A model generated the notes under the pieces. That model saw only the letters and a list, made by a program, of their open reading frames with translations. It was not told the origin of the DNA and did no database searches. Both the position numbers and the translations under genes were made by a program. From positions 3,658,001-3,722,000 of the forward strand of contig NZ_CP035704.1 in the NCBI RefSeq assembly GCF_004168365.1: DNA of 64,000 nt, in the 5' to 3' direction. Each line of letters starts with the position of its first letter. Positions within the stretch are counted from its first letter, which is position 1. Shown here in pieces: positions 1-64,000 of this stretch. This DNA is from Pseudolysobacter antarcticus. GTDB taxonomy: Bacteria > Pseudomonadota > Gammaproteobacteria > Xanthomonadales > Rhodanobacteraceae.

Positions 1-1
1 T

Positions 2-121
2 TTGCGAGAGGCCGGCATCGACGCGAAAGTGGAACCGACGATGGCGAATCTCGAAGATGTATTTGTCGCCGCGACTCGTCGATCTTCAGCCAGCGGCAGC
101 GTCGCGGAGAAGAAATCATGA
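2..121 (+). CDS. ABC-2 exporter ATP-binding protein, C-terminal end (partial)
   Basis: Only the last 39 codons are present; the frame enters from the left edge and stops at TGA 119-121. The visible peptide contains 'MANLEDVFV' followed by a short polar tail, which is how nucleotide-binding subunits of ABC-2 exporters (YbhF/NodI type) usually end. Walker and signature motifs lie outside the window. The stop overlaps the permease start in an ATGA, so the two are probably translationally coupled parts of one exporter. Family assignment rests on this tail plus the neighbour and is fairly safe; the substrate is unknown. Confidence 0.75.
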   Translation: MREAGIDAKVEPTMANLEDVFVAATRRSSASGSVAEKKS

Positions 122-1215
122 ATCTGCGCCGCCTGTTTTCGATCGTCATAAAAGAGCTGCGGCAGCTGCGCCGCGATCGCCTCACGTTTGCGATGATCGT
201 CGGCATTCCGACCATGCAGCTGCTGGTGTTCGGCTACGCCATCAATATGGATATCCGCCATCTCGATGCCGCCGTGCTCGATCAGGCGCAGACTTGGCAA
301 TCGCGCGAACTTGTCGCCACGCTCGGCCAGACCGGCGTGATGGATTTCAAATATCGGCTGCATGCGCCGCAGGAAGTCGACGTGCTTTTGCGCGAAGGCC
401 GCATCAGCGCCGCGCTGGTGATACCGCCGGATTTCGAGCGCCGTGTGATCGAGCAGGATCGTGCCGCGCTGCAGATCGTGGTCGATGGTTCGGATCAGAT
501 CGTGCAGCAGGCCGCGCGCCAGCTCGCCGCGCTGCCGCTGGCATCGCTGCTCAATCCGGCGCTGGGTGTACAAGTAAACAATGTGGAAATTGTGAACTTT
601 TACAATCCCGAGCGGCGCGCGCCGATCAACACCGTGCCCGGATTGATCGGCGTGATTTTGACGATGACCATGGTGCTGTTCACGGCCATGGCGATCGTGC
701 GCGAACGCGAGCGCGGCAATCTCGAATTCCTGATCGCCACGCCGGTATCACCCGCCGAACTCACGCTCGGCAAGGTCTTGCCGTTCATCGGCATCGGCTT
801 GCTGCAAGTGACGGTGGTGCTCACGCTCGGCGTGTTGATCTTCAAGGTGCCGATCAACGGATCGCTGCTCGATGTGTACGGCGCGGCGCTGGCATTCATC
901 ATCGCGTCGTTATCGCTCGGCGTGTTTTTATCGACGCTTGCCAAGACCCAGTTTCAGGCAATGCAGCTCGCAATGTTCACGTTCCTGCCGCAGATTTTGT
1001 TGTCGGGTTTCATGTTCCCGTTCGCCGGCATGCCGTGGCCCGCGCAATGGCTGGCGGAAATTTTTCCGATGACCCATTTCATCCGCCTGATCCGCGGCAT
1101 CATGTTGCGCGCCGCAACCTTGCGCGATCTGTGGCACGAACTCGCAGCACTTGCCGCCTTCTGTGTCGTGGTGCTGACCATCGCGATACTGCGCACGCGC
1201 AAACGTTTGGACTGA
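118..1215 (+). CDS. ABC-2 type transporter permease
   Basis: Membrane subunit (365 aa) of an ABC-2 exporter of the YbhS/YbhR kind. It has a cytoplasmic N-terminus, a first helix at about residues 22-42 ('AMIVGIPTMQLLVFGYAINM'), a large extracytoplasmic domain to about residue 175, then five further hydrophobic segments. The 'RERERGNLEFLIATPVSPAELTLGK' region that joins the second and third helices is the characteristic coupling element of this family. Start ATG 118 overlaps the stop of the upstream ATPase. No membrane-fusion partner is visible because the operon continues off the left edge. Exported substrate (drug, sterol or lipid) cannot be told from sequence. Confidence 0.88.
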   Translation: MNLRRLFSIVIKELRQLRRDRLTFAMIVGIPTMQLLVFGYAINMDIRHLDAAVLDQAQTWQSRELVATLGQTGVMDFKYRLHAPQEVDVLLREGRISAALVIPPDFERRVIEQDRAALQIVVDGSDQIVQQAARQLAALPLASLLNPALGVQVNNVEIVNFYNPERRAPINTVPGLIGVILTMTMVLFTAMAIVRERERGNLEFLIATPVSPAELTLGKVLPFIGIGLLQVTVVLTLGVLIFKVPINGSLLDVYGAALAFIIASLSLGVFLSTLAKTQFQAMQLAMFTFLPQILLSGFMFPFAGMPWPAQWLAEIFPMTHFIRLIRGIMLRAATLRDLWHELAALAAFCVVVLTIAILRTRKRLD

Positions 1216-1323
1216 TCAGGTGCCAAGCTATGGCGGGCATTCTTGGGCTTGACTAGATGATCGGTGTGAGCGGTACATACGATGAGATTCTGAGTTGCCG
1301 CGCTGCTTATTTGGGATTAGATA

Positions 1324-1974
1324 TCAGGCCGGTGAGAGGGTGCTGACTTCAATATTCGCGTCTCCATGATGATGCCCGCTTATCGATGGAAATAGCCGGC
1401 CATGAACGTGTGCGTCGCGAAGAACAAGAAATCTATTGTGATCGTATTGTTCTTTCGTCAGCAGCATTTGAAGGCGCTTGATCCCTTCTCTGCGATACGA
1501 CCCACCGTGTTCAGGGTGAATGGCAATAAGAGATATCGGGTGTGCCAGGATTAGCATCCAATACGTTTCATTCTCGTCAGTCTTGAAGCATTGATAGTTG
1601 GGCCGGCCGGGGAACGTCTCGCGCCAAACAAATCCCGTAAGGCTTACCAACTGCCATTCGTAAACTTCGGATATAACGTCAGGTTCGCGTTCACGCTCCG
1701 CAAGTGTGGCCATGGCACCGAACCAATTTTCTCGATGTCCACGCAATTCTGCTGATGTGTATTTAGTTCCTTTCGGATGTCGTACGTTGTAGTGGCCGAC
1801 ATCTGCATGGCAATCAAAGCAAAGCGGTATACAGTTTTCGAACGTAGACTCGCCGCCATCAGCCTCGGGAGTAATGTGATGACACTCAATGTTGGTTCCG
1901 CAAAATTTGTGGCAAAGAGTGCATTGACGAGCACATGCCACTAATACACGATCCTTGACTGTTGCAGGCCACAT
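1324..1974 (-). CDS. HNH endonuclease family protein (probable gene cassette)
   Basis: A 216-aa protein with an N-terminal HNH nuclease domain (residues about 12-75). Paired CxxC motifs ('CTLC', 'CFDC') would hold a structural zinc, 'ECHHITP' supplies the first histidines, 'ENCIPLC' the asparagine, and the last His follows in 'CFDCH'. The C-terminal 130 residues ('WEWQLVSL'-like onwards) match nothing I recognise and may be a specificity or partner domain. Start ATG 1974 lies 7 bp from a GTTAGGT core-like heptamer, the spacing usual in integron cassettes, and the gene is oriented like the other minus-strand cassette ORFs. No attC follows the stop. It could be a defence nuclease, a toxin or a homing-type enzyme; nothing decides between these. 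Confidence 0.75.
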   Translation of the reverse strand: MWPATVKDRVLVACARQCTLCHKFCGTNIECHHITPEADGGESTFENCIPLCFDCHADVGHYNVRHPKGTKYTSAELRGHRENWFGAMATLAEREREPDVISEVYEWQLVSLTGFVWRETFPGRPNYQCFKTDENETYWMLILAHPISLIAIHPEHGGSYRREGIKRLQMLLTKEQYDHNRFLVLRDAHVHGRLFPSISGHHHGDANIEVSTLSPA

Positions 1975-1981
1975 TCCGCTT

Positions 1982-1988
1982 ACCTAAC
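1982..1988 (-). other. attC core-like heptamer before the HNH gene
   Basis: Read on the minus strand the sequence is GTTAGGT, a match to the R' core (GTTRRRY) at which integron integrase cuts. It sits 7 bp upstream of the HNH start codon, as expected for a cassette boundary. I could not find a convincing paired R'' heptamer upstream, so this is either a decayed attC or chance. Confidence 0.4.
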
Positions 1989-2139
1989 GAGGTTAAAAAA
2001 GTTCCGTTGAGGAAATATTTGGCAATTTCCCAGAGTCCGTCTATCCATACTGCAGTGCTGATCGTCAATTTTAGAGAATCCTCTGAGGTCGCTTTTTGCT
2101 ATTTCGTCGATCAACTCAGCGACTGGATTTTTTCTACAT

Positions 2140-2199
2140 CCTCAACGTTTGACTTGCGCGGACCGCTGTAGAGGCGTCCGCTTGAAGGCAGGGTTGAAA
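2140..2199 (-). repeat. attC recombination site D (60 bp)
   Basis: Read on the minus strand: R'' TTTCAAC (2199-2193), an inner arm containing TTCAAGCGGACGCC, a short loop, the pairing arm GTCCGC, then R' GTTGAGG (2146-2140). Plus-strand GCGGAC (2158-2163) pairs with GTCCGC (2176-2181). The inner arm differs by one base from the corresponding arm of the classical aadA-type attC as I remember it, and 60 bp is the textbook attC length. It begins 1 bp after the stop codon of the Tdi1-like ORF, exactly where a cassette attC should be. Confidence 0.75.
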
Positions 2200-2200
2200 G

Positions 2201-2638
2201 TCATTCTGTAATCTGAAGTCGAACTTGGCTACCGTCAGGAAGATTCTGTATTTGCCGCGCGATATGGCCGGATGTTTCGATGAGTTCGACGAGTGTGATG
2301 GTCGCCAAGTTCTTGCCACCGTATTCGCCACCGAGAACGCAAGGAATCTTGAAACAATATCTGTAGCCCGGTTTCAGTGGGCCCAAGAGTTCCTTTGCTT
2401 CTGCAACCAGCGATGACATATGCCAGCCTTCCAAGAAATCCTGTGTCTTTGAAAGTGCATCCAGCCCGTTACGGTCGTTTGCTATGACATTGCAGTAAAG
2501 GTCTTCTGGACACAGGCGCCAGTACCGGCCATCTTCGTCTTTGACGATCAGATTGCCGAAAGCGTTGTCTTCAACAACCTGGCTGGGCCGGATGCCTGTC
2601 CATTTCCATTCGCGTTCGACGCTTGAGATAAGTTGCAT
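2201..2638 (-). CDS. T6SS immunity Tdi1-like (DUF1851) protein in a gene cassette
   Basis: A 145-aa soluble protein matching the DUF1851/Tdi1 C-terminal family. 'AFGNLIVKDEDGRYWRLCPEDL' sits in the N-terminal half, and 'LKPGYRYCFKIPCVLGGEYGG' is the family signature in the second half. Members act as immunity proteins against Tde-type DNase effectors of type VI secretion, and many lie as orphans in variable regions. I chose ATG 2638 because it lies 3 bp after the R' end of an attC-like site; an earlier in-frame ATG (2710) would read through that site. No effector, VgrG or other T6SS gene is near. attC D follows the stop immediately, so this looks like a self-contained cassette. Function beyond family membership is inferred. 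Confidence 0.72.
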   Translation of the reverse strand: MQLISSVEREWKWTGIRPSQVVEDNAFGNLIVKDEDGRYWRLCPEDLYCNVIANDRNGLDALSKTQDFLEGWHMSSLVAEAKELLGPLKPGYRYCFKIPCVLGGEYGGKNLATITLVELIETSGHIARQIQNLPDGSQVRLQITE

Positions 2639-2641
2639 GAC

Positions 2642-2695
2642 GCATAACAATATTAGAGCCTCGAAACGGGGCGTTGGCTGCATACTCGGTTGTGT
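2642..2695 (-). repeat. attC-like site C (54 bp), part of a 77-bp direct repeat
   Basis: Minus strand: R'' ACACAAC (2695-2689), inner arms GCCCC/GAGGC-type with AGTAT pairing ATATT, R' GTTATGC (2648-2642). The same layout, about 85% identical over 77 bp (2642-2718), recurs at 4587-4663. R' GTTATGC is a well-known attC end. The Tdi1-like ORF starts 3 bp beyond it. The similarity of the two copies extends about 23 bp past R'', further than an attC needs, so the exact boundary is uncertain. Confidence 0.55.
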
Positions 2696-2712
2696 GATTT
2701 CGGGCGTCAAGC

Positions 2713-2868
2713 GAATTCAAATCCGCAGGAACTGGCACGCGACTGATCGTTACCGAGCAAGGTGTTTTTCTCGATGACTTTGATAATTCAGCAGCACGCG
2801 AGGAAGGTACTAACTCGTTGCTCGACAAGCTCGGCATCGCATTAAAAAACCCGCCAGACGCCGCGTGA
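2713..2868 (+). pseudogene. SRPBCC/AHSA1-family gene, 3' remnant
   Basis: An open stretch without a start encodes the C-terminal third of a polyketide-cyclase/AHSA1-type SRPBCC protein. Motifs are 'GTGTRLIVTEQGVFLDD', then 'REEGTNSLLDKLGIAL', stop TGA 2866. The TEQG-F-LD and REEGT-LLD motifs are diagnostic for the last strand and long C-terminal helix of this fold. Everything upstream of about 2713 is replaced by the attC-like repeat and cassette ORFs, so the gene seems to have been cut by insertion of the cassette cluster. The same plus-strand frame gives 'FRASSEF' in both copies of the 77-bp repeat. Confidence 0.7.
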
Positions 2869-2967
2869 TTAGCCTCCCTGCGGGACTGGTCGAACGCACC
2901 AGGTCGCGCCAGGTCACGTAAAAAAATCTCCGAACACGCTGTATTCCACATCAAAGGATGCCACCGC

Positions 2968-3627
2968 ATGTCACTCGAATTTTATTTCCATCCACTCTCA
3001 TCTTTTTGCCACAAGGCGCTGATCGCGCTGTACGAAAACAACACGGCCTTCGTGCCGCACACTGTGGATCTGGCCGATGAAAAATCGCGTAACGACTTTC
3101 GTAATCTCTGGCCGATCGGAAAATTTCCCGTGCTGCGTGACACGAAACAAGACCGGATCATTCCGGAATCAAGCATCATCATCGAATATCTGGATCAGCA
3201 CTATTCGGGAGGCACGCCACTGATCCCGTCCGATCCTGACGTCGCACGCGAAGTGCGTTTGAAAGATCGTTTTTATGACTCTTATGTGCATGCGCCGGTG
3301 CAGAAAATCGTCGGCGACCGCATTCGTCCGCACGACGTACGCGATCCCCACGGCGTCGCCGAAGCCAAGGCGCAAATGCTAGTCGCTTATGGCATTGTCG
3401 AGAAGGAAATGGCAACACGCATATGGGCCATGGGCGACTTTTTCAGCATGGCCGATTGCGCCGCTGCACCCGCATTGTTCTACGGCAATCTCGTGATGCC
3501 ATTGGCGCCAGACTTCAAGAATTTGGCGGCTTACCTGCAACGGTTGATGTTACGTCCGTCCTACGCGCGCGTTTTGCGTGAAGCGCAGCCGTATATGGCT
3601 ATGTTCCCCAAAGAAGAAGCGCAGTGA
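2968..3627 (+). CDS. Glutathione S-transferase family protein
   Basis: A 219-aa cytosolic GST. The N-terminal thioredoxin-like domain (1-80) begins 'LEFYFHPLSSFCHKALIALYE', and 'PESSIIIEYLD' at about residues 69-79 holds the conserved Glu-Ser pair that binds the gamma-glutamyl part of glutathione. The all-helical C-terminal domain (90-219) contains 'MADCAAAPALFY', the hydrophobic-staple N-capping box. Ser11/Cys14 are the likely catalytic-site residues. It lies on the plus strand between minus-strand cassette ORFs and just downstream of an SRPBCC remnant; the two may once have been an operon. Substrate unknown; detoxification of electrophiles is the family role. Confidence 0.9.
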   Translation: MSLEFYFHPLSSFCHKALIALYENNTAFVPHTVDLADEKSRNDFRNLWPIGKFPVLRDTKQDRIIPESSIIIEYLDQHYSGGTPLIPSDPDVAREVRLKDRFYDSYVHAPVQKIVGDRIRPHDVRDPHGVAEAKAQMLVAYGIVEKEMATRIWAMGDFFSMADCAAAPALFYGNLVMPLAPDFKNLAAYLQRLMLRPSYARVLREAQPYMAMFPKEEAQ

Positions 3628-3732
3628 GAAAGAATTACGCTCACCACATATCCGGCGCATTCTTTTTCTTCTGCTGAGGGTTCGCCGTCAAACACATAGC
3701 GCGCGATGTTGACGGGAAGTCTTACAGAATAT

Positions 3733-4089
3733 TTAGGCTTGCGCAGCAAAGTGGGCGCGACACCGCCAAGCGAGCAATAACAGCAATGCAGCAGAAACAG
3801 GCCAAACACCGCTGGTAGGGTTGCCGATGCTAAGAGTGAGAATTGGGGCCAAAGCCGCTGCAACGACAAGAGCAGGAACGGCAACGCGCTGGCGAAAGCC
3901 CACCAGCAGCAAACAACCAGTGACTATGGCGGCGAGGATGACTTGCGGAAGAAAAAAGTGCAACGCAGTCAAATAAGGCACGCCGAACGACATGCTGAGA
4001 CCGCGAGCCCAATAGAAAGGCATAGCAACACACCATATTGCCGCCAGAGCGGCGAGGATTACGAGTAACGCAGCGCGCCAATCTTTCAT
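3733..4089 (-). CDS. Small four-helix membrane protein (gene cassette)
   Basis: A 118-aa very hydrophobic protein with about four predicted membrane spans (roughly 6-28, 38-62, 68-86, 92-110) separated by short basic loops. No catalytic motif or known family is recognisable. The start ATG 4089 lies 4 bp from the R' end (GTTAGGC) of attC B, which is typical cassette architecture and fixes the start. Downstream of the stop there is no clear attC; an imperfect hairpin (3688-3718 area) may be a decayed one. Translation of the same strand beyond the stop, across the gap to the GST gene, looks protein-like but has no start. Function unknown. Confidence 0.65.
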   Translation of the reverse strand: MKDWRAALLVILAALAAIWCVAMPFYWARGLSMSFGVPYLTALHFFLPQVILAAIVTGCLLLVGFRQRVAVPALVVAAALAPILTLSIGNPTSGVWPVSAALLLLLAWRCRAHFAAQA

Positions 4090-4093
4090 GCAA

Positions 4094-4165
4094 GCCTAAC
4101 GTTCAAAGTAACTGGCTGCCGGAACGCGCAGCGTGGAGGCAGTCCAGTTGACTGCCGTGTTGGGC
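4094..4165 (-). repeat. attC recombination site B (72 bp)
   Basis: Minus strand: R'' GCCCAAC (4165-4159) and R' GTTAGGC (4100-4094) pair at 6 of 7 positions. Inside them, plus-strand 4108-4120 pairs with 4138-4152 over 13 bp with two unpaired bases, the extrahelical-base hallmark of attC bottom-strand folding. It lies 6 bp after the stop of the 134-aa ORF and 4 bp before the start of the 118-aa ORF. This is the clearest attC in the window. Confidence 0.85.
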
Positions 4166-4171
4166 CAATGA

Positions 4172-4576
4172 TTACGTGCCATGCACAACACCACGAACGA
4201 GTTTTTCCGCAAACGGCCGTTGATGTTCCTCGAAATACGAAACCCAGAACGAGAGTGATGTATTTTCAGAAGCTAGATTTGCAGAAAGACGAAATACGTC
4301 CCTACCATTATCTGTTTCAGTTAGCGCCACCACTTCGCCAACCCAACCACCGCCGCTGGCATTTATGGTTCGTTCGGAACCAAGCATCTTTTCGGCTGAA
4401 ACTGCCTTTCCGCTCGAGTCGCCAGCGACTTCTACAATGATCGCATCAATTGTCCAGTCGGCGCCCCAGAACGACCAAGAACCATCCGAGTTTCGTTCGT
4501 GATACGAAGGCGGCAGAGTAACCCGCCAACCACACCATAGATCAACTTCCCCACCGTGTTCGAGTAGTGTTGCCAT
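4172..4576 (-). CDS. Hypothetical 134-aa protein (gene cassette)
   Basis: A soluble 134-aa protein rich in Trp, Gly and Ser, with 'WRVTLPPSYHERNSDGSWSF' near the N-terminus and a predicted alternation of beta strands, ending in a basic helix ('RPFAEKLVRG'). I do not recognise the family. Its size, lack of signal peptide and compact alpha/beta look are like many cassette-encoded and immunity-type proteins, but that is only an impression. The start ATG 4576 lies 10 bp after attC-like site A and the stop 6 bp before attC B, so the ORF fills one complete cassette of about 490 bp. Confidence 0.65.
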   Translation of the reverse strand: MATLLEHGGEVDLWCGWRVTLPPSYHERNSDGSWSFWGADWTIDAIIVEVAGDSSGKAVSAEKMLGSERTINASGGGWVGEVVALTETDNGRDVFRLSANLASENTSLSFWVSYFEEHQRPFAEKLVRGVVHGT

Positions 4577-4586
4577 TGTTTTTGAA

Positions 4587-4640
4587 GCCCAACTACTATT
4601 AGACCCCGAAGTGGGGCGTTGGCCGCATAGTCGGTTGTGC
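4587..4640 (-). repeat. attC-like site A (54 bp), second copy of the 77-bp repeat
   Basis: Minus strand: R'' GCACAAC (4640-4634) pairs with R' GTTGGGC (4593-4587) at 6 of 7 positions. ACTAT (4595-4599) pairs with ATAGT (4627-4631), and CCCC (4604-4607) with GGGG (4613-4616). Compared with copy C several changes keep or nearly keep the pairing (ACTAT/ATAGT against AGTAT/ATATT), which supports a selected fold. The wider repeat spans 4587-4663. Confidence 0.6.
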
Positions 4641-4860
4641 GATTTCGTGCGTCAAGCGAATTCCCTGCGCGGCGCGCGCGCTTGGTCGGCAACGAGCAAG
4701 CAGTTATGGCGACATGTTTATGCGCTACGTCCCGGAAACGGTGGCGCATGAATTACGGTATCGACATTGGTGGCGTTGCAGCCGGTGCGCGCTATTGCAT
4801 TCGCCTAATCCACGTATCAGAGTGGATAGCAGACGATCTGCAATCTGTGCAGGAATGCTA

Positions 4861-6198
4861 ATGCGACAGACACTGATGTTGCTGATGTGTACGGCGGTTT
4901 CGGGCATCGCCTTGGCGGATGCGCCGATGCACCACTGGCTGGTGGATGCGGATGACTTTGCTGATGACATGTCGTCTGCACAACGTGTCGAGATCGAGCA
5001 GATGCTGGCACGTAATCGCTTGTTGCTGGCCCGGCATCTGCAAACGATACAGCCATCTGACGCAGAAATATCAACGCAAATTGCGCAGGAAATAATGGCG
5101 CAGAAATCATCGGCACATATCGAACAAATCGCGCAAACCGGTCTGGCATGGCCGCTGTCGGCGAATACGAATTTTATCGGTTTCGACTACCACGGTATTT
5201 CCAATTTCGTCGATCACGATCCGCGTTTTCCGGGCTTCGTCAAAGATTACACCTGCGGCACGCGCACTTACGACAACGCAGCGGGATACAACCATGCGGG
5301 CACGGATTATTTCCTTTGGCCGTATCCGTGGTTGATGATGGACCAGGAACAGGTGGCGATTGTCGCCGCTGCAGCGGGGCAGATCATCGGCAAGAGCGAC
5401 GGCAATTTTGATCGCTCGTGCGCGATGGGCAACGGCGAGTGGAATGCGGTGTATGTGCAACATACCGACGGCACGGTGGCATGGTACGGCCACATGAAAT
5501 CCGGCAGCGTCACCAGCAAATCCATTGGCGCTAATGTGGCGGTCGGCGAGTTTCTTGGTGATGTCGGCAGTTCGGGATCATCGACTGCGCCGCATTTGCA
5601 TTTCGAGCTGCACGGGCCGAATGGCGACATCGTCGACCCGCGTCACGGCCAGTGCAATGCGGCGCCGGATTTGTGGGCGATCACGCAGGCGTATGAACAG
5701 CCGACGATCAACTCGCTCTCAACGCATTCGGCAGAGCCTTCATTCGTCGCGTGTGGCGTAAGCGACGGGCAACCGGTCGACGAAAATCCGCAATATCAAG
5801 ATGCGTTTGAACCCGCTGCTACGCTGTGGGTATTCGCCGCGTATCACGATCAGCGCAATGGCGAGATCACGCATTTCAGTATCGAGCGACCGGATCACAG
5901 TGTGTGGCAGGCGTGGGATTTCGATCTCGCCAGCGAGGGCTTACCGAAGCCTTTTTATGCTGGCACGGGATGGGACTGGTCATATGTTTTACCCGCCGAT
6001 GCGCCGCATGGTTTATGGACGATCAATGCCGAGTTTCAGGGGCAGGCTTATGCGCACGCATTTACCGTGGGCAGCGCTGAGAGCCGTGATGTCGGCGCCG
6101 TTGCCGCAGAGCGCGCCCGCATCGCTGTTCTGCTGGCGCGCTGCCGACCCGGTAATACGCCTGTGCCGGCGGATTGCAGCTCGACTAGGCATCCATAA
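4861..6198 (+). CDS. Secreted M23-family metallopeptidase (LytM domain)
   Basis: A 445-aa exported protein. A signal peptide ('MRQTLMLLMCTAVSGIALA', cut before DAPMH) is followed by a helical region. The LytM zinc-peptidase domain comes next: 'NHAGTD' gives the HxxxD ligands and 'APHLHFEL' the HxH motif. A C-terminal beta-rich domain (about 310-430) follows. These enzymes cut peptidoglycan cross-bridges or, as here with a large accessory domain, may act on other Gly-rich proteins. Start 4861 is preferred over an upstream ATG at 4855 because AGGA (4851-4854) is spaced correctly and the signal peptide begins there. It stands alone, bordering the cassette cluster on its 5' side. Confidence 0.88.
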   Translation: MRQTLMLLMCTAVSGIALADAPMHHWLVDADDFADDMSSAQRVEIEQMLARNRLLLARHLQTIQPSDAEISTQIAQEIMAQKSSAHIEQIAQTGLAWPLSANTNFIGFDYHGISNFVDHDPRFPGFVKDYTCGTRTYDNAAGYNHAGTDYFLWPYPWLMMDQEQVAIVAAAAGQIIGKSDGNFDRSCAMGNGEWNAVYVQHTDGTVAWYGHMKSGSVTSKSIGANVAVGEFLGDVGSSGSSTAPHLHFELHGPNGDIVDPRHGQCNAAPDLWAITQAYEQPTINSLSTHSAEPSFVACGVSDGQPVDENPQYQDAFEPAATLWVFAAYHDQRNGEITHFSIERPDHSVWQAWDFDLASEGLPKPFYAGTGWDWSYVLPADAPHGLWTINAEFQGQAYAHAFTVGSAESRDVGAVAAERARIAVLLARCRPGNTPVPADCSSTRHP

Positions 6199-6345
6199 CA
6201 GCCGTGGCTTTTCACGCTAACCGCGCGGCTATGGCGTAGTTTCTAGCGGCGCGGTTGATGGCTGGCGCTAACGCGAAATATCCGACGCAGTATTTTACAG
6301 ACAAACATGAAGACCAAGAAATCCGATGCCAGCGACAGCCCGACT

Positions 6346-7311
6346 CTATCTCGATTTCTGCTTCCGCTTGACCAGTGATTTCACCGGTGCTGCAACGGCT
6401 TCAACGACATGATCATTCAGCAATTCGCGCGGCAGTTGGCGAAATACCGCCACCAGTTTTTGCAGGAAATCGGTCAGCGCTGAACTGCGTCGCCACACCA
6501 TCGCGATGCGTCGCGTCGGCGCGTGGTCGCGGAAACGCACGAGCTGGATATTGTCGGATTGCGCCACTGGCGGCTTGATCGAAAGCACCGGCAACAAGGT
6601 GATGCCGACATTGGCCGATACCATCTGGCGCAGCGTTTCCAGACTCGTGGCGCGGAAGCCGGACTTCTCGCCGGCGCCGGCCATGTGGCAGACGTCCAGC
6701 GCTTGATCGCGCATGCAATGGCCGTCCGCGAGCAGCAGCAGATTTTCATCGGCCAGATCCGCGAGCTTGAGCGTCTTGCGTTGCGCGAGCGCGTGGCCGA
6801 GCGGCACCGCCAGCAGGAATGGTTCCTCGAACAACAACTCGGCATGCAACTGGTCGTCGTGCAGCGGCAGCGCGAGGATCGCCGCATCGAGTTTGCCTTC
6901 GCGCAACTGATGCAGCAGCAGTTCGGATTTTTCCTCGACCAGCAGCAATTCCAGACGCGGGAAACGTTCGCGAATCGGCGTCACCACATGTGGCAAAAGA
7001 TACGGTGCCAGGGTCGGGAACAGACCAAGACGCACGGCGCCGGATTCGGGATCGCTAGTGCCGCGCGCCAGCGCGCGGATTTGGTCGATCTCGTGCAATA
7101 CGCTGCGCGCGCGGTGCACGATTTCGCGTCCGACTTCGGTGAGCAACACCATGCGCGGCGTGCGCTCGACCAGCGCGACGCCGAGTTCGTCTTCGAGTTT
7201 TTTGATCTGCGTGGAAAGGGTCGGCTGGCTCACGAAACACGCTTCGGCGGCGTGCCCGAAATGCTTGTGTTCGGCCAAAGCGACCAGATATCCCAGATCA
7301 CGCAGGTTCAT
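6346..7311 (-). CDS. oxyR: Hydrogen-peroxide-sensing LysR-type regulator OxyR
   Basis: A 321-aa LysR-type regulator. The winged helix-turn-helix (1-60) opens 'MNLRDLGYLVALAEHKHFGHAAEACFVSQPTLS'-style, very close to E. coli OxyR. The redox pair is Cys199 and Cys208 within 'GHCMRDQALDVC', at the same residue numbers as E. coli, so disulfide switching by peroxide should be conserved. A C-terminal tail of basic residues extends beyond the E. coli protein. ATG 7311 is chosen because homology starts there; an in-frame ATG nine codons earlier lacks support. It is divergent from ahpC with an OxyR-type operator between them, implying direct control of ahpC and autoregulation. Confidence 0.95.
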   Translation of the reverse strand: MNLRDLGYLVALAEHKHFGHAAEACFVSQPTLSTQIKKLEDELGVALVERTPRMVLLTEVGREIVHRARSVLHEIDQIRALARGTSDPESGAVRLGLFPTLAPYLLPHVVTPIRERFPRLELLLVEEKSELLLHQLREGKLDAAILALPLHDDQLHAELLFEEPFLLAVPLGHALAQRKTLKLADLADENLLLLADGHCMRDQALDVCHMAGAGEKSGFRATSLETLRQMVSANVGITLLPVLSIKPPVAQSDNIQLVRFRDHAPTRRIAMVWRRSSALTDFLQKLVAVFRQLPRELLNDHVVEAVAAPVKSLVKRKQKSR

Positions 7312-7355
7312 CGCCTTGTCTCCTGAAGCAAGCAACATAAGCTGCTGGGATAGAT

Positions 7356-7392
7356 ATAGGTAAAAACTATCGAAAGTATCTTATCAATTAAT
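7356..7392. promoter_or_regulatory. OxyR-type operator in the oxyR-ahpC intergenic region
   Basis: The 15-mer at 7356-7370 fits one full half of the OxyR consensus (ATAG, spacer with T and A at the expected places, CTAT) exactly. A degenerate second half follows after the canonical 7-bp spacer (7378-7392). It lies 125 bp upstream of ahpC and 45 bp upstream of oxyR, suiting simultaneous activation of ahpC and repression of oxyR. Binding is inferred from consensus only. Confidence 0.7.
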
Positions 7393-7494
7393 TGGTATGA
7401 TAGTCGGATATTCTTTACTCTTGCCGCCATAGCCTGTTCGCAGGTCCCATTCTTTCATCGTAAAACTTCCATCAACCCTTCAGGAGCTTCATCC

Positions 7495-8034
7495 ATGTTA
7501 ACCGTCGGCGACACTTTTCCAGAATTCCAGCTGCAGGCCACCGTATCCAACGATTTGAACACCGCGTTTGTCGATCTCAACAACAAATCCTACCCGGGAA
7601 AATGGCTTTGCGTGTTCTTCTATCCGAAGGATTTCACGTTTGTTTGCCCGACCGAGATTACCGCGTTCGGTGCGCTCAACGCGCAGTTCAACGATCGTGA
7701 TTGCCAGATTCTGACCGGCAGTATCGATTCGGAATTCGTCCACCTCGCATGGCGTCGTGATCACAAAGATCTCGGCACGCTGCCGTTCCCGATGCTGGCC
7801 GACATCAAGCGCGAACTGACCTCGGCGCTCGGCATTCTCGACAAGGCAACTGGCGTGGCAAAGCGCGCGACGTTCCTGGTCGATCCCGAAGGCATCATTC
7901 GTTTTGTCGATGTCACCGACATGAGCGTGGGCCGCAATCCGCAGGAAGTGCTGCGCGTACTCGATGCGTTGCAGACCGATGAGCTTTGCCCATGCAACTG
8001 GAAGCAAGGCGAAAGCACGCTGAAAGCAGCATAA
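7495..8034 (+). CDS. ahpC: Alkyl hydroperoxide reductase AhpC (AhpD-dependent type)
   Basis: A 179-aa 2-Cys peroxiredoxin. The peroxidatic Cys51 is in 'FTFVCPTE', and two C-terminal cysteines (165 and 167, 'ELCPCNW') reproduce the three-cysteine arrangement of mycobacterial AhpC (61, 174, 176). It therefore belongs to the AhpD-reduced class, not the AhpF-reduced one. It reduces H2O2, organic peroxides and peroxynitrite in the cytoplasm. Its reductant AhpD is encoded 225 bp downstream, and the divergent oxyR plus operator point to peroxide induction. No ahpF is present. Confidence 0.95.
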   Translation: MLTVGDTFPEFQLQATVSNDLNTAFVDLNNKSYPGKWLCVFFYPKDFTFVCPTEITAFGALNAQFNDRDCQILTGSIDSEFVHLAWRRDHKDLGTLPFPMLADIKRELTSALGILDKATGVAKRATFLVDPEGIIRFVDVTDMSVGRNPQEVLRVLDALQTDELCPCNWKQGESTLKAA

Positions 8035-8039
8035 AACAA

Positions 8040-8077
8040 GAATCTCCGCGCAGGTGTAACCGCTTGCGCGGAGATTC
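8040..8077 (+). terminator. Strong hairpin directly after ahpC
   Basis: A perfect 13-bp inverted repeat (8040-8052 with 8065-8077) begins 6 bp after the ahpC stop; the arms read GAATCTCCGCGCA and its complement. No run of T follows, so it is either a weak terminator or, more likely, a 3'-end stabiliser that favours ahpC over ahpD in a shared transcript. Confidence 0.6.
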
Positions 8078-8135
8078 TCCGGTTTGCGGGAGCGCGCCCA
8101 ACACTCCCTGATTGTTCTCAAGGCGCGCCCCGTGC

Positions 8136-8171
8136 GGGCGGTGATATATCCCCCTGTATCACCGCCCATTT
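8136..8171 (+). terminator. Second hairpin between ahpC and ahpD
   Basis: A perfect 11-bp inverted repeat (GGGCGGTGATA at 8136-8146 with 8157-8167) is followed by ATTTTCTTG. The U-rich tail makes this a plausible intrinsic terminator 100 bp after ahpC and about 90 bp before ahpD, so ahpD may rely on read-through or on its own promoter. Confidence 0.55.
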
Positions 8172-8259
8172 TCTTGTCCACTCGCAGAGGTCTCGTGGCG
8201 CGATCGCGCCGCGTCGGACGTCTGTTGCCGAAGCATCGGTATTATTTATGGAGAACCGT

Positions 8260-8802
8260 ATGTCATTGACCGAACTGAAAGCCTTACTGCCGGATTACGC
8301 CAAGGATCTGCGCCTGAATCTGGATTCGGTACTGAACGAATCCGGCGCGCCGGGCTTGAGCACCAAGCAGATTTTCCTGATCGCCCTCGCTAGCGCGATC
8401 GGCTCGCGTTACGCGCCGCTGACCCAGGCGATCGCCGAAGAAACCGCGAAAGTCGCCGATGCTGCCGAAATCGGTGGTGCCAAGGCTGCGGCCGCGATCA
8501 TGGGCATGACCAATATTTATTATCGTTTTACCCATCTCGTGAGCGAGAAGGATTACGCCACATTACCGGCGCGTCTGCGCATGAACGTGATGGCTAATCC
8601 AGGTGGCGACAAGATCGATTTCGAGCTCTGCTCGATAGCGGTGTCGGCGATCAACGGTTGCGGCATGTGTCTCGATTCGCACGAGAAGGTCTTGCGCAAT
8701 CACGGCCTGACGACGCAGACGATTCAGAGCGCGGTGCGCATCGGCGCGGTGGTACATGCGGCGGCGGTAATTCTCGAACAGAATACGGCGCTGACGATCT
8801 GA
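8260..8802 (+). CDS. ahpD: Alkyl hydroperoxide reductase AhpD
   Basis: A 180-aa all-helical thioredoxin-like reductase. The active-site CxxC is Cys134-Cys137 in 'NGCGMCLDSHE', with Glu122 and His141 in the positions of the proton-relay residues of mycobacterial AhpD (Glu118, His137). In that system AhpD is recharged through lipoylated dihydrolipoyl succinyltransferase and reduces AhpC. ATG 8260 is chosen over ATG 8248 because GGAG at 8250-8253 is then 6 bp upstream. It forms a functional pair with ahpC, although two hairpins separate the genes. Confidence 0.94.
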   Translation: MSLTELKALLPDYAKDLRLNLDSVLNESGAPGLSTKQIFLIALASAIGSRYAPLTQAIAEETAKVADAAEIGGAKAAAAIMGMTNIYYRFTHLVSEKDYATLPARLRMNVMANPGGDKIDFELCSIAVSAINGCGMCLDSHEKVLRNHGLTTQTIQSAVRIGAVVHAAAVILEQNTALTI

Positions 8803-8859
8803 TTCGCGGTTTGCATCGAATCGCTGCCTATGAGGCATGCGACACGAAACCGTTTTGTG

Positions 8860-9801
8860 TCAGTGCATCTCGGGATTTTTCTCGACGGTGGTCGATAGCT
8901 CGCGGATAAACGCGAGCGTATCGGCCAATGTTGGAATGGTCGTGCGGAACTGGCGCGAGAATGCCAGCAGGATACGCGAATGGCCGACATCGGGATAAAT
9001 TTTTAACGTCACCGGTTCGTGTACCGCGAGCAACTTTGCCGCGAGTGATTCGGCATTGCGTGGCTCGACTTCGCTGTCGTTGGCGCCTTGCAGCAGCAAC
9101 ATCGGCGGCTCGTCGCCACTGACAAAATTGACCGGCTGCGAATCGTGGCGACCACGCGGCGTGTTGCCGAAGATCTCCGCTTCGTTCTCGACGTACGGCA
9201 AAAAATCATACGCGCCAGCGAGACCGATTATGCCGGCCAGATCACGCGGGACCATGTCGACCGCTTTCAGGTAACGCGCATCGGTCGCAAGCAACGCGGC
9301 AATATGCCCGCCAGCAGAATGGCCCATCATGAATATTTTTTTTGCGTCGCCGCCAAATTGCGCGGCGTGATCACGCGTCCACTCCACGGCCAGCGCCGCA
9401 TCCTGCATGAACGCGGGAAATTTCACTTTCGGATATTTGCGATAGTCGGGAATCACGACGATCACGCCGTTGCTTGCGAGCGCCTCGCCGACAAAACGGT
9501 ACCAGCGCCGTTTGCCGCCTTCCCAGCTGCCACCGTAAAAAAACACCACGATTGGCGCCTTGTCCGCCATTTTGGGCGCATACACATCGAGCGATAGTGC
9601 GTGATTTTCATCGAACATGATGTCCGGTGTTTCGCTCAGGTCGCGCGCGGCATGCACCGCATCGAGTGTCGAAAAAAATACATCGGCACAACCGGTCATC
9701 ATGCCTGTGGCCGAAAAGACAACGAGCACAATCAGCCAGCGCCAAGGCGACCATCGCGACGGAAGGCGCCGGTTGCCATGCGGGGTGGATGTTTCTACCA
9801 T
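8860..9801 (-). CDS. Alpha/beta-hydrolase, lipoprotein-type esterase
   Basis: A carboxylesterase of the BD-FAE/hormone-sensitive-lipase-like group (313 aa). The oxyanion motif 'FYGGSW' and nucleophile 'GHSAGG' are present, with the catalytic Asp expected near 'GANDSEVEP' and His in 'DVGHSRI'. The N-terminus has a basic segment, a hydrophobic stretch and a lipobox-like 'GMMTGC', suggesting an outer-membrane or periplasmic lipoprotein. ATG 9801 is favoured; the longer start at 9843 would run into the divergently transcribed neighbour that begins at 9831. Substrate unknown. Confidence 0.85.
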   Translation of the reverse strand: MVETSTPHGNRRLPSRWSPWRWLIVLVVFSATGMMTGCADVFFSTLDAVHAARDLSETPDIMFDENHALSLDVYAPKMADKAPIVVFFYGGSWEGGKRRWYRFVGEALASNGVIVVIPDYRKYPKVKFPAFMQDAALAVEWTRDHAAQFGGDAKKIFMMGHSAGGHIAALLATDARYLKAVDMVPRDLAGIIGLAGAYDFLPYVENEAEIFGNTPRGRHDSQPVNFVSGDEPPMLLLQGANDSEVEPRNAESLAAKLLAVHEPVTLKIYPDVGHSRILLAFSRQFRTTIPTLADTLAFIRELSTTVEKNPEMH

Positions 9802-9830
9802 CGGCTGATTGTGCAACAGGAAGTGCGTGA

Positions 9831-10376
9831 ATGAATTCGACACCTTCGCAATTATTTGTAAGCGTGCCCGAGCGCAACACCGGCGATGCCCTGTTGCGCG
9901 GTGCGCAGGCGCATCACGTCTCGTTGAGCATGATGGCCGATACCAAGGCCAATATCATCATCACCGTTTCGTCGATTGTGCTGACCTTGAGCATGGGGCG
10001 ATTGAATCAACCGGAGCTGCGCCTGAGCGTGCTGACGTTGACCGGATTTACCCTGCTGGCATTGCTGCTCGCGATCCTTGCCGTGTTGCCGAAATATCGA
10101 CCGCTCAAGCTCACTCAAACCGAGTTGCCGGGTCATTTCAATCTGCTGTTTTTCGGCCATTTCGCGGAGCTTTCACGCGAACGTTTTCTGGTCGAGATGG
10201 CGCGTACGCTGCAGGCCGACGGCTCGGTGTACGCCGCTATGGCCGGCGATATCTACAGCATGGGCAGTTATCTCGCGCGGCACAAATACCGCTATCTGCG
10301 TTACAGCTATTTGAGTTTTCTTAGTGGATTTCTGCTGGCGTTTGTTGAACAGCTATGGTTGCTGCTGAGATCGTAA
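9831..10376 (+). CDS. Pycsar effector-type (PycTM, DUF5706) two-helix membrane protein
   Basis: A 181-aa protein with the DUF5706 architecture. An amphipathic start ending in 'MADTKANIIITVSSIVLTLS' runs into transmembrane helix 1, a second helix lies at about 68-90, there is a cytoplasmic helical middle, and a last hydrophobic segment sits near 155-178. DUF5706 is the PycTM domain, the membrane-damaging effector of Pycsar anti-phage systems that answers cyclic CMP/UMP. Here it has no fused sensor domain and no nucleotide cyclase nearby; the neighbours are an esterase and a beta-propeller protein. It may be an orphan effector, be served by a distant cyclase, or have another role. Confidence 0.65.
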   Translation: MNSTPSQLFVSVPERNTGDALLRGAQAHHVSLSMMADTKANIIITVSSIVLTLSMGRLNQPELRLSVLTLTGFTLLALLLAILAVLPKYRPLKLTQTELPGHFNLLFFGHFAELSRERFLVEMARTLQADGSVYAAMAGDIYSMGSYLARHKYRYLRYSYLSFLSGFLLAFVEQLWLLLRS

Positions 10377-10490
10377 TGCTTGCAAAGCCAAATAGCGAAG
10401 CGACATCAACCAATACCGCTTACGGCCCTGTCTCGCAAGGCCGCTAGCGAATTGCAGGCACATGAAGGCCTAGGGGAATCTCTCAAATAG

Positions 10491-12002
10491 CTACTCGCCA
10501 GATGTTCTGTCAGTGCTGATCGACAGTTTTTGCCGGCGCCAATTTTGATGGTGGTTTTTTAAGCAGCTTTTCCGCTTCTGCGGGCGAGGCTGCAGGTACC
10601 GGCTTGATATCCCCCCTACCCCGCTCTGTCCCCACGCAAAACGCAAATCGCTTTTGAATACATGCACGGGCTGGAGCTTCAACGCATCCTTGGGCAAACC
10701 ATATTGGTCATACTGGCTTTTCTGGCTGTTGGCGATGAAATATAAATGATCGTCGACAATGGTGCCGTAAGTGGGCACGCTGAAAGCGGCCTGAGCAACA
10801 TCCAGCGGCATGGCGCCGGCAATCTCGCGACCATCGGCAGAGAGCTTCAGGCGCATCACGCGCGCTGGTGACATTCCGTTTGAAATCATCACCAGATTGC
10901 CATCGTAGTAGTACAAACCGTCGATCCCGCCCACCACCAGTTTTTCGCTATTGTGCTTGACTTCGAACCCGCTGGTTTTTGCGAGATCGATACCAAAAAT
11001 TCCCAGCGAATAATCGGCGAAATACAGAATCTTGCCGTCCGACGACAAAGCCATGCCGCGAACACTTTCAAGCTTCGGATTGCGCATGATCAGCTTGAGA
11101 CCGGCGGCGTCGAGCTTGTAGATTTCGTTGTTGACCCCATCGGCGGCGAACAGCTGACCGTCTTTACCGATGGTCAAGGTCGAGAGAATATGTTTGCCTT
11201 CGCCGGGCACCAGATATTTGCCGACAAATTTTCCGCTGGAAAGCTGGAACTTGAACACCCCAGCTTTGCCGGCATCTTCCGCTTTGTAATTCTTGAATTG
11301 CAGTACGCTGGAGCTTGCGACATACAAAACGTCGTGCGCGCTATCGATGGCGAGATCGTAAACGCCCCACAGGCCATTGCTCACATCGGGTTTGATGAAG
11401 GATGAAAGTTTTCCATCCATCGTGGCCAGTGAAATCGAGCCGTCGCGCATGCTGCCAGCAAGAAACTGCTTACGCTTGGGATCATAGGCCAGGCTTTCAA
11501 TGAGGGTATCCTTGCCGTCCAAATCGAAAGCCGGCTTGCCCTCGCCAAACGGCACCAAGTTGGCCTTGAGGTTTGCGTTGATGTAGTCCCAAACCTTGGT
11601 GCCGTGGATCTTGTCGAAGCGCTTGTCATCGCTGAGGTCGTAGCCGAAACCCTGCGCCTGCATGCGCACGAGCAAGTCGTAGGCGCCGGATTTATTGTCG
11701 ACCTGGGCGTAGGCGATGGCGAGCTGCAGCTTCAGCGCGCCGCTGTTGGGTGTCAGTTCCACCAGCCGTTGCATTGTCCAGATGAACCGCTGGTAGTCGC
11801 CATGACCGTTGTAAAATTGCGCCAGCTTGTTGAGTGCGAGCGGAACATCGGCGTGCTTGATTTGTTCTTCGGTGAGCGTCGATGGATCGGAGCCATCGGC
11901 CGCGACCGCAGGGTTCGCTGCAGCAGGTTTGTCCTGCGCGTGCGCCGGATTCAGCGCGAACGCCAGCAACAGTGCCGCGAATAAAGTAGGTAGTGCTTTC
12001 AT
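10491..12002 (-). CDS. Exported beta-propeller (SMP-30/NHL-like) protein with a frameshifted tail
   Basis: A secreted 503-aa protein. Signal peptide 'MKALPTLFAALLLAFALNPAHA' is followed by a helical TPR-like region (about 40-140) and a six-bladed-propeller-like domain with repeats of the type 'DGQLFAADGVNNEIYKLD' and 'SDGKILYFADYSLGIFGIDL'. ATG 12002 is preferred because the signal peptide begins there. The last 45 residues are low-complexity and basic ('RPQKRKSCLKNHHQNWRRQ'). One extra G in the six-G run at 10610-10615 would instead give a Pro/Ala/Lys-rich tail ending at 10510. This looks like a one-base deletion, or a sequencing error. Molecular function unknown. Confidence 0.7.
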   Translation of the reverse strand: MKALPTLFAALLLAFALNPAHAQDKPAAANPAVAADGSDPSTLTEEQIKHADVPLALNKLAQFYNGHGDYQRFIWTMQRLVELTPNSGALKLQLAIAYAQVDNKSGAYDLLVRMQAQGFGYDLSDDKRFDKIHGTKVWDYINANLKANLVPFGEGKPAFDLDGKDTLIESLAYDPKRKQFLAGSMRDGSISLATMDGKLSSFIKPDVSNGLWGVYDLAIDSAHDVLYVASSSVLQFKNYKAEDAGKAGVFKFQLSSGKFVGKYLVPGEGKHILSTLTIGKDGQLFAADGVNNEIYKLDAAGLKLIMRNPKLESVRGMALSSDGKILYFADYSLGIFGIDLAKTSGFEVKHNSEKLVVGGIDGLYYYDGNLVMISNGMSPARVMRLKLSADGREIAGAMPLDVAQAAFSVPTYGTIVDDHLYFIANSQKSQYDQYGLPKDALKLQPVHVFKSDLRFAWGQSGVGGISSRYLQPRPQKRKSCLKNHHQNWRRQKLSISTDRTSGE

Positions 12003-12100
12003 CGGAAAACCTTGATCATGGAAGTAGACCGCGTTACGACCACGCGGCAAGATAGAAGTTTCGCCACCGGACTGGCTGGTGGCCTCGGGAATCGCGCACA

Positions 12101-12652
12101 ATGACCGAAACAGAAACGCTTTTCAACGGAAAATATCTGCGCCTCAAGCGAAAAGGCACGTGGGAATACGTCGAACGCACCAATCCCGGCGGAGCAGTCA
12201 TCATTATCGCATTGACGCCGCAAGATAAGTTGTTGTTTGTCGAGCAGTTCCGCATGGCGATTGGCTGCAAGACGATCGAAATGCCCGCCGGTCTGGTCGG
12301 TGACATCGCCGATCAGCAAAACGAAAACCTGCTTGAAGCGGCCCGCCGCGAGTTGCTCGAAGAAACCGGATACGCGGCTGAACGCTTTGAATACCTCATG
12401 GCCGGGCCATCGTCATCGGGCATGAGTACCGAGGTGATCGCGTTCGTGCGCGCCTACGATCTCACGCGAGTGCATGCGGGTGGCGGCGACGAAACCGAAA
12501 ATATCGTCGTGCATGAAGTGCCGCGTAATGATGCGCCGCACTGGTTGTGGCAGAAGATGCGGCAAGGTTATTCGATCGATCCGAAACTGTACGCCGGCTT
12601 GTATTTTCTCGATCACGGCGCGGCTCTGCTGGCCAACGCCGCGACGTCTTGA
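12101..12652 (+). CDS. Nudix hydrolase (ADP-ribose pyrophosphatase-like)
   Basis: A 183-aa Nudix protein. The Nudix box runs from 'MPAGLVGD' to 'AARRELLEETGY' at about residues 65-93, with the metal-binding REXXEE glutamates intact and a slightly long insertion between the Gly and the helix. 'VEQFRMAIG' before the box and 'SSSGMSTEVIAFVRAYDL' after it resemble ADP-ribose pyrophosphatases (NudF). It should hydrolyse a nucleoside diphosphate linked to a sugar or similar moiety. It is divergent from the propeller gene and convergent with the next hydrolase; no operon context refines the substrate. Confidence 0.9.
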   Translation: MTETETLFNGKYLRLKRKGTWEYVERTNPGGAVIIIALTPQDKLLFVEQFRMAIGCKTIEMPAGLVGDIADQQNENLLEAARRELLEETGYAAERFEYLMAGPSSSGMSTEVIAFVRAYDLTRVHAGGGDETENIVVHEVPRNDAPHWLWQKMRQGYSIDPKLYAGLYFLDHGAALLANAATS

Positions 12653-12679
12653 ATCACGCTGCGTGAATGCTCGCCGCGC

Positions 12680-13540
12680 TTAGATTTGCAGCGCGATGAT
12701 TTCCGCGAGCGCATCGGTGCTGCCGAAGCGGCCTTTGTCGTCGCGGCTCACGCGCGCCATCGCGCACTCGGTATCGTGGGTGAAAAACAGGCGTACATTG
12801 CGTTGCAGTTTGTCGTCGAGAAAAATGTGCTTCTCATCGATCAGCAACTCGGCATTACGGTCGTAACCCATCGTGATCGGCAGATGCACCCAGGCGCGGC
12901 CCGGAATCAGATCGGCGCAAAAAACCACGCCGTGTTCGGCGACGATTTCCGCGAGCATCAGGCCCGGCGTGTGACCATGGCTGAAACTGAAGTGCACCGA
13001 TTCGCCCAAGGTTTTGCAAAACGGACCGTCGACCAATTCGAGCCGCCCGGACTGCTGCAGTAGCGGCTGCAATTCCGCGATGAACGAAGCGCGATCGCGC
13101 GCATGCGGATGCGTCGCACGCTGCCAGCATTCCGCACCGACGATATAGCGCGCGTTCGGAAACAGCAGTGATGCGGGTATGTCTTTTTGCCATGCGCTGA
13201 GCAAACCGCCGGCATGATCGAAGTGCAGATGCGACAGCACCACGGCGTCGATATCTTCATGAGAAAAGCCGGCGTGCGCGAGCGAATCCAGCAGCACGTG
13301 GTTTTCTTCGAGCACGCCAAAACGCTCGCGCAACTTCGGTTCAAAAAATGCGCCGATACCGGTTTCGAACAATACGTTCTTGCCGTTCAGGCCTTCGACC
13401 AGCAAACAACGACACGCCAGTGGAATGCGATTTTCGTCATCCGGCCGGATCCATTTCGACCACATTGCTTTCGGCACATTGCCGAACATCGCACCGCCAT
13501 CCAAACGTTGCGAATTGCCGAGCAGTGACCACAGCCGCAT
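12680..13540 (-). CDS. Metallo-beta-lactamase-fold hydrolase
   Basis: A 286-aa MBL-fold enzyme. The zinc motif HxHxDH appears as '[10 protein letters not shown]' (about residues 100-109), further ligands are the His in 'SHGHTPG' and the Asp in 'VFCADLIP', and the last His is in 'FFTHDTE'. The spacing resembles N-acyl-homoserine lactonases and related lactonases/phosphodiesterases. There is no signal peptide, so it is cytoplasmic. It lies 15 bp downstream of the gamma-glutamyltransferase gene in the same direction and may be co-transcribed with it. Substrate cannot be assigned. Confidence 0.88.
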
Positions 13541-13555
13541 GAGTTTTCCTTAGGC

Positions 13556-15654
<2,099 letters not shown>

Positions 15655-16179
15655 TTATTTCATTTCGACGCTGCGGAAATCCACGCCGGTCGGATCGACC
15701 ACGGCCTTGACTCGCGCGCTATCGTCGGCGGTGCCGATAAACAGGAAACGCACGTTCTTCATTGAGCCGGCTTTTGCGCTCTGGAACGCTGCGAGCACGA
15801 GATCGGAAGTCGCCTTCGAATCCGGGCCGCCGAACGCCATCATGTTGCCCGGCAATACGCCACGCGCGACGACGTTCTTGACGTTATCGAGCTGGTTGTC
15901 GCGCGCACTTTTGACGTCGGCATCGTCGCCGCTTGGCACAAAATACATGTACGGCGAACGTGTCTGCACGCCATCCATATTGTGGATGACGACGTCTTTC
16001 AGATAGGCCTTCCACGCATCGACATTTTTCGCATCGGTCGGCATCGCGACGGGTGCGGTCGGCTGGGCGGCGGCTTTGGCGGCGGCGGCTTTCTTCGCGG
16101 CATCTTCATCACCGTTGCAAGCGCTGACGCTCAGCGCGGTGCACAAGGTCAGAATCAGGATTCGGATGGAATGTTTCAT
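15655..16179 (-). CDS. Hypothetical lipoprotein
   Basis: A 174-aa protein with a lipoprotein signal ('LILTLCTALSVSAC', lipidation at Cys21) followed by an Ala/Lys-rich linker of about 20 residues and a compact C-terminal domain. That domain contains 'TRSPYMYFVPSGDD' and 'VRFLFIGTADDSARVKAVVDP'. I do not recognise the family. The position after the lipid anchor is Asn, with Gly-Asp-Glu following, so sorting to the outer membrane is more likely than inner-membrane retention. It is followed by a strong terminator, so it is probably monocistronic or the last gene after coaD. Confidence 0.7.
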   Translation of the reverse strand: MKHSIRILILTLCTALSVSACNGDEDAAKKAAAAKAAAQPTAPVAMPTDAKNVDAWKAYLKDVVIHNMDGVQTRSPYMYFVPSGDDADVKSARDNQLDNVKNVVARGVLPGNMMAFGGPDSKATSDLVLAAFQSAKAGSMKNVRFLFIGTADDSARVKAVVDPTGVDFRSVEMK

Positions 16180-16222
16180 GGGGATCCTCTGTAAGTTTGC
16201 GTTGTAGGAAAACTCTGCACTG

Positions 16223-16768
<546 letters not shown>

Positions 16769-16800
16769 TTACCGGAAGCTGGCAGGTCGCAATAGTGCGA

Positions 16801-17370
16801 TCACGAATCGCCATTGCGGTAAAGCGCAAAACCCACGTCGCCAGCGCGTGCCTCGCGATGCAGCAGCCAATGCTCGGGCAGGCTCGGCCGGGCTTCGCTC
16901 GGCGCCTCGATATAAATCCATGCGCCGGGCTTGAGCCAGCCGCGCATATCCAGCGCCTGCGCGGTGCTGGTCCACAGATCGCCGGCAAATGGCGGATCGA
17001 GAAAAACGATATCGCAAGCGTGTCCGGTGTTGTGCAGGAAGGCCAACGCGTCAGTGGCATGCACCGTGGCATCGGTTACGCGCAGCCGCGTGAGATCGCT
17101 GCGCAACGCGGCGACCAGGCGTGCATCGCGTTCAACAAAATCCACAACGCCGGCGCCGCGTGACCATGCCTCGATACCAAGCGCCCCGGTGCCAGCGAAC
17201 AGGTCCAGGCAGCGTGCGCCATCGATCACTGGCGCCAACCAGTTGAACAGGGTTTCGCGCACGCGATCCGGCGTTGGCCGCAGGCCGGGCGCGTTCGGCA
17301 CATCGATGCGCGAGCCGCGTAACGTGCCGCCGATGATGCGCAATTTTCCTGATGCTGCGGGTGTGCGCAT
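16801..17370 (-). CDS. rsmD: 16S rRNA (guanine(966)-N2)-methyltransferase
   Basis: A 189-aa SAM-dependent methyltransferase. It starts with the RNA-binding 'LRIIGGTLRGSRI', then 'RPTPDRVRETLFNWL', then SAM motif I 'CLDLFAGTGALGIEA'. The catalytic motif IV is 'VFLDPPF' (DPPF, usual for N2-guanine methylation). It modifies G966 of 16S rRNA in the small subunit. It is divergent from ftsY, the standard rsmD/ftsY arrangement of proteobacteria, with about 68 bp between start codons holding both promoters. Confidence 0.95.
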   Translation of the reverse strand: MRTPAASGKLRIIGGTLRGSRIDVPNAPGLRPTPDRVRETLFNWLAPVIDGARCLDLFAGTGALGIEAWSRGAGVVDFVERDARLVAALRSDLTRLRVTDATVHATDALAFLHNTGHACDIVFLDPPFAGDLWTSTAQALDMRGWLKPGAWIYIEAPSEARPSLPEHWLLHREARAGDVGFALYRNGDS

Positions 17371-17438
17371 GGAGCCATCCGTGTGTGATAAATGCGGGGT
17401 GATAGAATGCGCCGCATTCTCAACGATTTGTCATCTCG

Positions 17439-18575
17439 ATGTTCAAGTTCTGGAAAAAAGATCGCGCGCCGGAAAAAACGCCTGCCGCGGATGTGGCGTC
17501 GGATACGCCAGAAAACGCTGTGCAAACTCTACCGACTGGGCCGGTTCAGGCGCCTTCGACAGATGTTCCGCCTGACCCTGCGGAAGCAAGTGTCGCGCTT
17601 GTCGCCGATTCCGTCGCGCTTGAAAAAGTCGACGAATCCGAAACCGATAATTCGGGTAAACCCAATTGGCGCGAACGCTTGTCCGGCAGCGCCTTGTCGC
17701 GCAGTCTCGGTTCGTTGTTCGCGCGCAAACCCAAGCTTGACGAGGCCCTGCTCGACGATCTCGAAACCGCCTTGCTTACCGCCGATGTCGGTGTGAGCGC
17801 GACCGAACTGCTGCTCGAAAATCTGCGTCAGCGCATGCGCAAACGCGAGTTTGCCGACGCCGATGGATTGCTCGCGGCATTGCGCGAAGCGTTGCTCACC
17901 ATGCTCGCGCCAATCGCGGTGCCGCTGCGCATTCCGACCGAAATCAAACCGTTCGTGGTGCTCGTCGTTGGCGTCAACGGCGTCGGCAAAACCACGACGA
18001 TCGGCAAACTCGCGCGTCGCCATCAACAGGAAGGCCGCCACGTTTTGCTCGCCGCTGGCGATACCTTTCGCGCCGCCGCGGTGGAGCAGCTCAAGGCGTG
18101 GGGCATGCGCAATCAGATCGCGGTTATTTCGCAGGGTAGCGGCGCCGATTCTGCGTCGGTAATTTTCGATGCATTGCAGGCAGCGACCTCGCGCAATGTC
18201 GATCTGCTGATCGCCGACACCGCCGGACGCCTGCATACGCAATCCGGCCTCATGGACGAGCTCAGCAAGATCAAGCGTGTGCTGGCCAAACTCGATCCCG
18301 CAGCGCCGCATGAAGTGCTGCTCGTGATCGACGGCACGACCGGCCAGAATGCGGTCAATCAGGTGCGCCAGTTCAGCCTTGCTGCGGGCGTCACCGGGCT
18401 GGTCGTGACCAAGCTCGATGGCACCGCCAAAGGCGGCGTGGTGTTTGCGCTCGCCACCGAATTCGGATTGCCGATTCGTTACGTCGGCCTAGGCGAAGGA
18501 CTGGATGATTTGCGCGAGTTCGATCCTGCCGCATTCGTCGCGGGATTGCTGCCGGCTAATCTTGGCGTCGAATAA
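17439..18575 (+). CDS. ftsY: Signal recognition particle receptor FtsY
   Basis: A 378-aa SRP receptor GTPase. A short acidic/polar A-domain (about 1-70) is followed by the four-helix N domain ('LDEALLDDLETALLTADVG') and the G domain. G-domain motifs are P-loop 'GVNGVGKTTTIGKLA', 'AAGDTFRAAA', 'DTAGRLHTQSGLM' and 'TKLDGTAKGG'. It docks SRP-ribosome complexes at the inner membrane for co-translational insertion. The A-domain is much shorter than in E. coli, as in many other bacteria. mutY follows 21 bp downstream, so the two may share a transcript. Confidence 0.97.
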   Translation: MFKFWKKDRAPEKTPAADVASDTPENAVQTLPTGPVQAPSTDVPPDPAEASVALVADSVALEKVDESETDNSGKPNWRERLSGSALSRSLGSLFARKPKLDEALLDDLETALLTADVGVSATELLLENLRQRMRKREFADADGLLAALREALLTMLAPIAVPLRIPTEIKPFVVLVVGVNGVGKTTTIGKLARRHQQEGRHVLLAAGDTFRAAAVEQLKAWGMRNQIAVISQGSGADSASVIFDALQAATSRNVDLLIADTAGRLHTQSGLMDELSKIKRVLAKLDPAAPHEVLLVIDGTTGQNAVNQVRQFSLAAGVTGLVVTKLDGTAKGGVVFALATEFGLPIRYVGLGEGLDDLREFDPAAFVAGLLPANLGVE

Positions 18576-18596
18576 AACGCTGCCGTCGCGCACGTC

Positions 18597-19649
18597 GTGA
18601 AACCGATCGCCCCAAGCCTGCTGCGCTGGTTTGACCAGCACGGTCGCCACGATCTGCCGTGGCAGCATCCGCGCACGCCGTATCGTGTATGGCTGTCGGA
18701 AATCATGTTGCAGCAGACTCAGGTCGTCACTGTGATCGCATACTTCGCGCGCTTCATTCGCGAAATCCCGGATTTGCCCGTGCTGGCGAATGCGTCGCAG
18801 GATCAGGTGCTCGCATTGTGGTCCGGTCTCGGTTATTACAGCCGCGCGCGTAACCTGCATCGTGCTGCGCAAACCTGCATGCAACAACACGCCGGCGAGT
18901 TGCCGCAAACGCTGGATGAACTCATTGCATTGCCCGGCATCGGCCGTTCGACCGCCGGTGCAATTCTCGCGCAAGCTCACGGCCAACGCGTGGCGATCCT
19001 CGACGGCAACGTCAAGCGTGTGTTGAGCCGATACGCCGGTGTGCATGGTTGGCCGGGCGCGACCGCCGTGGAAAAATCGCTGTGGGAGCTCGCCGAAAAA
19101 TTGACGCCGCCGCAGCGAGTCGCGGATTACACGCAGGCGATCATGGATCTCGGTGCTACCGTTTGTACTCGCGGCAAACCGCGCTGCGGTGAATGTCCGT
19201 TGTCGGCCGATTGCATTGCATTGCGCGACGATCTCACCGCGCAATTGCCGCAGCGCAAGGCGACTCGCATCATCCCGCAACGCGCGACGACGATGCTGAT
19301 TATTCGCGATGCGCAAGATCGCATCCTGCTGCAGCGGCGACCGCCGAGCGGCGTGTGGGCGGCGCTGTGGAGCCTTCCGCAAGTCGATGCTGCCGATGCC
19401 GCGTCGGCGTGGCTGCACAACGAGCTCGGCATCGCGCGTGGCAAGTCATCAGACTGGCAAACGCTGCCGCAATTCATCCACACCTTCAGCCATTTCCAGC
19501 TCGCAATTTCGGCATTGCTGCTGCAACTGAAAACGTCACCAACGCGCATCAGCGATGGTGATGACGTACGCTGGTGCAGTCACGGCGACATCGCCGCGCT
19601 GGGTTTGCCCGCGCCAGTGCGTAAACTACTGCTAACGATCTGGGAGTAA
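18597..19649 (+). CDS. mutY: A/G-specific adenine glycosylase
   Basis: A 350-aa base-excision-repair enzyme that removes A mispaired with 8-oxoguanine. The catalytic Glu is in 'WLSEIMLQQTQV', the helix-hairpin-helix is 'LPGIGRSTAGAIL', and the catalytic Asp is in 'AILDGNVKRVLSR'. The 4Fe-4S loop is C-x6-C-x2-C-x5-C ('CTRGKPRCGECPLSADC'). A C-terminal Nudix-like domain (about 230-350) recognises 8-oxoG. The start is GTG 18597, 21 bp after ftsY, where homology begins. yggX follows after 3 bp, the usual mutY-yggX operon. Confidence 0.96.
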   Translation: MKPIAPSLLRWFDQHGRHDLPWQHPRTPYRVWLSEIMLQQTQVVTVIAYFARFIREIPDLPVLANASQDQVLALWSGLGYYSRARNLHRAAQTCMQQHAGELPQTLDELIALPGIGRSTAGAILAQAHGQRVAILDGNVKRVLSRYAGVHGWPGATAVEKSLWELAEKLTPPQRVADYTQAIMDLGATVCTRGKPRCGECPLSADCIALRDDLTAQLPQRKATRIIPQRATTMLIIRDAQDRILLQRRPPSGVWAALWSLPQVDAADAASAWLHNELGIARGKSSDWQTLPQFIHTFSHFQLAISALLLQLKTSPTRISDGDDVRWCSHGDIAALGLPAPVRKLLLTIWE

Positions 19650-19652
19650 AAA

Positions 19653-19925
19653 ATGTCGCGCACTGTTTTCTGCGTAAAACTGCAACACGAAGCCGAGGGG
19701 CTGAATTTCGCGCCGTGGCCCGGCGCGCTCGGCAAAAGAGTCTACGATGAAATCTCGAAGGAAGCGTGGGGCCAGTGGCTCGCCCACCAGACCATGCTGA
19801 TCAACGAAAATCGGCTGTCGCCGCTGGAACCGAAAACGCGCGTTTTCCTCGAAGCGGAAATGCAGAAATTTCTGTTCGACGGCACCGCGGAAAAGCCCGC
19901 CGGATATGTGCCGCCGTCGGATTGA
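19653..19925 (+). CDS. yggX: YggX-family Fe(II)-trafficking / oxidative-damage protection protein
   Basis: A 90-aa protein of the YggX family. The conserved start '[18 protein letters not shown]' is followed by '[34 protein letters not shown]', as in E. coli YggX. It protects iron-sulfur clusters from oxidation and may chaperone ferrous iron. Co-transcription with the Fe-S enzyme MutY (3-bp gap) fits this role. Size equals the family norm. Confidence 0.95.
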
Positions 19926-20048
19926 ATCGATACACAAGTCGCGCCCGCTGCGGATCGTTGCAGCCCGCGCTTGACTCGATCCGCCCAAGCCGCTCTAATA
20001 CGCGGCTTCGCGACGCCGCCATCAGTGCGGCCCGCAACCAGAACACAT

Positions 20049-20124
20049 GGCCAAGTAGCTCAGTTGGTAGAGCAGGGGATTGAAAATCCCCGTGTCGGCG
20101 GTTCGATTCCGTCCTTGGCCACCA
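20049..20124 (+). tRNA. tRNA-Phe (GAA)
   Basis: A 76-nt cloverleaf. The acceptor stem GGCCAAG pairs with CTTGGCC, followed by an encoded ACCA; D-arm, anticodon stem GGGGA/TCCCC with loop TTGAAAA (anticodon GAA) and T-arm GGCGG/CCGTC with TTCGATT are all regular. An intrinsic terminator begins 8 bp downstream. The 3' side is followed by a broken histidine-kinase gene, consistent with past integration or deletion at this tRNA. Confidence 0.97.
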
Positions 20125-20132
20125 TGTACAAC

Positions 20133-20165
20133 AACGGCTTGCAGCGATGCAGGCCGTTTTTGTTT
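20133..20165 (+). terminator. Rho-independent terminator of tRNA-Phe
   Basis: An 11-bp stem (AACGGCTTGCA, 20133-20143, pairing with 20148-20158 through one G-T wobble), GCGA tetraloop, then TTTGTTT. It is well placed to end the tRNA transcript. Confidence 0.85.
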
Positions 20166-20168
20166 CTG

Positions 20169-20769
20169 GCGCTGGTGCGCCTCGCAGCGGTCGAACGCGA
20201 GCGCGGATTTGCACGCGCGGTGGCGCATGAATTGCGCACGCCGCTGGCGGTAATGCGTACCGTCACCGAACACAGCCTGAGCCATAGCGAATCCGACTCC
20301 GCACGCAAAAGCCTGACCGCTCTGCTGACCACCGTCGAAGGCATGACGCGCTCGGTGGACGGCTTGTTGTCACTCGTGCGCTACGAAGCCGGGCTGGGCC
20401 AGATCGAGGAAGAACCGGTCGAACTCGGCGGCCTGATCACGATTCAATTCGGCCTGCTGCAACAGCGATTTATTCATCAGCATCGACAACACCGAAACTG
20501 CCGACAGCAATGTCGCCAGCCTGGAATTCCGCAACGCCGCGCCCAATCTGACCGAACAGGATCTGCAACATTTCGGCGAACGCTACTGGCGCAAGAACGA
20601 CGAAAACGAAACAATCCCGCACGGCGGCTTGGGCCTCGCACTAACCCGCGCACTCGCCGCCGCCCTCGGCGTGGAGCTTGAGTTCGCGCTGCACGGCGGT
20701 TACCTGTGCGCGCGTATCACGCAGCTAAAAGCGATTGCGTTTATTCATGCCGATAGCGCGATTAGCTGA
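20169..20769 (+). pseudogene. Sensor histidine kinase remnant (QseC/OmpR-partner type)
   Basis: Two frames together encode parts of a histidine kinase. The first (to about 20475) has the phospho-acceptor H-box 'AVAHELRTPLAVMRT' and the rest of the dimerisation helices. The second (from about 20470, stop TGA 20767) encodes 'LEFRNAAPNLTEQDLQHFGERYWRK' and 'GGLGLALTRALAAALG', the end of the ATPase domain. The sensor region, the N-box of the ATPase domain and any start codon are missing, and the frame changes at the junction, so an internal deletion occurred. It cannot make a working kinase. No partner response regulator is adjacent. Confidence 0.8.
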
Positions 20770-20979
20770 CCTCGCAATTTGCTGATTTTGTGCTGCGGAT
20801 ATTTGCCATGTAGGGCGCATATCTTGCGCTCACTACCTCGCCCATCATGAAAATCTGCAGCACGGCGCAAGGCTGCCTCAGAACGCAGCCACCATGCTCA
20901 CGATCCCGCACCGGCGCGTGAATATCGATAAAGATGGTTTTGCCGCAGGCAGAGGAACAATTAACCTATTTGCCAAAAA

Positions 20980-20997
20980 TTAACCAACTACGTTATT
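20980..20997 (+). promoter_or_regulatory. Candidate MqsA operator
   Basis: The interrupted palindrome TTAAC-CAACTAC-GTTA lies 8 bp upstream of the mqsR start and resembles the AACCT-AGGTT type palindromes bound by E. coli MqsA; a TTAACCTATT element stands 19 bp further up. Only the outer TAAC/GTTA bases are symmetric, so this is tentative. Confidence 0.35.
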
Positions 20998-21004
20998 ATT
21001 TCCC

Positions 21005-21308
21005 ATGGAAAAAGGCAGGCCTCATTGCAAGCTGGCTCTCGTCAAAGCCTTCGTCGCTGCGGGAAAGGTGCGCTCGACCTTCTCGGCGCTCGCTGGCGGT
21101 GCTGCCTTGGGATTCGACTTCAATGGAATGCTAGCCGTCGTCATGGCGCTAACGCCCACTGACTTCCACAAAAGCATGACGACGCACGCTGACCATCGAA
21201 TTTCGCAGGGACGTATACCGACCCAAGATACCGACAGGCGAGGTTTACCTGAAACTCACGGTCATGGACGACGTACTTATTGTGTCCTTCAAGGAGTTAT
21301 GGCTATGA
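21005..21308 (+). pseudogene. mqsR: mqsR toxin gene, frameshifted
   Basis: The first frame gives an MqsR N-terminus ('LVKAFVAAGKVRSTFSAL', 'ALGFDFNGMLAVVMALTPTDFHKSMTTHADH'). After His60 or so one extra base (the C near 21199) shifts the frame. The remainder, 'DVYRPKIPTGEVYLKLTVMDDVLIVSFKE', is intact in the next frame and stops at TGA 21306-21308, overlapping the mqsA start in an ATGA. Compared with E. coli MqsR (98 aa, GCU-specific RNase) the combined length is right. As it stands only a truncated, altered product is made, so the RNase should be inactive. Confidence 0.85.
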
Positions 21309-21706
21309 AATGTCCGAATTGCGGCGCGGCTGAACTGGTACACGACACCCGCGACATGCCATACACCTACAAAGGCGAATCGACCAGCCTTGAGGCCATT
21401 ACTGGCGATTTTTGCCCAGTCTGTAACGAAGCGGTTATTGCGATGGATGAATCGGTGCGCACTAATACATTGATGCTCGCGTTCAACAAGCAGGTGAATG
21501 CAGCCATCGTCGATCCCAATTTCATAATCAGCGTTCGCAAGAAGCTCCATTTGGATCAGCGGGAGGCGGCGGAAATTTTCGGCGGAGGAGTGAATGCCTT
21601 TTCTCGCTACGAGAACGGCAAAACCAAACCTCCATTGGCCTTGGTAAAACTGCTCCAGGTGCTTGATCGTCATCCTGACTTGTTGGCTGAGATCAAGACG
21701 GCGTAA
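21305..21706 (+). CDS. mqsA: MqsA-type antitoxin / HTH repressor
   Basis: A 133-aa type II antitoxin. The N-terminal zinc domain has CxxC pairs 'CPNC' (3-6) and 'CPVC' (37-40), as in E. coli MqsA (Cys3, 6, 37, 40). The C-terminal XRE-type HTH contains 'QREAAEIFGGGVNAFSRYENGK', nearly identical to the E. coli DNA-binding helix. It binds MqsR through the zinc domain and represses its own operon. ATG 21305 is supported by the ATGA overlap with mqsR, AGGAG 8 bp upstream and homology. Its partner toxin is frameshifted, so MqsA is now an unpaired antitoxin. Confidence 0.93.
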   Translation: MKCPNCGAAELVHDTRDMPYTYKGESTSLEAITGDFCPVCNEAVIAMDESVRTNTLMLAFNKQVNAAIVDPNFIISVRKKLHLDQREAAEIFGGGVNAFSRYENGKTKPPLALVKLLQVLDRHPDLLAEIKTA

Positions 21707-21833
21707 TATTCGGATGAGGGCAGCCATCACCGCGGATTTTTATCCGTAGATTTCTGCATTAGGTGTTTCGCACTTGCCATTACACAATCTGACGCCGCTT
21801 TTTACGTTAAATGAGCTCGACAGATGTGTCATT

Positions 21834-21848
21834 ACAAGATCTGACCCT
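21834..21848 (-). repeat. 15-bp inverted repeat, left copy
   Basis: On the minus strand AGGGTCAGATCTTGT; it matches 14 of 15 bases of the plus-strand copy at 24011-24025. A related 'ATTACA-AATCTGAC' block occurs about 50 bp to the left (21779-21795). The two copies bracket the LysR/CMD/azoreductase-remnant island. Confidence 0.6.
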
Positions 21849-21921
21849 GGCACTCGTACATTGGTCCGAATAGGGCACTGTACTGCACCTACGAAGACTC
21901 TCGTCGGTTGCGACCAAAGTA

Positions 21922-22818
21922 CTATGTGTTCAAGCGGGACTTCAAAAAATCAATCATTACACGAACCTTCTGCGGAAGATATGTGCGGCTGGGATAGATG
22001 AGCCATGCGCCGGTGTCGAACGTCGTGGCCGTGACGTCATAGGTAGGAAACACGTTGACTAGCGCGCCTGAGGCGATGTCGCCATCGACAAGCCAGTTCG
22101 GCAGCAGCGCCGGTCCAAGGCCTTCCAGCACCGCGGCATGCAGCGAAACGGCCGGTGACAGAACCAAGTCGCCATCCACAGAGACTTCTTCGATAGCGCC
22201 GTGAGAATCACGAAACAACCAGCGCGAGCGAAACGCGTGTAAGTTGAACATCACGCAACGATGACGTGCGATATCTGCCGGCACCTCTAGCGGGGGGGCG
22301 GCGGCGAGATAACCCACGCTCGCCACAACCCGATAGCGCGTGTTCATTAGCTTGGTTGCGACAAGATTACCTTCTACCGCTGGTGCCAGGCGAATCGCCA
22401 GATCGACTCGTTCGGCAAAAAGATCGACCACCTCGTCGGTAAAAAGGGCCTCAATACGCAGGTCGGGATACCGGGCGCAAAACTCCTTCAGTTGCGGAAC
22501 GATACACCGCGGACCGAAGGTGGCAGAGGCCGTGATGCGCAGCGTGCCTCGCGTCCCTCCGACCGTCTCCAACGCTGCCTCGTGCGTTCGAGCCAGTTCG
22601 TAAAGGAGAGGTTCGACCCCGGCGAGGTAACGGTCGCCCGCCTCGGTCAGAGTCACGTTGCGGGTCGTACGCTGAAATAGGCGCACGCCGAGTTCGGCTT
22701 CCAGCTCAGCAATCCCCCGCGATACCGAGGACGGATCGATATTCCGTTCTTTAGCCACTGCCGCGAAGCTACCGCGTTGGGCAACTTCGACGAAGAGGTT
22801 CAGCACTGTTACGTTCAT
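21922..22818 (-). CDS. LysR-family transcriptional regulator
   Basis: A 298-aa LysR-type regulator. The N-terminal winged HTH is 'FVEVAQRGSFAAVAKERNIDPSSVSRGIAELEAELGVRLFQRTTRNVTLTEAG', and the effector domain (90-290) resembles the CrgA/YafC-like subgroup that often controls quinone/electrophile-responsive reductases. ATG 22818 is selected; 75 upstream codons are open but overlap the divergent promoter region and lack homology. It is divergent from a carboxymuconolactone-decarboxylase-family gene 118 bp away, so regulation of that gene is likely. Inducer unknown. Confidence 0.92.
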   Translation of the reverse strand: MNVTVLNLFVEVAQRGSFAAVAKERNIDPSSVSRGIAELEAELGVRLFQRTTRNVTLTEAGDRYLAGVEPLLYELARTHEAALETVGGTRGTLRITASATFGPRCIVPQLKEFCARYPDLRIEALFTDEVVDLFAERVDLAIRLAPAVEGNLVATKLMNTRYRVVASVGYLAAAPPLEVPADIARHRCVMFNLHAFRSRWLFRDSHGAIEEVSVDGDLVLSPAVSLHAAVLEGLGPALLPNWLVDGDIASGALVNVFPTYDVTATTFDTGAWLIYPSRTYLPQKVRVMIDFLKSRLNT

Positions 22819-22936
22819 TCGTGCGAATTTTACATCAGTAAAGTTCCAAATGCGATGTTTATCATATATGCCGTCATCACTACAGTGCGGATCACGGATA
22901 GCGCAACGCAGTCCGACCATTTTTAAGGAATCCGCC

Positions 22937-23515
22937 ATGAGCCACTTTATCGTCCACTCCCTAGACACTGCCCCTCCCGACTCCCGCGCACTGCTCGAAC
23001 GTTCGAAAAAGGAATGGGGATTCATTCCAACACTGCACGGCATCCTCGCCGAAAGCGCGCCAGTGCTCCACGCCTATCAGAGTCTGTTCGCGCTCGGCCA
23101 GAAGAGCGGCTTCACGCCGGCTGAGCAGCAGGTCGTCTACCTCACAGTGAGCGCATTCCACGAATGCGAGTACTGCGTAGCGGGCCACACTTACCTTGCG
23201 CGCGCCGCCAAGCTGGACGAGCAGGCGATCGCCAGTCTGCGCAACGGCACGCCGATCGCTGACGCGAAGCTCGATGCGCTGCGAATTTTCACTGACACGG
23301 TTGTCCGCGAGCGGGGCCTTGCCGGCAGTGACGCACTCGAAGAATTTTTCGCCGCGGGCTACGGTCACGCGCAGATGCTTGAGGTCGTGATGATCATAGC
23401 CACCAAGACCATCTCGAATTACGTTAACCATCTTGTGCACACCCCCAAGGAGTCGTTCATGAGCGACCCAACGCTGGGGTGGGTGGCGCCCCGCAATCGC
23501 GGCCAGGTGGCATGA
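22937..23515 (+). CDS. Carboxymuconolactone-decarboxylase/AhpD-family protein
   Basis: A 192-aa AhpD-like protein. The core has 'HECEYCVAGHTYLA', a CxxC followed by a histidine, the peroxidase-type active site of the alkylhydroperoxidase/CMD superfamily. The preceding 'GFTPAEQQVVYLTVSA' and following 'LRIFTDTVV' helices match it. ATG 22937 follows AAGGAA at good spacing. Transcription is divergent from the LysR gene, and an azoreductase remnant follows 47 bp downstream, so this was probably a LysR-controlled stress operon. It may reduce peroxides or electrophiles; true decarboxylase activity is unlikely given the CxxC. Confidence 0.88.
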   Translation: MSHFIVHSLDTAPPDSRALLERSKKEWGFIPTLHGILAESAPVLHAYQSLFALGQKSGFTPAEQQVVYLTVSAFHECEYCVAGHTYLARAAKLDEQAIASLRNGTPIADAKLDALRIFTDTVVRERGLAGSDALEEFFAAGYGHAQMLEVVMIIATKTISNYVNHLVHTPKESFMSDPTLGWVAPRNRGQVA

Positions 23516-23562
23516 CGAAAGTGGTGCGCCGCATTGACAACGAAATCGTAAGGAGAAATTGA

Positions 23563-23880
23563 ATGAAATCAGAGCCGCTCAACATAATATGAGTAGACGC
23601 CTCCAGCCGATCAGATGGTTCTTACTCGCGGCGCATTGGCGACGCGATTGAACGTGCTCTCGTCGACAACTCGCCAGGCGCGATAGTTGTTCGTCGCGAC
23701 CTCGGTCGCGCGCCGATTGAACATATCCGTGACCAAACGATCACTGGCTACTACACACCGGACGGTGGCATGACCGATGCCCTCCGGGACGCGACCAAGC
23801 TCTCCAACGCGATCATCGACGAAGTACGCGTTGAGGACGTCTTGCTGATCACGACACCTATGTCAATACTGTTAGCTTAA
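23563..23880 (+). pseudogene. AzoR-type NADH:quinone reductase, truncated and interrupted
   Basis: A good Shine-Dalgarno (AAGGAGA) and ATG 23563 open a frame that hits TGA after nine codons. The same frame then continues as the N-terminal half of an FMN-dependent azoreductase: 'DGSYSRRIGDAIERAL', 'AIVVRRDLG', 'ALRDATKLSNAIIDEV', 'DVLLITTPM'. Similarity ends at about 23862, where the flavin-binding 'PMYNF' would follow, and unrelated sequence stops the frame at 23880. Both a nonsense codon and loss of the C-terminal half make it non-functional. It was presumably the last gene of the LysR-controlled operon. Confidence 0.8.
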
Positions 23881-24010
23881 CCACTTATTGATCGCCTTTT
23901 GCGCCACCATCGGGATAGCGGCAGTGGCGGCAACATCCTCGGCGTGCGTATCTGCGTCTGATTCAGCGGCAAGGTTCGGTCGTGACTCGGAAACGGCGAA
24001 TGAGAGCTAG

Positions 24011-24025
24011 AGGGTCAGGTCTTGT
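24011..24025 (+). repeat. 15-bp inverted repeat, right copy
   Basis: AGGGTCAGGTCTTGT, the inverted partner of 21834-21848. This wording resembles sequences I have seen flanking REP-associated transposase genes in xanthomonads and other proteobacteria, but no transposase is present here. Confidence 0.6.
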
Positions 24026-24114
24026 TTTAAAACATCGCCTGCTCGCACGAATCGGCTGACCGTCGAATAATATACAAGTTGGACGCTGCCAACGAGCTAC
24101 TTCTGGGCAACAAT

Positions 24115-25347
24115 CTATCTGTCGCGCAATACGACCGCAGGATTCAGCCGCGAGGCCTTGTTGGCCGGTAGCAGGCCGCACAATGCGCCGATCGCGCAGG
24201 CGAGGATGACCGTGGTCAGCATCGTGACGGCACTCAAATGCAGACGGTGATCGGTGGTTTGTTCCAACCAGAATGCCGACACCGCCGCGAGCAGCATACC
24301 GAAGATTCCGGCGGCGACTGCGATCATCACCGACTCGGCGAGAAAGCGCGATTGAATCGCCCGCGGATCGGCGCCAGTGGCGATACGCAAACCGATTTCC
24401 CGCGCGCGATCGTCCACGGACAGCAGCATGATTCGTGACAGCGCGGCGGCGCCGAGCAACAACGCGATCATCGCGATATCGACCAGCATGCGTGGCGACC
24501 AGACTGCCGAATGTTGGTTGGTGCCGTCCAACGCCGAAAAATCACGCAGTTGAAAATCATCCTGCTGATTGCTCGCAAGCCCGTGCTGGCGGCGCAACAG
24601 GCTGCGGATTTGTTGCTGTAGCGAAGCCACGTCCGCGCCGGGGACAATGCGCACGGAAATTTGTCCGATCGCATCACCGCTCAACTCATTGCTGCCGGCA
24701 AATAAACCCTGTGCGGTCGGCAACGGCATAAATACCGCCGTCGCATAATCGCCAAAAAATGTACTCGCATCCTTGGCAGAAACTACACCGCTGATATGGA
24801 AATTCGAACCGCCGAGCTGGATGATCTTGCCCGTTGGATCAGCCTCGGCGAAAATTTCGGCGCTTAAGCTGGAGCCGAGTATTACAGCGCTATTTGCATC
24901 TGCGTTATTTGCGTCGCTGAAATCCTGTGCACTGAAAGCGCCCGTGAGCGCCCAACCGTGGGCCGCAAAATAATCCGCGTCGACCGCATAAACACTGATC
25001 GGCAACGACGAGTCTGCGTAGTTCACCCTGCTGAACCGCAACAGACTCGCCGCAGCGGAACTTACGCCGTCTAGTCGGCGGATCGCCGCAACATCGGCAG
25101 TAGTCAACGCCACGGTTTGTCTGCCATCGGAAATCGCGGCCGGCGCGTAGCTATTCTCGGAGAAAATTTCCAGGCGACTCGGTACCGCAGAATGCGCGTC
25201 GTTGCCGGCAATACCGACCTGCCCGAGTGCGAGCGCTCCCAGCAGCGCGGCTGTGCCGATCGCCAATCCGAAAAAAGCCTGAGCGCCGATGTACGGCTGC
25301 CGGCAAATCGCCTGCCACGCGGTAGCGAGTGTGTCGCGCAAACTCAT
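24115..25347 (-). CDS. MacB/FtsX-type ABC transporter permease
   Basis: A 410-aa permease. The N-terminal helix (about 22-45, 'AQAFFGLAIGTAALLGALALGQ') is followed by a periplasmic MacB-PCD-like domain (50-275) and three C-terminal helices of the FtsX domain. 'RAREIGLRIATGADPRAIQSRFLAESVMIA' between helices is diagnostic of the mechanotransmission-type MacB family. The start overlaps the stop of its ATPase gene by 4 bp, so they form one unit. No membrane-fusion protein or TolC is adjacent. The FtsX-domain loops look normal although the partner ATPase is unusual. Confidence 0.9.
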   Translation of the reverse strand: MSLRDTLATAWQAICRQPYIGAQAFFGLAIGTAALLGALALGQVGIAGNDAHSAVPSRLEIFSENSYAPAAISDGRQTVALTTADVAAIRRLDGVSSAAASLLRFSRVNYADSSLPISVYAVDADYFAAHGWALTGAFSAQDFSDANNADANSAVILGSSLSAEIFAEADPTGKIIQLGGSNFHISGVVSAKDASTFFGDYATAVFMPLPTAQGLFAGSNELSGDAIGQISVRIVPGADVASLQQQIRSLLRRQHGLASNQQDDFQLRDFSALDGTNQHSAVWSPRMLVDIAMIALLLGAAALSRIMLLSVDDRAREIGLRIATGADPRAIQSRFLAESVMIAVAAGIFGMLLAAVSAFWLEQTTDHRLHLSAVTMLTTVILACAIGALCGLLPANKASRLNPAVVLRDR

Positions 25348-26078
25348 GCCAGCGCCTGCAATGTATGCGCTGCATGTGGCGCATACAGACGTCCATCGCG
25401 CATGAAAAAATGACGATCGGCATGCGCCGCGACATCGGCGTTCTCGGTCATGAGCACCAAGGTGTGACCCTCCTCGCGCAGGCGTTGCAGCAAGCTCAGA
25501 ATTTCACTGGTGGCCGTGGCATCGAGCGCGCCGGTGGGCTCGTCGGCGAGGAGGATCGGCGCGTCGTTGATCAACGCGCGCGCAATCGCAATACGTTGTT
25601 GCAAACCGTTGCACAGGTCCATCGGCTTGTGCAACGCGCAATCCGCGATGCCGATTTGGCGCAGCACCGTATGCGCCATTTCGCGCTGCCGCGCGCGCGA
25701 CAACGTGCTGTAGGCAAGCGGCAGCATGACGTTTTCGAGCGCATTCAAACGCGGCAACAAATGAAACGAGCGGAAGATGAACCCGAATTTTTGCTGACGC
25801 AGCCGCGCTCGCCCTACCGCATCCAGACTCGCGACATTCTGGCCGTCGCAAAAATAACGGCCCGAACTCGCCGACTCGAGGCAGCCAAGCAAATTCAGCA
25901 AGGTCGATTTACCACAACCGGCAGGCCCGAGGATGGACACAAATTCGCCGCGCCGAACGGTCAAGGTCACGCCGCGCAAAACCGGCACCGCCGCGGCGGC
26001 ATGCGACGGATATGCCTTGCTCAACGCATGCAGTTCGAGCTGCGGCGCGTGGGTGTAGGCAATGCTCGCGGCATGCAT
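25344..26078 (-). CDS. LolD/MacB-type ABC ATPase with altered Q-loop, signature and H-loop
   Basis: A 244-aa nucleotide-binding subunit. Walker A ('GPAGCGKST'), Walker B ('ILLADEP') and the D-loop ('GALD') are intact. Three other motifs deviate: the Q-loop reads 'FIFRSFHLL' (Gln to Arg), the signature is 'LCNGLQQR' in place of LSGGQQQR, and the H-loop is 'MTENAD' in place of VTHD. ATP binding is likely but hydrolysis should be weak. The start ATG 26078 ('MHAASIAYT') fits family length; the frame is open 110 codons further without homology. It is coupled to the permease by an ATGA-type overlap. Confidence 0.85.
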   Translation of the reverse strand: MHAASIAYTHAPQLELHALSKAYPSHAAAAVPVLRGVTLTVRRGEFVSILGPAGCGKSTLLNLLGCLESASSGRYFCDGQNVASLDAVGRARLRQQKFGFIFRSFHLLPRLNALENVMLPLAYSTLSRARQREMAHTVLRQIGIADCALHKPMDLCNGLQQRIAIARALINDAPILLADEPTGALDATATSEILSLLQRLREEGHTLVLMTENADVAAHADRHFFMRDGRLYAPHAAHTLQALA

Positions 26079-26269
26079 GTGGGGTTCCGTCTTTTGCTTG
26101 GTGCGATGAAAAAAAGAGGATGCGAAAAAGGCAGCTAAGGCTTGGGCCAGCTGAGTAATTGCGACGTACAAACGCCGCTTGGCATTACCTATGGCACGGT
26201 ATGTCACACGAGTCTCCTTTGCAGTAGCCGACGCGTAAATCTGCTGCAAAGACTTGTAAAGGCAGCGGT

Positions 26270-27601
26270 ATGATGAACGCACCCATTCGCCGTGCGTTGA
26301 CCATGCCCCTGTCGAAACATTTTCCCGCGTCGTATCTGCACCTCGGGCCGAGCGAATTGCTGGCCAGCCTGGCATGGCTGCGCCTGTGCGCGATTGTCGG
26401 TCAGGCATTAACCGTCGCCTTCGTTGCGCACTGGCTGGTATTGCCGATCCCGGAAAATGCGTTGTGGCGTGGTATCGCCGTGCTGCTGCTGTTCGAGGTA
26501 TTGGTGCTGTGGCGCATGCGTCGAACCTGGCCGGTCAACGAGCTCGAAGTGTTCGGCCATTTTGTCGTCGACATGGGCGTGCTGGCGTATCTGCTGTATC
26601 TCACCGGCGGCTCGACCAATCCGTTCATCTCGTTGCTGGTGGTGCCGATCGCACTTGCCGCGACCACGCTAGCGGCGCGTTATCTGATTGCGATCGCGCT
26701 ATTCGCCGGCATCATCTATGCGACGCTGATGTTGTATCACCTCAGTTTGCCGAGCATGTACGAACACGATATGCACGCCGATTTCGGTCTGCACGTGCTT
26801 GGCATGGCGGCCAATTTTGCGATCACCGGATTTCTGCTCGGGCTATTCATCTGGCGCCTCGCGCGCGCCTTGCGCCAACAGCAAACCCAGATGCAGCGCG
26901 AACGCGAACGCGCGCTGCGCGACGAAGGCATTCTGGCGATTGCGACCCAGGCCGCCGGTGCCGCGCACGAACTCAACACACCGCTATCGACGATCCGCAC
27001 GCTGCTTGGCGAGCTGCGCCGTGCGCCGGTCGATGCGGCCACGCTTAGCGAGGATCTCGATGTATTGCAGAGCCAGGCCGATCGCTGCCGCGACATTCTG
27101 CGCGAGCTGGTCGCGGTCGGCAGCGCACAACTTGCCGATACACCGGAAACACTTGATCTCGAAGAATTCATCGCTGGCTGCGCGGAACGATTCCGCTTGC
27201 TGCGGCCCGAGATTGAACTGCAGATCGATATCGCCGCAGAGATCGCAACTATCCGCCTGAGTGTTTTGCCGGGTTTGCGGCACGCACTGATCAATCTGCT
27301 CAACAACGCCGCCGACGCTTCGCAGCAACAATCGAGTGCGCGTGTGGACCTCGTGGTTCGTGGCCAAGCGAGTATTCTCGAATTGCGCGTCCGCGATTAC
27401 GGCATCGGCTTGTCGGCCGACATCCTTGCCGCCGCCGGCCACGACTTTTACAGCAGCAAACGCAACGGCCTCGGTTTGGGATTGGCCTTGACCCATGCCA
27501 CCGCCGAGCGCTTGAACGGCGAACTCAGCGTGCACGCCGCCGCGGGCGGCGGTAGCGAAACCTGCTTGCGCCTGCCATTGCGCTTGGCCGAAAATCGCTG
27601 A
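26270..27601 (+). CDS. regB: RegB/PrrB-type redox sensor histidine kinase
   Basis: A 443-aa membrane kinase. Six hydrophobic helices span about residues 30-205, with the quinone-sensing signature 'GGSTNPF' (RegB GGxxNPF heptapeptide) in the middle. A coiled segment rich in Arg/Glu/Gln then leads to the H-box 'AAGAAHELNTPLST' and a complete HATPase domain ('NLLNNAADAS', 'GIGL', 'GLGLGLALTHA'). RegB/RegA systems respond to the quinone pool and control respiration, nitrogen and carbon functions. The stop overlaps the start of the response regulator (TGATG). I see no RegB-type redox Cys in the linker. Confidence 0.88.
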   Translation: MMNAPIRRALTMPLSKHFPASYLHLGPSELLASLAWLRLCAIVGQALTVAFVAHWLVLPIPENALWRGIAVLLLFEVLVLWRMRRTWPVNELEVFGHFVVDMGVLAYLLYLTGGSTNPFISLLVVPIALAATTLAARYLIAIALFAGIIYATLMLYHLSLPSMYEHDMHADFGLHVLGMAANFAITGFLLGLFIWRLARALRQQQTQMQRERERALRDEGILAIATQAAGAAHELNTPLSTIRTLLGELRRAPVDAATLSEDLDVLQSQADRCRDILRELVAVGSAQLADTPETLDLEEFIAGCAERFRLLRPEIELQIDIAAEIATIRLSVLPGLRHALINLLNNAADASQQQSSARVDLVVRGQASILELRVRDYGIGLSADILAAAGHDFYSSKRNGLGLGLALTHATAERLNGELSVHAAAGGGSETCLRLPLRLAENR

Positions 27602-28203
27602 TGAACTTGCCAACTCACAACCCCGCGACAACGGCAGATTCGGTTTTGCTGATCGACGACGATGCAGTTTTTCTGCGTGTCATGGCGCGCGCTTTGGGTC
27701 AGCGCGGATTCACCGTACGCACGGCGCAGAACAGCGAAACCGCACTCGCGTTATGCCGCAGCGAAGCACCAATGCACGCCGTGCTCGATCTCAAACTCGG
27801 CGAGGAAAACGGACTGACATTGATCCCGCAATTGCTCAGCGTTGCGCCTGATCTGCGCATCCTGTTGCTGACCGGCTACGCCAGCATTGCCACGGCGGTC
27901 GAGGCGATCAAGCGTGGCGCACACGACTACCTCGCCAAACCCGTGGACGCCGATGCGGTGACACTTGCGTTGCGCGGCAAAAATGAATCATCACTCGCCA
28001 CTGCGACCACCCGCGTGCCGGACGGTGCACAACCGCTGCGACGACTGGAATGGGAACACATCCAGCGCGTGCTCAGCGAATGCGACGGCAATATCTCGGC
28101 AGCCGCGCGACGACTTGGTCTGCATCGCCGCACCTTGCAGCGCAAGCTCGGCAAACGCCCGGTGCGCGAGATCGATGAAGATGCGGAGAGCGACGTCTTT
28201 TGA
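27601..28203 (+). CDS. regA: RegA/PrrA/ActR-type response regulator
   Basis: A 200-aa response regulator. The receiver has acidic pair 'IDDD', phosphorylatable Asp in 'AVLDLKLGEENGL' and Lys in 'LAKPVD'. The C-terminal Fis-like HTH is 'EWEHIQRVLSECDGNISAAARRLGLHRRTLQRKLGKRP', which is the nearly invariant RegA DNA-binding helix pair. A short linker of about 25 residues separates them. It is co-translated with the kinase. It ends 30 bp before the convergent cyanophycin cluster, so it is not part of that operon, although RegA-type control of storage metabolism would be reasonable. Confidence 0.9.
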   Translation: MNLPTHNPATTADSVLLIDDDAVFLRVMARALGQRGFTVRTAQNSETALALCRSEAPMHAVLDLKLGEENGLTLIPQLLSVAPDLRILLLTGYASIATAVEAIKRGAHDYLAKPVDADAVTLALRGKNESSLATATTRVPDGAQPLRRLEWEHIQRVLSECDGNISAAARRLGLHRRTLQRKLGKRPVREIDEDAESDVF

Positions 28204-28234
28204 CTCGCTCCGGTCACGGTTGGAATGACGCGGC

Positions 28235-30004
28235 TTACGCCGCCGGCAGATCTGTTCCGGGTTGCCAACCGGAAGCGAGCAATTGATCCAGCAAAACGAC
28301 CGTATTGTTGCGCGCATTGCCGCCGTGAATCGGCAATACCAACACCTCATGGGCGCGTGCTGCTGCGAGTGCGCTGCGCGCCGCGGTGAACTCGTCCAGG
28401 CATTCGACGATGGCATCACTCGATAGACCAGCGCGCACAAGCTCATCGCGCAGGATCGTGGCGACTTCGCCCGCGGCGCGACCACGCAACATGCCATCGA
28501 TATCCTTGAGCACGATATGGTCGGGATGAAAGCTCGCCGCGACTTGCGCGAGTTCGCGAATCTCCTTGTCCTCGCGATTGCCGGCCTGCCCGAGCACCAA
28601 CAATAATCGCGAACTGCCACGCTGTCGGGTCGCCACGTCGAGCAATCCGCGCAGGCCTTCGGCATTGTGCGCGTAGTCGAGAAAAACCTGCAGACTGCCG
28701 AGCTGCCAATGTTGCAGGCGGCCCGGATTGTCGCTGTGCGCGGCGCCAAAATTTGCCAGCACTTCGATGATCGTGGCGACAGAAGCTCCCAGTGCCGAGG
28801 CACTCAAAACCGCGGCGCTGATGTTCGCGATGTTGTAGGTCGCGCTGCCGGAAAATGTCAGCGGCATGTCCGCGACCTTGCCGAGATCGTGAGCCGCGCC
28901 ATGGTTCGATAAAAACAGATTCCCATCGCGCATGCCGCACGTGACACCGCCGCGTTCGCGATGCCCGAGCAAAATCGGGTGGTTATCGTCCAGTGCGAAC
29001 CAGGCAATCGCGCAGTGTAATTTTTCCGCACGCCGCACCAGCAATTCATCGTCCGCATTCAGCACCAGCAAGCCGCTCGAACCGAGCGTATGTGCGACGA
29101 CCAGCTTGACCTCGGCGAGTGCGTCAAGATCGTGGATGCCGTATTCGCCGAAATGATCGACGCTGATATTCGTCACCACTGCTACCTGCGCGCGTGAAAC
29201 GCCCAGACCACGCCGCAGGATTCCGCCGCGTGCGGTTTCGAGAATCGCGAGTTCAACATCACGATGCCGCAGCACCGCGCGCGCACCGGCTGGGCCGGAA
29301 TAATCGCCGGCTTCGATATTTTCGGTACCGATCACCAGACCATCGGTCGAGCTATACCCGACCTTCCGGCCATGCGCACGCGCCATCGCCGCGAGCAAGC
29401 GCACCGTCGTGGTTTTGCCGTTCGAGCCGGTGATCAGCGCGAGTGGAATATCGCGCAGGCCACTCCAGTCGATGGACTCGACCGCAGGCAAATCGGACAA
29501 CAGCCAGCGCATCGATCCCGTGCCCAAACCAATCGATAACTCGTCTTCATCGAGTAACGCGGTGAGTTGCCGCGCTGTAGCGGTCTGCAACAACACCTCG
29601 AGTTTCGGATTGTGTTCGGCGGCGGAAAACGCGCGCAGCGTGTGCAGCGCGGAATCGTCATCCCACGCCGCCGCATGACCCGGCGCATGGAACGTTTCGC
29701 GGCGCGCTGCGGCGATGCTTGCAAGCCACGCCCATTCGTTGACTTCGGTTGCCGTGAACAATTGATCGACCGGTGCGCTCAACGCCAGCGATGCACCACT
29801 GGCATGCTCACGCCAGAGCACGTGGCCGGTCGGCCAACCGAGTTGTATGCGCACTCGTTCGATACGCGTTTTCCACGCGAGCAATAAAGTTGCGTCGGGA
29901 ATCTCGCCAACGCTTTCGAGCACCGCGCCGACAGCGTCGAAGTAGAGGTTGAATCCCGTGAGGCGTCGTGAATCCTCGAACGTGACGACGGGCTGGATGT
30001 TCAG
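28235..30004 (-). CDS. Mur-ligase-family paralogue of cyanophycin synthetase
   Basis: About 589 aa. An N-terminal region of about 190 residues without known fold is followed by a Mur-ligase module: P-loop 'ITGSNGKTTTVRLLAAM', 'LAILETARGGILRRGLGV', 'VTNISVDHFGEYGI' and C-terminal 'VFLDYAHNAEGL'. These resemble the C-terminal half of CphA, but there is no ATP-grasp domain. I see no ATG, GTG or TTG near the expected start; CTG 30004 overlaps the cphA stop (CTGA) behind a GGGAGAG and is the best candidate. It probably ligates an amino acid onto a peptide or primer, possibly within cyanophycin synthesis. The longer frame (to 30184) lies inside cphA. Confidence 0.78.
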   Translation of the reverse strand: MNIQPVVTFEDSRRLTGFNLYFDAVGAVLESVGEIPDATLLLAWKTRIERVRIQLGWPTGHVLWREHASGASLALSAPVDQLFTATEVNEWAWLASIAAARRETFHAPGHAAAWDDDSALHTLRAFSAAEHNPKLEVLLQTATARQLTALLDEDELSIGLGTGSMRWLLSDLPAVESIDWSGLRDIPLALITGSNGKTTTVRLLAAMARAHGRKVGYSSTDGLVIGTENIEAGDYSGPAGARAVLRHRDVELAILETARGGILRRGLGVSRAQVAVVTNISVDHFGEYGIHDLDALAEVKLVVAHTLGSSGLLVLNADDELLVRRAEKLHCAIAWFALDDNHPILLGHRERGGVTCGMRDGNLFLSNHGAAHDLGKVADMPLTFSGSATYNIANISAAVLSASALGASVATIIEVLANFGAAHSDNPGRLQHWQLGSLQVFLDYAHNAEGLRGLLDVATRQRGSSRLLLVLGQAGNREDKEIRELAQVAASFHPDHIVLKDIDGMLRGRAAGEVATILRDELVRAGLSSDAIVECLDEFTAARSALAAARAHEVLVLPIHGGNARNNTVVLLDQLLASGWQPGTDLPAA

Positions 30005-32799
30005 TCGTCGCTCTCCCGCGACAGATGGATGCCGCGTTCGTCGCGCACCACGCCACCCATCGCTGCGAAGCTGGATTCGTCGAACGCGGGCTCGCTCACG
30101 GGCATCGGTGCTGCGGCCGGCATGACTGCGGCAGCGCGCGTTTCCGGTGCACCGGCGGCACGGAACTTGATGATCTGTTTCCACGAGCGCACGAGCGCAT
30201 CGGCAAAAACCAGCAGCAGATCGCCGGGCTGGCCCATGTGCAACGCGGCATCGATCGCTTCCTGTTCGTCGGGAATGATCGAGATCGCATCCTGCGGCAC
30301 GCCCGCGGCGAGCAATGCGCGCGACTGGATGCGCGGCACTTCGTCACCATCGCGACCACGCCGCGAATCGTCGCGACGGCAGATGTAGTGATCGAATCGG
30401 CCGGCGACGGCATCGGCGATCGCGACCAGATCTTCATCGCGCCGATCGCCCGGCCCGGCCAGTACCACGATGCGCCGCCCGGTGACATCGAGACGCTGCG
30501 CAAGATCGGTCATCGCCGCGACCGCATGCGCGTTGTGGCCGTAGTCGAATAGCACCTTGAACGGATGTTCGTTGAACACGTTCATGCGACCCGGCGCCTG
30601 GAAGAACGTGGTATCGAACGTGCGCAAACCCTGGCGGATCGCATCGAGCTTGATGCCGAGCGAAAATGCCATCGCCGCGGCGACCATCGCGTTCTGCACA
30701 TTGTGCAGCGCGCGACCTTCGAGCGTGGCCGGAATCAGATGCGTCCACAGCAGCGGAATATGGCTGCCCTTGTCGTACAGCGTAATCATCTGGCCGTTGA
30801 CGCCGGCTTCGAGCGCACACGCGCGACCGCCTGCTCGGATGTGTTCGCGCACGAGTCCGTGCTGCGGATTCATCGTCACGTAACACAGGATTTTTGCGTC
30901 GGTATAGCCCGACATTTTCAGCACGAGCGGATCATCCGCATTCAGCACGGCGCAATCCTGCGCGACCTCGACGACGATGCGCTTCACCTCGGCGAGTTGC
31001 TCCAGCGTATCGATGCCTTTCAGGCCGAGATGATCGGACTGCACGTTCAGCACCGCGCCAACATTCACCTTCGGCACGCCCATGCCGGCGCGCAGCAAAC
31101 CGCCGCGCGCGGTTTCGAGCACGGCGATATCGATCTGCGGATCCGACAGCACCATGCGCGCCGATACCGGCCCGGTCATGTCGCCCTCGACCGTACGCTG
31201 GCCGTCGATATAAACGCCGTCGGTCGTGGTCAATCCGGGCGTATAGCCGCCCATCTTGGTGATGTGTGCGAGCATGCGCGCGGTGGTGGTTTTGCCGTTG
31301 GTGCCGGTGATCGCGGCGATCGGCACATGCGATGGCGCACCCGGCGGAAACAGCATTTCGATGACCGGGCCGGCGGCATCGCGCGGCGTGCCTTCGCTCG
31401 GACTCACGTGCATGCGAAAACCAGGCGCCGCATTCACTTCGCAGATGCCGCCGCCGATGATGCGATAACTTTCGGCGATGTTCGACGACAGAAAATCGAC
31501 GCCGCCGACATCGAGCCCGATCGCACGAATCGCGCGCACCGCCATGTCGCGATTGTCCGGGTGGATGATGTCGGTGACATCGGTCGCGGTGCCGCCCGTG
31601 GAAAGATTCGCGGTCGAGCGCAGATAGACGATTTCGTCTGGCGGTGGCACCGATTCGGCGGTGTAGTTCAAACGATCCATCATCATCTGTGCCTGCGCAT
31701 CAAGCTCGATGCGCGTCAGCACTTTTTCATGGCCGATGCCACGGCGCGGATCCTGATTCACCGCGTCGACCAGTTGCGTGATCGTCTGCTTGCCGTCACC
31801 TACAACATGGCCCGGCGTGCGTCGCGTCGCAGCGATCAGCTCGCCATTGACCACGAGCAAACGGTGATCGTCGCCGGTGATGAAATTTTCCACGATCACC
31901 GAGCGCGAATGCTCACGCGCCGCTGCGAATCCCGCGCTGATTTCCTCGTCGGTAGTGAGGTGAATCGAGATACCGCGGCCGTGATTGCCGTTGTACGGTT
32001 TGGTCACCACCGGCAAGCCGAGGCGATGCGCGGCGCGCAACGCGGCCTCCTCGGTCTGCACGAGTTCCTGCTTCGGCACGGGCAGGCCGAGCGAGGCGAG
32101 AATCTTGTTGGTTTCTTCCTTGTCGCTGGCGAGTTCAACCGCGATATGCGGCGTGCGTCCGGTGATCGTGGCCTGGATGCGCTGCTGATATTTGCCATGA
32201 CCGAGCTGGATCAGTGATTGATCGTTCAGGCGCAGCCACGGGATGTTGCGTTCTTCGGCAGCGCGCACCAGCGACGCGGTCGACGGGCCAAGCGCACGAC
32301 GTTGCGCGTAACGGATGAATTCATCGCGCGCGGTCGGCCATTCCCAGCCTTCGGGCACACTGGATCGCGGCTGCAATTCGGTCGGCAACAGCGATGACAA
32401 AAGTCGCAACGCGAGTTCGCCCGCAGCAATGCCTTCCTCTTTTTGCGCGTATTCGTAGACGACCGAATACACGCCGGGTTTGTCGGTGCTGCGCGTCTTG
32501 CCGAAGGTAACTTCCTCGCCCGCGACGTTCTGCAATTCGATCGCGACATGTTCGAGCACATGACCAAGCCAGGTGCCGTCGCCTTCGCGCATGCGGCGGA
32601 TGAAGCCGCCCGGTTCGCGATACGAACAGCCGTGTTCGGCGAGGCCGGGCAATGCCGCGACCAGGCCATCGACGAAGGCCGCACCGAGTCGCCCGGTCGG
32701 CCACGCTTCGAGCTCGGCGAGATCCAGTTCAAGCCGTATGACTGGAAAATGCGCGTGTACCGAAGGGCCGACGAACACGGAACGATCGAGTATGCGCAT
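30001..32799 (-). CDS. cphA: Cyanophycin synthetase
   Basis: A 932-aa enzyme that polymerises aspartate and arginine into multi-L-arginyl-poly-L-aspartate. Its N-terminal domain holds 'GTWLGHVLEHVAIELQ'. The ATP-grasp domain (about 220-470) has 'KPYNGNHGRGISIHL' and 'ICEVNAAPGFRMH', and adds Asp to the backbone. The Mur-ligase domain, P-loop 'ITGTNGKTTTARMLAHI' with 'ETARGGLLRAGMGV' and 'DYGHNAHAV', adds Arg to the side chain. A tail of about 60 residues beyond the usual end is rich in Ala/Pro. ATG 32799 ('MRILDRSVFVGPS') is the family start. cphB lies 75 bp upstream and the Mur-ligase paralogue directly downstream. Confidence 0.95.
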   Translation of the reverse strand: MRILDRSVFVGPSVHAHFPVIRLELDLAELEAWPTGRLGAAFVDGLVAALPGLAEHGCSYREPGGFIRRMREGDGTWLGHVLEHVAIELQNVAGEEVTFGKTRSTDKPGVYSVVYEYAQKEEGIAAGELALRLLSSLLPTELQPRSSVPEGWEWPTARDEFIRYAQRRALGPSTASLVRAAEERNIPWLRLNDQSLIQLGHGKYQQRIQATITGRTPHIAVELASDKEETNKILASLGLPVPKQELVQTEEAALRAAHRLGLPVVTKPYNGNHGRGISIHLTTDEEISAGFAAAREHSRSVIVENFITGDDHRLLVVNGELIAATRRTPGHVVGDGKQTITQLVDAVNQDPRRGIGHEKVLTRIELDAQAQMMMDRLNYTAESVPPPDEIVYLRSTANLSTGGTATDVTDIIHPDNRDMAVRAIRAIGLDVGGVDFLSSNIAESYRIIGGGICEVNAAPGFRMHVSPSEGTPRDAAGPVIEMLFPPGAPSHVPIAAITGTNGKTTTARMLAHITKMGGYTPGLTTTDGVYIDGQRTVEGDMTGPVSARMVLSDPQIDIAVLETARGGLLRAGMGVPKVNVGAVLNVQSDHLGLKGIDTLEQLAEVKRIVVEVAQDCAVLNADDPLVLKMSGYTDAKILCYVTMNPQHGLVREHIRAGGRACALEAGVNGQMITLYDKGSHIPLLWTHLIPATLEGRALHNVQNAMVAAAMAFSLGIKLDAIRQGLRTFDTTFFQAPGRMNVFNEHPFKVLFDYGHNAHAVAAMTDLAQRLDVTGRRIVVLAGPGDRRDEDLVAIADAVAGRFDHYICRRDDSRRGRDGDEVPRIQSRALLAAGVPQDAISIIPDEQEAIDAALHMGQPGDLLLVFADALVRSWKQIIKFRAAGAPETRAAAVMPAAAPMPVSEPAFDESSFAAMGGVVRDERGIHLSRESDD

Positions 32800-32873
32800 G
32801 GATTTTTTCCCTGATGATTCTTCGATTTTAGCGAATGGCGTATGGATGGCTAAACGGACTTCTACCGTCCGTG

Positions 32874-33722
32874 CTAATGCGTTTGCTTCGGCGTGATAAG
32901 CGTGCCGGCAGAAGCAGTGCGTGTTTGCAGATTGAAGGTCGCGCCGGCAATCAGAATATGGATCGTCAAGCCGAGCAGGCAAACCGGATCATCCTCGTCG
33001 GCTTGCGCCATCGACGAAAACTGCAGGTTGCCGGCGTCGACCACGGTCACCGATCCGCTGCCTTCGACTTCGAGCGTGTTGTCGGGGCGGATAAACGCCG
33101 CGGTATCTTCATCCAGACCAATGCCGACCGCATACGGATTGTAAGCGAGCGCGGCAAGCAGCCGACCGAGCCGATCGCGCTGGCGAAAATGCTGGTCAAT
33201 TACAAACCGATTGGTCAGTCCGAGACCCGGCGCGAGACGCACGCTGCCAGCGGTCGGTGATGAGCCTTCCTTGCCGAACGCGATCATGTGCTCGCTCAGA
33301 ATACTCGCGCCCGCGCTGGTGCCACCGACATGCACGCCGCTGGCGTTGCGCGCGCGGATCAGTTGCGCGATCGGCGTGCCGCCAAGCATCGTCGAAAGAC
33401 GCAGCTGGTTGCCGCCTGTGAAAAAAATTCCGCTGGCCTCACCGATACGTTTCAGACGATTGCGTTCTTCGGCGTCGCGACGTGTATCGAAATCCAGCGC
33501 GGTGACGCGGCCGACACCAAGCTCAGTGAATATGCTTTCGTAGCGCGAACCGGTATCGCTGAGCTGGCTCGCGGTCGGGATCACGACGATATCGGCATCC
33601 GCGCCGCCACACAGCGCGACAAAACGTTCAAGGATACGCGGATCGTTTTCTTTCTCCTCGGCGCCGCCGATGGGAACGATCCATCCCCGTTGTTCGCCGT
33701 CGGGGATTCTGCTGGGACTCAT
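32874..33722 (-). CDS. cphB: Cyanophycinase
   Basis: A 282-aa serine-type exopeptidase (S51 family) that releases beta-Asp-Arg dipeptides from cyanophycin. The nucleophile elbow is 'VGGTSAGASILS', with 'FFTGGNQLRLSTML' upstream and 'IDQHFRQRDRLGRL' supplying further active-site residues. No signal peptide is present, so it is intracellular, matching an intracellular granule substrate. It lies just upstream of cphA in the same direction. Confidence 0.94.
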   Translation of the reverse strand: MSPSRIPDGEQRGWIVPIGGAEEKENDPRILERFVALCGGADADIVVIPTASQLSDTGSRYESIFTELGVGRVTALDFDTRRDAEERNRLKRIGEASGIFFTGGNQLRLSTMLGGTPIAQLIRARNASGVHVGGTSAGASILSEHMIAFGKEGSSPTAGSVRLAPGLGLTNRFVIDQHFRQRDRLGRLLAALAYNPYAVGIGLDEDTAAFIRPDNTLEVEGSGSVTVVDAGNLQFSSMAQADEDDPVCLLGLTIHILIAGATFNLQTRTASAGTLITPKQTH

Positions 33723-33845
33723 GATCTACTCGTGTTGTTGCATCGAATGTTGCATATCAACACGGATGGACTTGTCACTGCAACGGTCCGGACATTTGCC
33801 AAGCGAACAGCCACTTTGCTTTGGCACGTCATTGACCAGCCAGAC

Positions 33846-35036
33846 TCAATCCTCGAACATGCCGCGCCGCATAATCTCACCACCGCGTACATGCACAGCG
33901 CCGCGCGCGATCACCGTATGCGCATTTCCAGCAACATCCAGCGCCACGAGATCGGCATCGGCACCTATCTCGATGCGGCCCTTGTTGGCGAGTCGCAGCA
34001 GCCGCGCGGGATTGCTGGTAAACGCCGGTAGCGCTTGCGGCAACGACAATCCACGCGCGAGCAATTCGTTCAAGGTTTCGAGCAACGCGCCGGGTGCGCC
34101 GACATCCATGTGGCTGACATGGCCATCGGCATCAAAACACGGCAAACAACCGCCGGCATCCGAACTGATCGTCACGCGTTCTGCGGGCGCGCCGCTGTCG
34201 AGATAACGCAGCAAGGCATCGGCGGCGCTCCAGGCGTCTTCGCCATCCTCGACCGGGAACGCGGTGATGTCGATACTGCAGCCGCGTCGCGCGAGATCCA
34301 GCGCCTCATCGAACAAGGCCTGGCGCCGGTTGACATGGGTCGGGTTAAAAACGCGCGGTGGCAATTCGCTTTGATCGAGCGCCTGGCGCACGAGCTCGAG
34401 CCCACGCGCACCATCACCGAGATGCAAATGCAAAATACCGGCCTTGCCGGTCATCAGTCCGGCGACATGCGCTTCGGATGCGAGGCGCAACAATTCATCG
34501 AGTGTCGGCTGGCTCGATCGGTGATCGCTGATCGCAACCTCGCCGACACCGAGCAGCGCCTCGATGAACACCAGATCGCTGCGCACGCTGCCGGTCATCG
34601 TCACGGGCGGCAAATGGTAACCGCCGGTGTAGGCGTAGGCACTCAGGCCGAGTTCGCGCAACGCGTATGTAGCCGCGAGCAACTCGCGCGGACCACGCGC
34701 GACATCATCGGTGCCAAGCAAACCGATCACCGTGGTGATGCCCGAGCGCGTAAAGCGCGAAAGCCCGACCGCCGGTACACGCGAGTGGAATCCCGCCTCG
34801 CCGCCACCGCCGGTGACATGCACGTGGCCATCGATCAATCCCGGAATCAGTCGCTGACCTCGCAGATCGATCGTCTCGATCGCGAGCGTTGAAGGCAAGT
34901 CTGGCAAGTCGCTGCCGATCCATAAAATCCGACCGCCGCCGAGCAGCAGATTTTGCAAGCCGAGCGCTTCAGGCGCAAACACATCGGCATTGCGCAGCAG
35001 CAACATCGGCGGGGCGCCAGTCTGCAAATCGCTCAC
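33846..35036 (-). CDS. iadA: Isoaspartyl dipeptidase (beta-aspartyl-peptidase)
   Basis: A 396-aa amidohydrolase-superfamily zinc enzyme. The metal motif is 'IDGHVHVTGGGGEAG' near residue 70; 'TGKAGILHLHLGDG' carries the mid-barrel ligands and 'ISSDAGG' the catalytic Asp. It hydrolyses beta-Asp dipeptides such as the beta-Asp-Arg made by CphB. The frame begins at GTG 35036, which overlaps the upstream peptidase's TGA, but homology begins near ATG 35006 ('MLLLRNADVF'), so the start is uncertain by 10 codons. Its place between cphB and a second isoaspartyl peptidase supports a role in cyanophycin turnover. Confidence 0.93.
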   Translation of the reverse strand: MSDLQTGAPPMLLLRNADVFAPEALGLQNLLLGGGRILWIGSDLPDLPSTLAIETIDLRGQRLIPGLIDGHVHVTGGGGEAGFHSRVPAVGLSRFTRSGITTVIGLLGTDDVARGPRELLAATYALRELGLSAYAYTGGYHLPPVTMTGSVRSDLVFIEALLGVGEVAISDHRSSQPTLDELLRLASEAHVAGLMTGKAGILHLHLGDGARGLELVRQALDQSELPPRVFNPTHVNRRQALFDEALDLARRGCSIDITAFPVEDGEDAWSAADALLRYLDSGAPAERVTISSDAGGCLPCFDADGHVSHMDVGAPGALLETLNELLARGLSLPQALPAFTSNPARLLRLANKGRIEIGADADLVALDVAGNAHTVIARGAVHVRGGEIMRRGMFED

Positions 35037-36025
35037 TCTTTGTAGATCGCAATATGCGTGGTGCCGTCACGATCGACCCAGCCGCGGAACATGCCGTCGG
35101 TATTGAATGGCGTAGCGTAATTGCCTTGCGCATCGAGTGCGATGGCGCCGCCGTCGCCGCCGAGTTTCGGAATAAGGTTGAGGATCACATCATCCGCCGC
35201 CTTGCTGATCGCATCACCTCGATACGCCACACGCGCGCAGATCTCGTGCGCGGCCACGGTGCGGATATAAAACTCGCCCCAGCCGGTGCCCGACACCGCG
35301 CATTTATCATTGGCATACGTGCCCGCACCAACGATCGGTGAATCGCCGACGCGGCCCCAGCGCTTATTGGTCATGCCGCCGGTCGAGGTGCCCGCGGCGA
35401 GATGGCCGGCGTGATCCAGCGCTACCGCGCCGACTGTGCCGAAGTGCGGCGCTGCAGCCGCGGCGTGCGCTTTAGCCGCCTCGTCCTTAAGCTCCTTTTG
35501 CAATTGCTGCCAACGTTCTTCAGTGCGGAAATACGCCGGATCGACCAGCGCCATGCCGACGCTTTTGGCGAACACTTCGGCGCCGTCGCCAGTGAGCATC
35601 ACATGCACCGATTTTTCCATCACGGCGCGCGCGAGCAGAATTGGATTCTTGATGCGATGCACGCCCGCCACCGCACCAGCGCGCAAGGTGTGGCCTTCCA
35701 TCAGCGCGGCGTCCATCTCGTTTTTGCCGTCGTGGTTGAACACGGCGCCGCGACCGGCGTTGAAGTTCGGATCGTCTTCGAGAATGGTGATCGACTTGCT
35801 CACCGCATCGAGGCTCGTGCCGCCATCCTTGAGCACGGCGTAGCCGCTTTTCAGCGCGAGTTCGAGCCCCGCGCGTGCAGCCTTTTCCTTGGCCGGCGTC
35901 ATTTCGGCACGCACCACCCCGGCGCCGCCGTGGATGACCAGCACGACGGGCGAATCGGCAACAGCGGATAACGAGGTCAGGCTCATGGCGATGGCACTCA
36001 GGCAGAGCAGCAGAGGATTTTTCAT
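35033..36025 (-). CDS. iaaA: Exported isoaspartyl peptidase / L-asparaginase (Ntn-hydrolase)
   Basis: A 330-aa plant-type asparaginase family protein with a signal peptide ('LLLCLSAIAMSLTSLSAVADS'). The alpha-subunit start is 'VVLVIHGGAG', followed by 'FNAGRGAVFNHDG'. Self-cleavage is expected between Gly and Thr in 'HFGTVGAVALD', exposing the catalytic Thr; 'GTSTGGMTNKRWGRVGDSPI' builds the active site. It cleaves beta-Asp dipeptides and asparagine. Export is notable because CphB and CphA look cytoplasmic. It is the promoter-proximal gene of the iadA pair (4-bp overlap). Confidence 0.93.
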   Translation of the reverse strand: MKNPLLLCLSAIAMSLTSLSAVADSPVVLVIHGGAGVVRAEMTPAKEKAARAGLELALKSGYAVLKDGGTSLDAVSKSITILEDDPNFNAGRGAVFNHDGKNEMDAALMEGHTLRAGAVAGVHRIKNPILLARAVMEKSVHVMLTGDGAEVFAKSVGMALVDPAYFRTEERWQQLQKELKDEAAKAHAAAAAPHFGTVGAVALDHAGHLAAGTSTGGMTNKRWGRVGDSPIVGAGTYANDKCAVSGTGWGEFYIRTVAAHEICARVAYRGDAISKAADDVILNLIPKLGGDGGAIALDAQGNYATPFNTDGMFRGWVDRDGTTHIAIYKE

Positions 36026-36129
36026 GGCATCACCGAATCGATCAGGATTCCAAGTATAGCCATGCGGTCACGGCCATAACATCGGTCAAAGGTCAGGTAT
36101 TCTCATTCGCTACATGGACGATTTCCCAA

Positions 36130-37434
36130 TCACGCATCGACCGGCTGCGGGCGTGGAAACTGTACCGTGACGATGGTGCCGACGCCGAGCTGGCTCTGGA
36201 TATCGAGCTTCCAGCCGAACCGATCCGACAGGCGCTTGACGATGGTCAGGCCGACGCCGTTGCCGCCACGGCTGCTGCGCCCGGCGCGGAAATACGGCGT
36301 GAACATCTTGCCGAGTTCTTCGGCGTTCATACCCACGCCGGTGTCTTCGATACGCACGAAATCCGCACCGATGCTGACAATCACGCGACCGGCATCGGTG
36401 TAGGTACAAGCGTTGCGCAGCAGGTTGCCGAGCAATACCGACAACACCTTCGGCGAGGCGTGCAGCGCGAAAGAATGATCTTCCTGCAGGCTGAGTTCCA
36501 CCGGTGTGTTTTCCAGCAGCAACTCGGCACGTTCAACTTCATCGCGCACGACGTTGTTGACGACAAAATCTTCCTCGGGCAGGCCGGTGTCGCCTTCGCG
36601 CGCGAGGATCAGGAAAGATTCGATCAGCGCCTCCATCTCGCGTACGGACCGTTTGATGCGGATCGCGGCGCGGCGCGCAAACGGCGATTGTCCTTCTTCC
36701 TCGACCAGCACGTCGGCGGCGACTTTGAGTACGGTCAACGGACTGCGCAATTCATGGCTCGCATCGCGCGTGAAATTGCGTTCGCGCTCGACGAACGATT
36801 CGATGCGCGTGGCAAAACCGTGCAGCGCTCGCGCGAGGGTTTCGACGTCGCCGTCGAGATCGCTGCTGAGATTGTCGGGATCGAGCGCTTCGAGATCGGG
36901 TTTTTTCGGATCCCAGGTGCGCACCACATTGGCCAGCCCGATCACCGGCGACAGCGCATGCCGCGAGGCGCGATAAGTAAGCCACGTCGTGATGTAGATG
37001 ATCAGCAAGACCACGATCAACGGCACGAAGCCGAACAGAAAGGCAAGTCGTCCGACCTGCTCCTGATGGAAAATCAGGAACAGCTTGCCGACTTCGGCTT
37101 GTTCGACGTAGATCAGATCGTCGCTGTTGGAATTTTCGCGATGGTAAAAACCGACATCCATTTCGCGGATTTTCTCGGGCAAGGTTTCCTTGCCCTGCCC
37201 CGCCCGCAAAAGGTAGGCCGACATATTGTAGGTATCGGGCGGCGCGGCGTTCGGGTTGCTGTGCAGCAGTTGCCAGTAGTGCGTGGCCTCGGCTTGCAGC
37301 GCGTGTTTGATCAGCACGTTTTCGAGCACCATCGCCGCACCGTAGACACCAAGCACAGTGGCGAAACTGATCGCCGCCACCTGCAGCACAAACGCCGTGC
37401 GGATCTTGCGGCGCAGGCCGGTATTACGGGGCAT
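36130..37434 (-). CDS. Sensor histidine kinase
   Basis: A 434-aa two-helix membrane kinase. TM1 is at about 14-36, a periplasmic sensor of about 100 residues contains 'PPDTYNMSAYLLRAGQ', and TM2 is at about 133-155. A HAMP-like linker leads to H-box 'FTRDASHELRSPLTVLK' and a HATPase domain with 'LLRNACTYTD', 'IEDTGVGM' and 'GGNGVGLTIVKRL'. It follows the response-regulator gene by 20 bp, so they form one two-component operon. The stimulus cannot be predicted from the sequence. Confidence 0.9.
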   Translation of the reverse strand: MPRNTGLRRKIRTAFVLQVAAISFATVLGVYGAAMVLENVLIKHALQAEATHYWQLLHSNPNAAPPDTYNMSAYLLRAGQGKETLPEKIREMDVGFYHRENSNSDDLIYVEQAEVGKLFLIFHQEQVGRLAFLFGFVPLIVVLLIIYITTWLTYRASRHALSPVIGLANVVRTWDPKKPDLEALDPDNLSSDLDGDVETLARALHGFATRIESFVERERNFTRDASHELRSPLTVLKVAADVLVEEEGQSPFARRAAIRIKRSVREMEALIESFLILAREGDTGLPEEDFVVNNVVRDEVERAELLLENTPVELSLQEDHSFALHASPKVLSVLLGNLLRNACTYTDAGRVIVSIGADFVRIEDTGVGMNAEELGKMFTPYFRAGRSSRGGNGVGLTIVKRLSDRFGWKLDIQSQLGVGTIVTVQFPRPQPVDA

Positions 37435-37454
37435 GGCGGTAGCGTCGATCGATT

Positions 37455-38183
37455 TTATGCGCTCTCGTTTTCGATGCTTTCGGCATCGAGATCCGCCAGT
37501 CGATAACCCGCGCTGTGGATGGTATGCAGCAGGGTTTTCTGGAACGGTTTGTCGATCACCTTGCGCAGGTTGTACAGGTGGCTGCGCAAGGTATCGGAAT
37601 CGGGTAATAGATCGCCCCAGACTTCGCGCTCGATGTCGCGGCGGCTGACAACACGCGGCGATTCGCGCATCAGGATACTCAGCAATTTCAGGCCGATTGG
37701 CGAGATCACGAGATCCTGCCCGCTGCGCGTCAGGCGCAGGGTGGCGGTATCCAGCACGAGATCGCCGACCTTCAGAATTTCCGCGCTGACTTGCCGACGT
37801 TCGCGACGAATCAGTGCACGCACGCGCGCTTCGAGCTCGCGAATCTCAAACGGCTTGACCAGATAGTCATCGGCGCCCGCGTCCAGCCCGATGAGTTTGT
37901 CGTCGAGTGTGTCACGTGCCGTGAGCATCAGCACCGGAGTGGATTTTTTGCCTTCGTGGCGCAGTTTGCGACATACCTCCAAGCCATCCATGCCGGGCAG
38001 CATGAGATCGAGGATGATCACGTCGTAGCTATTGGTTATGGCCAAGTGCAAGCCGGTCACCCCATCGGCAGCATAATCCAGACTGTAACCGCGGCTTTCG
38101 AGAAACCCACCGGCCATTTCCGCGATGTCGCGGTTGTCTTCGACCAGCAGGATAAATCCGGCAAGTTCATCGCGTTGCTTCAT
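37455..38183 (-). CDS. OmpR-family response regulator
   Basis: A 242-aa regulator. The receiver (about 10-125) has 'LLVEDNRD', phosphorylated Asp in 'VIILDLMLPGMDGLEV' and Lys in 'YLVKPFE'. A winged-helix DNA-binding domain (about 140-235) has 'LLSILMRESPRVVSRRDIEREVWGD' and 'LRSHLYNLRKVID'. It is the first gene of the pair with the kinase downstream. The 258-bp gap to the divergent sigma-factor gene holds the promoters of both units. Confidence 0.93.
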   Translation of the reverse strand: MKQRDELAGFILLVEDNRDIAEMAGGFLESRGYSLDYAADGVTGLHLAITNSYDVIILDLMLPGMDGLEVCRKLRHEGKKSTPVLMLTARDTLDDKLIGLDAGADDYLVKPFEIRELEARVRALIRRERRQVSAEILKVGDLVLDTATLRLTRSGQDLVISPIGLKLLSILMRESPRVVSRRDIEREVWGDLLPDSDTLRSHLYNLRKVIDKPFQKTLLHTIHSAGYRLADLDAESIENESA

Positions 38184-38441
38184 CGATACACTCCTAGTAG
38201 CGAAGCAGCTTCCGGCGCAATACGCCGCCAGCTTCGAGCAAAATCCTACAGCAAAACCATTTTATCGCGGCAACTATTTTACCGGCTCGGCCTGAGTCGA
38301 ACATGGCGCGTTGCAATCACGCACGCGCAGCGGTGAAGTAGGTCACGATCCGCATGTATGCGCCGCAAAAGCGCGATACTCACAATCAGCCGACATCGTT
38401 GCTTGTATAAATCGCGGTTACGCCATGAAAATATCTGCTGC

Positions 38442-39056
38442 ATGATTGCTAGCCCACACAACGCATCCGGCCGGGAGGATTTTGACGAAATCCTCGCGGC
38501 GCTGATCGCCCGATTGCAGGCGCAGGATGAAACCGCGCTCGCCGAAATCTACGATTGCACCGTAGCCAAGGTGTATGGCGTGGTCGCGCGGATCATGAAT
38601 ATCGCCGCCGATGCCGAAGAAATCACGTGCGATGTGTATCGCCAGGTCTGGCAGAACGCGCAACGTTACGAGCGCGAACGCGGCGCGCCGCTGGCTTGGA
38701 TTCTCGTGATCGCGCGCAGTCGTGCGCTGGATCATCTGCGGCGCCAGCGCGCGCGCGGTGGCGATCAGTTGCATCCAGTCAGCCCTGAGCTCGCGTATAC
38801 GGAAAGTGAAGACCAACCGCTGGATGAATTCACCTCCGCATTACAGGAAAAATCCTTGATTCGTCTGGCGCTACAACAATTGCCCGCGATTCAACGCCGC
38901 CTGATTGGCCTGGCGTTTCTCGAAGATGCCTCGCATCAGGAGATCGTGCAGCGCACCGGCATGCCGCTGGGCACGGTAAAATCGCATATCCGGCGCGGCC
39001 TGATCGCGCTCAAACAACAATTGCAGAAAGTTGGCTTAGAACATGGCTCCGCGTAA
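38442..39056 (+). CDS. ECF RNA polymerase sigma factor
   Basis: A 204-aa sigma-70 family factor with region 2 ('ALAEIYDCTVAKVYGVVARIMNIAADAEEITCDVYRQVW', then 'PLAWILVIARSRALDHLRRQRAR') and region 4 ('LPAIQRRLIGLAFLEDASHQEIVQRTGMPLGTVKSHIRRGL'). Together with the downstream cupin gene it resembles ChrR-controlled, RpoE-like ECF factors that respond to singlet oxygen or organic peroxides. ATG 38442 is used. The cupin start lies 14 bp before this gene's stop, so translation is coupled. Confidence 0.92.
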   Translation: MIASPHNASGREDFDEILAALIARLQAQDETALAEIYDCTVAKVYGVVARIMNIAADAEEITCDVYRQVWQNAQRYERERGAPLAWILVIARSRALDHLRRQRARGGDQLHPVSPELAYTESEDQPLDEFTSALQEKSLIRLALQQLPAIQRRLIGLAFLEDASHQEIVQRTGMPLGTVKSHIRRGLIALKQQLQKVGLEHGSA

Positions 39057-39534
39057 ACCCATCAGCAGCGATATTCTCGATCAGGCCACGCTCAGCCTGC
39101 TCGCGACCGCGCTGAATCCGCTGCCGTTGAGTACGGAGTTGCAATCGCGCATGCGTGCGCGCGTGCTGGCTGATGCCAAAAAACCGCACACCGAAGTGGT
39201 ACTCGCGGACGAAGGCGAATGGAAACCGTTGCTGCCCGGCATCACGATCAAGACGTTGCGCCTCGACAAGGAAAAAGGCACGCAGACGTCATTGTGGAAA
39301 CTTGAACCCGGCTCGCGTGTGCCGCCGCATCCGCACAACAAGGAAGAAGAATGCATGGTCATGCAGGGTTACGTGATGCATGACGGTCGACGTTATGCGG
39401 CGGGCGATTTTTTGTTCGCACGGCCCGGCGTGGTGCATAGTGATTTTTTTGCGCCTGAGGGCGCGGTGCTGATGATACGCAGCGAGCTCGTGCCGGATGC
39501 TGAGGTGCTGGCACGGCTTGCTAGTAAGCCTTAA
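39043..39534 (+). CDS. ChrR-like cupin protein, probable anti-sigma factor lacking the zinc motif
   Basis: A 163-aa protein. The C-terminal half is a ChrR-type cupin with metal motif 'PPHPHNKEEECMVMQG' and the second-motif His in 'ARPGVVHSDF'. In Rhodobacter ChrR an N-terminal zinc-binding anti-sigma domain uses His and Cys residues (HxxxCxxC) to hold sigma-E. The first 50 residues here contain no His or Cys apart from one late His, so that zinc motif is missing and sigma binding must differ or be absent. It overlaps the sigma gene by 14 bp, supporting a partnership. Confidence 0.82.
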   Translation: MAPRKPISSDILDQATLSLLATALNPLPLSTELQSRMRARVLADAKKPHTEVVLADEGEWKPLLPGITIKTLRLDKEKGTQTSLWKLEPGSRVPPHPHNKEEECMVMQGYVMHDGRRYAAGDFLFARPGVVHSDFFAPEGAVLMIRSELVPDAEVLARLASKP

Positions 39535-39649
39535 GGATGGTCTGATCAACCCTAACTGGTCGACCAAGCGTCTGCGATAGGTCGTGATATGTTCATGCGT
39601 AGTGTGGCAGCAGCCACCCACATCAGCGTTGGACCTCAAGAGAAAACAC

Positions 39650-39943
39650 ATGTCCGAATCTACCGACCCTCACTTTTACGAACGAGCCGATGCTGTAATT
39701 TATCTCGCCAATGAGCAGAACAAGGATATCGGCAGAGGCAAGGTTAGTGCATCGCTGATGTACGCAACCGCACGGTTCAATGCCTTTGTCAGCGCGCGAA
39801 GCTTTAATACTGTGGACGAAATGAAGGGCGCCAAGGATGAAACCATCGAATATTTTATGGCGCAATATCGAGCCATGCTTATCGAGAATCTTGATGACTA
39901 CATTGAGCACTTCGACAAATACACGCTGCATACCGAATCCTGA
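39650..39943 (+). CDS. DUF3144-family protein
   Basis: A 97-aa acidic, mainly helical protein matching DUF3144: 'FYERADAVIYLANEQNKDIGRGKVSASLMYATARFNAFVSARS' is the conserved core, with a C-terminal helix 'MAQYRAMLIENLDDYIEHFDKY'. Family function is unknown. The start ATG 39650 is chosen because similarity begins there. It stands alone. A GTTGGAC heptamer 16 bp upstream resembles an attC core, but no pairing arm was found. Confidence 0.85.
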   Translation: MSESTDPHFYERADAVIYLANEQNKDIGRGKVSASLMYATARFNAFVSARSFNTVDEMKGAKDETIEYFMAQYRAMLIENLDDYIEHFDKYTLHTES

Positions 39944-40168
39944 GCCCGTGCAACAAGTAATTCCAGCGAATGCGATGCGCACGGCTATATTTGAGCATTA
40001 GAGACTGCCCATGAAGAAGTCGCTTACTGTTGCCGTTCTGACTATTTTTTCATGATCAGTGCGTCGGATAGGCGAATGAAATCTAGCAATTCAACACAGC
40101 ACAGTGTGCTGCCGCTACTCGTCACATAGCGCAGCAAGTCTGCTCAAGCGCTCAACCAATCTCACCGT

Positions 40169-40810
40169 CTACTTGCGCGACATAGCCCGCAGGGTCGGCT
40201 CAAGCACCGTCCAGACATTTTCCAGCACGCGCGGCTCGGCCACGGCACGCGGATGCAAGCCATCGTCCTGCATGAGCTCCGGATCCAGCGCGACGCCTTC
40301 GAGCAGAAACGGTAGCAGCGCCAACTTGAATTGCGCGCTCAAGTCCCGATACATGGTACGCAGGCCGTCGCGATAACGCGTGCCGTAGTTGACCGGGATC
40401 TCGATGCCAATCAGCAACACCTTGGCACCGGACGCCTGGCTCAGCTTGATGATGTTTTCGAGGTTGTCACGTGCCCCTTCCAGTGGCTGGCCGCGCAATG
40501 CGTCGTTGGCACCGAGCTCGACCAGCACGAGTGCCGGATGATGTTCGGCGAGCAAGGCCGGCAGCCGCATGCGGCCCTCGTAGGAGGTTTCACCGCTGAT
40601 GCTGGCGTTGATCACGGGCCGCGAAAGTTGGGCGTCCTGCTTGAGCCGCGTGTCGAGCAGCGCCACCCAGCCGGATTCCGGTGCGATGCGATACGCAGCA
40701 GAAAGCGAATCGCCAAGCACCAGAATCGGCGCCCGATCCAAGGCAAGTGCGTGCAATGGCAAGAGCAACGAACCCAGACTCAATAAACCAATAAAAAGTA
40801 GATAACGCAT
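40169..40810 (-). CDS. tesA: Periplasmic SGNH esterase / thioesterase I
   Basis: A 213-aa secreted lysophospholipase/arylesterase with signal peptide 'LLFIGLLSLGSLLLPLHALA'. SGNH blocks are 'VLGDSLSAAY' (Ser nucleophile), 'SISGETSYEG' (Gly), 'ELGANDALRG' (Asn) and 'DDGLHPRA' (Asp and His). It is divergent from ybbA, their start codons overlapping by 2 bp, which is the widely conserved tesA/ybbAP arrangement. It hydrolyses acyl thioesters and lysophospholipids in the periplasm. Confidence 0.94.
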   Translation of the reverse strand: MRYLLFIGLLSLGSLLLPLHALALDRAPILVLGDSLSAAYRIAPESGWVALLDTRLKQDAQLSRPVINASISGETSYEGRMRLPALLAEHHPALVLVELGANDALRGQPLEGARDNLENIIKLSQASGAKVLLIGIEIPVNYGTRYRDGLRTMYRDLSAQFKLALLPFLLEGVALDPELMQDDGLHPRAVAEPRVLENVWTVLEPTLRAMSRK

Positions 40811-41498
40811 GAATCAAGACTCCGCAGCAATGATTGTTGCCAACGATGTTAGCAAAGTGGTGTCGGGCCCCGAGGGTAGACTGGATATCCTGAACGGCAT
40901 CAGCTTCCAACTCGCGCGCGGCGCCAGCCTGGCGATTGTCGGCGCCTCGGGTTCGGGCAAGACCACGTTGCTCGGATTGCTGGCCGGACTCGATTCGCCG
41001 AGCTCCGGTGAAATCCTGCTCGGCGGCATTTCGCTCAACTCGCTCGACGAAGAACAACGCGCGGCATTGCGGCGGCGTTTGGTCGGTTTTGTGTTTCAAT
41101 CGTTCCATCTGCTGCCGGCGTTGAGCGCCGAAGAAAACGTGATGCTGCCGCTCGAACTGGACGGTCGCGCCGATGCACGCACTGAAGCGCATGCCGCACT
41201 GGCCGCGGTCGGACTGAGCGCGCGCACGCGCCATTATCCGTATCAACTTTCCGGCGGCGAACAGCAGCGCGTGGCACTCGCGCGTGCGTTCGTGCACAAG
41301 CCGCAGTTGCTGTTTGCGGACGAGCCGACCGGCAATCTCGATGCACGCACCGGCCATGCCGTCAGCGAATTGTTGTTCGATCTGAACCAGGCCAACGCGA
41401 CCACGCTGGTGTTGGTCACGCACGATCTGAAACTTGCCGCACGTTGCAGCAATCGTCTCCATCTCGAAAGCGGGCGCGCGCTGGATATCGCCGCATGA
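40809..41498 (+). CDS. ybbA: ABC transporter ATP-binding protein YbbA
   Basis: A 229-aa LolD-like ATPase with every motif intact: Walker A 'GASGSGKTT', Q-loop 'FVFQSFHLLP', signature 'LSGGEQQR', Walker B 'LLFADEPTGNLD' and H-loop 'VTHD'. It works with the YbbP permease, whose gene starts in a 4-bp overlap with this stop, as a mechanotransmission-type transporter thought to move or release lipophilic material, consistent with the tesA neighbour. It is a useful normal comparison for the degenerate ATPase at 25344-26078. Confidence 0.94.
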   Translation: MNQDSAAMIVANDVSKVVSGPEGRLDILNGISFQLARGASLAIVGASGSGKTTLLGLLAGLDSPSSGEILLGGISLNSLDEEQRAALRRRLVGFVFQSFHLLPALSAEENVMLPLELDGRADARTEAHAALAAVGLSARTRHYPYQLSGGEQQRVALARAFVHKPQLLFADEPTGNLDARTGHAVSELLFDLNQANATTLVLVTHDLKLAARCSNRLHLESGRALDIAA

Positions 41499-43966
41499 AA
41501 CCGTTTGCGTTTGCGTGGCGCGCGCTGCGCCGCGAATTTCGCCACGGCGAATTGACGATACTCGCGCTCGCGCTCGTGCTCGCCGTGGCGGCGCTCGGCG
41601 CGGTCAGCACGCTCGGTGCGCGCATTGAACAATCGATCGTCGCCAGTGCGGCGGAATTGATGGGCGGCGATCTCGGTGTGTCGGCACGCACGCCGTTGCC
41701 AAACGAGTGGCGCAACGAAGCGCAACAGCTCGGTCTGAGCAGCGCTGCGAGCGCAGAATTCCCGAGCGTATTGTTCGCCGGCGACAAGAGCCGCATGTGC
41801 AATATCGTCGCGGTCGATGCCACGTATCCGTTGCGCGGCACGCTGCGCGTGCGCGATGTCGATGGCCGCGAACACAGCGCCAACGCGCCGCCGTCCGGCA
41901 GCGTATTTGTCGAACATGAAGTATTGACCGCGCTCGGCCTGCAAGCGGGCGGCGGACTCGCGCTCGGCGATCAGACCTTGCACATCGCCGGCGAGATTCT
42001 CAGCCAACCCGATGGTGGACAAATGTTCGCGCTCGCGCCGCGCGTGCTGATCGCATTGCCGGATGCGCAGCGCAGCGGTTTGCTCGGCCCGGGCAGTCGC
42101 GTGCGGCACAAGCTCATGTTGGCTGGCGATGCCGCCGCGCTCACGCGTTTTCGCGACTGGGTCAAACCGCTGCTGCCCGCCGGCGCGGAGTTGGTCACGC
42201 TCGAACAATCGCAACAGAATCTGCGTACCGCATTTGATCGCGGCACGTCGTTCCTGCGTCTCGCAGCGTTGTTGTCGGCGCTGCTTTCGGGCATTGCCGT
42301 GGCGCTCGCGGCGCAGCGATTTGCGCGCCGCAAGACTGATGAAGTGGCGTTGCTGCGTTGCCTCGGTGCGAGTCGCCGCGAAGTGCTGCTCGCGTTGTTG
42401 CTGGAGCTGTTGCTGCTTGCGCTGCCGGCGTGCATCGTCGGCGTTTTGCTCGGGCTTGGACTGCAGGCTGGCGTACTCGCGCTCGCCAAAGATTTGTTGC
42501 CGGGCGTTTTGCCGGCGCTGCCATTGCTGCCGAGTCTCGCCGCTTTCGGTGTGGGCATCGCTGTGTTGATCGGCTTTGCGATGCCGCCGCTGTTGCGTTT
42601 GCGTGAGGTGCCACCGGTGCGCGTTTTCCAGCGCGAACTCGCGACCAAATCTCGACGCTTCGATGCGCTGTATCTGCTGCCGGTTATCGTCAGCGCGGGT
42701 CTGATTTATGCGCAGAGCGACAGCCTGAAACTCGCCACCATCCTCGCCGGCAGCCTGCTCGCGGTCGCTGCGCTGACATGGCTGCTCGGCATCGTGCTGA
42801 TCCGCGTCTGTCTGCGACTGGCGCGACATTTGCCGGGCGCATTGCGTTTCGGTCTGGCCAATCTCGCGCGTCGTCGCGGCCTGAGTTTGATCCAGAGCAC
42901 GGCGCTGAGCTTGAGCCTGACCGCGCTGTTCATCATGGCGCTGGTCGGCCCGCAATTGCTGCAAGGCTGGCGCACTGAATTGCCGGCCGATACGCCGAAT
43001 TATTTTCTGCTGAATCTGCAGGCCGAGCAGCGCGATGTGGTGGTGCAGAAACTCGAAACGGCCGGTGCGCGCGGACTCAATATCCTGCCGCTGGCGATTG
43101 GCAAACTCATCGCGATCAACGGTCGTGTACCGAAGGTCGAGGATTATCCCGACTCGCGCGCGGCGAACTGGATCAATGGCGAGACGCGCATTTCGTGGAG
43201 CACGACGTTACCGGAATCGAATGCGCTGATCAGCGGCAGTTGGTTCGATGCCAACACTACCGAGCCGCAACTTTCGGTGGATACGACCTGGGCCGAAATG
43301 TTTCATCTGCAGCTTGGCGATCGCATGAGCCTGCGTGTCGGTGAGCGCGATATCGTCGCGACGATACGCAACATCCGCAAGGTCAACTGGAATTCGTTCC
43401 GCGTGAATTTTTTCCTGCTGCTCGATCCGGCCAACGCGCAATCGCTGCCGCACGGCTATGTCGCGAGTTTTTATGAGCCGCCGCAACAGCAGGCGCAACT
43501 CGCCTCGCTCACGCACGATTATGCCAACCTGTCGTTGATCGATATCAATGCCCTGCTCGATCGCGTGCGCGATCTGATCGGTCGGGTCAGCAGCGCCGCG
43601 CAATGGGTGCTGGTGTTCAGCCTGATCGCCGGCCTGCTCGTGCTGACCGCGGCGTTGAATACCACGAGCGACGAACGGCGTTTCGAGGCGGCGTTGTTGC
43701 GCACGCTCGGGGCGCGTCGCGGCCAGCTCAACGCCGCGGTGCTTGGCGAATTCGGTTTCCTCGGCGCACTCAGCGGCGGCGTTGCTGCGCTCGGTGCGAG
43801 CGCTACCGGCATCCTGCTCGCGCGCAACGTTTTTGATATCGGATTTGTGCCACCGCTGCTCGGGCTGGGCGCCGGTATCATCGCCGCGATTGTGCTGGTC
43901 ACCTTGGCCGGCTGGCTTGGCACGCGCGCGCGCATCACGCCGATGAGCGTGTTGCAACGCGGTTAA
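41495..43966 (+). CDS. ybbP: ABC transporter permease YbbP
   Basis: An 823-aa permease with two FtsX modules. The first helix lies at about 20-45, a periplasmic domain spans about 50-235, and helix clusters lie near 245-345, 380-440, and at the C-terminus 700-815. 'RRKTDEVALLRCLGASRREVLLALLLELLLLALP' and 'DERRFEAALLRTLGARRGQLNAAVLGEF' are the two repeated coupling elements expected of this ten-helix family. The gene begins inside the ybbA stop. An inverted repeat that could act as a terminator starts 27 bp after the stop. Confidence 0.93.
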   Translation: MKPFAFAWRALRREFRHGELTILALALVLAVAALGAVSTLGARIEQSIVASAAELMGGDLGVSARTPLPNEWRNEAQQLGLSSAASAEFPSVLFAGDKSRMCNIVAVDATYPLRGTLRVRDVDGREHSANAPPSGSVFVEHEVLTALGLQAGGGLALGDQTLHIAGEILSQPDGGQMFALAPRVLIALPDAQRSGLLGPGSRVRHKLMLAGDAAALTRFRDWVKPLLPAGAELVTLEQSQQNLRTAFDRGTSFLRLAALLSALLSGIAVALAAQRFARRKTDEVALLRCLGASRREVLLALLLELLLLALPACIVGVLLGLGLQAGVLALAKDLLPGVLPALPLLPSLAAFGVGIAVLIGFAMPPLLRLREVPPVRVFQRELATKSRRFDALYLLPVIVSAGLIYAQSDSLKLATILAGSLLAVAALTWLLGIVLIRVCLRLARHLPGALRFGLANLARRRGLSLIQSTALSLSLTALFIMALVGPQLLQGWRTELPADTPNYFLLNLQAEQRDVVVQKLETAGARGLNILPLAIGKLIAINGRVPKVEDYPDSRAANWINGETRISWSTTLPESNALISGSWFDANTTEPQLSVDTTWAEMFHLQLGDRMSLRVGERDIVATIRNIRKVNWNSFRVNFFLLLDPANAQSLPHGYVASFYEPPQQQAQLASLTHDYANLSLIDINALLDRVRDLIGRVSSAAQWVLVFSLIAGLLVLTAALNTTSDERRFEAALLRTLGARRGQLNAAVLGEFGFLGALSGGVAALGASATGILLARNVFDIGFVPPLLGLGAGIIAAIVLVTLAGWLGTRARITPMSVLQRG

Positions 43967-43993
43967 ACGAGCGATTTATGGGCATCGATAAAA

Positions 43994-44029
43994 CGCCGTC
44001 CGCGTTTTGATAATTCTGCGCGTACGGCG
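43994..44029. terminator. Hairpin between convergent ybbP and yceI-like genes
   Basis: An 11-bp stem (43994-44004 with 44019-44029, one mismatch) with an AT-rich loop lies between two convergent genes. There is no long T-run on either side, so it is a possible bidirectional terminator only. Confidence 0.45.
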
Positions 44030-44059
44030 CTTTACTCCAGCCGCTGAAGCGTGCCGCGA

Positions 44060-44692
44060 TTATTTCTTCACCGCAGCCTTGGCGGCCTCTTCGGCTGCTT
44101 CGGCTTTCTGCTGCTCCGCGTAGGCTTTCGCATCGACCGCCTCAACGTTGATGTCGATGCGGACATCATCGCTGACCTGTGGCACAAATTTGCCGAGACC
44201 GAAGTCGGAGCGCTTGATGGTGGTCGTCGCCTCGAAGCCGATGTTCGGCAAACTGCTGCGCGGATTTGTACCCACCTTGATGATCGTGGCCATAAGCGTG
44301 ACTGGTCGGGTCACACCATGCAGATTGAGTTCGCCAATGATCTTCAGTTGATCCGGCATGGCCCCCTTCTCGACCTTGCTGCTCTCGAACGTCGCGTTCG
44401 GAAACTTGGCCGTGTCGAAAAATTTCGCTGATTGAAATTCCTCGTCAAGGTCGGGCACGCCAGTAGTGATCTTGGCCAGCGGAATGGAGACCGTCACCGA
44501 CGATTTGGTCGGATCGGCCGCATCGAATTCCATCGCGCCTTCGCCCTGACTGAATTGCGCGGCAGGATGCGAGAACCCCAGATGATTCCAGCGAACCGTT
44601 CCCTGCGTGTATTCCGGTTCAAGCCGGTAGGTGGTGGCATGCAGCGGCGCGGAGGCGAAAAAAAGTGCGGCGAGAGCGATACGACAAATCAT
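44060..44692 (-). CDS. YceI-family periplasmic lipid-binding protein
   Basis: A 210-aa exported lipocalin-like protein. The signal peptide 'ALAALFFASAPLHA' is followed by the YceI start 'TTYRLEPEYTQGTVRWNHLGFS', then 'SVTVSIPLAKITTG', 'FPNATFESSKVEKG' and 'KRSDFGLG', all usual YceI features. The beta barrel binds polyisoprenoid or similar lipids. The C-terminal 30 residues are an unusual Ala/Glu/Lys helix. ATG 44692 is selected because the signal peptide begins there. Confidence 0.9.
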   Translation of the reverse strand: MICRIALAALFFASAPLHATTYRLEPEYTQGTVRWNHLGFSHPAAQFSQGEGAMEFDAADPTKSSVTVSIPLAKITTGVPDLDEEFQSAKFFDTAKFPNATFESSKVEKGAMPDQLKIIGELNLHGVTRPVTLMATIIKVGTNPRSSLPNIGFEATTTIKRSDFGLGKFVPQVSDDVRIDINVEAVDAKAYAEQQKAEAAEEAAKAAVKK

Positions 44693-45052
44693 GAATGTGG
44701 ACTCCTGTGCGGCCCGGCAAATCGCCGGTTGATGGCAGACAAAATGGGCGAGCGATTCGATATCCGACGCGCTCGCAATCGCAACCCTGGCGAGATTCAT
44801 CGTTATGAATTCAAGCGGTGAGTGCCGGGTTACTATGCGCAGCCAAGATCGACGAAGTCCTGAAACAGATCTGAAATCGCGCTGAAAGACGTTGAAGACT
44901 TCTGAAAAACGTCGCAGAAACCACGGTCAAGGCTGAGTTTTCGAGTTCGACAATGGGCGTGACAGAGTCGCAGTCGTCGTCGCGCGTCCACGTCGCTACA
45001 ATCGGCGCCAGTCGATTTCCCTTTCACAAAACACATCCCGAACCAGACACGC

Positions 45053-46972
45053 ATGGAAGAATTTCCCGCCAACCCGTTGCGCATCGGCGATTGGTGCATC
45101 AACCCGGCCGCTGGACAAATTTCGCGCGCGGGAGAAATCGTTCGCATCGAGGCGCGCGCGATGCGTTTGCTGCTGTGCCTCGCCGCACGCGCCGGTCAAG
45201 TCGAGCTGCTGAACCATGTCTGGGCTGGCGTGATCGTGACGCCGGATTCGGTCTATCAGGCGGTCACGTCGCTGCGCCGTCTGCTTGGCGACGACGCGCG
45301 GCAACCGAGCTACATCGCGACCGTGCCGCGGCTTGGGTATCGCATGGTGGCGGCGGTTAGCGACTGGGTCGACCCAGCAGCGGATGCGGTCGTCGAGCTA
45401 TCCCCCGGATTAGCGGATCGATCAATACCGGCAAGCGGCGAGCCATCTGGATCGGTAACGATCGAGGCGAAAACTCAGCCATCGAGTCGCAAGAAAACTG
45501 TCGTGATTTTCGCCGTGACAATCCTGGCCGCACTGATGTTGGCAGTCGCCTATTTGTTGCTGAAGCGTGCTCCGTCCGAGCTATCTAGCGGCACATCGAC
45601 CAGCGCAACCGAGTCCGCGCAATCGATCGGCGTGTTGCCGTTTCTCGATCTCACCGAAGAGATGGATCAGGAATATTTTGCCGACGGCATGACCGAAGAA
45701 CTGATCGACATGCTCAGCAAGATTCCGGGCCTGCGCGTCCCGGCGCGCACCTCGTCGTTCTACTTCAAGGGCAAGCAAATCACGATTGCCGAAATCGCAA
45801 AAACGCTCGGTGTCGCTTATGTGCTCGAAGGCAGCGTGCGCAAGTCGGGCAAGACGCTGCGCGTCACGGCACAGCTGATTCGCGCCGAGAATGGCTACCA
45901 TGTTTGGTCGAACACTTACGATCGTTCGCTGGATGACATCCTGATGGTGCAGGATGACATCGCGATGGAAGTCAAAAAAGCCTTGCTTGCATCGCTGCAA
46001 AGCGCTGCACATCCTTCCACAGCGACAGCGCCGAACAGTGCCGCCTATGCAGCGTATTTTCAGGCGCGCGCGCTGCGTCACGGCAACCGCAGCAGGGCAC
46101 AAGCACAGGCGATCGTCGATTACCTGCATCAGGCGACCCGCCTCGATCCAGCGTATGCGCCGGCCTGGGCAGAGTTGGCGCGGGCGCTGGTCTATCAATC
46201 CACCAATCAACTCGTCGCTGCCGACACTATCGCGGCGGAGGCACACGAGGCGGCAAGCCGCGCGCTGTTGCTCGACCCCAAACTCGCGGATGCACAACTC
46301 GCGCTCGGCATTGTGTATGCGTATCTCGACTGGGATTGGACGGCTGCAGAACGCGAGTATCGCAACGTGCTGGCGCTCGAACCGGGCAATGCCGAAGTGC
46401 TTGCGCTACTCAGTGACATCAGGCGTTCGCTGGGCAACGTGGAAGAAGCCTTGGGCCTGATGCAGCAGGCGGCCGCGCTCGATCCGCTCGATGCGCGTTA
46501 CCAGCAATGGCTCGGTGAAATGAATTATTCGCTCGGCAGATTGACCGCGGCCGAGTCGCATTTGCGCAAGGCGCTCGACATCAATCCCGAGCAGCCGGTG
46601 TATGCCTTGTTGGCCGAAGTGAAACTCGCGGCGAGCAATACCGCGCTGGCGCTGGAATTGCTGCAGCATGAAACCGATGCACGCGCGCGCAGTGCTGGTC
46701 TGGCACTCGTGTATTTCGTATTGGGGCGACGGGCCGAAGCGGATGCGGAATTGGTCGCACTGGAAAACCGCGGCGCGAGCGATGTCGCCTTTGCCATCGC
46801 TCGAATCCATGCCTATCGCCAGGAGATCGATCAAGCGTTCGTCTGGCTCGATCGCGCGGAATCGCAGCGCGACCCCGAATGCAGCGACATCAAGAACGAT
46901 CCGCTGCTGCAAAATCTTCGCAGCGACAGTCGCTACAAATTACTACTGCAGAAAATGAAACTGCCGGAATAA
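45053..46972 (+). CDS. CadC/ToxR-like membrane regulator with TolB-N-like and TPR domains
   Basis: A 639-aa protein. The N-terminal OmpR-type winged helix (about 8-100, 'TPDSVYQAVTSLRRLLGDDARQPSYIATVPRLGYRMVA') is followed by a linker, a single transmembrane helix (about 148-168), and a TolB-N-like domain ('SIGVLPFLDLTEEMDQEYFADGMTEELIDMLSKI'). About seven TPR-like helical repeats run to the C-terminus. This architecture is widespread in xanthomonads, where a periplasmic TPR sensor is tied to a cytoplasmic DNA-binding head. Target genes are unknown. Confidence 0.88.
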   Translation: MEEFPANPLRIGDWCINPAAGQISRAGEIVRIEARAMRLLLCLAARAGQVELLNHVWAGVIVTPDSVYQAVTSLRRLLGDDARQPSYIATVPRLGYRMVAAVSDWVDPAADAVVELSPGLADRSIPASGEPSGSVTIEAKTQPSSRKKTVVIFAVTILAALMLAVAYLLLKRAPSELSSGTSTSATESAQSIGVLPFLDLTEEMDQEYFADGMTEELIDMLSKIPGLRVPARTSSFYFKGKQITIAEIAKTLGVAYVLEGSVRKSGKTLRVTAQLIRAENGYHVWSNTYDRSLDDILMVQDDIAMEVKKALLASLQSAAHPSTATAPNSAAYAAYFQARALRHGNRSRAQAQAIVDYLHQATRLDPAYAPAWAELARALVYQSTNQLVAADTIAAEAHEAASRALLLDPKLADAQLALGIVYAYLDWDWTAAEREYRNVLALEPGNAEVLALLSDIRRSLGNVEEALGLMQQAAALDPLDARYQQWLGEMNYSLGRLTAAESHLRKALDINPEQPVYALLAEVKLAASNTALALELLQHETDARARSAGLALVYFVLGRRAEADAELVALENRGASDVAFAIARIHAYRQEIDQAFVWLDRAESQRDPECSDIKNDPLLQNLRSDSRYKLLLQKMKLPE

Positions 46973-47021
46973 TTCGATAGCGAAGCCGCGCGTCAACATC
47001 ACGCGGCCCTTCGCTGATGCC

Positions 47022-47417
47022 TCAGATCATCGTGCGCACGACACCGTACAACGCCGCGAGCAACAACACGACGATCGGAATTGCGGTCAGCAAATAACCC
47101 ATCGCGCGACTGCGTGGATCGCGCACATAACCCACGCAGTACCATACTCGACCGACCAGATAAATCGCGCCGACGGCGGCGACCCACAGTGGATTCCAGT
47201 AGGCCGCGGCGATCCACAGCGCGGGCAGAAACATCAGCAGGTTTTCTTGCGTGTTCTGTTGCACGCGGAAATAACGATCGAAGATTTCGTGCCCGCTGGT
47301 GGCCGGCGCCTTGATGCCATAACGACCGCGCGCGCGACCGACGAGCACGATGAAAATCAGAAACTGAAGCAGCGCGAGCAGTGCCACGAGTTCGACATAA
47401 TGCATGGGATTTTCCAT
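47022..47417 (-). CDS. MAPEG-family membrane protein
   Basis: A 131-aa protein with four membrane helices. 'GHEIFDRYFRVQQNTQENLLMFLPALW' (about 42-68) carries the MAPEG family's Glu/Arg/Asn glutathione-binding signature, and 'YLVGRVWYCVGYVRDPRSRAMGYLL' is the second hallmark. Members conjugate or peroxidise lipophilic substrates with glutathione. The start codon is immediately adjacent to the stop of the upstream Mpo1-like gene (TAA then ATG), so the two are co-translated. An internal ATG four codons in is an alternative start. Confidence 0.9.
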   Translation of the reverse strand: MENPMHYVELVALLALLQFLIFIVLVGRARGRYGIKAPATSGHEIFDRYFRVQQNTQENLLMFLPALWIAAAYWNPLWVAAVGAIYLVGRVWYCVGYVRDPRSRAMGYLLTAIPIVVLLLAALYGVVRTMI

Positions 47418-47723
47418 TTACAGAGGGATACGTCCGCGCAGGATATCCCAATACATCACCCAATCGCCGGCAAAACTGTAGAACGGATACGAGAATGTCG
47501 CCGGACGATTTTTCTCGAAGAAAAAATGCCCGATCCAGGCGAAGCCGTAACCAATCAGCGGTAGCCCGAACAACCACAGCGGATGATGCGTCGCCAGCGA
47601 AACCACCAGCCAGATCAGCACGACGCTGCTGCCGACAAAATGCAGCCGCCGGCACGTGCGATTGACATGCTCAGACAGATAAAACGGATAGAACTCGCGG
47701 AATGTCGCATAGGTCTGGCTCAT
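47418..47723 (-). CDS. Mpo1-like (DUF962) membrane protein
   Basis: A 101-aa protein with two or three hydrophobic helices and the family histidines in 'YPFYLSEHVNRTCRRLHFVGS' and 'GYGFAWIGHFFFEKNRPATF'. These are the iron-ligand His motifs of the DUF962/Mpo1 family, which in yeast oxidises 2-hydroxy fatty acids by one carbon. ATG 47723 is taken from homology; the frame is open 25 codons further. The pairing with a MAPEG gene suggests a small lipid-modifying unit, but this is inference. Confidence 0.88.
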   Translation of the reverse strand: MSQTYATFREFYPFYLSEHVNRTCRRLHFVGSSVVLIWLVVSLATHHPLWLFGLPLIGYGFAWIGHFFFEKNRPATFSYPFYSFAGDWVMYWDILRGRIPL

Positions 47724-47893
47724 GGCTGATCTCCGGTGGTTCGCAGGCAGGAGATTCTGCAACGTTGTCGACGCGCACTCAAGTTCGACGACTCGCACGC
47801 GCTGCGATCAATATCGATGCAGCACTGCAGTGATGCGCGTCAACCGAATCGGAACCGTCGCGTTATCGATTGATGGAATCCGAGGAGACGGCC

Positions 47894-47995
47894 ATGAAAC
47901 GACACTACTGGAACCTGATCCTGCGCTTGCAGGTGCGTCGTGTGATGCGCGTATTGCAACGCCGTTTTCATTCCGGCCTGTATTTCATGCCGTAA
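47894..47995 (+). CDS. Possible 33-residue Arg-rich small protein
   Basis: ATG 47894 stands 7 bp after a strong GAGGAG ribosome site and opens a 33-codon frame: a basic amphipathic segment with seven Arg ('LILRLQVRRVMRVLQRR') ending 'GLYFMP'. A 10-bp stem terminator with a T-run follows 80 bp later, giving a complete small transcription unit between two minus-strand genes. I know no family. It could be a small membrane-associated peptide or a leader; without comparative data it is a candidate only. Confidence 0.45.
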   Translation: MKRHYWNLILRLQVRRVMRVLQRRFHSGLYFMP

Positions 47996-48076
47996 ACGTG
48001 TGGGTGTAAACGTGCGTCTGATTATCCCCAGGGGCGCACGGTTGGGCTTTTCTTTGCGAGGAGAAAGTCCTTTGTT

Positions 48077-48106
48077 AACGGCGAGCAGGAAGCTCGCCGT
48101 TTTTTT
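48077..48106 (+). terminator. Strong Rho-independent terminator
   Basis: A perfect 10-bp stem (AACGGCGAGC, 48077-48086, with 48092-48101), 5-base loop and a run of seven T. It reads in the plus direction and can only serve the small ORF unit at 47894-47995, as the flanking larger genes are on the other strand. Confidence 0.88.
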
Positions 48107-48150
48107 GATACCGACTTATCATGCTGACCCGCTGAATCAGCGCGGAAAAA

Positions 48151-48987
48151 TCATTCCTGCGCCTTGACGCGATTCCACAAATCATCCTGCGCGGCGAGAT
48201 CGAGCTGGACAAGCGTATTGCCAGCTTCGGCGGCGAGCTTTTCCATCGCGCGAAATCGACGCTCGAACTTGGCATTGGCGCGACGCAACGCGATGCCGAC
48301 ATCGACCTTGGCGTGGCGCGCAAGATTGGCAACAACAAACAGCACATCGCCAATTTCATCTTCCAATCGTTCCCGCGCGGCGGCATCGGTCTTATCGACA
48401 GCAACGGCATCCAGTTCGACTCGAACTTCATCGAGCTCCTCGTGCAACTTGGCGATCACCGGTTCGATATTCGGCCAATCGAAACCAACGGCGGCGGCGC
48501 GTTTCTGCAGCTTGGTTGCACGCTGCCACTCGGGCAATCCGCGTGCGATGCCGGCCAATGCACTGTTATCTCCACTGCCCTCGCGCTCGATGCGTTTGTG
48601 TTCTTCCCATGCGCGCGTTTGCGCGGCGGCATCGCCGACCTGCGCATCGCCGAACACATGTGGATGGCGACGCAACATCTTCTCGCAGATCGACGCGGTG
48701 ACATCGGAGAAATCGAAATGTCCGGCTTCCTCAGCCATACGGGCGTGGAATACGACCTGCAACAGCAAGTCGCCGAGCTCATCGCGCAGCTCGGTGAAAT
48801 CGCCCCGCTCGATCGCATCGACCACTTCGTAGGCTTCTTCGATCGTGAACGGTGCCACGGTCGCGAATGTCTGCTGCACATCCCACGGACAGCCGCCGAC
48901 CGGGGCGCGCAGGCGTTGCATGATCGCGAGCAATTCGCGCAGGCGGCCGGCGGCGGGAAATGTTTGCGCGTCGATATCGAGTTTCAT
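48151..48987 (-). CDS. mazG: Nucleoside triphosphate pyrophosphohydrolase MazG
   Basis: A 278-aa all-alpha NTP pyrophosphatase with two tandem MazG domains. The first has 'GGCPWDVQQTFATVAPFTIEEAYEVVDAI' then 'ELRDELGDLLLQVVFHARMAEE', the EExxE/ExxD metal motif. The second, weaker one has 'KLHEELDEVRVEL' and 'RLEDEIGDVLFVVANLARH'. It removes non-canonical NTPs and modulates ppGpp-related stress responses. ATG 48987 begins at homology; seven earlier codons are open. It precedes the cysQ-nudE group in reverse orientation order (cysQ lies 40 bp upstream). Confidence 0.94.
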   Translation of the reverse strand: MKLDIDAQTFPAAGRLRELLAIMQRLRAPVGGCPWDVQQTFATVAPFTIEEAYEVVDAIERGDFTELRDELGDLLLQVVFHARMAEEAGHFDFSDVTASICEKMLRRHPHVFGDAQVGDAAAQTRAWEEHKRIEREGSGDNSALAGIARGLPEWQRATKLQKRAAAVGFDWPNIEPVIAKLHEELDEVRVELDAVAVDKTDAAARERLEDEIGDVLFVVANLARHAKVDVGIALRRANAKFERRFRAMEKLAAEAGNTLVQLDLAAQDDLWNRVKAQE

Positions 48988-49027
48988 GATCGTCATTCCC
49001 GATGACATCGATAAGGCGACAAATGCA

Positions 49028-49849
49028 TCAATGCAAAAAATCCTGCCAGCGCACGGCCGGATCGCCGAACGCGAAGAATTCCGGATTCAGCAACGACTCG
49101 CCGCGGTTGTAGCGCAACGGCGTGCCGTCGAACTGACAGACGCCGCCACCGGCTTGTTCGAGCACACATTGTGCGGCGGCGGTATCCCATTCGCTGGTCG
49201 GGCCGTGGCGCAGATACAGGTCGGCTTTGGCTTCGGCGATCCGACAAAATTTCAACGACGAACCGAGCGCCTGCAATTCATGTTCACCGATTTTCTGCAG
49301 CGCCGCCTGCTGTCGCACATCGGCGTGCGAACGACTGCCGGCGACGATCAGGGTCGGCGGTCTGGATCGCGTATGCAAACGCCGCGACTCGGCTTCGCCG
49401 GTATGCTGCGCAAATGCGCCGCCGGTTTTTTCCGCGCCGGCCCAGGCGAAATACATTTCATCGAGTACCGGCGCATACACCACGCCAAGCACGGTTTGAT
49501 GCGCATCGATCAAGGCGATGTTGACGGTGAATTCGCCGTTGCGTTTGACGAATTCGCGCGTGCCATCGAGCGGATCGACCAGCCAGTAACGCGTCCATGA
49601 CGACCGTTCGCTCCACGGCAGGCTTGCCGATTCTTCTGACAAAATCGGCAGCTCCGGCGTGAGCGCGCGCAACGCATTCACGATGATGTGGTGCGCGGCG
49701 AGATCGGCTTCGGTGAGTGGCGAGCGATCAAGCTTTTGCTCGACCGCGAAATCGCTGCGATAGACTTGCAGAATCGCCTCCCCCGCCGCGCGCGCAATGC
49801 GGCACGCGTGTTTTACGAGGTCGGCCAGGTCGATCGTCTGCCCACTCAT
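49028..49849 (-). CDS. cysQ: 3'(2'),5'-bisphosphate nucleotidase CysQ
   Basis: A 273-aa lithium-sensitive phosphatase of the inositol-monophosphatase superfamily. Metal motifs are 'LSEESA' (Glu), 'WLVDPLDGTREFVKRNGEFTVNIAL' (DPLDGT) and 'TSEWDTAAAQCVLEQAGG' (WDTAA). It degrades 3'-phosphoadenosine 5'-phosphate from sulfate assimilation. The start ATG 49849 overlaps the nudE stop in an ATGA, fixing it; the frame extends upstream without similarity. Confidence 0.94.
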   Translation of the reverse strand: MSGQTIDLADLVKHACRIARAAGEAILQVYRSDFAVEQKLDRSPLTEADLAAHHIIVNALRALTPELPILSEESASLPWSERSSWTRYWLVDPLDGTREFVKRNGEFTVNIALIDAHQTVLGVVYAPVLDEMYFAWAGAEKTGGAFAQHTGEAESRRLHTRSRPPTLIVAGSRSHADVRQQAALQKIGEHELQALGSSLKFCRIAEAKADLYLRHGPTSEWDTAAAQCVLEQAGGGVCQFDGTPLRYNRGESLLNPEFFAFGDPAVRWQDFLH

Positions 49850-50406
49850 GCGCGTGGCTGGAAACGACCGGCGAGGAATTCGCGCGCGATGAATAGTGCC
49901 GCGATCGAACGCCCTTCGGTGACATCGGGCAACGCTACCAGCGTATGCAGATCGTCCATGCGCCATGGCACGACTTCGAGTTCTTCGGGCTCGTCGCCAG
50001 GCAATCGCTCGGGATACAAATCACGCGCCAGCACAACGTGGGTCATGCTGCTCATGTACGCTGGCGACAGCGAAAGTGTGGTCAGCAGGCGCAGATCACG
50101 CGCGCCGAAACCGACTTCTTCTTTCAGCTCGCGATTGGCGCCATCGAGAATACTTTCGCCGTGATCGAGCCGGCCTTTCGGCAGGCCGAGTTCGTAGCGA
50201 TCGATGCCCGCGCCATATTCGCGCACCAGCAACACGGTGTTTTCATCCTGCATCGCGACGATGATCACCGCCCCGCTGCCGGAAGATTTCAGGCGCTCGT
50301 AGATGCGACGCTCGCCGTTCGAAAACTCCAGATCGAGGATCTCGACCTTGAGGAAATGGCTACCTTGCGCGGGCGTGATGGAATGGATGATCGGCGGCTT
50401 TTGCAT
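49846..50406 (-). CDS. nudE: ADP compounds hydrolase NudE
   Basis: A 186-aa Nudix enzyme. The box 'LPKGRLDHGESILDGANRELKEEVGFGA' is complete with REXXEE, preceded by 'VLLVREYGAGIDRYELGL'; NudE-type features continue with 'LLTTLSLSPAYMSSMTHVVLARDLYPERLPGDEPE'. It hydrolyses ADP-ribose, NADH and Ap3A-like compounds. It is coupled with cysQ by an ATGA overlap, the standard nudE-cysQ pair of Gammaproteobacteria. Confidence 0.94.
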   Translation of the reverse strand: MQKPPIIHSITPAQGSHFLKVEILDLEFSNGERRIYERLKSSGSGAVIIVAMQDENTVLLVREYGAGIDRYELGLPKGRLDHGESILDGANRELKEEVGFGARDLRLLTTLSLSPAYMSSMTHVVLARDLYPERLPGDEPEELEVVPWRMDDLHTLVALPDVTEGRSIAALFIAREFLAGRFQPRA

Positions 50407-50448
50407 GCCGTAATTGTAACCGCAAGCCGGGCCGGAATGGCGCGCCGC

Positions 50449-51249
50449 TCAGACCGGACCGAGCGCGTCCGTAAACTCGCGCAGAGCCAACGCATGCAGC
50501 GCCGGCGTGCCGGCGAGCACACTGCCGGTTTCGAGCGTGAGTTCATGCCCGGCCAGATCGCTGAACACGCCGCCGGCCTCGCGCACGATGACTGCGAGCG
50601 CGGCGACATCGAGAATGTTCAGATCCGATTCGATCACCAAGTCGATCGAACCCTGCGCGAGCAAGTGATAATGCAGAAAATCGCCGTAACCGCGAATGCG
50701 TCCGCTGCGCTGGATCAGGCTCGCGAGCACATTCCAGCCGGGACCGCGCGACAGCGTTTTGACATTGCCGATCGAGATCGCTGCGAGCGGCCCGAGCTGC
50801 TGCGTATCAGCAATCGAAATCCGGCGACCGTCGAGAAACGCACCGCCACCTTTCACCGCCCACGCGCGCTCGCCGTATTCGCCAGCTGCGGAAACGCCGA
50901 GCACCAATTCGCCGCGCCACATCAGCGCGATCTGCGTCGAGAACATCGGATAACCGCGCACAAACGCCTTGGTGCCATCGATCGGATCGATCAGCCAGAG
51001 GTAATCGCCGTCGCCTTCGCGGCCTTCTTCTTCGCCATAAAATGCGTGTTCGGGGAAACTCGCGCGCAGCACATTCTTGATCGCGGCTTCGGCTTCGCGA
51101 TCCGCCTCGGTAACGGGCGTCTGGTCGGCTTTCTGCACCACCGCAAAATCCTGCGCGCGAAAACGCGTACGGATGATTACATCGGCGGCATCGGCGGCGG
51201 CGTGTGCAACGCTTAACGCGCGCGAGAGAAATTCGTTATCGATAGCCAC
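50449..51249 (-). CDS. Inositol-monophosphatase-family phosphatase (HisN-like)
   Basis: About 266 aa. The IMPase motifs are 'YGEEEG' (Glu), 'WLIDPIDGTKAFVRGYPMFSTQIAL' (DPIDGT) and 'ESDLNILDVAALAVIVREAGG'. 'LNILDVA' replaces the common WDxAA, as in histidinol-phosphate phosphatases of the HisN type. Dephosphorylation of histidinol phosphate is the best guess; inositol phosphate or another sugar phosphate is possible. GTG 51249 starts 1 bp after the gspN stop; another in-frame GTG at 51273 would overlap gspN. It appears to be the last gene of the type II secretion operon by position, not by function. Confidence 0.87.
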   Translation of the reverse strand: MAIDNEFLSRALSVAHAAADAADVIIRTRFRAQDFAVVQKADQTPVTEADREAEAAIKNVLRASFPEHAFYGEEEGREGDGDYLWLIDPIDGTKAFVRGYPMFSTQIALMWRGELVLGVSAAGEYGERAWAVKGGGAFLDGRRISIADTQQLGPLAAISIGNVKTLSRGPGWNVLASLIQRSGRIRGYGDFLHYHLLAQGSIDLVIESDLNILDVAALAVIVREAGGVFSDLAGHELTLETGSVLAGTPALHALALREFTDALGPV

Positions 51250-51250
51250 G

Positions 51251-52018
51251 TCAAAATATCTTGTAAGTATCACCGTGAATTTTCAGCAACTGCGAACCAT
51301 CATCCTGGCGTTGCCCGACGTGCTGCAAGGCATCGAGCACTTGCGGATCGTTGTCGCGCGCGCTGAGTATGGCAACCACATCGTAGTGGCCAGCGCCGAT
51401 TTCAAACTCGCCATCCACGGCCAGTGCGCCGGTGCCATCGTCCTTGATTGTGCCCTTGACCGAGCCGGGCGCAGTGGCGGCGAACAGGATCACGATGTCA
51501 CCAAAACGCGCCTCCGATGCACCACTCACACCGGCATGCGTCCAGCGCACCGAACCGCTCGCTGACTGGACGTGATTGCCGAGCATTTTCAACTCGGTGA
51601 TCGTGCCGTCGACATCGCCAATCAGCCGCAGATTCGGGATATCCACGACTTTGGAAAACAGTGTGACCGGCAAGTGGAAACTGCCGTCGCGCGCAAGGAT
51701 AGTGCCGTCTTCAATGCGCGTGACAAATCCGCCGGCGGTGCCGAATACACCTTTCAGATCCAGCCGCGCCTGCACTTCGCGCGACAGCAGCGGGCTTTTC
51801 GCGAGATGCCAGTCGAATGCGCCGACCGGCACTTCGAACACGCTCATGTTGTCGGCGTGACCTTCCCAGATCGTGCCCGACAAACCTGCGAGCTTGACCG
51901 CTCCGAGGCGCTTGGCAACGTATGGATAGGCAAAATCTGCCGGGCACGTCCATGCAAAAACACCCACGGCGATGATGAGCAAGACCACAAAAAGAAAAAG
52001 GTAACGGATGAATTTCAT
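51251..52018 (-). CDS. gspN: Type II secretion system protein N
   Basis: A 255-aa inner-membrane-anchored protein. An N-terminal helix ('YLFLFVVLLIIAVGVFAW', about 5-22) is followed by a periplasmic beta-rich region with 'GLSGTIWEGHADNM' and 'LDLKGVFGTAGGFVTRIEDGTI', typical of GspN/XpsN. XpsN binds the secretin and links it to the inner-membrane GspL-M pair in Xanthomonas. Its position last in the gsp block matches xps order. Confidence 0.88.
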   Translation of the reverse strand: MKFIRYLFLFVVLLIIAVGVFAWTCPADFAYPYVAKRLGAVKLAGLSGTIWEGHADNMSVFEVPVGAFDWHLAKSPLLSREVQARLDLKGVFGTAGGFVTRIEDGTILARDGSFHLPVTLFSKVVDIPNLRLIGDVDGTITELKMLGNHVQSASGSVRWTHAGVSGASEARFGDIVILFAATAPGSVKGTIKDDGTGALAVDGEFEIGAGHYDVVAILSARDNDPQVLDALQHVGQRQDDGSQLLKIHGDTYKIF

Positions 52019-52067
52019 ATCGTGTTGCCTGGAGTTTTGAATGGATAAAAATCTGAAATCGGATAGA

Positions 52068-52553
52068 TCAGTGATCTTCCAAGGTCACGCGCACATTCAC
52101 GAGACCGACGCCATCGGCGCGATCGGCGGAAAAATCCGTGGCCTGCACGCCGCAGTCCCGTGCCAGACTTTCGAGCCAGTTCATGAGCGCATCGAACGAT
52201 GCCGCATCCAGACTCACACGCACACTTTTTTCGCTGAGCGGTTCGACCCGTTTCAGTGCGCCGGTCAAACCCGCGCCGCGCGCACTCGCATCGGCCAGCG
52301 CGAGCAGAGATTTGCCCTGACGCGAACTCTGACCCTGCACGCCAAGCCCGCGCAGGCGCTGCGCCTCGCTCGCATCGGCACGCATCGCGGCCAAGGCCTG
52401 GCGTTGATCGATCACCTGGCGCTGCAAATCGCTGCGGGCGCGGGTCAGTGGATACCAGACAAACGCCCAAGCCAACAGCAGCGCCAACACCACGCCACCG
52501 ACCGTCAGCATGCGTCGTTCGCGTTGTTGCAAACCGTACCACCAGACCTTCAT
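52068..52553 (-). CDS. gspM: Type II secretion system protein M
   Basis: A 161-aa inner-membrane protein. A short cytoplasmic start 'MKVWWYGLQQRERRML' is followed by one transmembrane helix (about 17-34), a coiled segment and the C-terminal ferredoxin-like domain ('LNWLESLARDCGVQATDF'-type). It partners GspL in the assembly platform. The start overlaps the gspL stop by 4 bp. Length agrees with the family. Confidence 0.92.
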   Translation of the reverse strand: MKVWWYGLQQRERRMLTVGGVVLALLLAWAFVWYPLTRARSDLQRQVIDQRQALAAMRADASEAQRLRGLGVQGQSSRQGKSLLALADASARGAGLTGALKRVEPLSEKSVRVSLDAASFDALMNWLESLARDCGVQATDFSADRADGVGLVNVRVTLEDH

Positions 52554-53743
52554 GGCTTGGCTCCACTGATGCGCAAACGTCCATCGACGCCGGCTTCGTT
52601 CGGATTCGCTGCGGTGACTTCGACTTTCAAACCCGGCTGCGTGGCAAGGCGCTCGCGCAGGCTGTCGAGCATCGGTACATCGGGCGTGCGCAATGAAATT
52701 TCCAAAGTGTCGTTGCGAAACTCGACACCCTTGGTGGTGATGCGCGTGGTGCTGCCGAGCACCGGCGCAATCTGGCTGAGCAAACGCAGCAGGCCACCGA
52801 TTTCGGCGCCGCCGCGCAGGCGATTGAGTTCGCTATGCATTAGGCCGGGCGGATCATCATCACGCGTGAGCGCCGGAAACGTTTCGTGCAGCAACGCACG
52901 TTGCGCGAGATCGATTTCGTTCGCTTCACGCTGCAAACGCCACTGCACAATCAGCGCATGCGCGAGCGCCAATACAACCGTCGCGACGGCCAGCATCGCC
53001 ACCCAACGCCACAGTTTTTGCACCGGCGCTTGGCGATGTTTGGCCGCGTAGGAGCCTTGCAACAGATTCAGCGGCAGAGTCGCACCCAGACCTTGCGCCA
53101 GCAGTCGCAGCGGATCGCGTTGTTGGGCGTGATAATTCGCGATCGGCACGCCGAGATCCAGCGCGGGCGCGGCGCGAAAATCGAAAACTTCCAGCGCGAT
53201 GGTCGGGCTGGTATCTGCGGCGATCACGGGCAACCATTCGGCCAGCGATGCCGTATCGCAACTCAATGCGCGCTGCGCTCCAATACGCAATAACGACTGC
53301 TGCGATTCGATCAACAACGCGCCGGTCGTCGCCGACAAAGCGAGCGCATCCGGCACGAGCGCATCGGCGCGAATGTCGTGCGTGGCGAGCAGATCGATCC
53401 AGCCCTGCAGCACATTGCGCGCGACCACCGCCACCGCGATCTGCGCACCGGTAATATGTTCGGGCAACGCAAAATGCAACTCCTCGACCGGACTCGCGAG
53501 CTGATCTTCGAGCGCGTACGGAATCGCGCGCGCCAGTTGATTGCGCTGGCGCGTGACCGTCGCGGTCTCGGTCAGCAACACTTGCGCAGATGGCACGAGC
53601 ACGACGATCTGCTTGGCCGCTGCAAGCACTTGCGCCGACGGCAACCCGACGCTGGAACCGGCCAGGGCACGGCCATCCTCGGCCTGATTGAGCCAGCAGA
53701 ATTGATTGTCGGATTGCAGACGCAGCAGCAGACGTTCAGCCAT
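52550..53743 (-). CDS. gspL: Type II secretion system protein L
   Basis: A 397-aa bitopic platform protein. The cytoplasmic actin-like domain (about 1-240) begins 'LLLRLQSDNQFCWLNQAEDG' and contains 'RAIPYALEDQLASPVEELHFAL'. One transmembrane helix (about 250-272) and a periplasmic ferredoxin-like domain follow. It recruits the GspE ATPase to the membrane and binds GspM. No gspE lies in the window, so the ATPase is encoded elsewhere. Confidence 0.93.
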   Translation of the reverse strand: MAERLLLRLQSDNQFCWLNQAEDGRALAGSSVGLPSAQVLAAAKQIVVLVPSAQVLLTETATVTRQRNQLARAIPYALEDQLASPVEELHFALPEHITGAQIAVAVVARNVLQGWIDLLATHDIRADALVPDALALSATTGALLIESQQSLLRIGAQRALSCDTASLAEWLPVIAADTSPTIALEVFDFRAAPALDLGVPIANYHAQQRDPLRLLAQGLGATLPLNLLQGSYAAKHRQAPVQKLWRWVAMLAVATVVLALAHALIVQWRLQREANEIDLAQRALLHETFPALTRDDDPPGLMHSELNRLRGGAEIGGLLRLLSQIAPVLGSTTRITTKGVEFRNDTLEISLRTPDVPMLDSLRERLATQPGLKVEVTAANPNEAGVDGRLRISGAKP

Positions 53744-53845
53744 GGAGCGGATGCCAGTTAGGATGCGGCGATTGTAGCAGCGGATGGCTCGACGCAGCGT
53801 CGGCGAACGTGCTGGCAGAAGTGCTGGCGGACGGCGCGCGCAATA

Positions 53846-54790
53846 TCAATCGCTGCCACGATAACGCGCGAGCACGCGGATTCCGGCATCGGCGCCATTG
53901 TTGCGATGTTCGATCAGGCTGAAAAACGTGAATGGCAACGCATCGAGAGTGATATCGCCCCGCGCTTGGAAATAGGTGCTTTGCACGCCAAAAATGAGTG
54001 CTGCGTCGCCATCAAGCGCGATTTGTTTTTGCTTTAGATCCTCTCCAACCGCTTCCAAAGACAAATAGTGAGCCTGTCCGTTACTCCAGATACGCGTCGC
54101 CTGATCCTCGGTCATGCTATCCGACAACATGCGCAATATCGGCACCGTCGCCGTATTGATATTGATCATGCTGCCAGTGGGCAAAACACAAACATACGGC
54201 GCCAACGCCTGATACACATTGTTGTCCACGCCCTTGAGCAGGCGCAATTCCGAGACATGCGCGAAGACGCGGTTGGCTGAACGATAAGGCAAAGGCTGCG
54301 CGAGATAGAAATTATCTTTTGCGCCACCCGAAGATGCCGTGGGACTGATACTGAGCCAGTCGATGATCACATTAGCCAAGGTCGGATCAAGTTGCAGTGC
54401 CCTCAGCAGGCGCTTGAAATATTTCGGGTAGTCGGCATTATTGCTCCCCAGATTATTCAGATTGAAACAGCCATTCATGTCGCGCATGCGCGCCGAAATC
54501 GTACCACCGGGTACTGGTGTCGGCGGTAGTGGAATCGCCCAGATATCGCTGTTGGTGTCGAAGTTCGGCTGCTCGATCTGGGCCGCACGCAATACATGAG
54601 CGGCATAGTCTTCCAGACCTTGCGCATAGGCCGTCGCCTGCGCGGCGCGCAACGAATTGCGCGTGCGCGCGGCGCTGAGTTCGCCGCGATCAAGCAAGCC
54701 CGCGACCAGCAAGGTGACGAGTGCCACGACCAGCAGCGCGACAAGCAACGCAACACCACGCTGTGCCGCCGTCGACGACACGTTTTTCAT
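53846..54790 (-). CDS. gspK: Type II secretion minor pseudopilin K
   Basis: A 314-aa pseudopilin. The N-terminal prepilin-like segment 'RGVALLVALLVVALVTLLVAGLL' lacks the +5 Glu, as is normal for GspK. A large globular domain follows with 'GCFNLNNLG' and a SAM-like helical insert ('LQLDPTLANVIIDWLS', 'FAHVSELRLLKGVD'). It caps the pseudopilus tip with GspI and GspJ. It overlaps gspJ by 4 bp, with 102 bp to gspL. Confidence 0.93.
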   Translation of the reverse strand: MKNVSSTAAQRGVALLVALLVVALVTLLVAGLLDRGELSAARTRNSLRAAQATAYAQGLEDYAAHVLRAAQIEQPNFDTNSDIWAIPLPPTPVPGGTISARMRDMNGCFNLNNLGSNNADYPKYFKRLLRALQLDPTLANVIIDWLSISPTASSGGAKDNFYLAQPLPYRSANRVFAHVSELRLLKGVDNNVYQALAPYVCVLPTGSMININTATVPILRMLSDSMTEDQATRIWSNGQAHYLSLEAVGEDLKQKQIALDGDAALIFGVQSTYFQARGDITLDALPFTFFSLIEHRNNGADAGIRVLARYRGSD

Positions 54791-55464
54791 TTGCCACCCA
54801 CCACCGGCAGCGGCACGGGTGTCGGCGAGCTACCGCCGCCGTTGACGCCACTCGAAGGCGCACTCGTTGGCATGCTCGTCGGCATCTCGATCAGGCGTGA
54901 GATCTCGCCCATCTCGTTAGTGCCGATGCGAAACTCGATCGCGCGCGGCAAGTCTTGCAACGCGGTGCTGTCCTGCGTTGGCCAGCTGTCCAGCCAACGG
55001 CCCTTGTTGTCGAGATAACGCAGTTGCAGCGACTTTACATTGCTGCGCAAATCGATCAATTGCGGCGTGCTACCGGGCGCGCGATCCAGCACAGCAAATG
55101 TGCCGCGCTTGATTTTCTTGTCATCAAATTCGTACAGCACGCGTTCGAGATTCGAGCGCGCCTCGGCCTGCGGATTAGCGAAACCGAGTCGCGTGAATTC
55201 GATATGATCGACCGTGCCGATAAGAGCGGGTTTCGGCACGCCATAGTTATCGCGAATCGGACGCGCCGCAACCTGGCGCAGGTCGCGCTCGAAGATCGAA
55301 ACCGCGCGTGTGAGTTGCGCAAAATCGTCCTGCTGCCGCGTCAGCTCTGCGCGTGTTCGCGCCACGCCGCTCAGGGCGCCATAAGCCAGCGCCGACATCG
55401 CGCTGAAGATCACCAGCGCGACCAGCAATTCCATCAGGCTGAAGCCGCGAGCGATACGCTTCAT
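54787..55464 (-). CDS. gspJ: Type II secretion minor pseudopilin J
   Basis: A 225-aa minor pseudopilin. The prepilin peptidase site is 'RGFSLMELLVALVIFSAM' with cleavage after Gly and the conserved +5 Glu, followed by a beta-rich domain ('LQLRYLDNKGRWLDSWP'). The C-terminal 30 residues are a Pro/Ser/Gly-rich tail. The tip complex forms with GspI and GspK. Four-bp overlaps with both gspI and gspK show tight coupling. Confidence 0.93.
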   Translation of the reverse strand: MKRIARGFSLMELLVALVIFSAMSALAYGALSGVARTRAELTRQQDDFAQLTRAVSIFERDLRQVAARPIRDNYGVPKPALIGTVDHIEFTRLGFANPQAEARSNLERVLYEFDDKKIKRGTFAVLDRAPGSTPQLIDLRSNVKSLQLRYLDNKGRWLDSWPTQDSTALQDLPRAIEFRIGTNEMGEISRLIEMPTSMPTSAPSSGVNGGGSSPTPVPLPVVGGK

Positions 55465-55865
55465 GGACTCAAATCCTGTCCCGCAAAACCGGTCAGTTGC
55501 GCCAGTGTCGTTTGCGGTTGCAGCTTGCTGGAAACGCGGATATCGAGGCGACGAATGCGCGGCTCCTCGGTCGACTGCACGACCAGTTCCCAGCGCCAGT
55601 CACGCGCCGCGTATTTCAGATCGCCGTCGCTTTTTCCGGGATCGGGAAACGCGTTCTTGAGCCGCGTTTCGGCCAGCACATTGGCGGCGACCCAGCCGGC
55701 CAGGGTGCGGTCGCGCAGCTCGGCAAAATTACTCACCGAGCTGCCGGCGGTGCGCGTCAACGCGAATAATGCAATGGCAAGGATGAGCAATGCGATCAGC
55801 ACTTCGAGCAGGGTGAAACCACGCGCGCGCGGTATCGCGACAGACTTATGGACGCACATGGCCAT
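55461..55865 (-). CDS. gspI: Type II secretion minor pseudopilin I
   Basis: A 134-aa minor pseudopilin with cleavage motif 'RGFTLLEVLIALLILAIALFAL' (+5 Glu present) and a small C-terminal domain ('WRWELVVQSTEEPRIRRLDI'). It nucleates pseudopilus assembly together with GspJ. The first codons overlap the end of gspH by 20 bp. ATG 55865 or the ATG two codons later are both possible. Confidence 0.92.
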   Translation of the reverse strand: MAMCVHKSVAIPRARGFTLLEVLIALLILAIALFALTRTAGSSVSNFAELRDRTLAGWVAANVLAETRLKNAFPDPGKSDGDLKYAARDWRWELVVQSTEEPRIRRLDIRVSSKLQPQTTLAQLTGFAGQDLSP

Positions 55866-56397
55866 TCACCATCGCCAGTTTGAGTGCGCCGTTCGGTTGC
55901 CCAGTGAGTTTGTAATACACGTCGAGCTCGCCGAAGCCGAGATCGAGTTCGAATGGCGTGATTTCGCCTGAGGAAAAACACACGAGCTGTGGTTTGTCCG
56001 GCAGATCGGTGAGTACGCTGATGCGCGTACCGTTGCGTTGCAGGCTCGGGATAATTCCGTTCCAGTGGCGACGACGCAATTCTTCGTTACCCAGTTTCAG
56101 CGGACGCCAGAGATCGCCCTCGAAGCGACTGAAACCATAACCGTCCTTGGCAAAACTCAGGCCAATTTCGCGCCCGCCGAGCTCGGCCTGTTCGCACGCA
56201 TGGGTCAGCAACGCCTGCAATTTTTCGGCCTCGTGTTCGAGCTGGCGCGCGCCGCCGGCCGAGCCGATCGATAACGTCAATGCGGCTGCGAGCACAGCAA
56301 CGATCACGACGACAACTAGCAGCTCGATCAGGGTAAATCCGGTCGCGAAATTGCGATCACGCCGCCGCGCAAAAAAATGGTTGCGAGAAGAAATCAT
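55846..56397 (-). CDS. gspH: Type II secretion minor pseudopilin H
   Basis: A 183-aa pseudopilin. A basic leader of about 19 residues is cut after the Gly in 'TGFTLIELLVVVVIVAVLAA' (+5 Glu present). The domain that follows has 'RQLEHEAEKLQALLTHACEQAELGGREIGLSF', the usual GspH alpha helix plus first strand. ATG 56397 gives a leader of suitable length; the frame is open much further but without homology. gspG ends 52 bp upstream. Confidence 0.92.
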   Translation of the reverse strand: MISSRNHFFARRRDRNFATGFTLIELLVVVVIVAVLAAALTLSIGSAGGARQLEHEAEKLQALLTHACEQAELGGREIGLSFAKDGYGFSRFEGDLWRPLKLGNEELRRRHWNGIIPSLQRNGTRISVLTDLPDKPQLVCFSSGEITPFELDLGFGELDVYYKLTGQPNGALKLAMVNGHVRP

Positions 56398-56449
56398 GTG
56401 CGGAAGTAACGGATTTCGTGCAAGGCGAAGACAGCGCAGATTGCCGCGC

Positions 56450-56902
56450 TCAATCTTCCCAGTTGCCGACATCCTTGGCCTCGCCTTCGCCACCGGGCTT
56501 GCCGTCGGCGCCGAGCGAATAGACGTCGATATCGCCATGCTGACCCGGATGGGTGTACAGATACGGATGAGCCCACGGATCTTTCGGCACGCGTTCGAGA
56601 TAACCGCCGGATTTCCAGTTCGGCGCTTCGGGCGCACCACTGGGTTTGTGCACGAGTGCATCCAGACCTTGCTCGCTGCTCGGATAAACGAAGTTGTCGA
56701 GCTTGTAGATATTCAACGCCGATACGATGGCCTGGATATCGGTTTTCGCACGCACTTGACGCGCCTCGCCAGGGTGCTCCATGACGCGCGGCACAACGAT
56801 TGCGGCAAGAATGCCGAGAATCACCACGACCACCAGAATTTCGATCAGGGTGAAGCCGCGGTTGCGTGCGCTGCGGAAATTTTTTGATTGATCTTGCGAC
56901 AT
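56450..56902 (-). CDS. gspG: Type II secretion major pseudopilin G
   Basis: A 150-aa major pseudopilin. A leader of about 16 residues ends in Gly before 'FTLIEILVVVVILGILAAIVVP' with +5 Glu. The pilin core follows with 'LNIYKLDNFVYPSSEQGLDALV', 'GGYLERVPKDPWAHPYLY' and a Ca-binding-type C-terminus 'DVYSLGADGKPGGEGEAKDVGNW'. ATG 56902 has AAGG 10 bp upstream; ATG 56911 is the alternative. It is the first gene of gspGHIJKLMN. gspC, D, E and F are not in the window. Confidence 0.95.
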   Translation of the reverse strand: MSQDQSKNFRSARNRGFTLIEILVVVVILGILAAIVVPRVMEHPGEARQVRAKTDIQAIVSALNIYKLDNFVYPSSEQGLDALVHKPSGAPEAPNWKSGGYLERVPKDPWAHPYLYTHPGQHGDIDVYSLGADGKPGGEGEAKDVGNWED

Positions 56903-56951
56903 TGCGCTCATACCTTGTATTGCCTGCGACTCGCGCTGATCATAACAGAGC

Positions 56952-58322
56952 ATGCCCAACCTCTCTCAGCCAGACAACCACGCCACATGGAGCGCGCGCG
57001 ATCTCGCCGTGCTGTGGCATCCGTGCACACAGATGCGCGATCACGAAACCGTGCCGATGATTCCGATGGCGCGCGGCGAAGGCGCGTGGCTGATCGATTA
57101 CGACGGACGCCGCTATCTGGATGCGGTGAGCTCGTGGTGGACGAATATTTTCGGCCACGCCAACCCGCGCATCGCGGCGGCGATCAAGGATCAGCTCGAC
57201 AAACTCGAACACGTCATGCTTGGCGGTTTCAGCCACGCGCCGGCGATCGAGCTGGCCGAGGAATTGTTGCGTATCGCCCCGCCCGGACTGGCGCGCGTGT
57301 TCTACGCCGACAACGGATCGAGTGGTATCGAAGTCGCGCTGAAGATGAGCTTTCATTATTGGCGCAACCTCGGTCGCGGCGAGAAAACGCGCTTTATCGC
57401 GCTCACCGGCAGTTATCACGGCGAAACCCTCGGCGCACTTTCAGTGACCGATGTGGCCTTGTATCGCGACACCTATGCGCCGTTATTGCTCGCGCCGATT
57501 TTCGTGACTTCGCCGGATTGCTACGAGCGTGATGCGCAACAAAGCTGGCAAGATTATTCGATCGCTCGACTGGCCGACATGCGCGTCGCACTCGAACGTC
57601 ACGCGCACGAAACCTGTGCGGTAATCATCGAGCCGCTGGTGCAATGCGCTGCCGGCATGCGCATGTATCACCCCGCGTATCTGACCGGATTGCGCAAGCT
57701 TTGCGATGAATTCGAGGTGCATCTGATCGCGGACGAAATCGCTGTGGGTTTTGGTCGCACCGGCACGCTGTTCGCGTGCGAGCAAGGTGATATCACGCCG
57801 GATTTCCTGTGCCTGTCGAAAGGCCTCACGGGCGGTTTTCTGGCGCTGTCTGCAGTGCTGACGACCGATGCGATCTATCAGGCGTTTTATGCAGAGTATT
57901 CCGCAGGCAAGGCGTTCCTGCATTCACACAGTTACACCGGCAACGCGCTGGCGTGTCGCGCCGCTCTGGAGACGCTGGCGATATTTCGCGATGAGCCCGT
58001 GCTCGAACGCAACCGCGAGCTCGCCGCACATCTTTCGTATGCGCTTGCGCCATTAAGCGAGCACCCGCACGTTGCCGAAGTGCGCCAGACCGGTTTGATC
58101 GCCGCCGTGGAATTGGTGCGCGACAAAACCACGCGTGATGTATTTCCCGCCGAGCAACGGCGAGGGCTGCGTGTGTATCAACACGGGCTCAGCCGCGGCA
58201 TGATTCTGCGGCCGCTCGGTAATATCGTGTACTTCATGCCGCCGTACGTGATCACGCCAGACGAGATCGATTTGATGGTTGAAGTCGCGCGCGAAGGCAT
58301 CGAGATCACGCTGCGCGACTGA
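56952..58322 (+). CDS. bioA: Adenosylmethionine-8-amino-7-oxononanoate aminotransferase
   Basis: A 456-aa class III PLP aminotransferase of biotin synthesis (KAPA to DAPA using SAM). It has 'HPCTQMRDHE' and 'DAVSSWWTNIFGHANPRI', which are BioA-specific N-terminal motifs, 'GSYHGETLGALSVT', 'LIADEIAVGFGRTGTLFA', and the PLP lysine in 'CLSKGLTGG'. It is divergent from gspG with 49 bp between starts. No other bio gene is close. Confidence 0.95.
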   Translation: MPNLSQPDNHATWSARDLAVLWHPCTQMRDHETVPMIPMARGEGAWLIDYDGRRYLDAVSSWWTNIFGHANPRIAAAIKDQLDKLEHVMLGGFSHAPAIELAEELLRIAPPGLARVFYADNGSSGIEVALKMSFHYWRNLGRGEKTRFIALTGSYHGETLGALSVTDVALYRDTYAPLLLAPIFVTSPDCYERDAQQSWQDYSIARLADMRVALERHAHETCAVIIEPLVQCAAGMRMYHPAYLTGLRKLCDEFEVHLIADEIAVGFGRTGTLFACEQGDITPDFLCLSKGLTGGFLALSAVLTTDAIYQAFYAEYSAGKAFLHSHSYTGNALACRAALETLAIFRDEPVLERNRELAAHLSYALAPLSEHPHVAEVRQTGLIAAVELVRDKTTRDVFPAEQRRGLRVYQHGLSRGMILRPLGNIVYFMPPYVITPDEIDLMVEVAREGIEITLRD

Positions 58323-58404
58323 CTCCGGCTACGAAAAAAGTAGAAATTTGTCCGGTGTACCGCAGTGCTGTTCCCTCGTTGCGATTCCCTAGTACCATCG
58401 CGTC

Positions 58405-59142
58405 ATGCGTCGAATACGAATCCACACCGAACAAGCACTGCTCGCTGGCAGCAGCGTTGCGTTGGCCGAACAGGCGAGCGAACATATTGCACGCGTGTTG
58501 CGCATGGAGATCGGCAACCGCGTCACGCTGTTCAACGGCGACGGCAACGAATACGACGCCGAACTGACCAGAGTGTCCAAGCGCTCGGTGACCGTGCAAG
58601 TGAGCGAGCAACGCACGATCGACAACGAATCGCCGCTACAACTGACCTTGGTGCAAGCCGTGGCACGCGGCGAAAAGATGGACTGGATTCTGCAGAAGGC
58701 GACCGAGCTCGGCGTCGCGAAGATTGTTCCCGTGATCACCGAACGCACCGAAGTGAAGCTCGATGAGGATCGTACCGAACGTCGGATCGCACACTGGCGA
58801 GGGGTTATTGCTAGTGCATGCGAGCAATCGGGCCGCACCCGATTGCCGGAAATCTGCGCACCACTGCGTCTGCCGGTGTGGGCCGGAAGCCTGACGGATA
58901 GTACGAGGTTGCGCCTGGCGCTGTTGCCACAAGGCGAGATCGGACTGCGCGACGTTGCCGACGAAATTCAAGGTGCTGCGATCGTGATCGGCCCGGAAGG
59001 CGGATTTTCCAGCACGGATACAGCGATCCTGCGCGCGGGCAATTTCCGCGGCCTGCGTCTCGGCCCGCGCATCCTGCGCACGGAAACTGCCGGGCCAGCA
59101 ATACTCGCGGCGCTGAATGCGCTGGCAGGTGATTTCAGCTAG
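58405..59142 (+). CDS. rsmE: 16S rRNA (uracil(1498)-N3)-methyltransferase
   Basis: A 245-aa SPOUT methyltransferase. The N-terminal PUA-like domain (about 1-70) precedes a trefoil-knot domain with 'AVARGEKMDWILQKATELGVAKIVPVITERTEVKL', 'IGPEGGFSSTDTAILRAGNF' and 'LGPRILRTETAGPAILAALNAL', the RsmE signatures. It methylates U1498 in the decoding region. It is convergent with the chemotaxis-type genes and separated from bioA by 82 bp. Confidence 0.95.
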   Translation: MRRIRIHTEQALLAGSSVALAEQASEHIARVLRMEIGNRVTLFNGDGNEYDAELTRVSKRSVTVQVSEQRTIDNESPLQLTLVQAVARGEKMDWILQKATELGVAKIVPVITERTEVKLDEDRTERRIAHWRGVIASACEQSGRTRLPEICAPLRLPVWAGSLTDSTRLRLALLPQGEIGLRDVADEIQGAAIVIGPEGGFSSTDTAILRAGNFRGLRLGPRILRTETAGPAILAALNALAGDFS

Positions 59143-59173
59143 CCTTTTTCGCTAGCGTAAACGTCGAAAAAAT

Positions 59174-59650
59174 CTACGCCGCGGCGTTAACTACCGCGTC
59201 GATCTCGGCTTCGATCTGCAGCAGATTCGGGATCACCGCACGCTCATCGCGCATGATGACTTGCGCCTGCACACCGGGAGCGGGTTCGGCATCATCTTGC
59301 TCGACCGATACCAGCAGTTCTGGGGTAATCGTGGTGAGGCGCGGGAAACCCTGCGCAAGCATCGCGATGAACGGCAATTTGGGATTGTTGCTGAGCGCCT
59401 TCAGTACGACGACGCGCGCGTTGCTGAGATTTTCTTCGCTGGCGACGCCGGCGAGTTGTGCGAACGAGAACAACGGCAGTCGCCAGCCGCGCCACGACAA
59501 ACGACCAAGCAACCACTTCGGCGCATCGGCAATCGCTTCGGGTGGCGAATACGTAATCACTTCGGCGACCGTCGCATTCGGCAGCAATACGCGACCATTG
59601 CTGACCGGAATGAGTACGCCGCGAATTTCGCGAGTTTGATTTTCAGACAT
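59174..59650 (-). CDS. chpC: CheW-like coupling protein, ChpC position
   Basis: A 158-aa CheW-domain protein: 'GVLIPVSNGRVLLPNATVAEVITYSPPEAIADAPKWLLGRLSWRGWRLPLFSFAQLAG' has the two-subdomain CheW layout with the conserved Gly-Trp-Arg turn. Its place as last gene after the ChpB-like and ChpA genes matches P. aeruginosa ChpC. It should couple a receptor to ChpA in the Pil-Chp pathway controlling type IV pili and cAMP. It starts 5 bp after the upstream stop. Confidence 0.88.
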   Translation of the reverse strand: MSENQTREIRGVLIPVSNGRVLLPNATVAEVITYSPPEAIADAPKWLLGRLSWRGWRLPLFSFAQLAGVASEENLSNARVVVLKALSNNPKLPFIAMLAQGFPRLTTITPELLVSVEQDDAEPAPGVQAQVIMRDERAVIPNLLQIEAEIDAVVNAAA

Positions 59651-59654
59651 GACT

Positions 59655-61397
59655 TTACTCGGCAGTGGCGCAGATTGCGGCCAGCCGCATGGCTAACTGG
59701 CGCGGTGGTGCGGAATATTGGACAAGGCCGGCGTCATCGGCGCTATCGACCATGCTGCTGATCACGCAACTGTCGGACTGCTGCGCCCAGATCAGGCCAC
59801 CGCTATCGGCGACGAGCTGGCACGCGGCGATGGCACCATTGACTGTGCCCGAAAGAAGAATCACGCCTGCGCGCACGCCGAAACTTTCGATCAGGTCGCG
59901 CATCAATGCTTCGGGCATGGAAAGGCTTTCCCTTTCATCCGCCGCCAATAGCAAACGACCATCCGGCTTGACCTGTAAACGACCTTGCGCCGGCAGCAGC
60001 AATACCTCGCCCACGGCGGCCGTGGCGCCGTGCTCGGCGACACGAATCGGCAAAGCCGAAGCCTTGCTCATTTGCGCGACCATTGCCGATTGAAAATCAG
60101 CGCCGATCGGTGCCACGACAACAAGCAACGCGGCGAGCTTTTCGGGCAGTGCTGCCAGGAATTCGCGCAAGGCCTCGGGCGTTCCGATCGAGCCAAATAG
60201 TACCCATACGCGTGGAATTGCATTCTTGATCGGACCATCGGATATTTCGTCTTCGACCGCGAGCGGTGTTAGCGCCCAGTCCGAACCGAAATCAAACGTC
60301 GCAGCTTCTTTTATTTCGACCGGTGCGGCGGCGGCAGTTTCGACCGGCAGCGGCGACGGTATGGCGGCGATATCGGCTTCAAAATCCAGCAGCGCCCAAT
60401 CATCGGCCACGCGCGAAGTATTTCCCTCGGCGGCAAGTGTCTCTTCGTTTTTACCCTGGAACCAGTCCGAGGATTTTTGCAACGGCGCAGGTTCCGCGGA
60501 CTCGCCGGCGTTGTCCGAACCGGCGCTATCGGCAATTTCGAATTCGATATCGCTATCAGCGAACGACAATGCCGAGGCTTTGTCCTGACGCTCGATATCG
60601 ATCGCGGTGTGCGCGAAATCATCGGCATCGTGCAACGAAAGTGGTGTTTCCAGCTCATCGGTCAATGCATGCGCTACGGTAGTTGGAGCATCAGCGTTGA
60701 TGTCGACAGCCTGGAATGCAGTCCAACTATTGTCCTCGACAATATTCGCAGCGATTTCGTGATTCGTCTCACGCAACACAGGCGCCGCATCGAAATCGCC
60801 GGTCGGAAAATCCAGTAATTCGTGCGTTTCTGCAAGCGCAATGGCGTCGGGCTCAACAGACGCAATCGCGGCGAATTGTTCATCGCTGTGGGTTGGCAAT
60901 TCTTCCGTAGCCGGCGTTTGGATCGGATCGAGCAAAGCATGAATTTCTTCGCTTGGCGTAACCGCCGCTTCGTTCATATCGCTGTTTGTCGCGGCGACAG
61001 CCACGAGCGACGGAGTTGCTGCCGCTTCCGCATTCAACGGACGCATCGGCAATAAAACGCTGGAGTCGCCGTGCAGCTTGGCGGCGAGATGTCGTGCCCA
61101 GCGCGCCTGGTCATATCCTGCCAGCGCTTCCGACACGTTTGTCTCGTTGAAAACGAGTGCATAACCATCGGCCAGCAAATGGTCAATCGTCGAAAACGCA
61201 TCGTCCTCGTCGCCATCCATGCTCACGACAACCGCACGCGCGCCACTGGCCTTGAGCGCCGCCAGATCAAATGCGTTTGCTGCGCCTTCATAAGCGACGC
61301 TTACACCGAGCCCAGCTAGCGCGGCTCGCATCGCCTCGGGCATCGGGCTGGTTTGATACATCAGCCCCACGTTTACCTGCGTCGACTCAAACACCAC
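59655..61397 (-). CDS. chpB: CheB/ChpB-like protein with degenerate methylesterase domain
   Basis: A 580-aa protein. The N-terminal receiver-like domain (about 1-120) has 'VGLMYQTSPMPEAMRAAL' but 'VVVSMDGDEDD' in place of a clear phospho-Asp. A long acidic, low-complexity linker (130-390) and a CheB-type domain (about 395-575) follow. The nucleophile Ser is kept ('LFGSIGTPEAL'). Where E. coli CheB has His190 ('QHMPPGF') this protein reads 'VAPIGADF', and Asp286 ('NDGA') becomes Asn-Gly ('VNGA'). The triad therefore appears broken and demethylation unlikely. It overlaps chpA by 11 bp. Confidence 0.8.
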   Translation of the reverse strand: MVFESTQVNVGLMYQTSPMPEAMRAALAGLGVSVAYEGAANAFDLAALKASGARAVVVSMDGDEDDAFSTIDHLLADGYALVFNETNVSEALAGYDQARWARHLAAKLHGDSSVLLPMRPLNAEAAATPSLVAVAATNSDMNEAAVTPSEEIHALLDPIQTPATEELPTHSDEQFAAIASVEPDAIALAETHELLDFPTGDFDAAPVLRETNHEIAANIVEDNSWTAFQAVDINADAPTTVAHALTDELETPLSLHDADDFAHTAIDIERQDKASALSFADSDIEFEIADSAGSDNAGESAEPAPLQKSSDWFQGKNEETLAAEGNTSRVADDWALLDFEADIAAIPSPLPVETAAAAPVEIKEAATFDFGSDWALTPLAVEDEISDGPIKNAIPRVWVLFGSIGTPEALREFLAALPEKLAALLVVVAPIGADFQSAMVAQMSKASALPIRVAEHGATAAVGEVLLLPAQGRLQVKPDGRLLLAADERESLSMPEALMRDLIESFGVRAGVILLSGTVNGAIAACQLVADSGGLIWAQQSDSCVISSMVDSADDAGLVQYSAPPRQLAMRLAAICATAE

Positions 61398-64000
61398 GGG
61401 TTGCTCCGAGCACTTCGCGGATATTCAACAACAAATCCGCTTCCTGATAAGGTTTGCCGAGGTATCGATCGACACCGATTTCCAAAGCGCGTTGACGATG
61501 TTTGTCGCCGCTGCGTGAGGTGATCATGATGATCGGCACGCCGCGCAGACGCGGATCGTTACGCATGTGTGTGGCGAGCTCAAAACCGTCCATACGCGGC
61601 ATCTCGATATCGAGCAGCATCAGGTCGGGGACCTGATCCTGCATCTTGTCGATCGCGTCGAGCCCATCCTTCGCCGTGATCACGCCCATTTCGCTGCGCT
61701 CCAGCACGCGTGAGGTGACTTTGCGCATCGTAATCGAATCGTCGACCACCATGATCAGCGGAATCGTGCGTATCGGTGCGACAGGGGCGATTTGCTGCGG
61801 TGGCTGGATCACCGACTCCGGCTCGCTCAGCGCGAGTTCGCGGCGTGCGGCGTGACGGCGCAGCAAGGTCGCAAGATCTAGAATCATCACCACCGAGCCG
61901 TCGCCCATAATGGTAGCGCCAAAGATGCCAGGCACCGAGCTGATCTGCGGACCGACCGACTTCACCACGATTTCGCGCGAGCCGATGACCGCATCGATGC
62001 GGATCGCCGCGCGCTGTTCACCAGCGCGTGTGAGCAGCAACGGATACTGACTTTCGTCGACCGGACGATGGCCGGAAATATCCAGCAACTGCGGCAATTC
62101 GCACAGCAGGAAACTCTCGCCAAGGTAGGCATACACCGGATCGGCGTGGACGATACGTGCGTCGAAATCCTTGCTCTCGATACGCGCCACGCCCTGCACT
62201 GCGGACATCGGAATCGCGTACGAAACGTCACCGATGCGTACGAGAATCGCCTGCGCCACAGCGAGGGTAAACGGCAGGCGGATGCTGAAGCTGCTGCCTT
62301 GCCCCGGCGTCGACTGGATTGCCAGCGAGCCACCGAGCTGCTTGATTTCGTTGTTGACCACATCCATGCCGACGCCGCGGCCCGCCACCTGTGTGATCTG
62401 GCTGGCGGTGGAAAATCCGGTTTGCAGAATGAAGTTGAACAGTTCGCTATCGTTCGGTCGCGCATCCGCGGCAAGCAAGCCACGCTCGATCGCACGTTGA
62501 CGAATCGCTACGCGATCAAGACCACGGCCATCGTCGCTGACGCGGATCAGAACTTCCGTCGCCTCGCGACTCACCGCGATATCGACCGAACCCGAACCTT
62601 GCTTGCCTGCGGCTTCGCGCTCTTCGGGCGTTTCGATACCGTGCGCAAGCGCATTGCGCAACATGTGCTCGAACGGCGCTTTCATGCGATCGAGCAAGTT
62701 GCGATCCATTTCGCCCTGCGCACCACGCACGTTGAGTTGCGCGCGTTTGCCGGTTTCTTCGGCAGTCTGACGCAGAACGCGGCGCAGCGATGGCACCATC
62801 GATTCGAACGGCACCATGCGCGTGCGCATGAGGCCTTCCTGCAGTTCGGAGCTGACGCGCGACTGCTGCAGCAGCAATGTTTCGGACTGGCGGGCCTGAT
62901 CGTCGAGCAAGTTCTGGATCGACACCAGATCGGATACGGATTCGGCGAGTGCGCGCGAGGTCTGTTGCAGTTGCGAATAGCGATCCATTTCCAGCGGATC
63001 GAAACCACCCTCAGCGGTGCTCACATGTTCGCGCTGGAAGCGCGACAGAATCTGCGCCTCGGTTTCCATTTCCAGGGTACGCAACTGATCGCGCAAACGA
63101 CTCACGGTTTGCTCAAGTTCGACCAAGTTGCTGCGGAAGTTGCCGACCTGTTGTTCGAGGCGCGAACGATAGATCGATACTTCGCCAGCGAAGTTGACCA
63201 GCGTGTCGAGCGTATCGGCACGGACGCGGATCATTTCCTGAGTGGCGCGCGGCGCAATTTCTTCTTCGTCGGCGCGCACGACCAAACGCGGGCGCGATGG
63301 CGTAACCGCAGCGAGCGTCGGCGCAGTTGGGGCTGGCGTTACTTCGGTCTGCACTTCGCGTTCGACATCACGCGTGAACTCATGCACGACCGGCGCGGCA
63401 TCTTGTGCCTGCAACGGCGTGCCGGCGACCAGCGCCTCGAAACGTGCAATGGCGTTCACCGGCATGCCGATGGCCTGACGTTGTGACACGCGCTGGATCA
63501 ACGTGTGCAAACGATCGAAACCACGCTCGAACGAATCCATCGCGGCACGCGTCATCGGTCGACGCTGCTCGCTGATCGCTTCGAGCATCGATTCCATGAC
63601 GTGGCTGAGATCGCCGATTGGCTCAAGGTTGGCCATGCGTGCGCCACCCTTGAGGGTATGCAATTCGCGTTGCAGGCCGCTGAGGATTTCCTTGTCCTGC
63701 GGTGCGCGATGCAAACGCGTCAGCAGCGCATCCGCATGATCGAGGATATCGGCGCCTTCCTGCACGAATACTTCTAGCAGATCGTCGTCGATGTCTGCGG
63801 CGGCGAGCACGCCATCGGGCTGAACATCGTCCGCGATCGCCGGCGCAGGGGTTTCATCGAGCAACACCACGTTCGGGCGAAGCTCTTCGTCGGCACTTTG
63901 AATAACGGCGGGCTCTGGTGTTGGTGTCGGTGCAGCAGCGGCTGGGGACTGCGACAGTTCGTAATGTTGCGGCTCGTCTGTCGGCGCTGCATATGGTGTG
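61387..64000 (-). CDS. chpA: Pil-Chp hybrid histidine kinase ChpA/PilL, C-terminal part (partial)
   Basis: Runs off the right edge; at least 870 aa are visible with no start. Order from the edge: Pro/Ala-rich linker, an HPt domain with 'QRELHTLKGGARMANL' (phospho-His), a second linker, a CheA-type dimerisation helix pair, HATPase ('FEHMLRNALAHGIETPEER', 'VSDDGRGLD', 'GRGVGMDVV'), a CheW-like domain, and a C-terminal receiver ('MVVDDSITMRK', phospho-Asp in 'LMLLDIEMPRMDG', 'YLGKPYQ'). This is the ChpA/PilL type that controls twitching motility. Further HPt domains probably lie outside the window. Confidence 0.93.
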   Translation of the reverse strand, partial: TPYAAPTDEPQHYELSQSPAAAAPTPTPEPAVIQSADEELRPNVVLLDETPAPAIADDVQPDGVLAAADIDDDLLEVFVQEGADILDHADALLTRLHRAPQDKEILSGLQRELHTLKGGARMANLEPIGDLSHVMESMLEAISEQRRPMTRAAMDSFERGFDRLHTLIQRVSQRQAIGMPVNAIARFEALVAGTPLQAQDAAPVVHEFTRDVEREVQTEVTPAPTAPTLAAVTPSRPRLVVRADEEEIAPRATQEMIRVRADTLDTLVNFAGEVSIYRSRLEQQVGNFRSNLVELEQTVSRLRDQLRTLEMETEAQILSRFQREHVSTAEGGFDPLEMDRYSQLQQTSRALAESVSDLVSIQNLLDDQARQSETLLLQQSRVSSELQEGLMRTRMVPFESMVPSLRRVLRQTAEETGKRAQLNVRGAQGEMDRNLLDRMKAPFEHMLRNALAHGIETPEEREAAGKQGSGSVDIAVSREATEVLIRVSDDGRGLDRVAIRQRAIERGLLAADARPNDSELFNFILQTGFSTASQITQVAGRGVGMDVVNNEIKQLGGSLAIQSTPGQGSSFSIRLPFTLAVAQAILVRIGDVSYAIPMSAVQGVARIESKDFDARIVHADPVYAYLGESFLLCELPQLLDISGHRPVDESQYPLLLTRAGEQRAAIRIDAVIGSREIVVKSVGPQISSVPGIFGATIMGDGSVVMILDLATLLRRHAARRELALSEPESVIQPPQQIAPVAPIRTIPLIMVVDDSITMRKVTSRVLERSEMGVITAKDGLDAIDKMQDQVPDLMLLDIEMPRMDGFELATHMRNDPRLRGVPIIMITSRSGDKHRQRALEIGVDRYLGKPYQEADLLLNIREVLGATRGV

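Follow-up and report, generated by a model that had tools for sequence, protein, structure and literature searches.

An ABC ATPase and MacB-type permease pair of Pseudolysobacter antarcticus with an altered ATP site, putatively derived from an adaptor-containing efflux operon

What could a two-gene MacB-type ABC system do for its cell if the ATPase has exchanged the Q-loop, signature and H-loop residues of a canonical ATP site and both reading frames are nevertheless open? This question is raised by a locus of Pseudolysobacter antarcticus within a stretch of 64,000 nucleotides of contig NZ_CP035704.1, the whole of which we call the window. The initial annotation regarded the ATPase as an ATP-binding but weakly hydrolysing unit coupled to a well-preserved permease, and suggested that the two might form a sensor complex signalling through the adjacent, divergent RegB/RegA pair. 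The features concerned are:

24115-25347, minus strand: MacB-type permease of 410 amino acids, strongly diverged (Pfam, alignment, AlphaFold2)
25344-26078, minus strand: ABC ATPase of 244 amino acids, MacB/LolD type, with a non-canonical ATP site (translation, Pfam, homologue alignment, AlphaFold2)
26079-26269, no strand: intergenic region between the divergent ATPase and regB genes; the adaptor gene, found upstream of the ATPase gene in the sister loci, is absent
26270-27601, plus strand: RegB/ActS/PrrB-like histidine kinase, as context (Pfam, NCBIfam)
27601-28203, plus strand: RegA/ActR/PrrA-like response regulator, as context (Pfam, NCBIfam)

The domain content of the pair is that of a MacB-type (type VII) ABC transporter, with MacB_PCD (1.9e-26) and FtsX (3.3e-14) being found in the permease and ABC_tran (E 1e-27) in the ATPase, all above the Pfam gathering scores. 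The two genes overlap by four bases (ATGA) with both frames open, and their codon-position GC resembles that of the neighbouring genes. Codon usage of the permease is on the low side against a reference including ORF 57-1256, which to judge by its GC pattern may be read in the wrong frame. The amino-acid composition of the permease is unusual within the permease tree set (27 rows). AlphaFold2 models built from alignments of homologues predict the MacB fold for both subunits: the ATPase model (mean pLDDT 93) has the ABC domain of E. coli MacB as its top PDB match (5lj9, rmsd 1.1), and the permease model (mean pLDDT 85) matches A. baumannii MacB best, over its whole length (5gko, TM 0.79). The NCBIfam MacB equivalog gave 224.6 and 130.2 bits for its two halves, compared to a cut-off of 966 that separate genes cannot be expected to reach.

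The ATP site of the ATPase is composed of the following elements, given in the order of the protein:

25902-25928, minus strand: Walker A GPAGCGKST; Lys57 and Thr59 kept, Ser53 replaced by Ala and Ser55 by Cys
25770-25772, minus strand: Q-loop residue 103, Gln replaced by Arg (codon CGC, at least two base changes), local sequence FIFR
25593-25616, minus strand: signature LCNGLQQR compared to LSGGQQQR; Ser156 replaced by Cys, Gly157 by Asn and Gln159 by Leu
25536-25556, minus strand: Walker B ILLADEP, intact, catalytic Glu180 kept
25521-25532, minus strand: D-loop GALD, intact
25443-25445, minus strand: H-loop residue 212, His replaced by Glu (codon GAG, at least two base changes), local sequence LMTEN

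The translation bears out the initial annotation for the Arg in the Q-loop, LCNGL in place of LSGGQ and TEN in the H-loop; the ATPase thus lacks the Q-loop Gln, LSGGQ and H-loop His of a canonical MacB-type ATP site. The Walker motifs and the D-loop had also been described as intact, which is correct for Walker B, the D-loop and Lys57/Thr59 of Walker A but not for Ser53, which is conserved in about 100% of the homologues and is Ala here. Retained are Lys57, Thr59, Asp179, Glu180 and Asp186 as well as Tyr23 of the A-loop. Across 133 distinct homologues, Gln at position 103, Ser at 156, Gly at 157 and His at 212 are conserved to about 99-100% and Gln159 to 91%. The Q-loop Gln is present in all 130 homologous rows compared (the two rows of the query itself being excluded), and the signature and H-loop columns deviate in a single one of these rows, a second, weak match of 34% identity in locus L099. 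Four of the five altered key codons require at least two base changes. Near-invariance in the homologues together with these multi-base codon changes argues against chance or a read error; sequencing error as the cause was considered and is unlikely, the changes being in-frame and mostly of two bases each. None of nine positions binding the nucleotide in cis is altered, compared to five of six γ-phosphate-sensing or signature positions (Fisher 0.002, for a partition defined after looking at the data). It is a fair inference from this split that the ATPase would bind ATP but hydrolyse it weakly.

The permease, described earlier as well preserved, turned out to be the opposite. Of 66 positions conserved to at least 80%, 25 are changed, exceeding every one of 83 homologues (median 3, maximum 23), and 76 of 138 columns invariant in the sister clade are changed, one of the 76 being a gap. 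Among the residues no longer present are those at the beginning of TM1 and, in the second helix, the GG/G..MN stretch; the REIG coupling segment is retained. Permease identity is about 29%, compared to a mean of 36% for pairs with similarly related ATPases, 461 of 1837 such pairs being at or below 32%; the permease/ATPase rate ratio is thus a weak sign of faster change in the permease.

Where does the pair come from? A tree of 60 ATPases places the window ATPase with ten sequences, mostly from Lysobacterales, in an 11-row set with an SH-aLRT of 99, from which it departs by an end branch of 1.52 compared to 0-0.41 for its sisters. The end branch of the permease (9.25, compared to a median of 0.26 in the 27-row tree) is saturated. 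The 29 nearest ATPases in a draw of 240 genomes of the order all have canonical ATP sites, so the motif changes are lineage-specific. The sister operons, e.g. that of Xanthomonas massiliensis, share with the window the ATPase clade, the order of ATPase and permease genes and the length class of the permease, with identities of 50-56% for the ATPase and 27-33% for the permease. Their operon order is adaptor-ATPase-permease, and an HlyD/MacA-like adaptor gene lies beside the ATPase gene in 16 of 17 sister loci, the exception starting at a contig end. These 17 are 15 regions from the best permease matches plus L060 (X. massiliensis) and L061; ten are in the ATPase tree and the other seven were admitted by identity to L061. 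The adaptor likewise occurs in an eighteenth locus, L198, which lies outside the clade and was left out of the counts of sister-invariant columns. The window pair has neither a canonical ATP site nor the adaptor: no HlyD/MacA-like adaptor gene was matched within the window, and the best adaptor match in the same genome has an identity of 30% and adjoins another ABC system. With the adaptor present in the sisters and absent here, the pair is most readily understood as a type VII ABC derivative specific to this lineage that would have lost its adaptor gene.

The initial annotation proposed aligning orthologues to see whether the changes are fixed. No permease orthologue was found in 61 relatives, two genomes of the genus and 233 of the family, nor in 398 genomes of the order, 369 of the class and 398 of the phylum (partial samples; the genome sets overlap), nor in plasmids, and no relative was found in viral contigs. 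The ATPase likewise has no orthologue in 230 genomes of the family and 240 of the order, nor among the matches listed for named genomes. The best non-self matches are 34% identical for the permease over most of its length, with short C-terminal pieces reaching 40%, and 56% for the ATPase. A literature search at the level of titles and abstracts brought up no MacB-type pair with these changes. The case therefore comes from one genome.

Comparison with known systems narrows down which functions may be considered. MacB of E. coli, A. baumannii and A. actinomycetemcomitans shares the ABC-domain and permease folds with the window pair, whereas the window ATPase and permease are encoded by separate genes, the ATP site is altered and the MacA/HlyD adaptor co-encoded in MacAB-TolC systems is missing. 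BceAB-BceRS and FtsEX are type VII systems used for signalling and not for pumping, and as they belong to the same fold family a non-pumping role of the window pair would be possible. BceB has ten transmembrane helices, is paired with a kinase that co-evolved with it and depends on an active BceA (PMC5985334); the window permease, with 410 amino acids, is MacB-sized and does not have the ten helices, and in none of 20 regB neighbourhoods does the kinase gene adjoin such a permease. In Pdr5, TM287/288 and CFTR, the signature, the H-loop and other motifs are lost in one site, as described in PMC7756269, and one canonical site is kept per heterodimer. According to the same source, one nucleotide site is built from Walker A/B, Q-loop and H-loop of one subunit and the signature of the other. 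Since both halves are changed in the window ATPase, neither a homodimer nor a heterodimer containing it should have a canonical site: the homodimer would have two altered sites, and a heterodimer with a canonical partner would have one site lacking Gln and His and one lacking LSGGQ.

These data suggest a model according to which a Lysobacterales efflux operon encoding a MacA-like adaptor, an ATPase and a permease was the ancestor, the adaptor gene was lost in the window lineage and the remaining genes then evolved very fast under altered yet continuing constraint. They would encode a type VII ABC complex of the MacB fold that binds ATP or ADP via both Walker motifs and the Tyr of the A-loop and, devoid of the γ-phosphate sensors (Q-loop Gln, signature Ser, H-loop His), hydrolyses poorly or not at all. 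As no canonical site is expected, the complex should not act as an efflux pump, and as there is no MacA the usual tripartite pump cannot form; nucleotide binding would do no more than determine which state the permease and its periplasmic domain adopt. We hold this reading, a repurposed, adaptor-less two-gene type VII pair that binds nucleotide, hydrolyses it poorly and may retain a non-pumping role, with roughly even confidence. More tentatively, the ATPase might be a true pseudo-ATPase, which kept nucleotide binding after loss of the adaptor and lost γ-phosphate sensing in every dimer while the permease was rebuilt in step, so that occupancy alone, without a power stroke, would set the state of the periplasmic domain.

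The main rival is that the pair is a relic on its way to becoming a pseudogene, i.e. a diverged transporter that recently lost its function and whose frames are still unbroken. Catalytic positions and signature positions of the permease were lost together, the adaptor gene is gone, no orthologue was found in the genomes searched, and genes at 20.2-23.9 kb, between a tRNA-Phe gene and the pair, are broken, which indicates that the area tolerates decay. The tRNA-Phe gene (20049-20124) directly precedes a split histidine kinase (20169-20989, plus strand) with HisKA in one frame and a weak, partial HATPase_c in another. It is followed by MqsR/MqsA toxin-antitoxin genes that read as a single open frame (21005-21706, plus strand), in which MqsR appears cut short, the match covering positions 1-63 of the 95 of the profile before a full-length MqsA. 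An azoreductase-like remnant (23590-23910, plus strand; Flavodoxin_2, E 9.2e-08, N-terminal part only) lies downstream of a carboxymuconolactone-decarboxylase-family gene and adjoins the end of the permease gene. Against the relic speaks a simulation of neutral substitution, run from each present gene until the observed number of sister-invariant columns was changed (27 of 99 for the ATPase); starting from the present gene, it ignores indels and includes no late loss of constraint. For the ATPase, 10% of the runs stayed free of stops, for the permease none of 2000, and the observed changes score above neutral ones on BLOSUM62 (P 0.0065 for the ATPase, 0.003 for the permease), so purely neutral divergence of the pair is unlikely. 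If late decay has to explain the deeply conserved changes only (5 of 33 in the ATPase, 7 of 27 in the permease), the two frames would escape a stop with probabilities of 0.30 and 0.036, respectively, indels not being counted, and the multi-base changes in four of the five key codons also argue against recent decay. The change in the ATPase extends well beyond the ATP site, a spread equally compatible with general relaxation and with targeted change. Taken together, we regard a relic as unlikely, although there may have been a short final decay.

Would the altered residues allow ATP hydrolysis by another route? The pair would then still be an exporter, with an unusual ATP chemistry in which Arg103 and Glu212 take over from the lost Gln and His. 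Walker B has kept Glu180, none of the nine cis binding residues is altered, and the opposite charges of the two new residues could pair. Such an exporter is improbable in view of the additional loss of the signature Ser and Gly, the absence of the adaptor for reaching the outer membrane and an arrangement that is used in none of the 130 homologous rows. Hardly credible is a regulatory or structural subunit that would enter a different MacB-like complex of the cell. Partners could come from the 42 additional ABC matches to the ATPase and the other MacB-like permeases that the genome encodes, but no second subunit adjoins the pair, the closest ATPases of the genome are only 40-44% identical, and from the composition of the site given in PMC7756269 no heterodimer should have a canonical site.

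The neighbourhood brings up the remaining alternative, an ABC sensor module signalling via RegB/RegA. The genes are divergent with a gap of 191 bases, through which shared regulation is possible; a promoter and terminator scan gave counts no different from shuffles, and an RNA family search found only a tRNA. The neighbours score best against the NCBIfam families ActS/PrrB/RegB (207.2 of 350 bits) and ActR/PrrA/RegA (182.6 of 250 bits), in both cases below the cut-off. The kinase carries GGSTNPF at residue 113 and RCRDIL at residue 272, the quinone-associated GGxxNPF motif and the redox Cys of RCRDIL being hallmarks of self-contained redox sensing in RegB, which speaks against the sensor module. 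RegB is present in 35 of 36 other genomes of the family (36 of 37 including the own genome), the one miss being an 85%-complete genome, and a relative of the permease occurs in none of 20 regB neighbourhoods. Some ABC ATPase match (33-46% identity) was found in five of the 20, none with the permease, and the ABC pair is absent upstream of regB in all 13 neighbourhoods with upstream open frames listed. The kinase and regulator are a widespread gene pair of the family beside which the ABC pair is a singleton, and neither the proposed signalling partnership nor a conserved linkage to regB-like kinases could be upheld. ABC/two-component modules are known on this fold, as with BceABS, in which, however, BceS requires active BceA (PMC5985334). 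We therefore consider the sensor module highly improbable. In another genus of the family (L153), an efflux adaptor, HlyD-like by eye, is divergent from regB and lies about 430-1920 bases upstream, and in L155 an RND-like pump lies upstream of regB; regB hence adjoins different transporters in different genomes. On the far side of RegA, two overlapping cyanophycin-synthetase-like genes (28235-32982, minus strand) with Mur ligase domains and a Cyanophycin_syn N-terminal domain are followed further along by genes of the peptidase S51 and asparaginase-2 families, likely forming a cluster for cyanophycin metabolism.

ABC exporters with degenerate sites normally retain one working site. If the repurposed pair is the correct reading, a MacB-fold pair without any canonical dimer, with open frames and predicted to fold, would offer a test of mechanotransmission by nucleotide binding only, and it would illustrate that an efflux operon can lose its adaptor and perhaps acquire another role.
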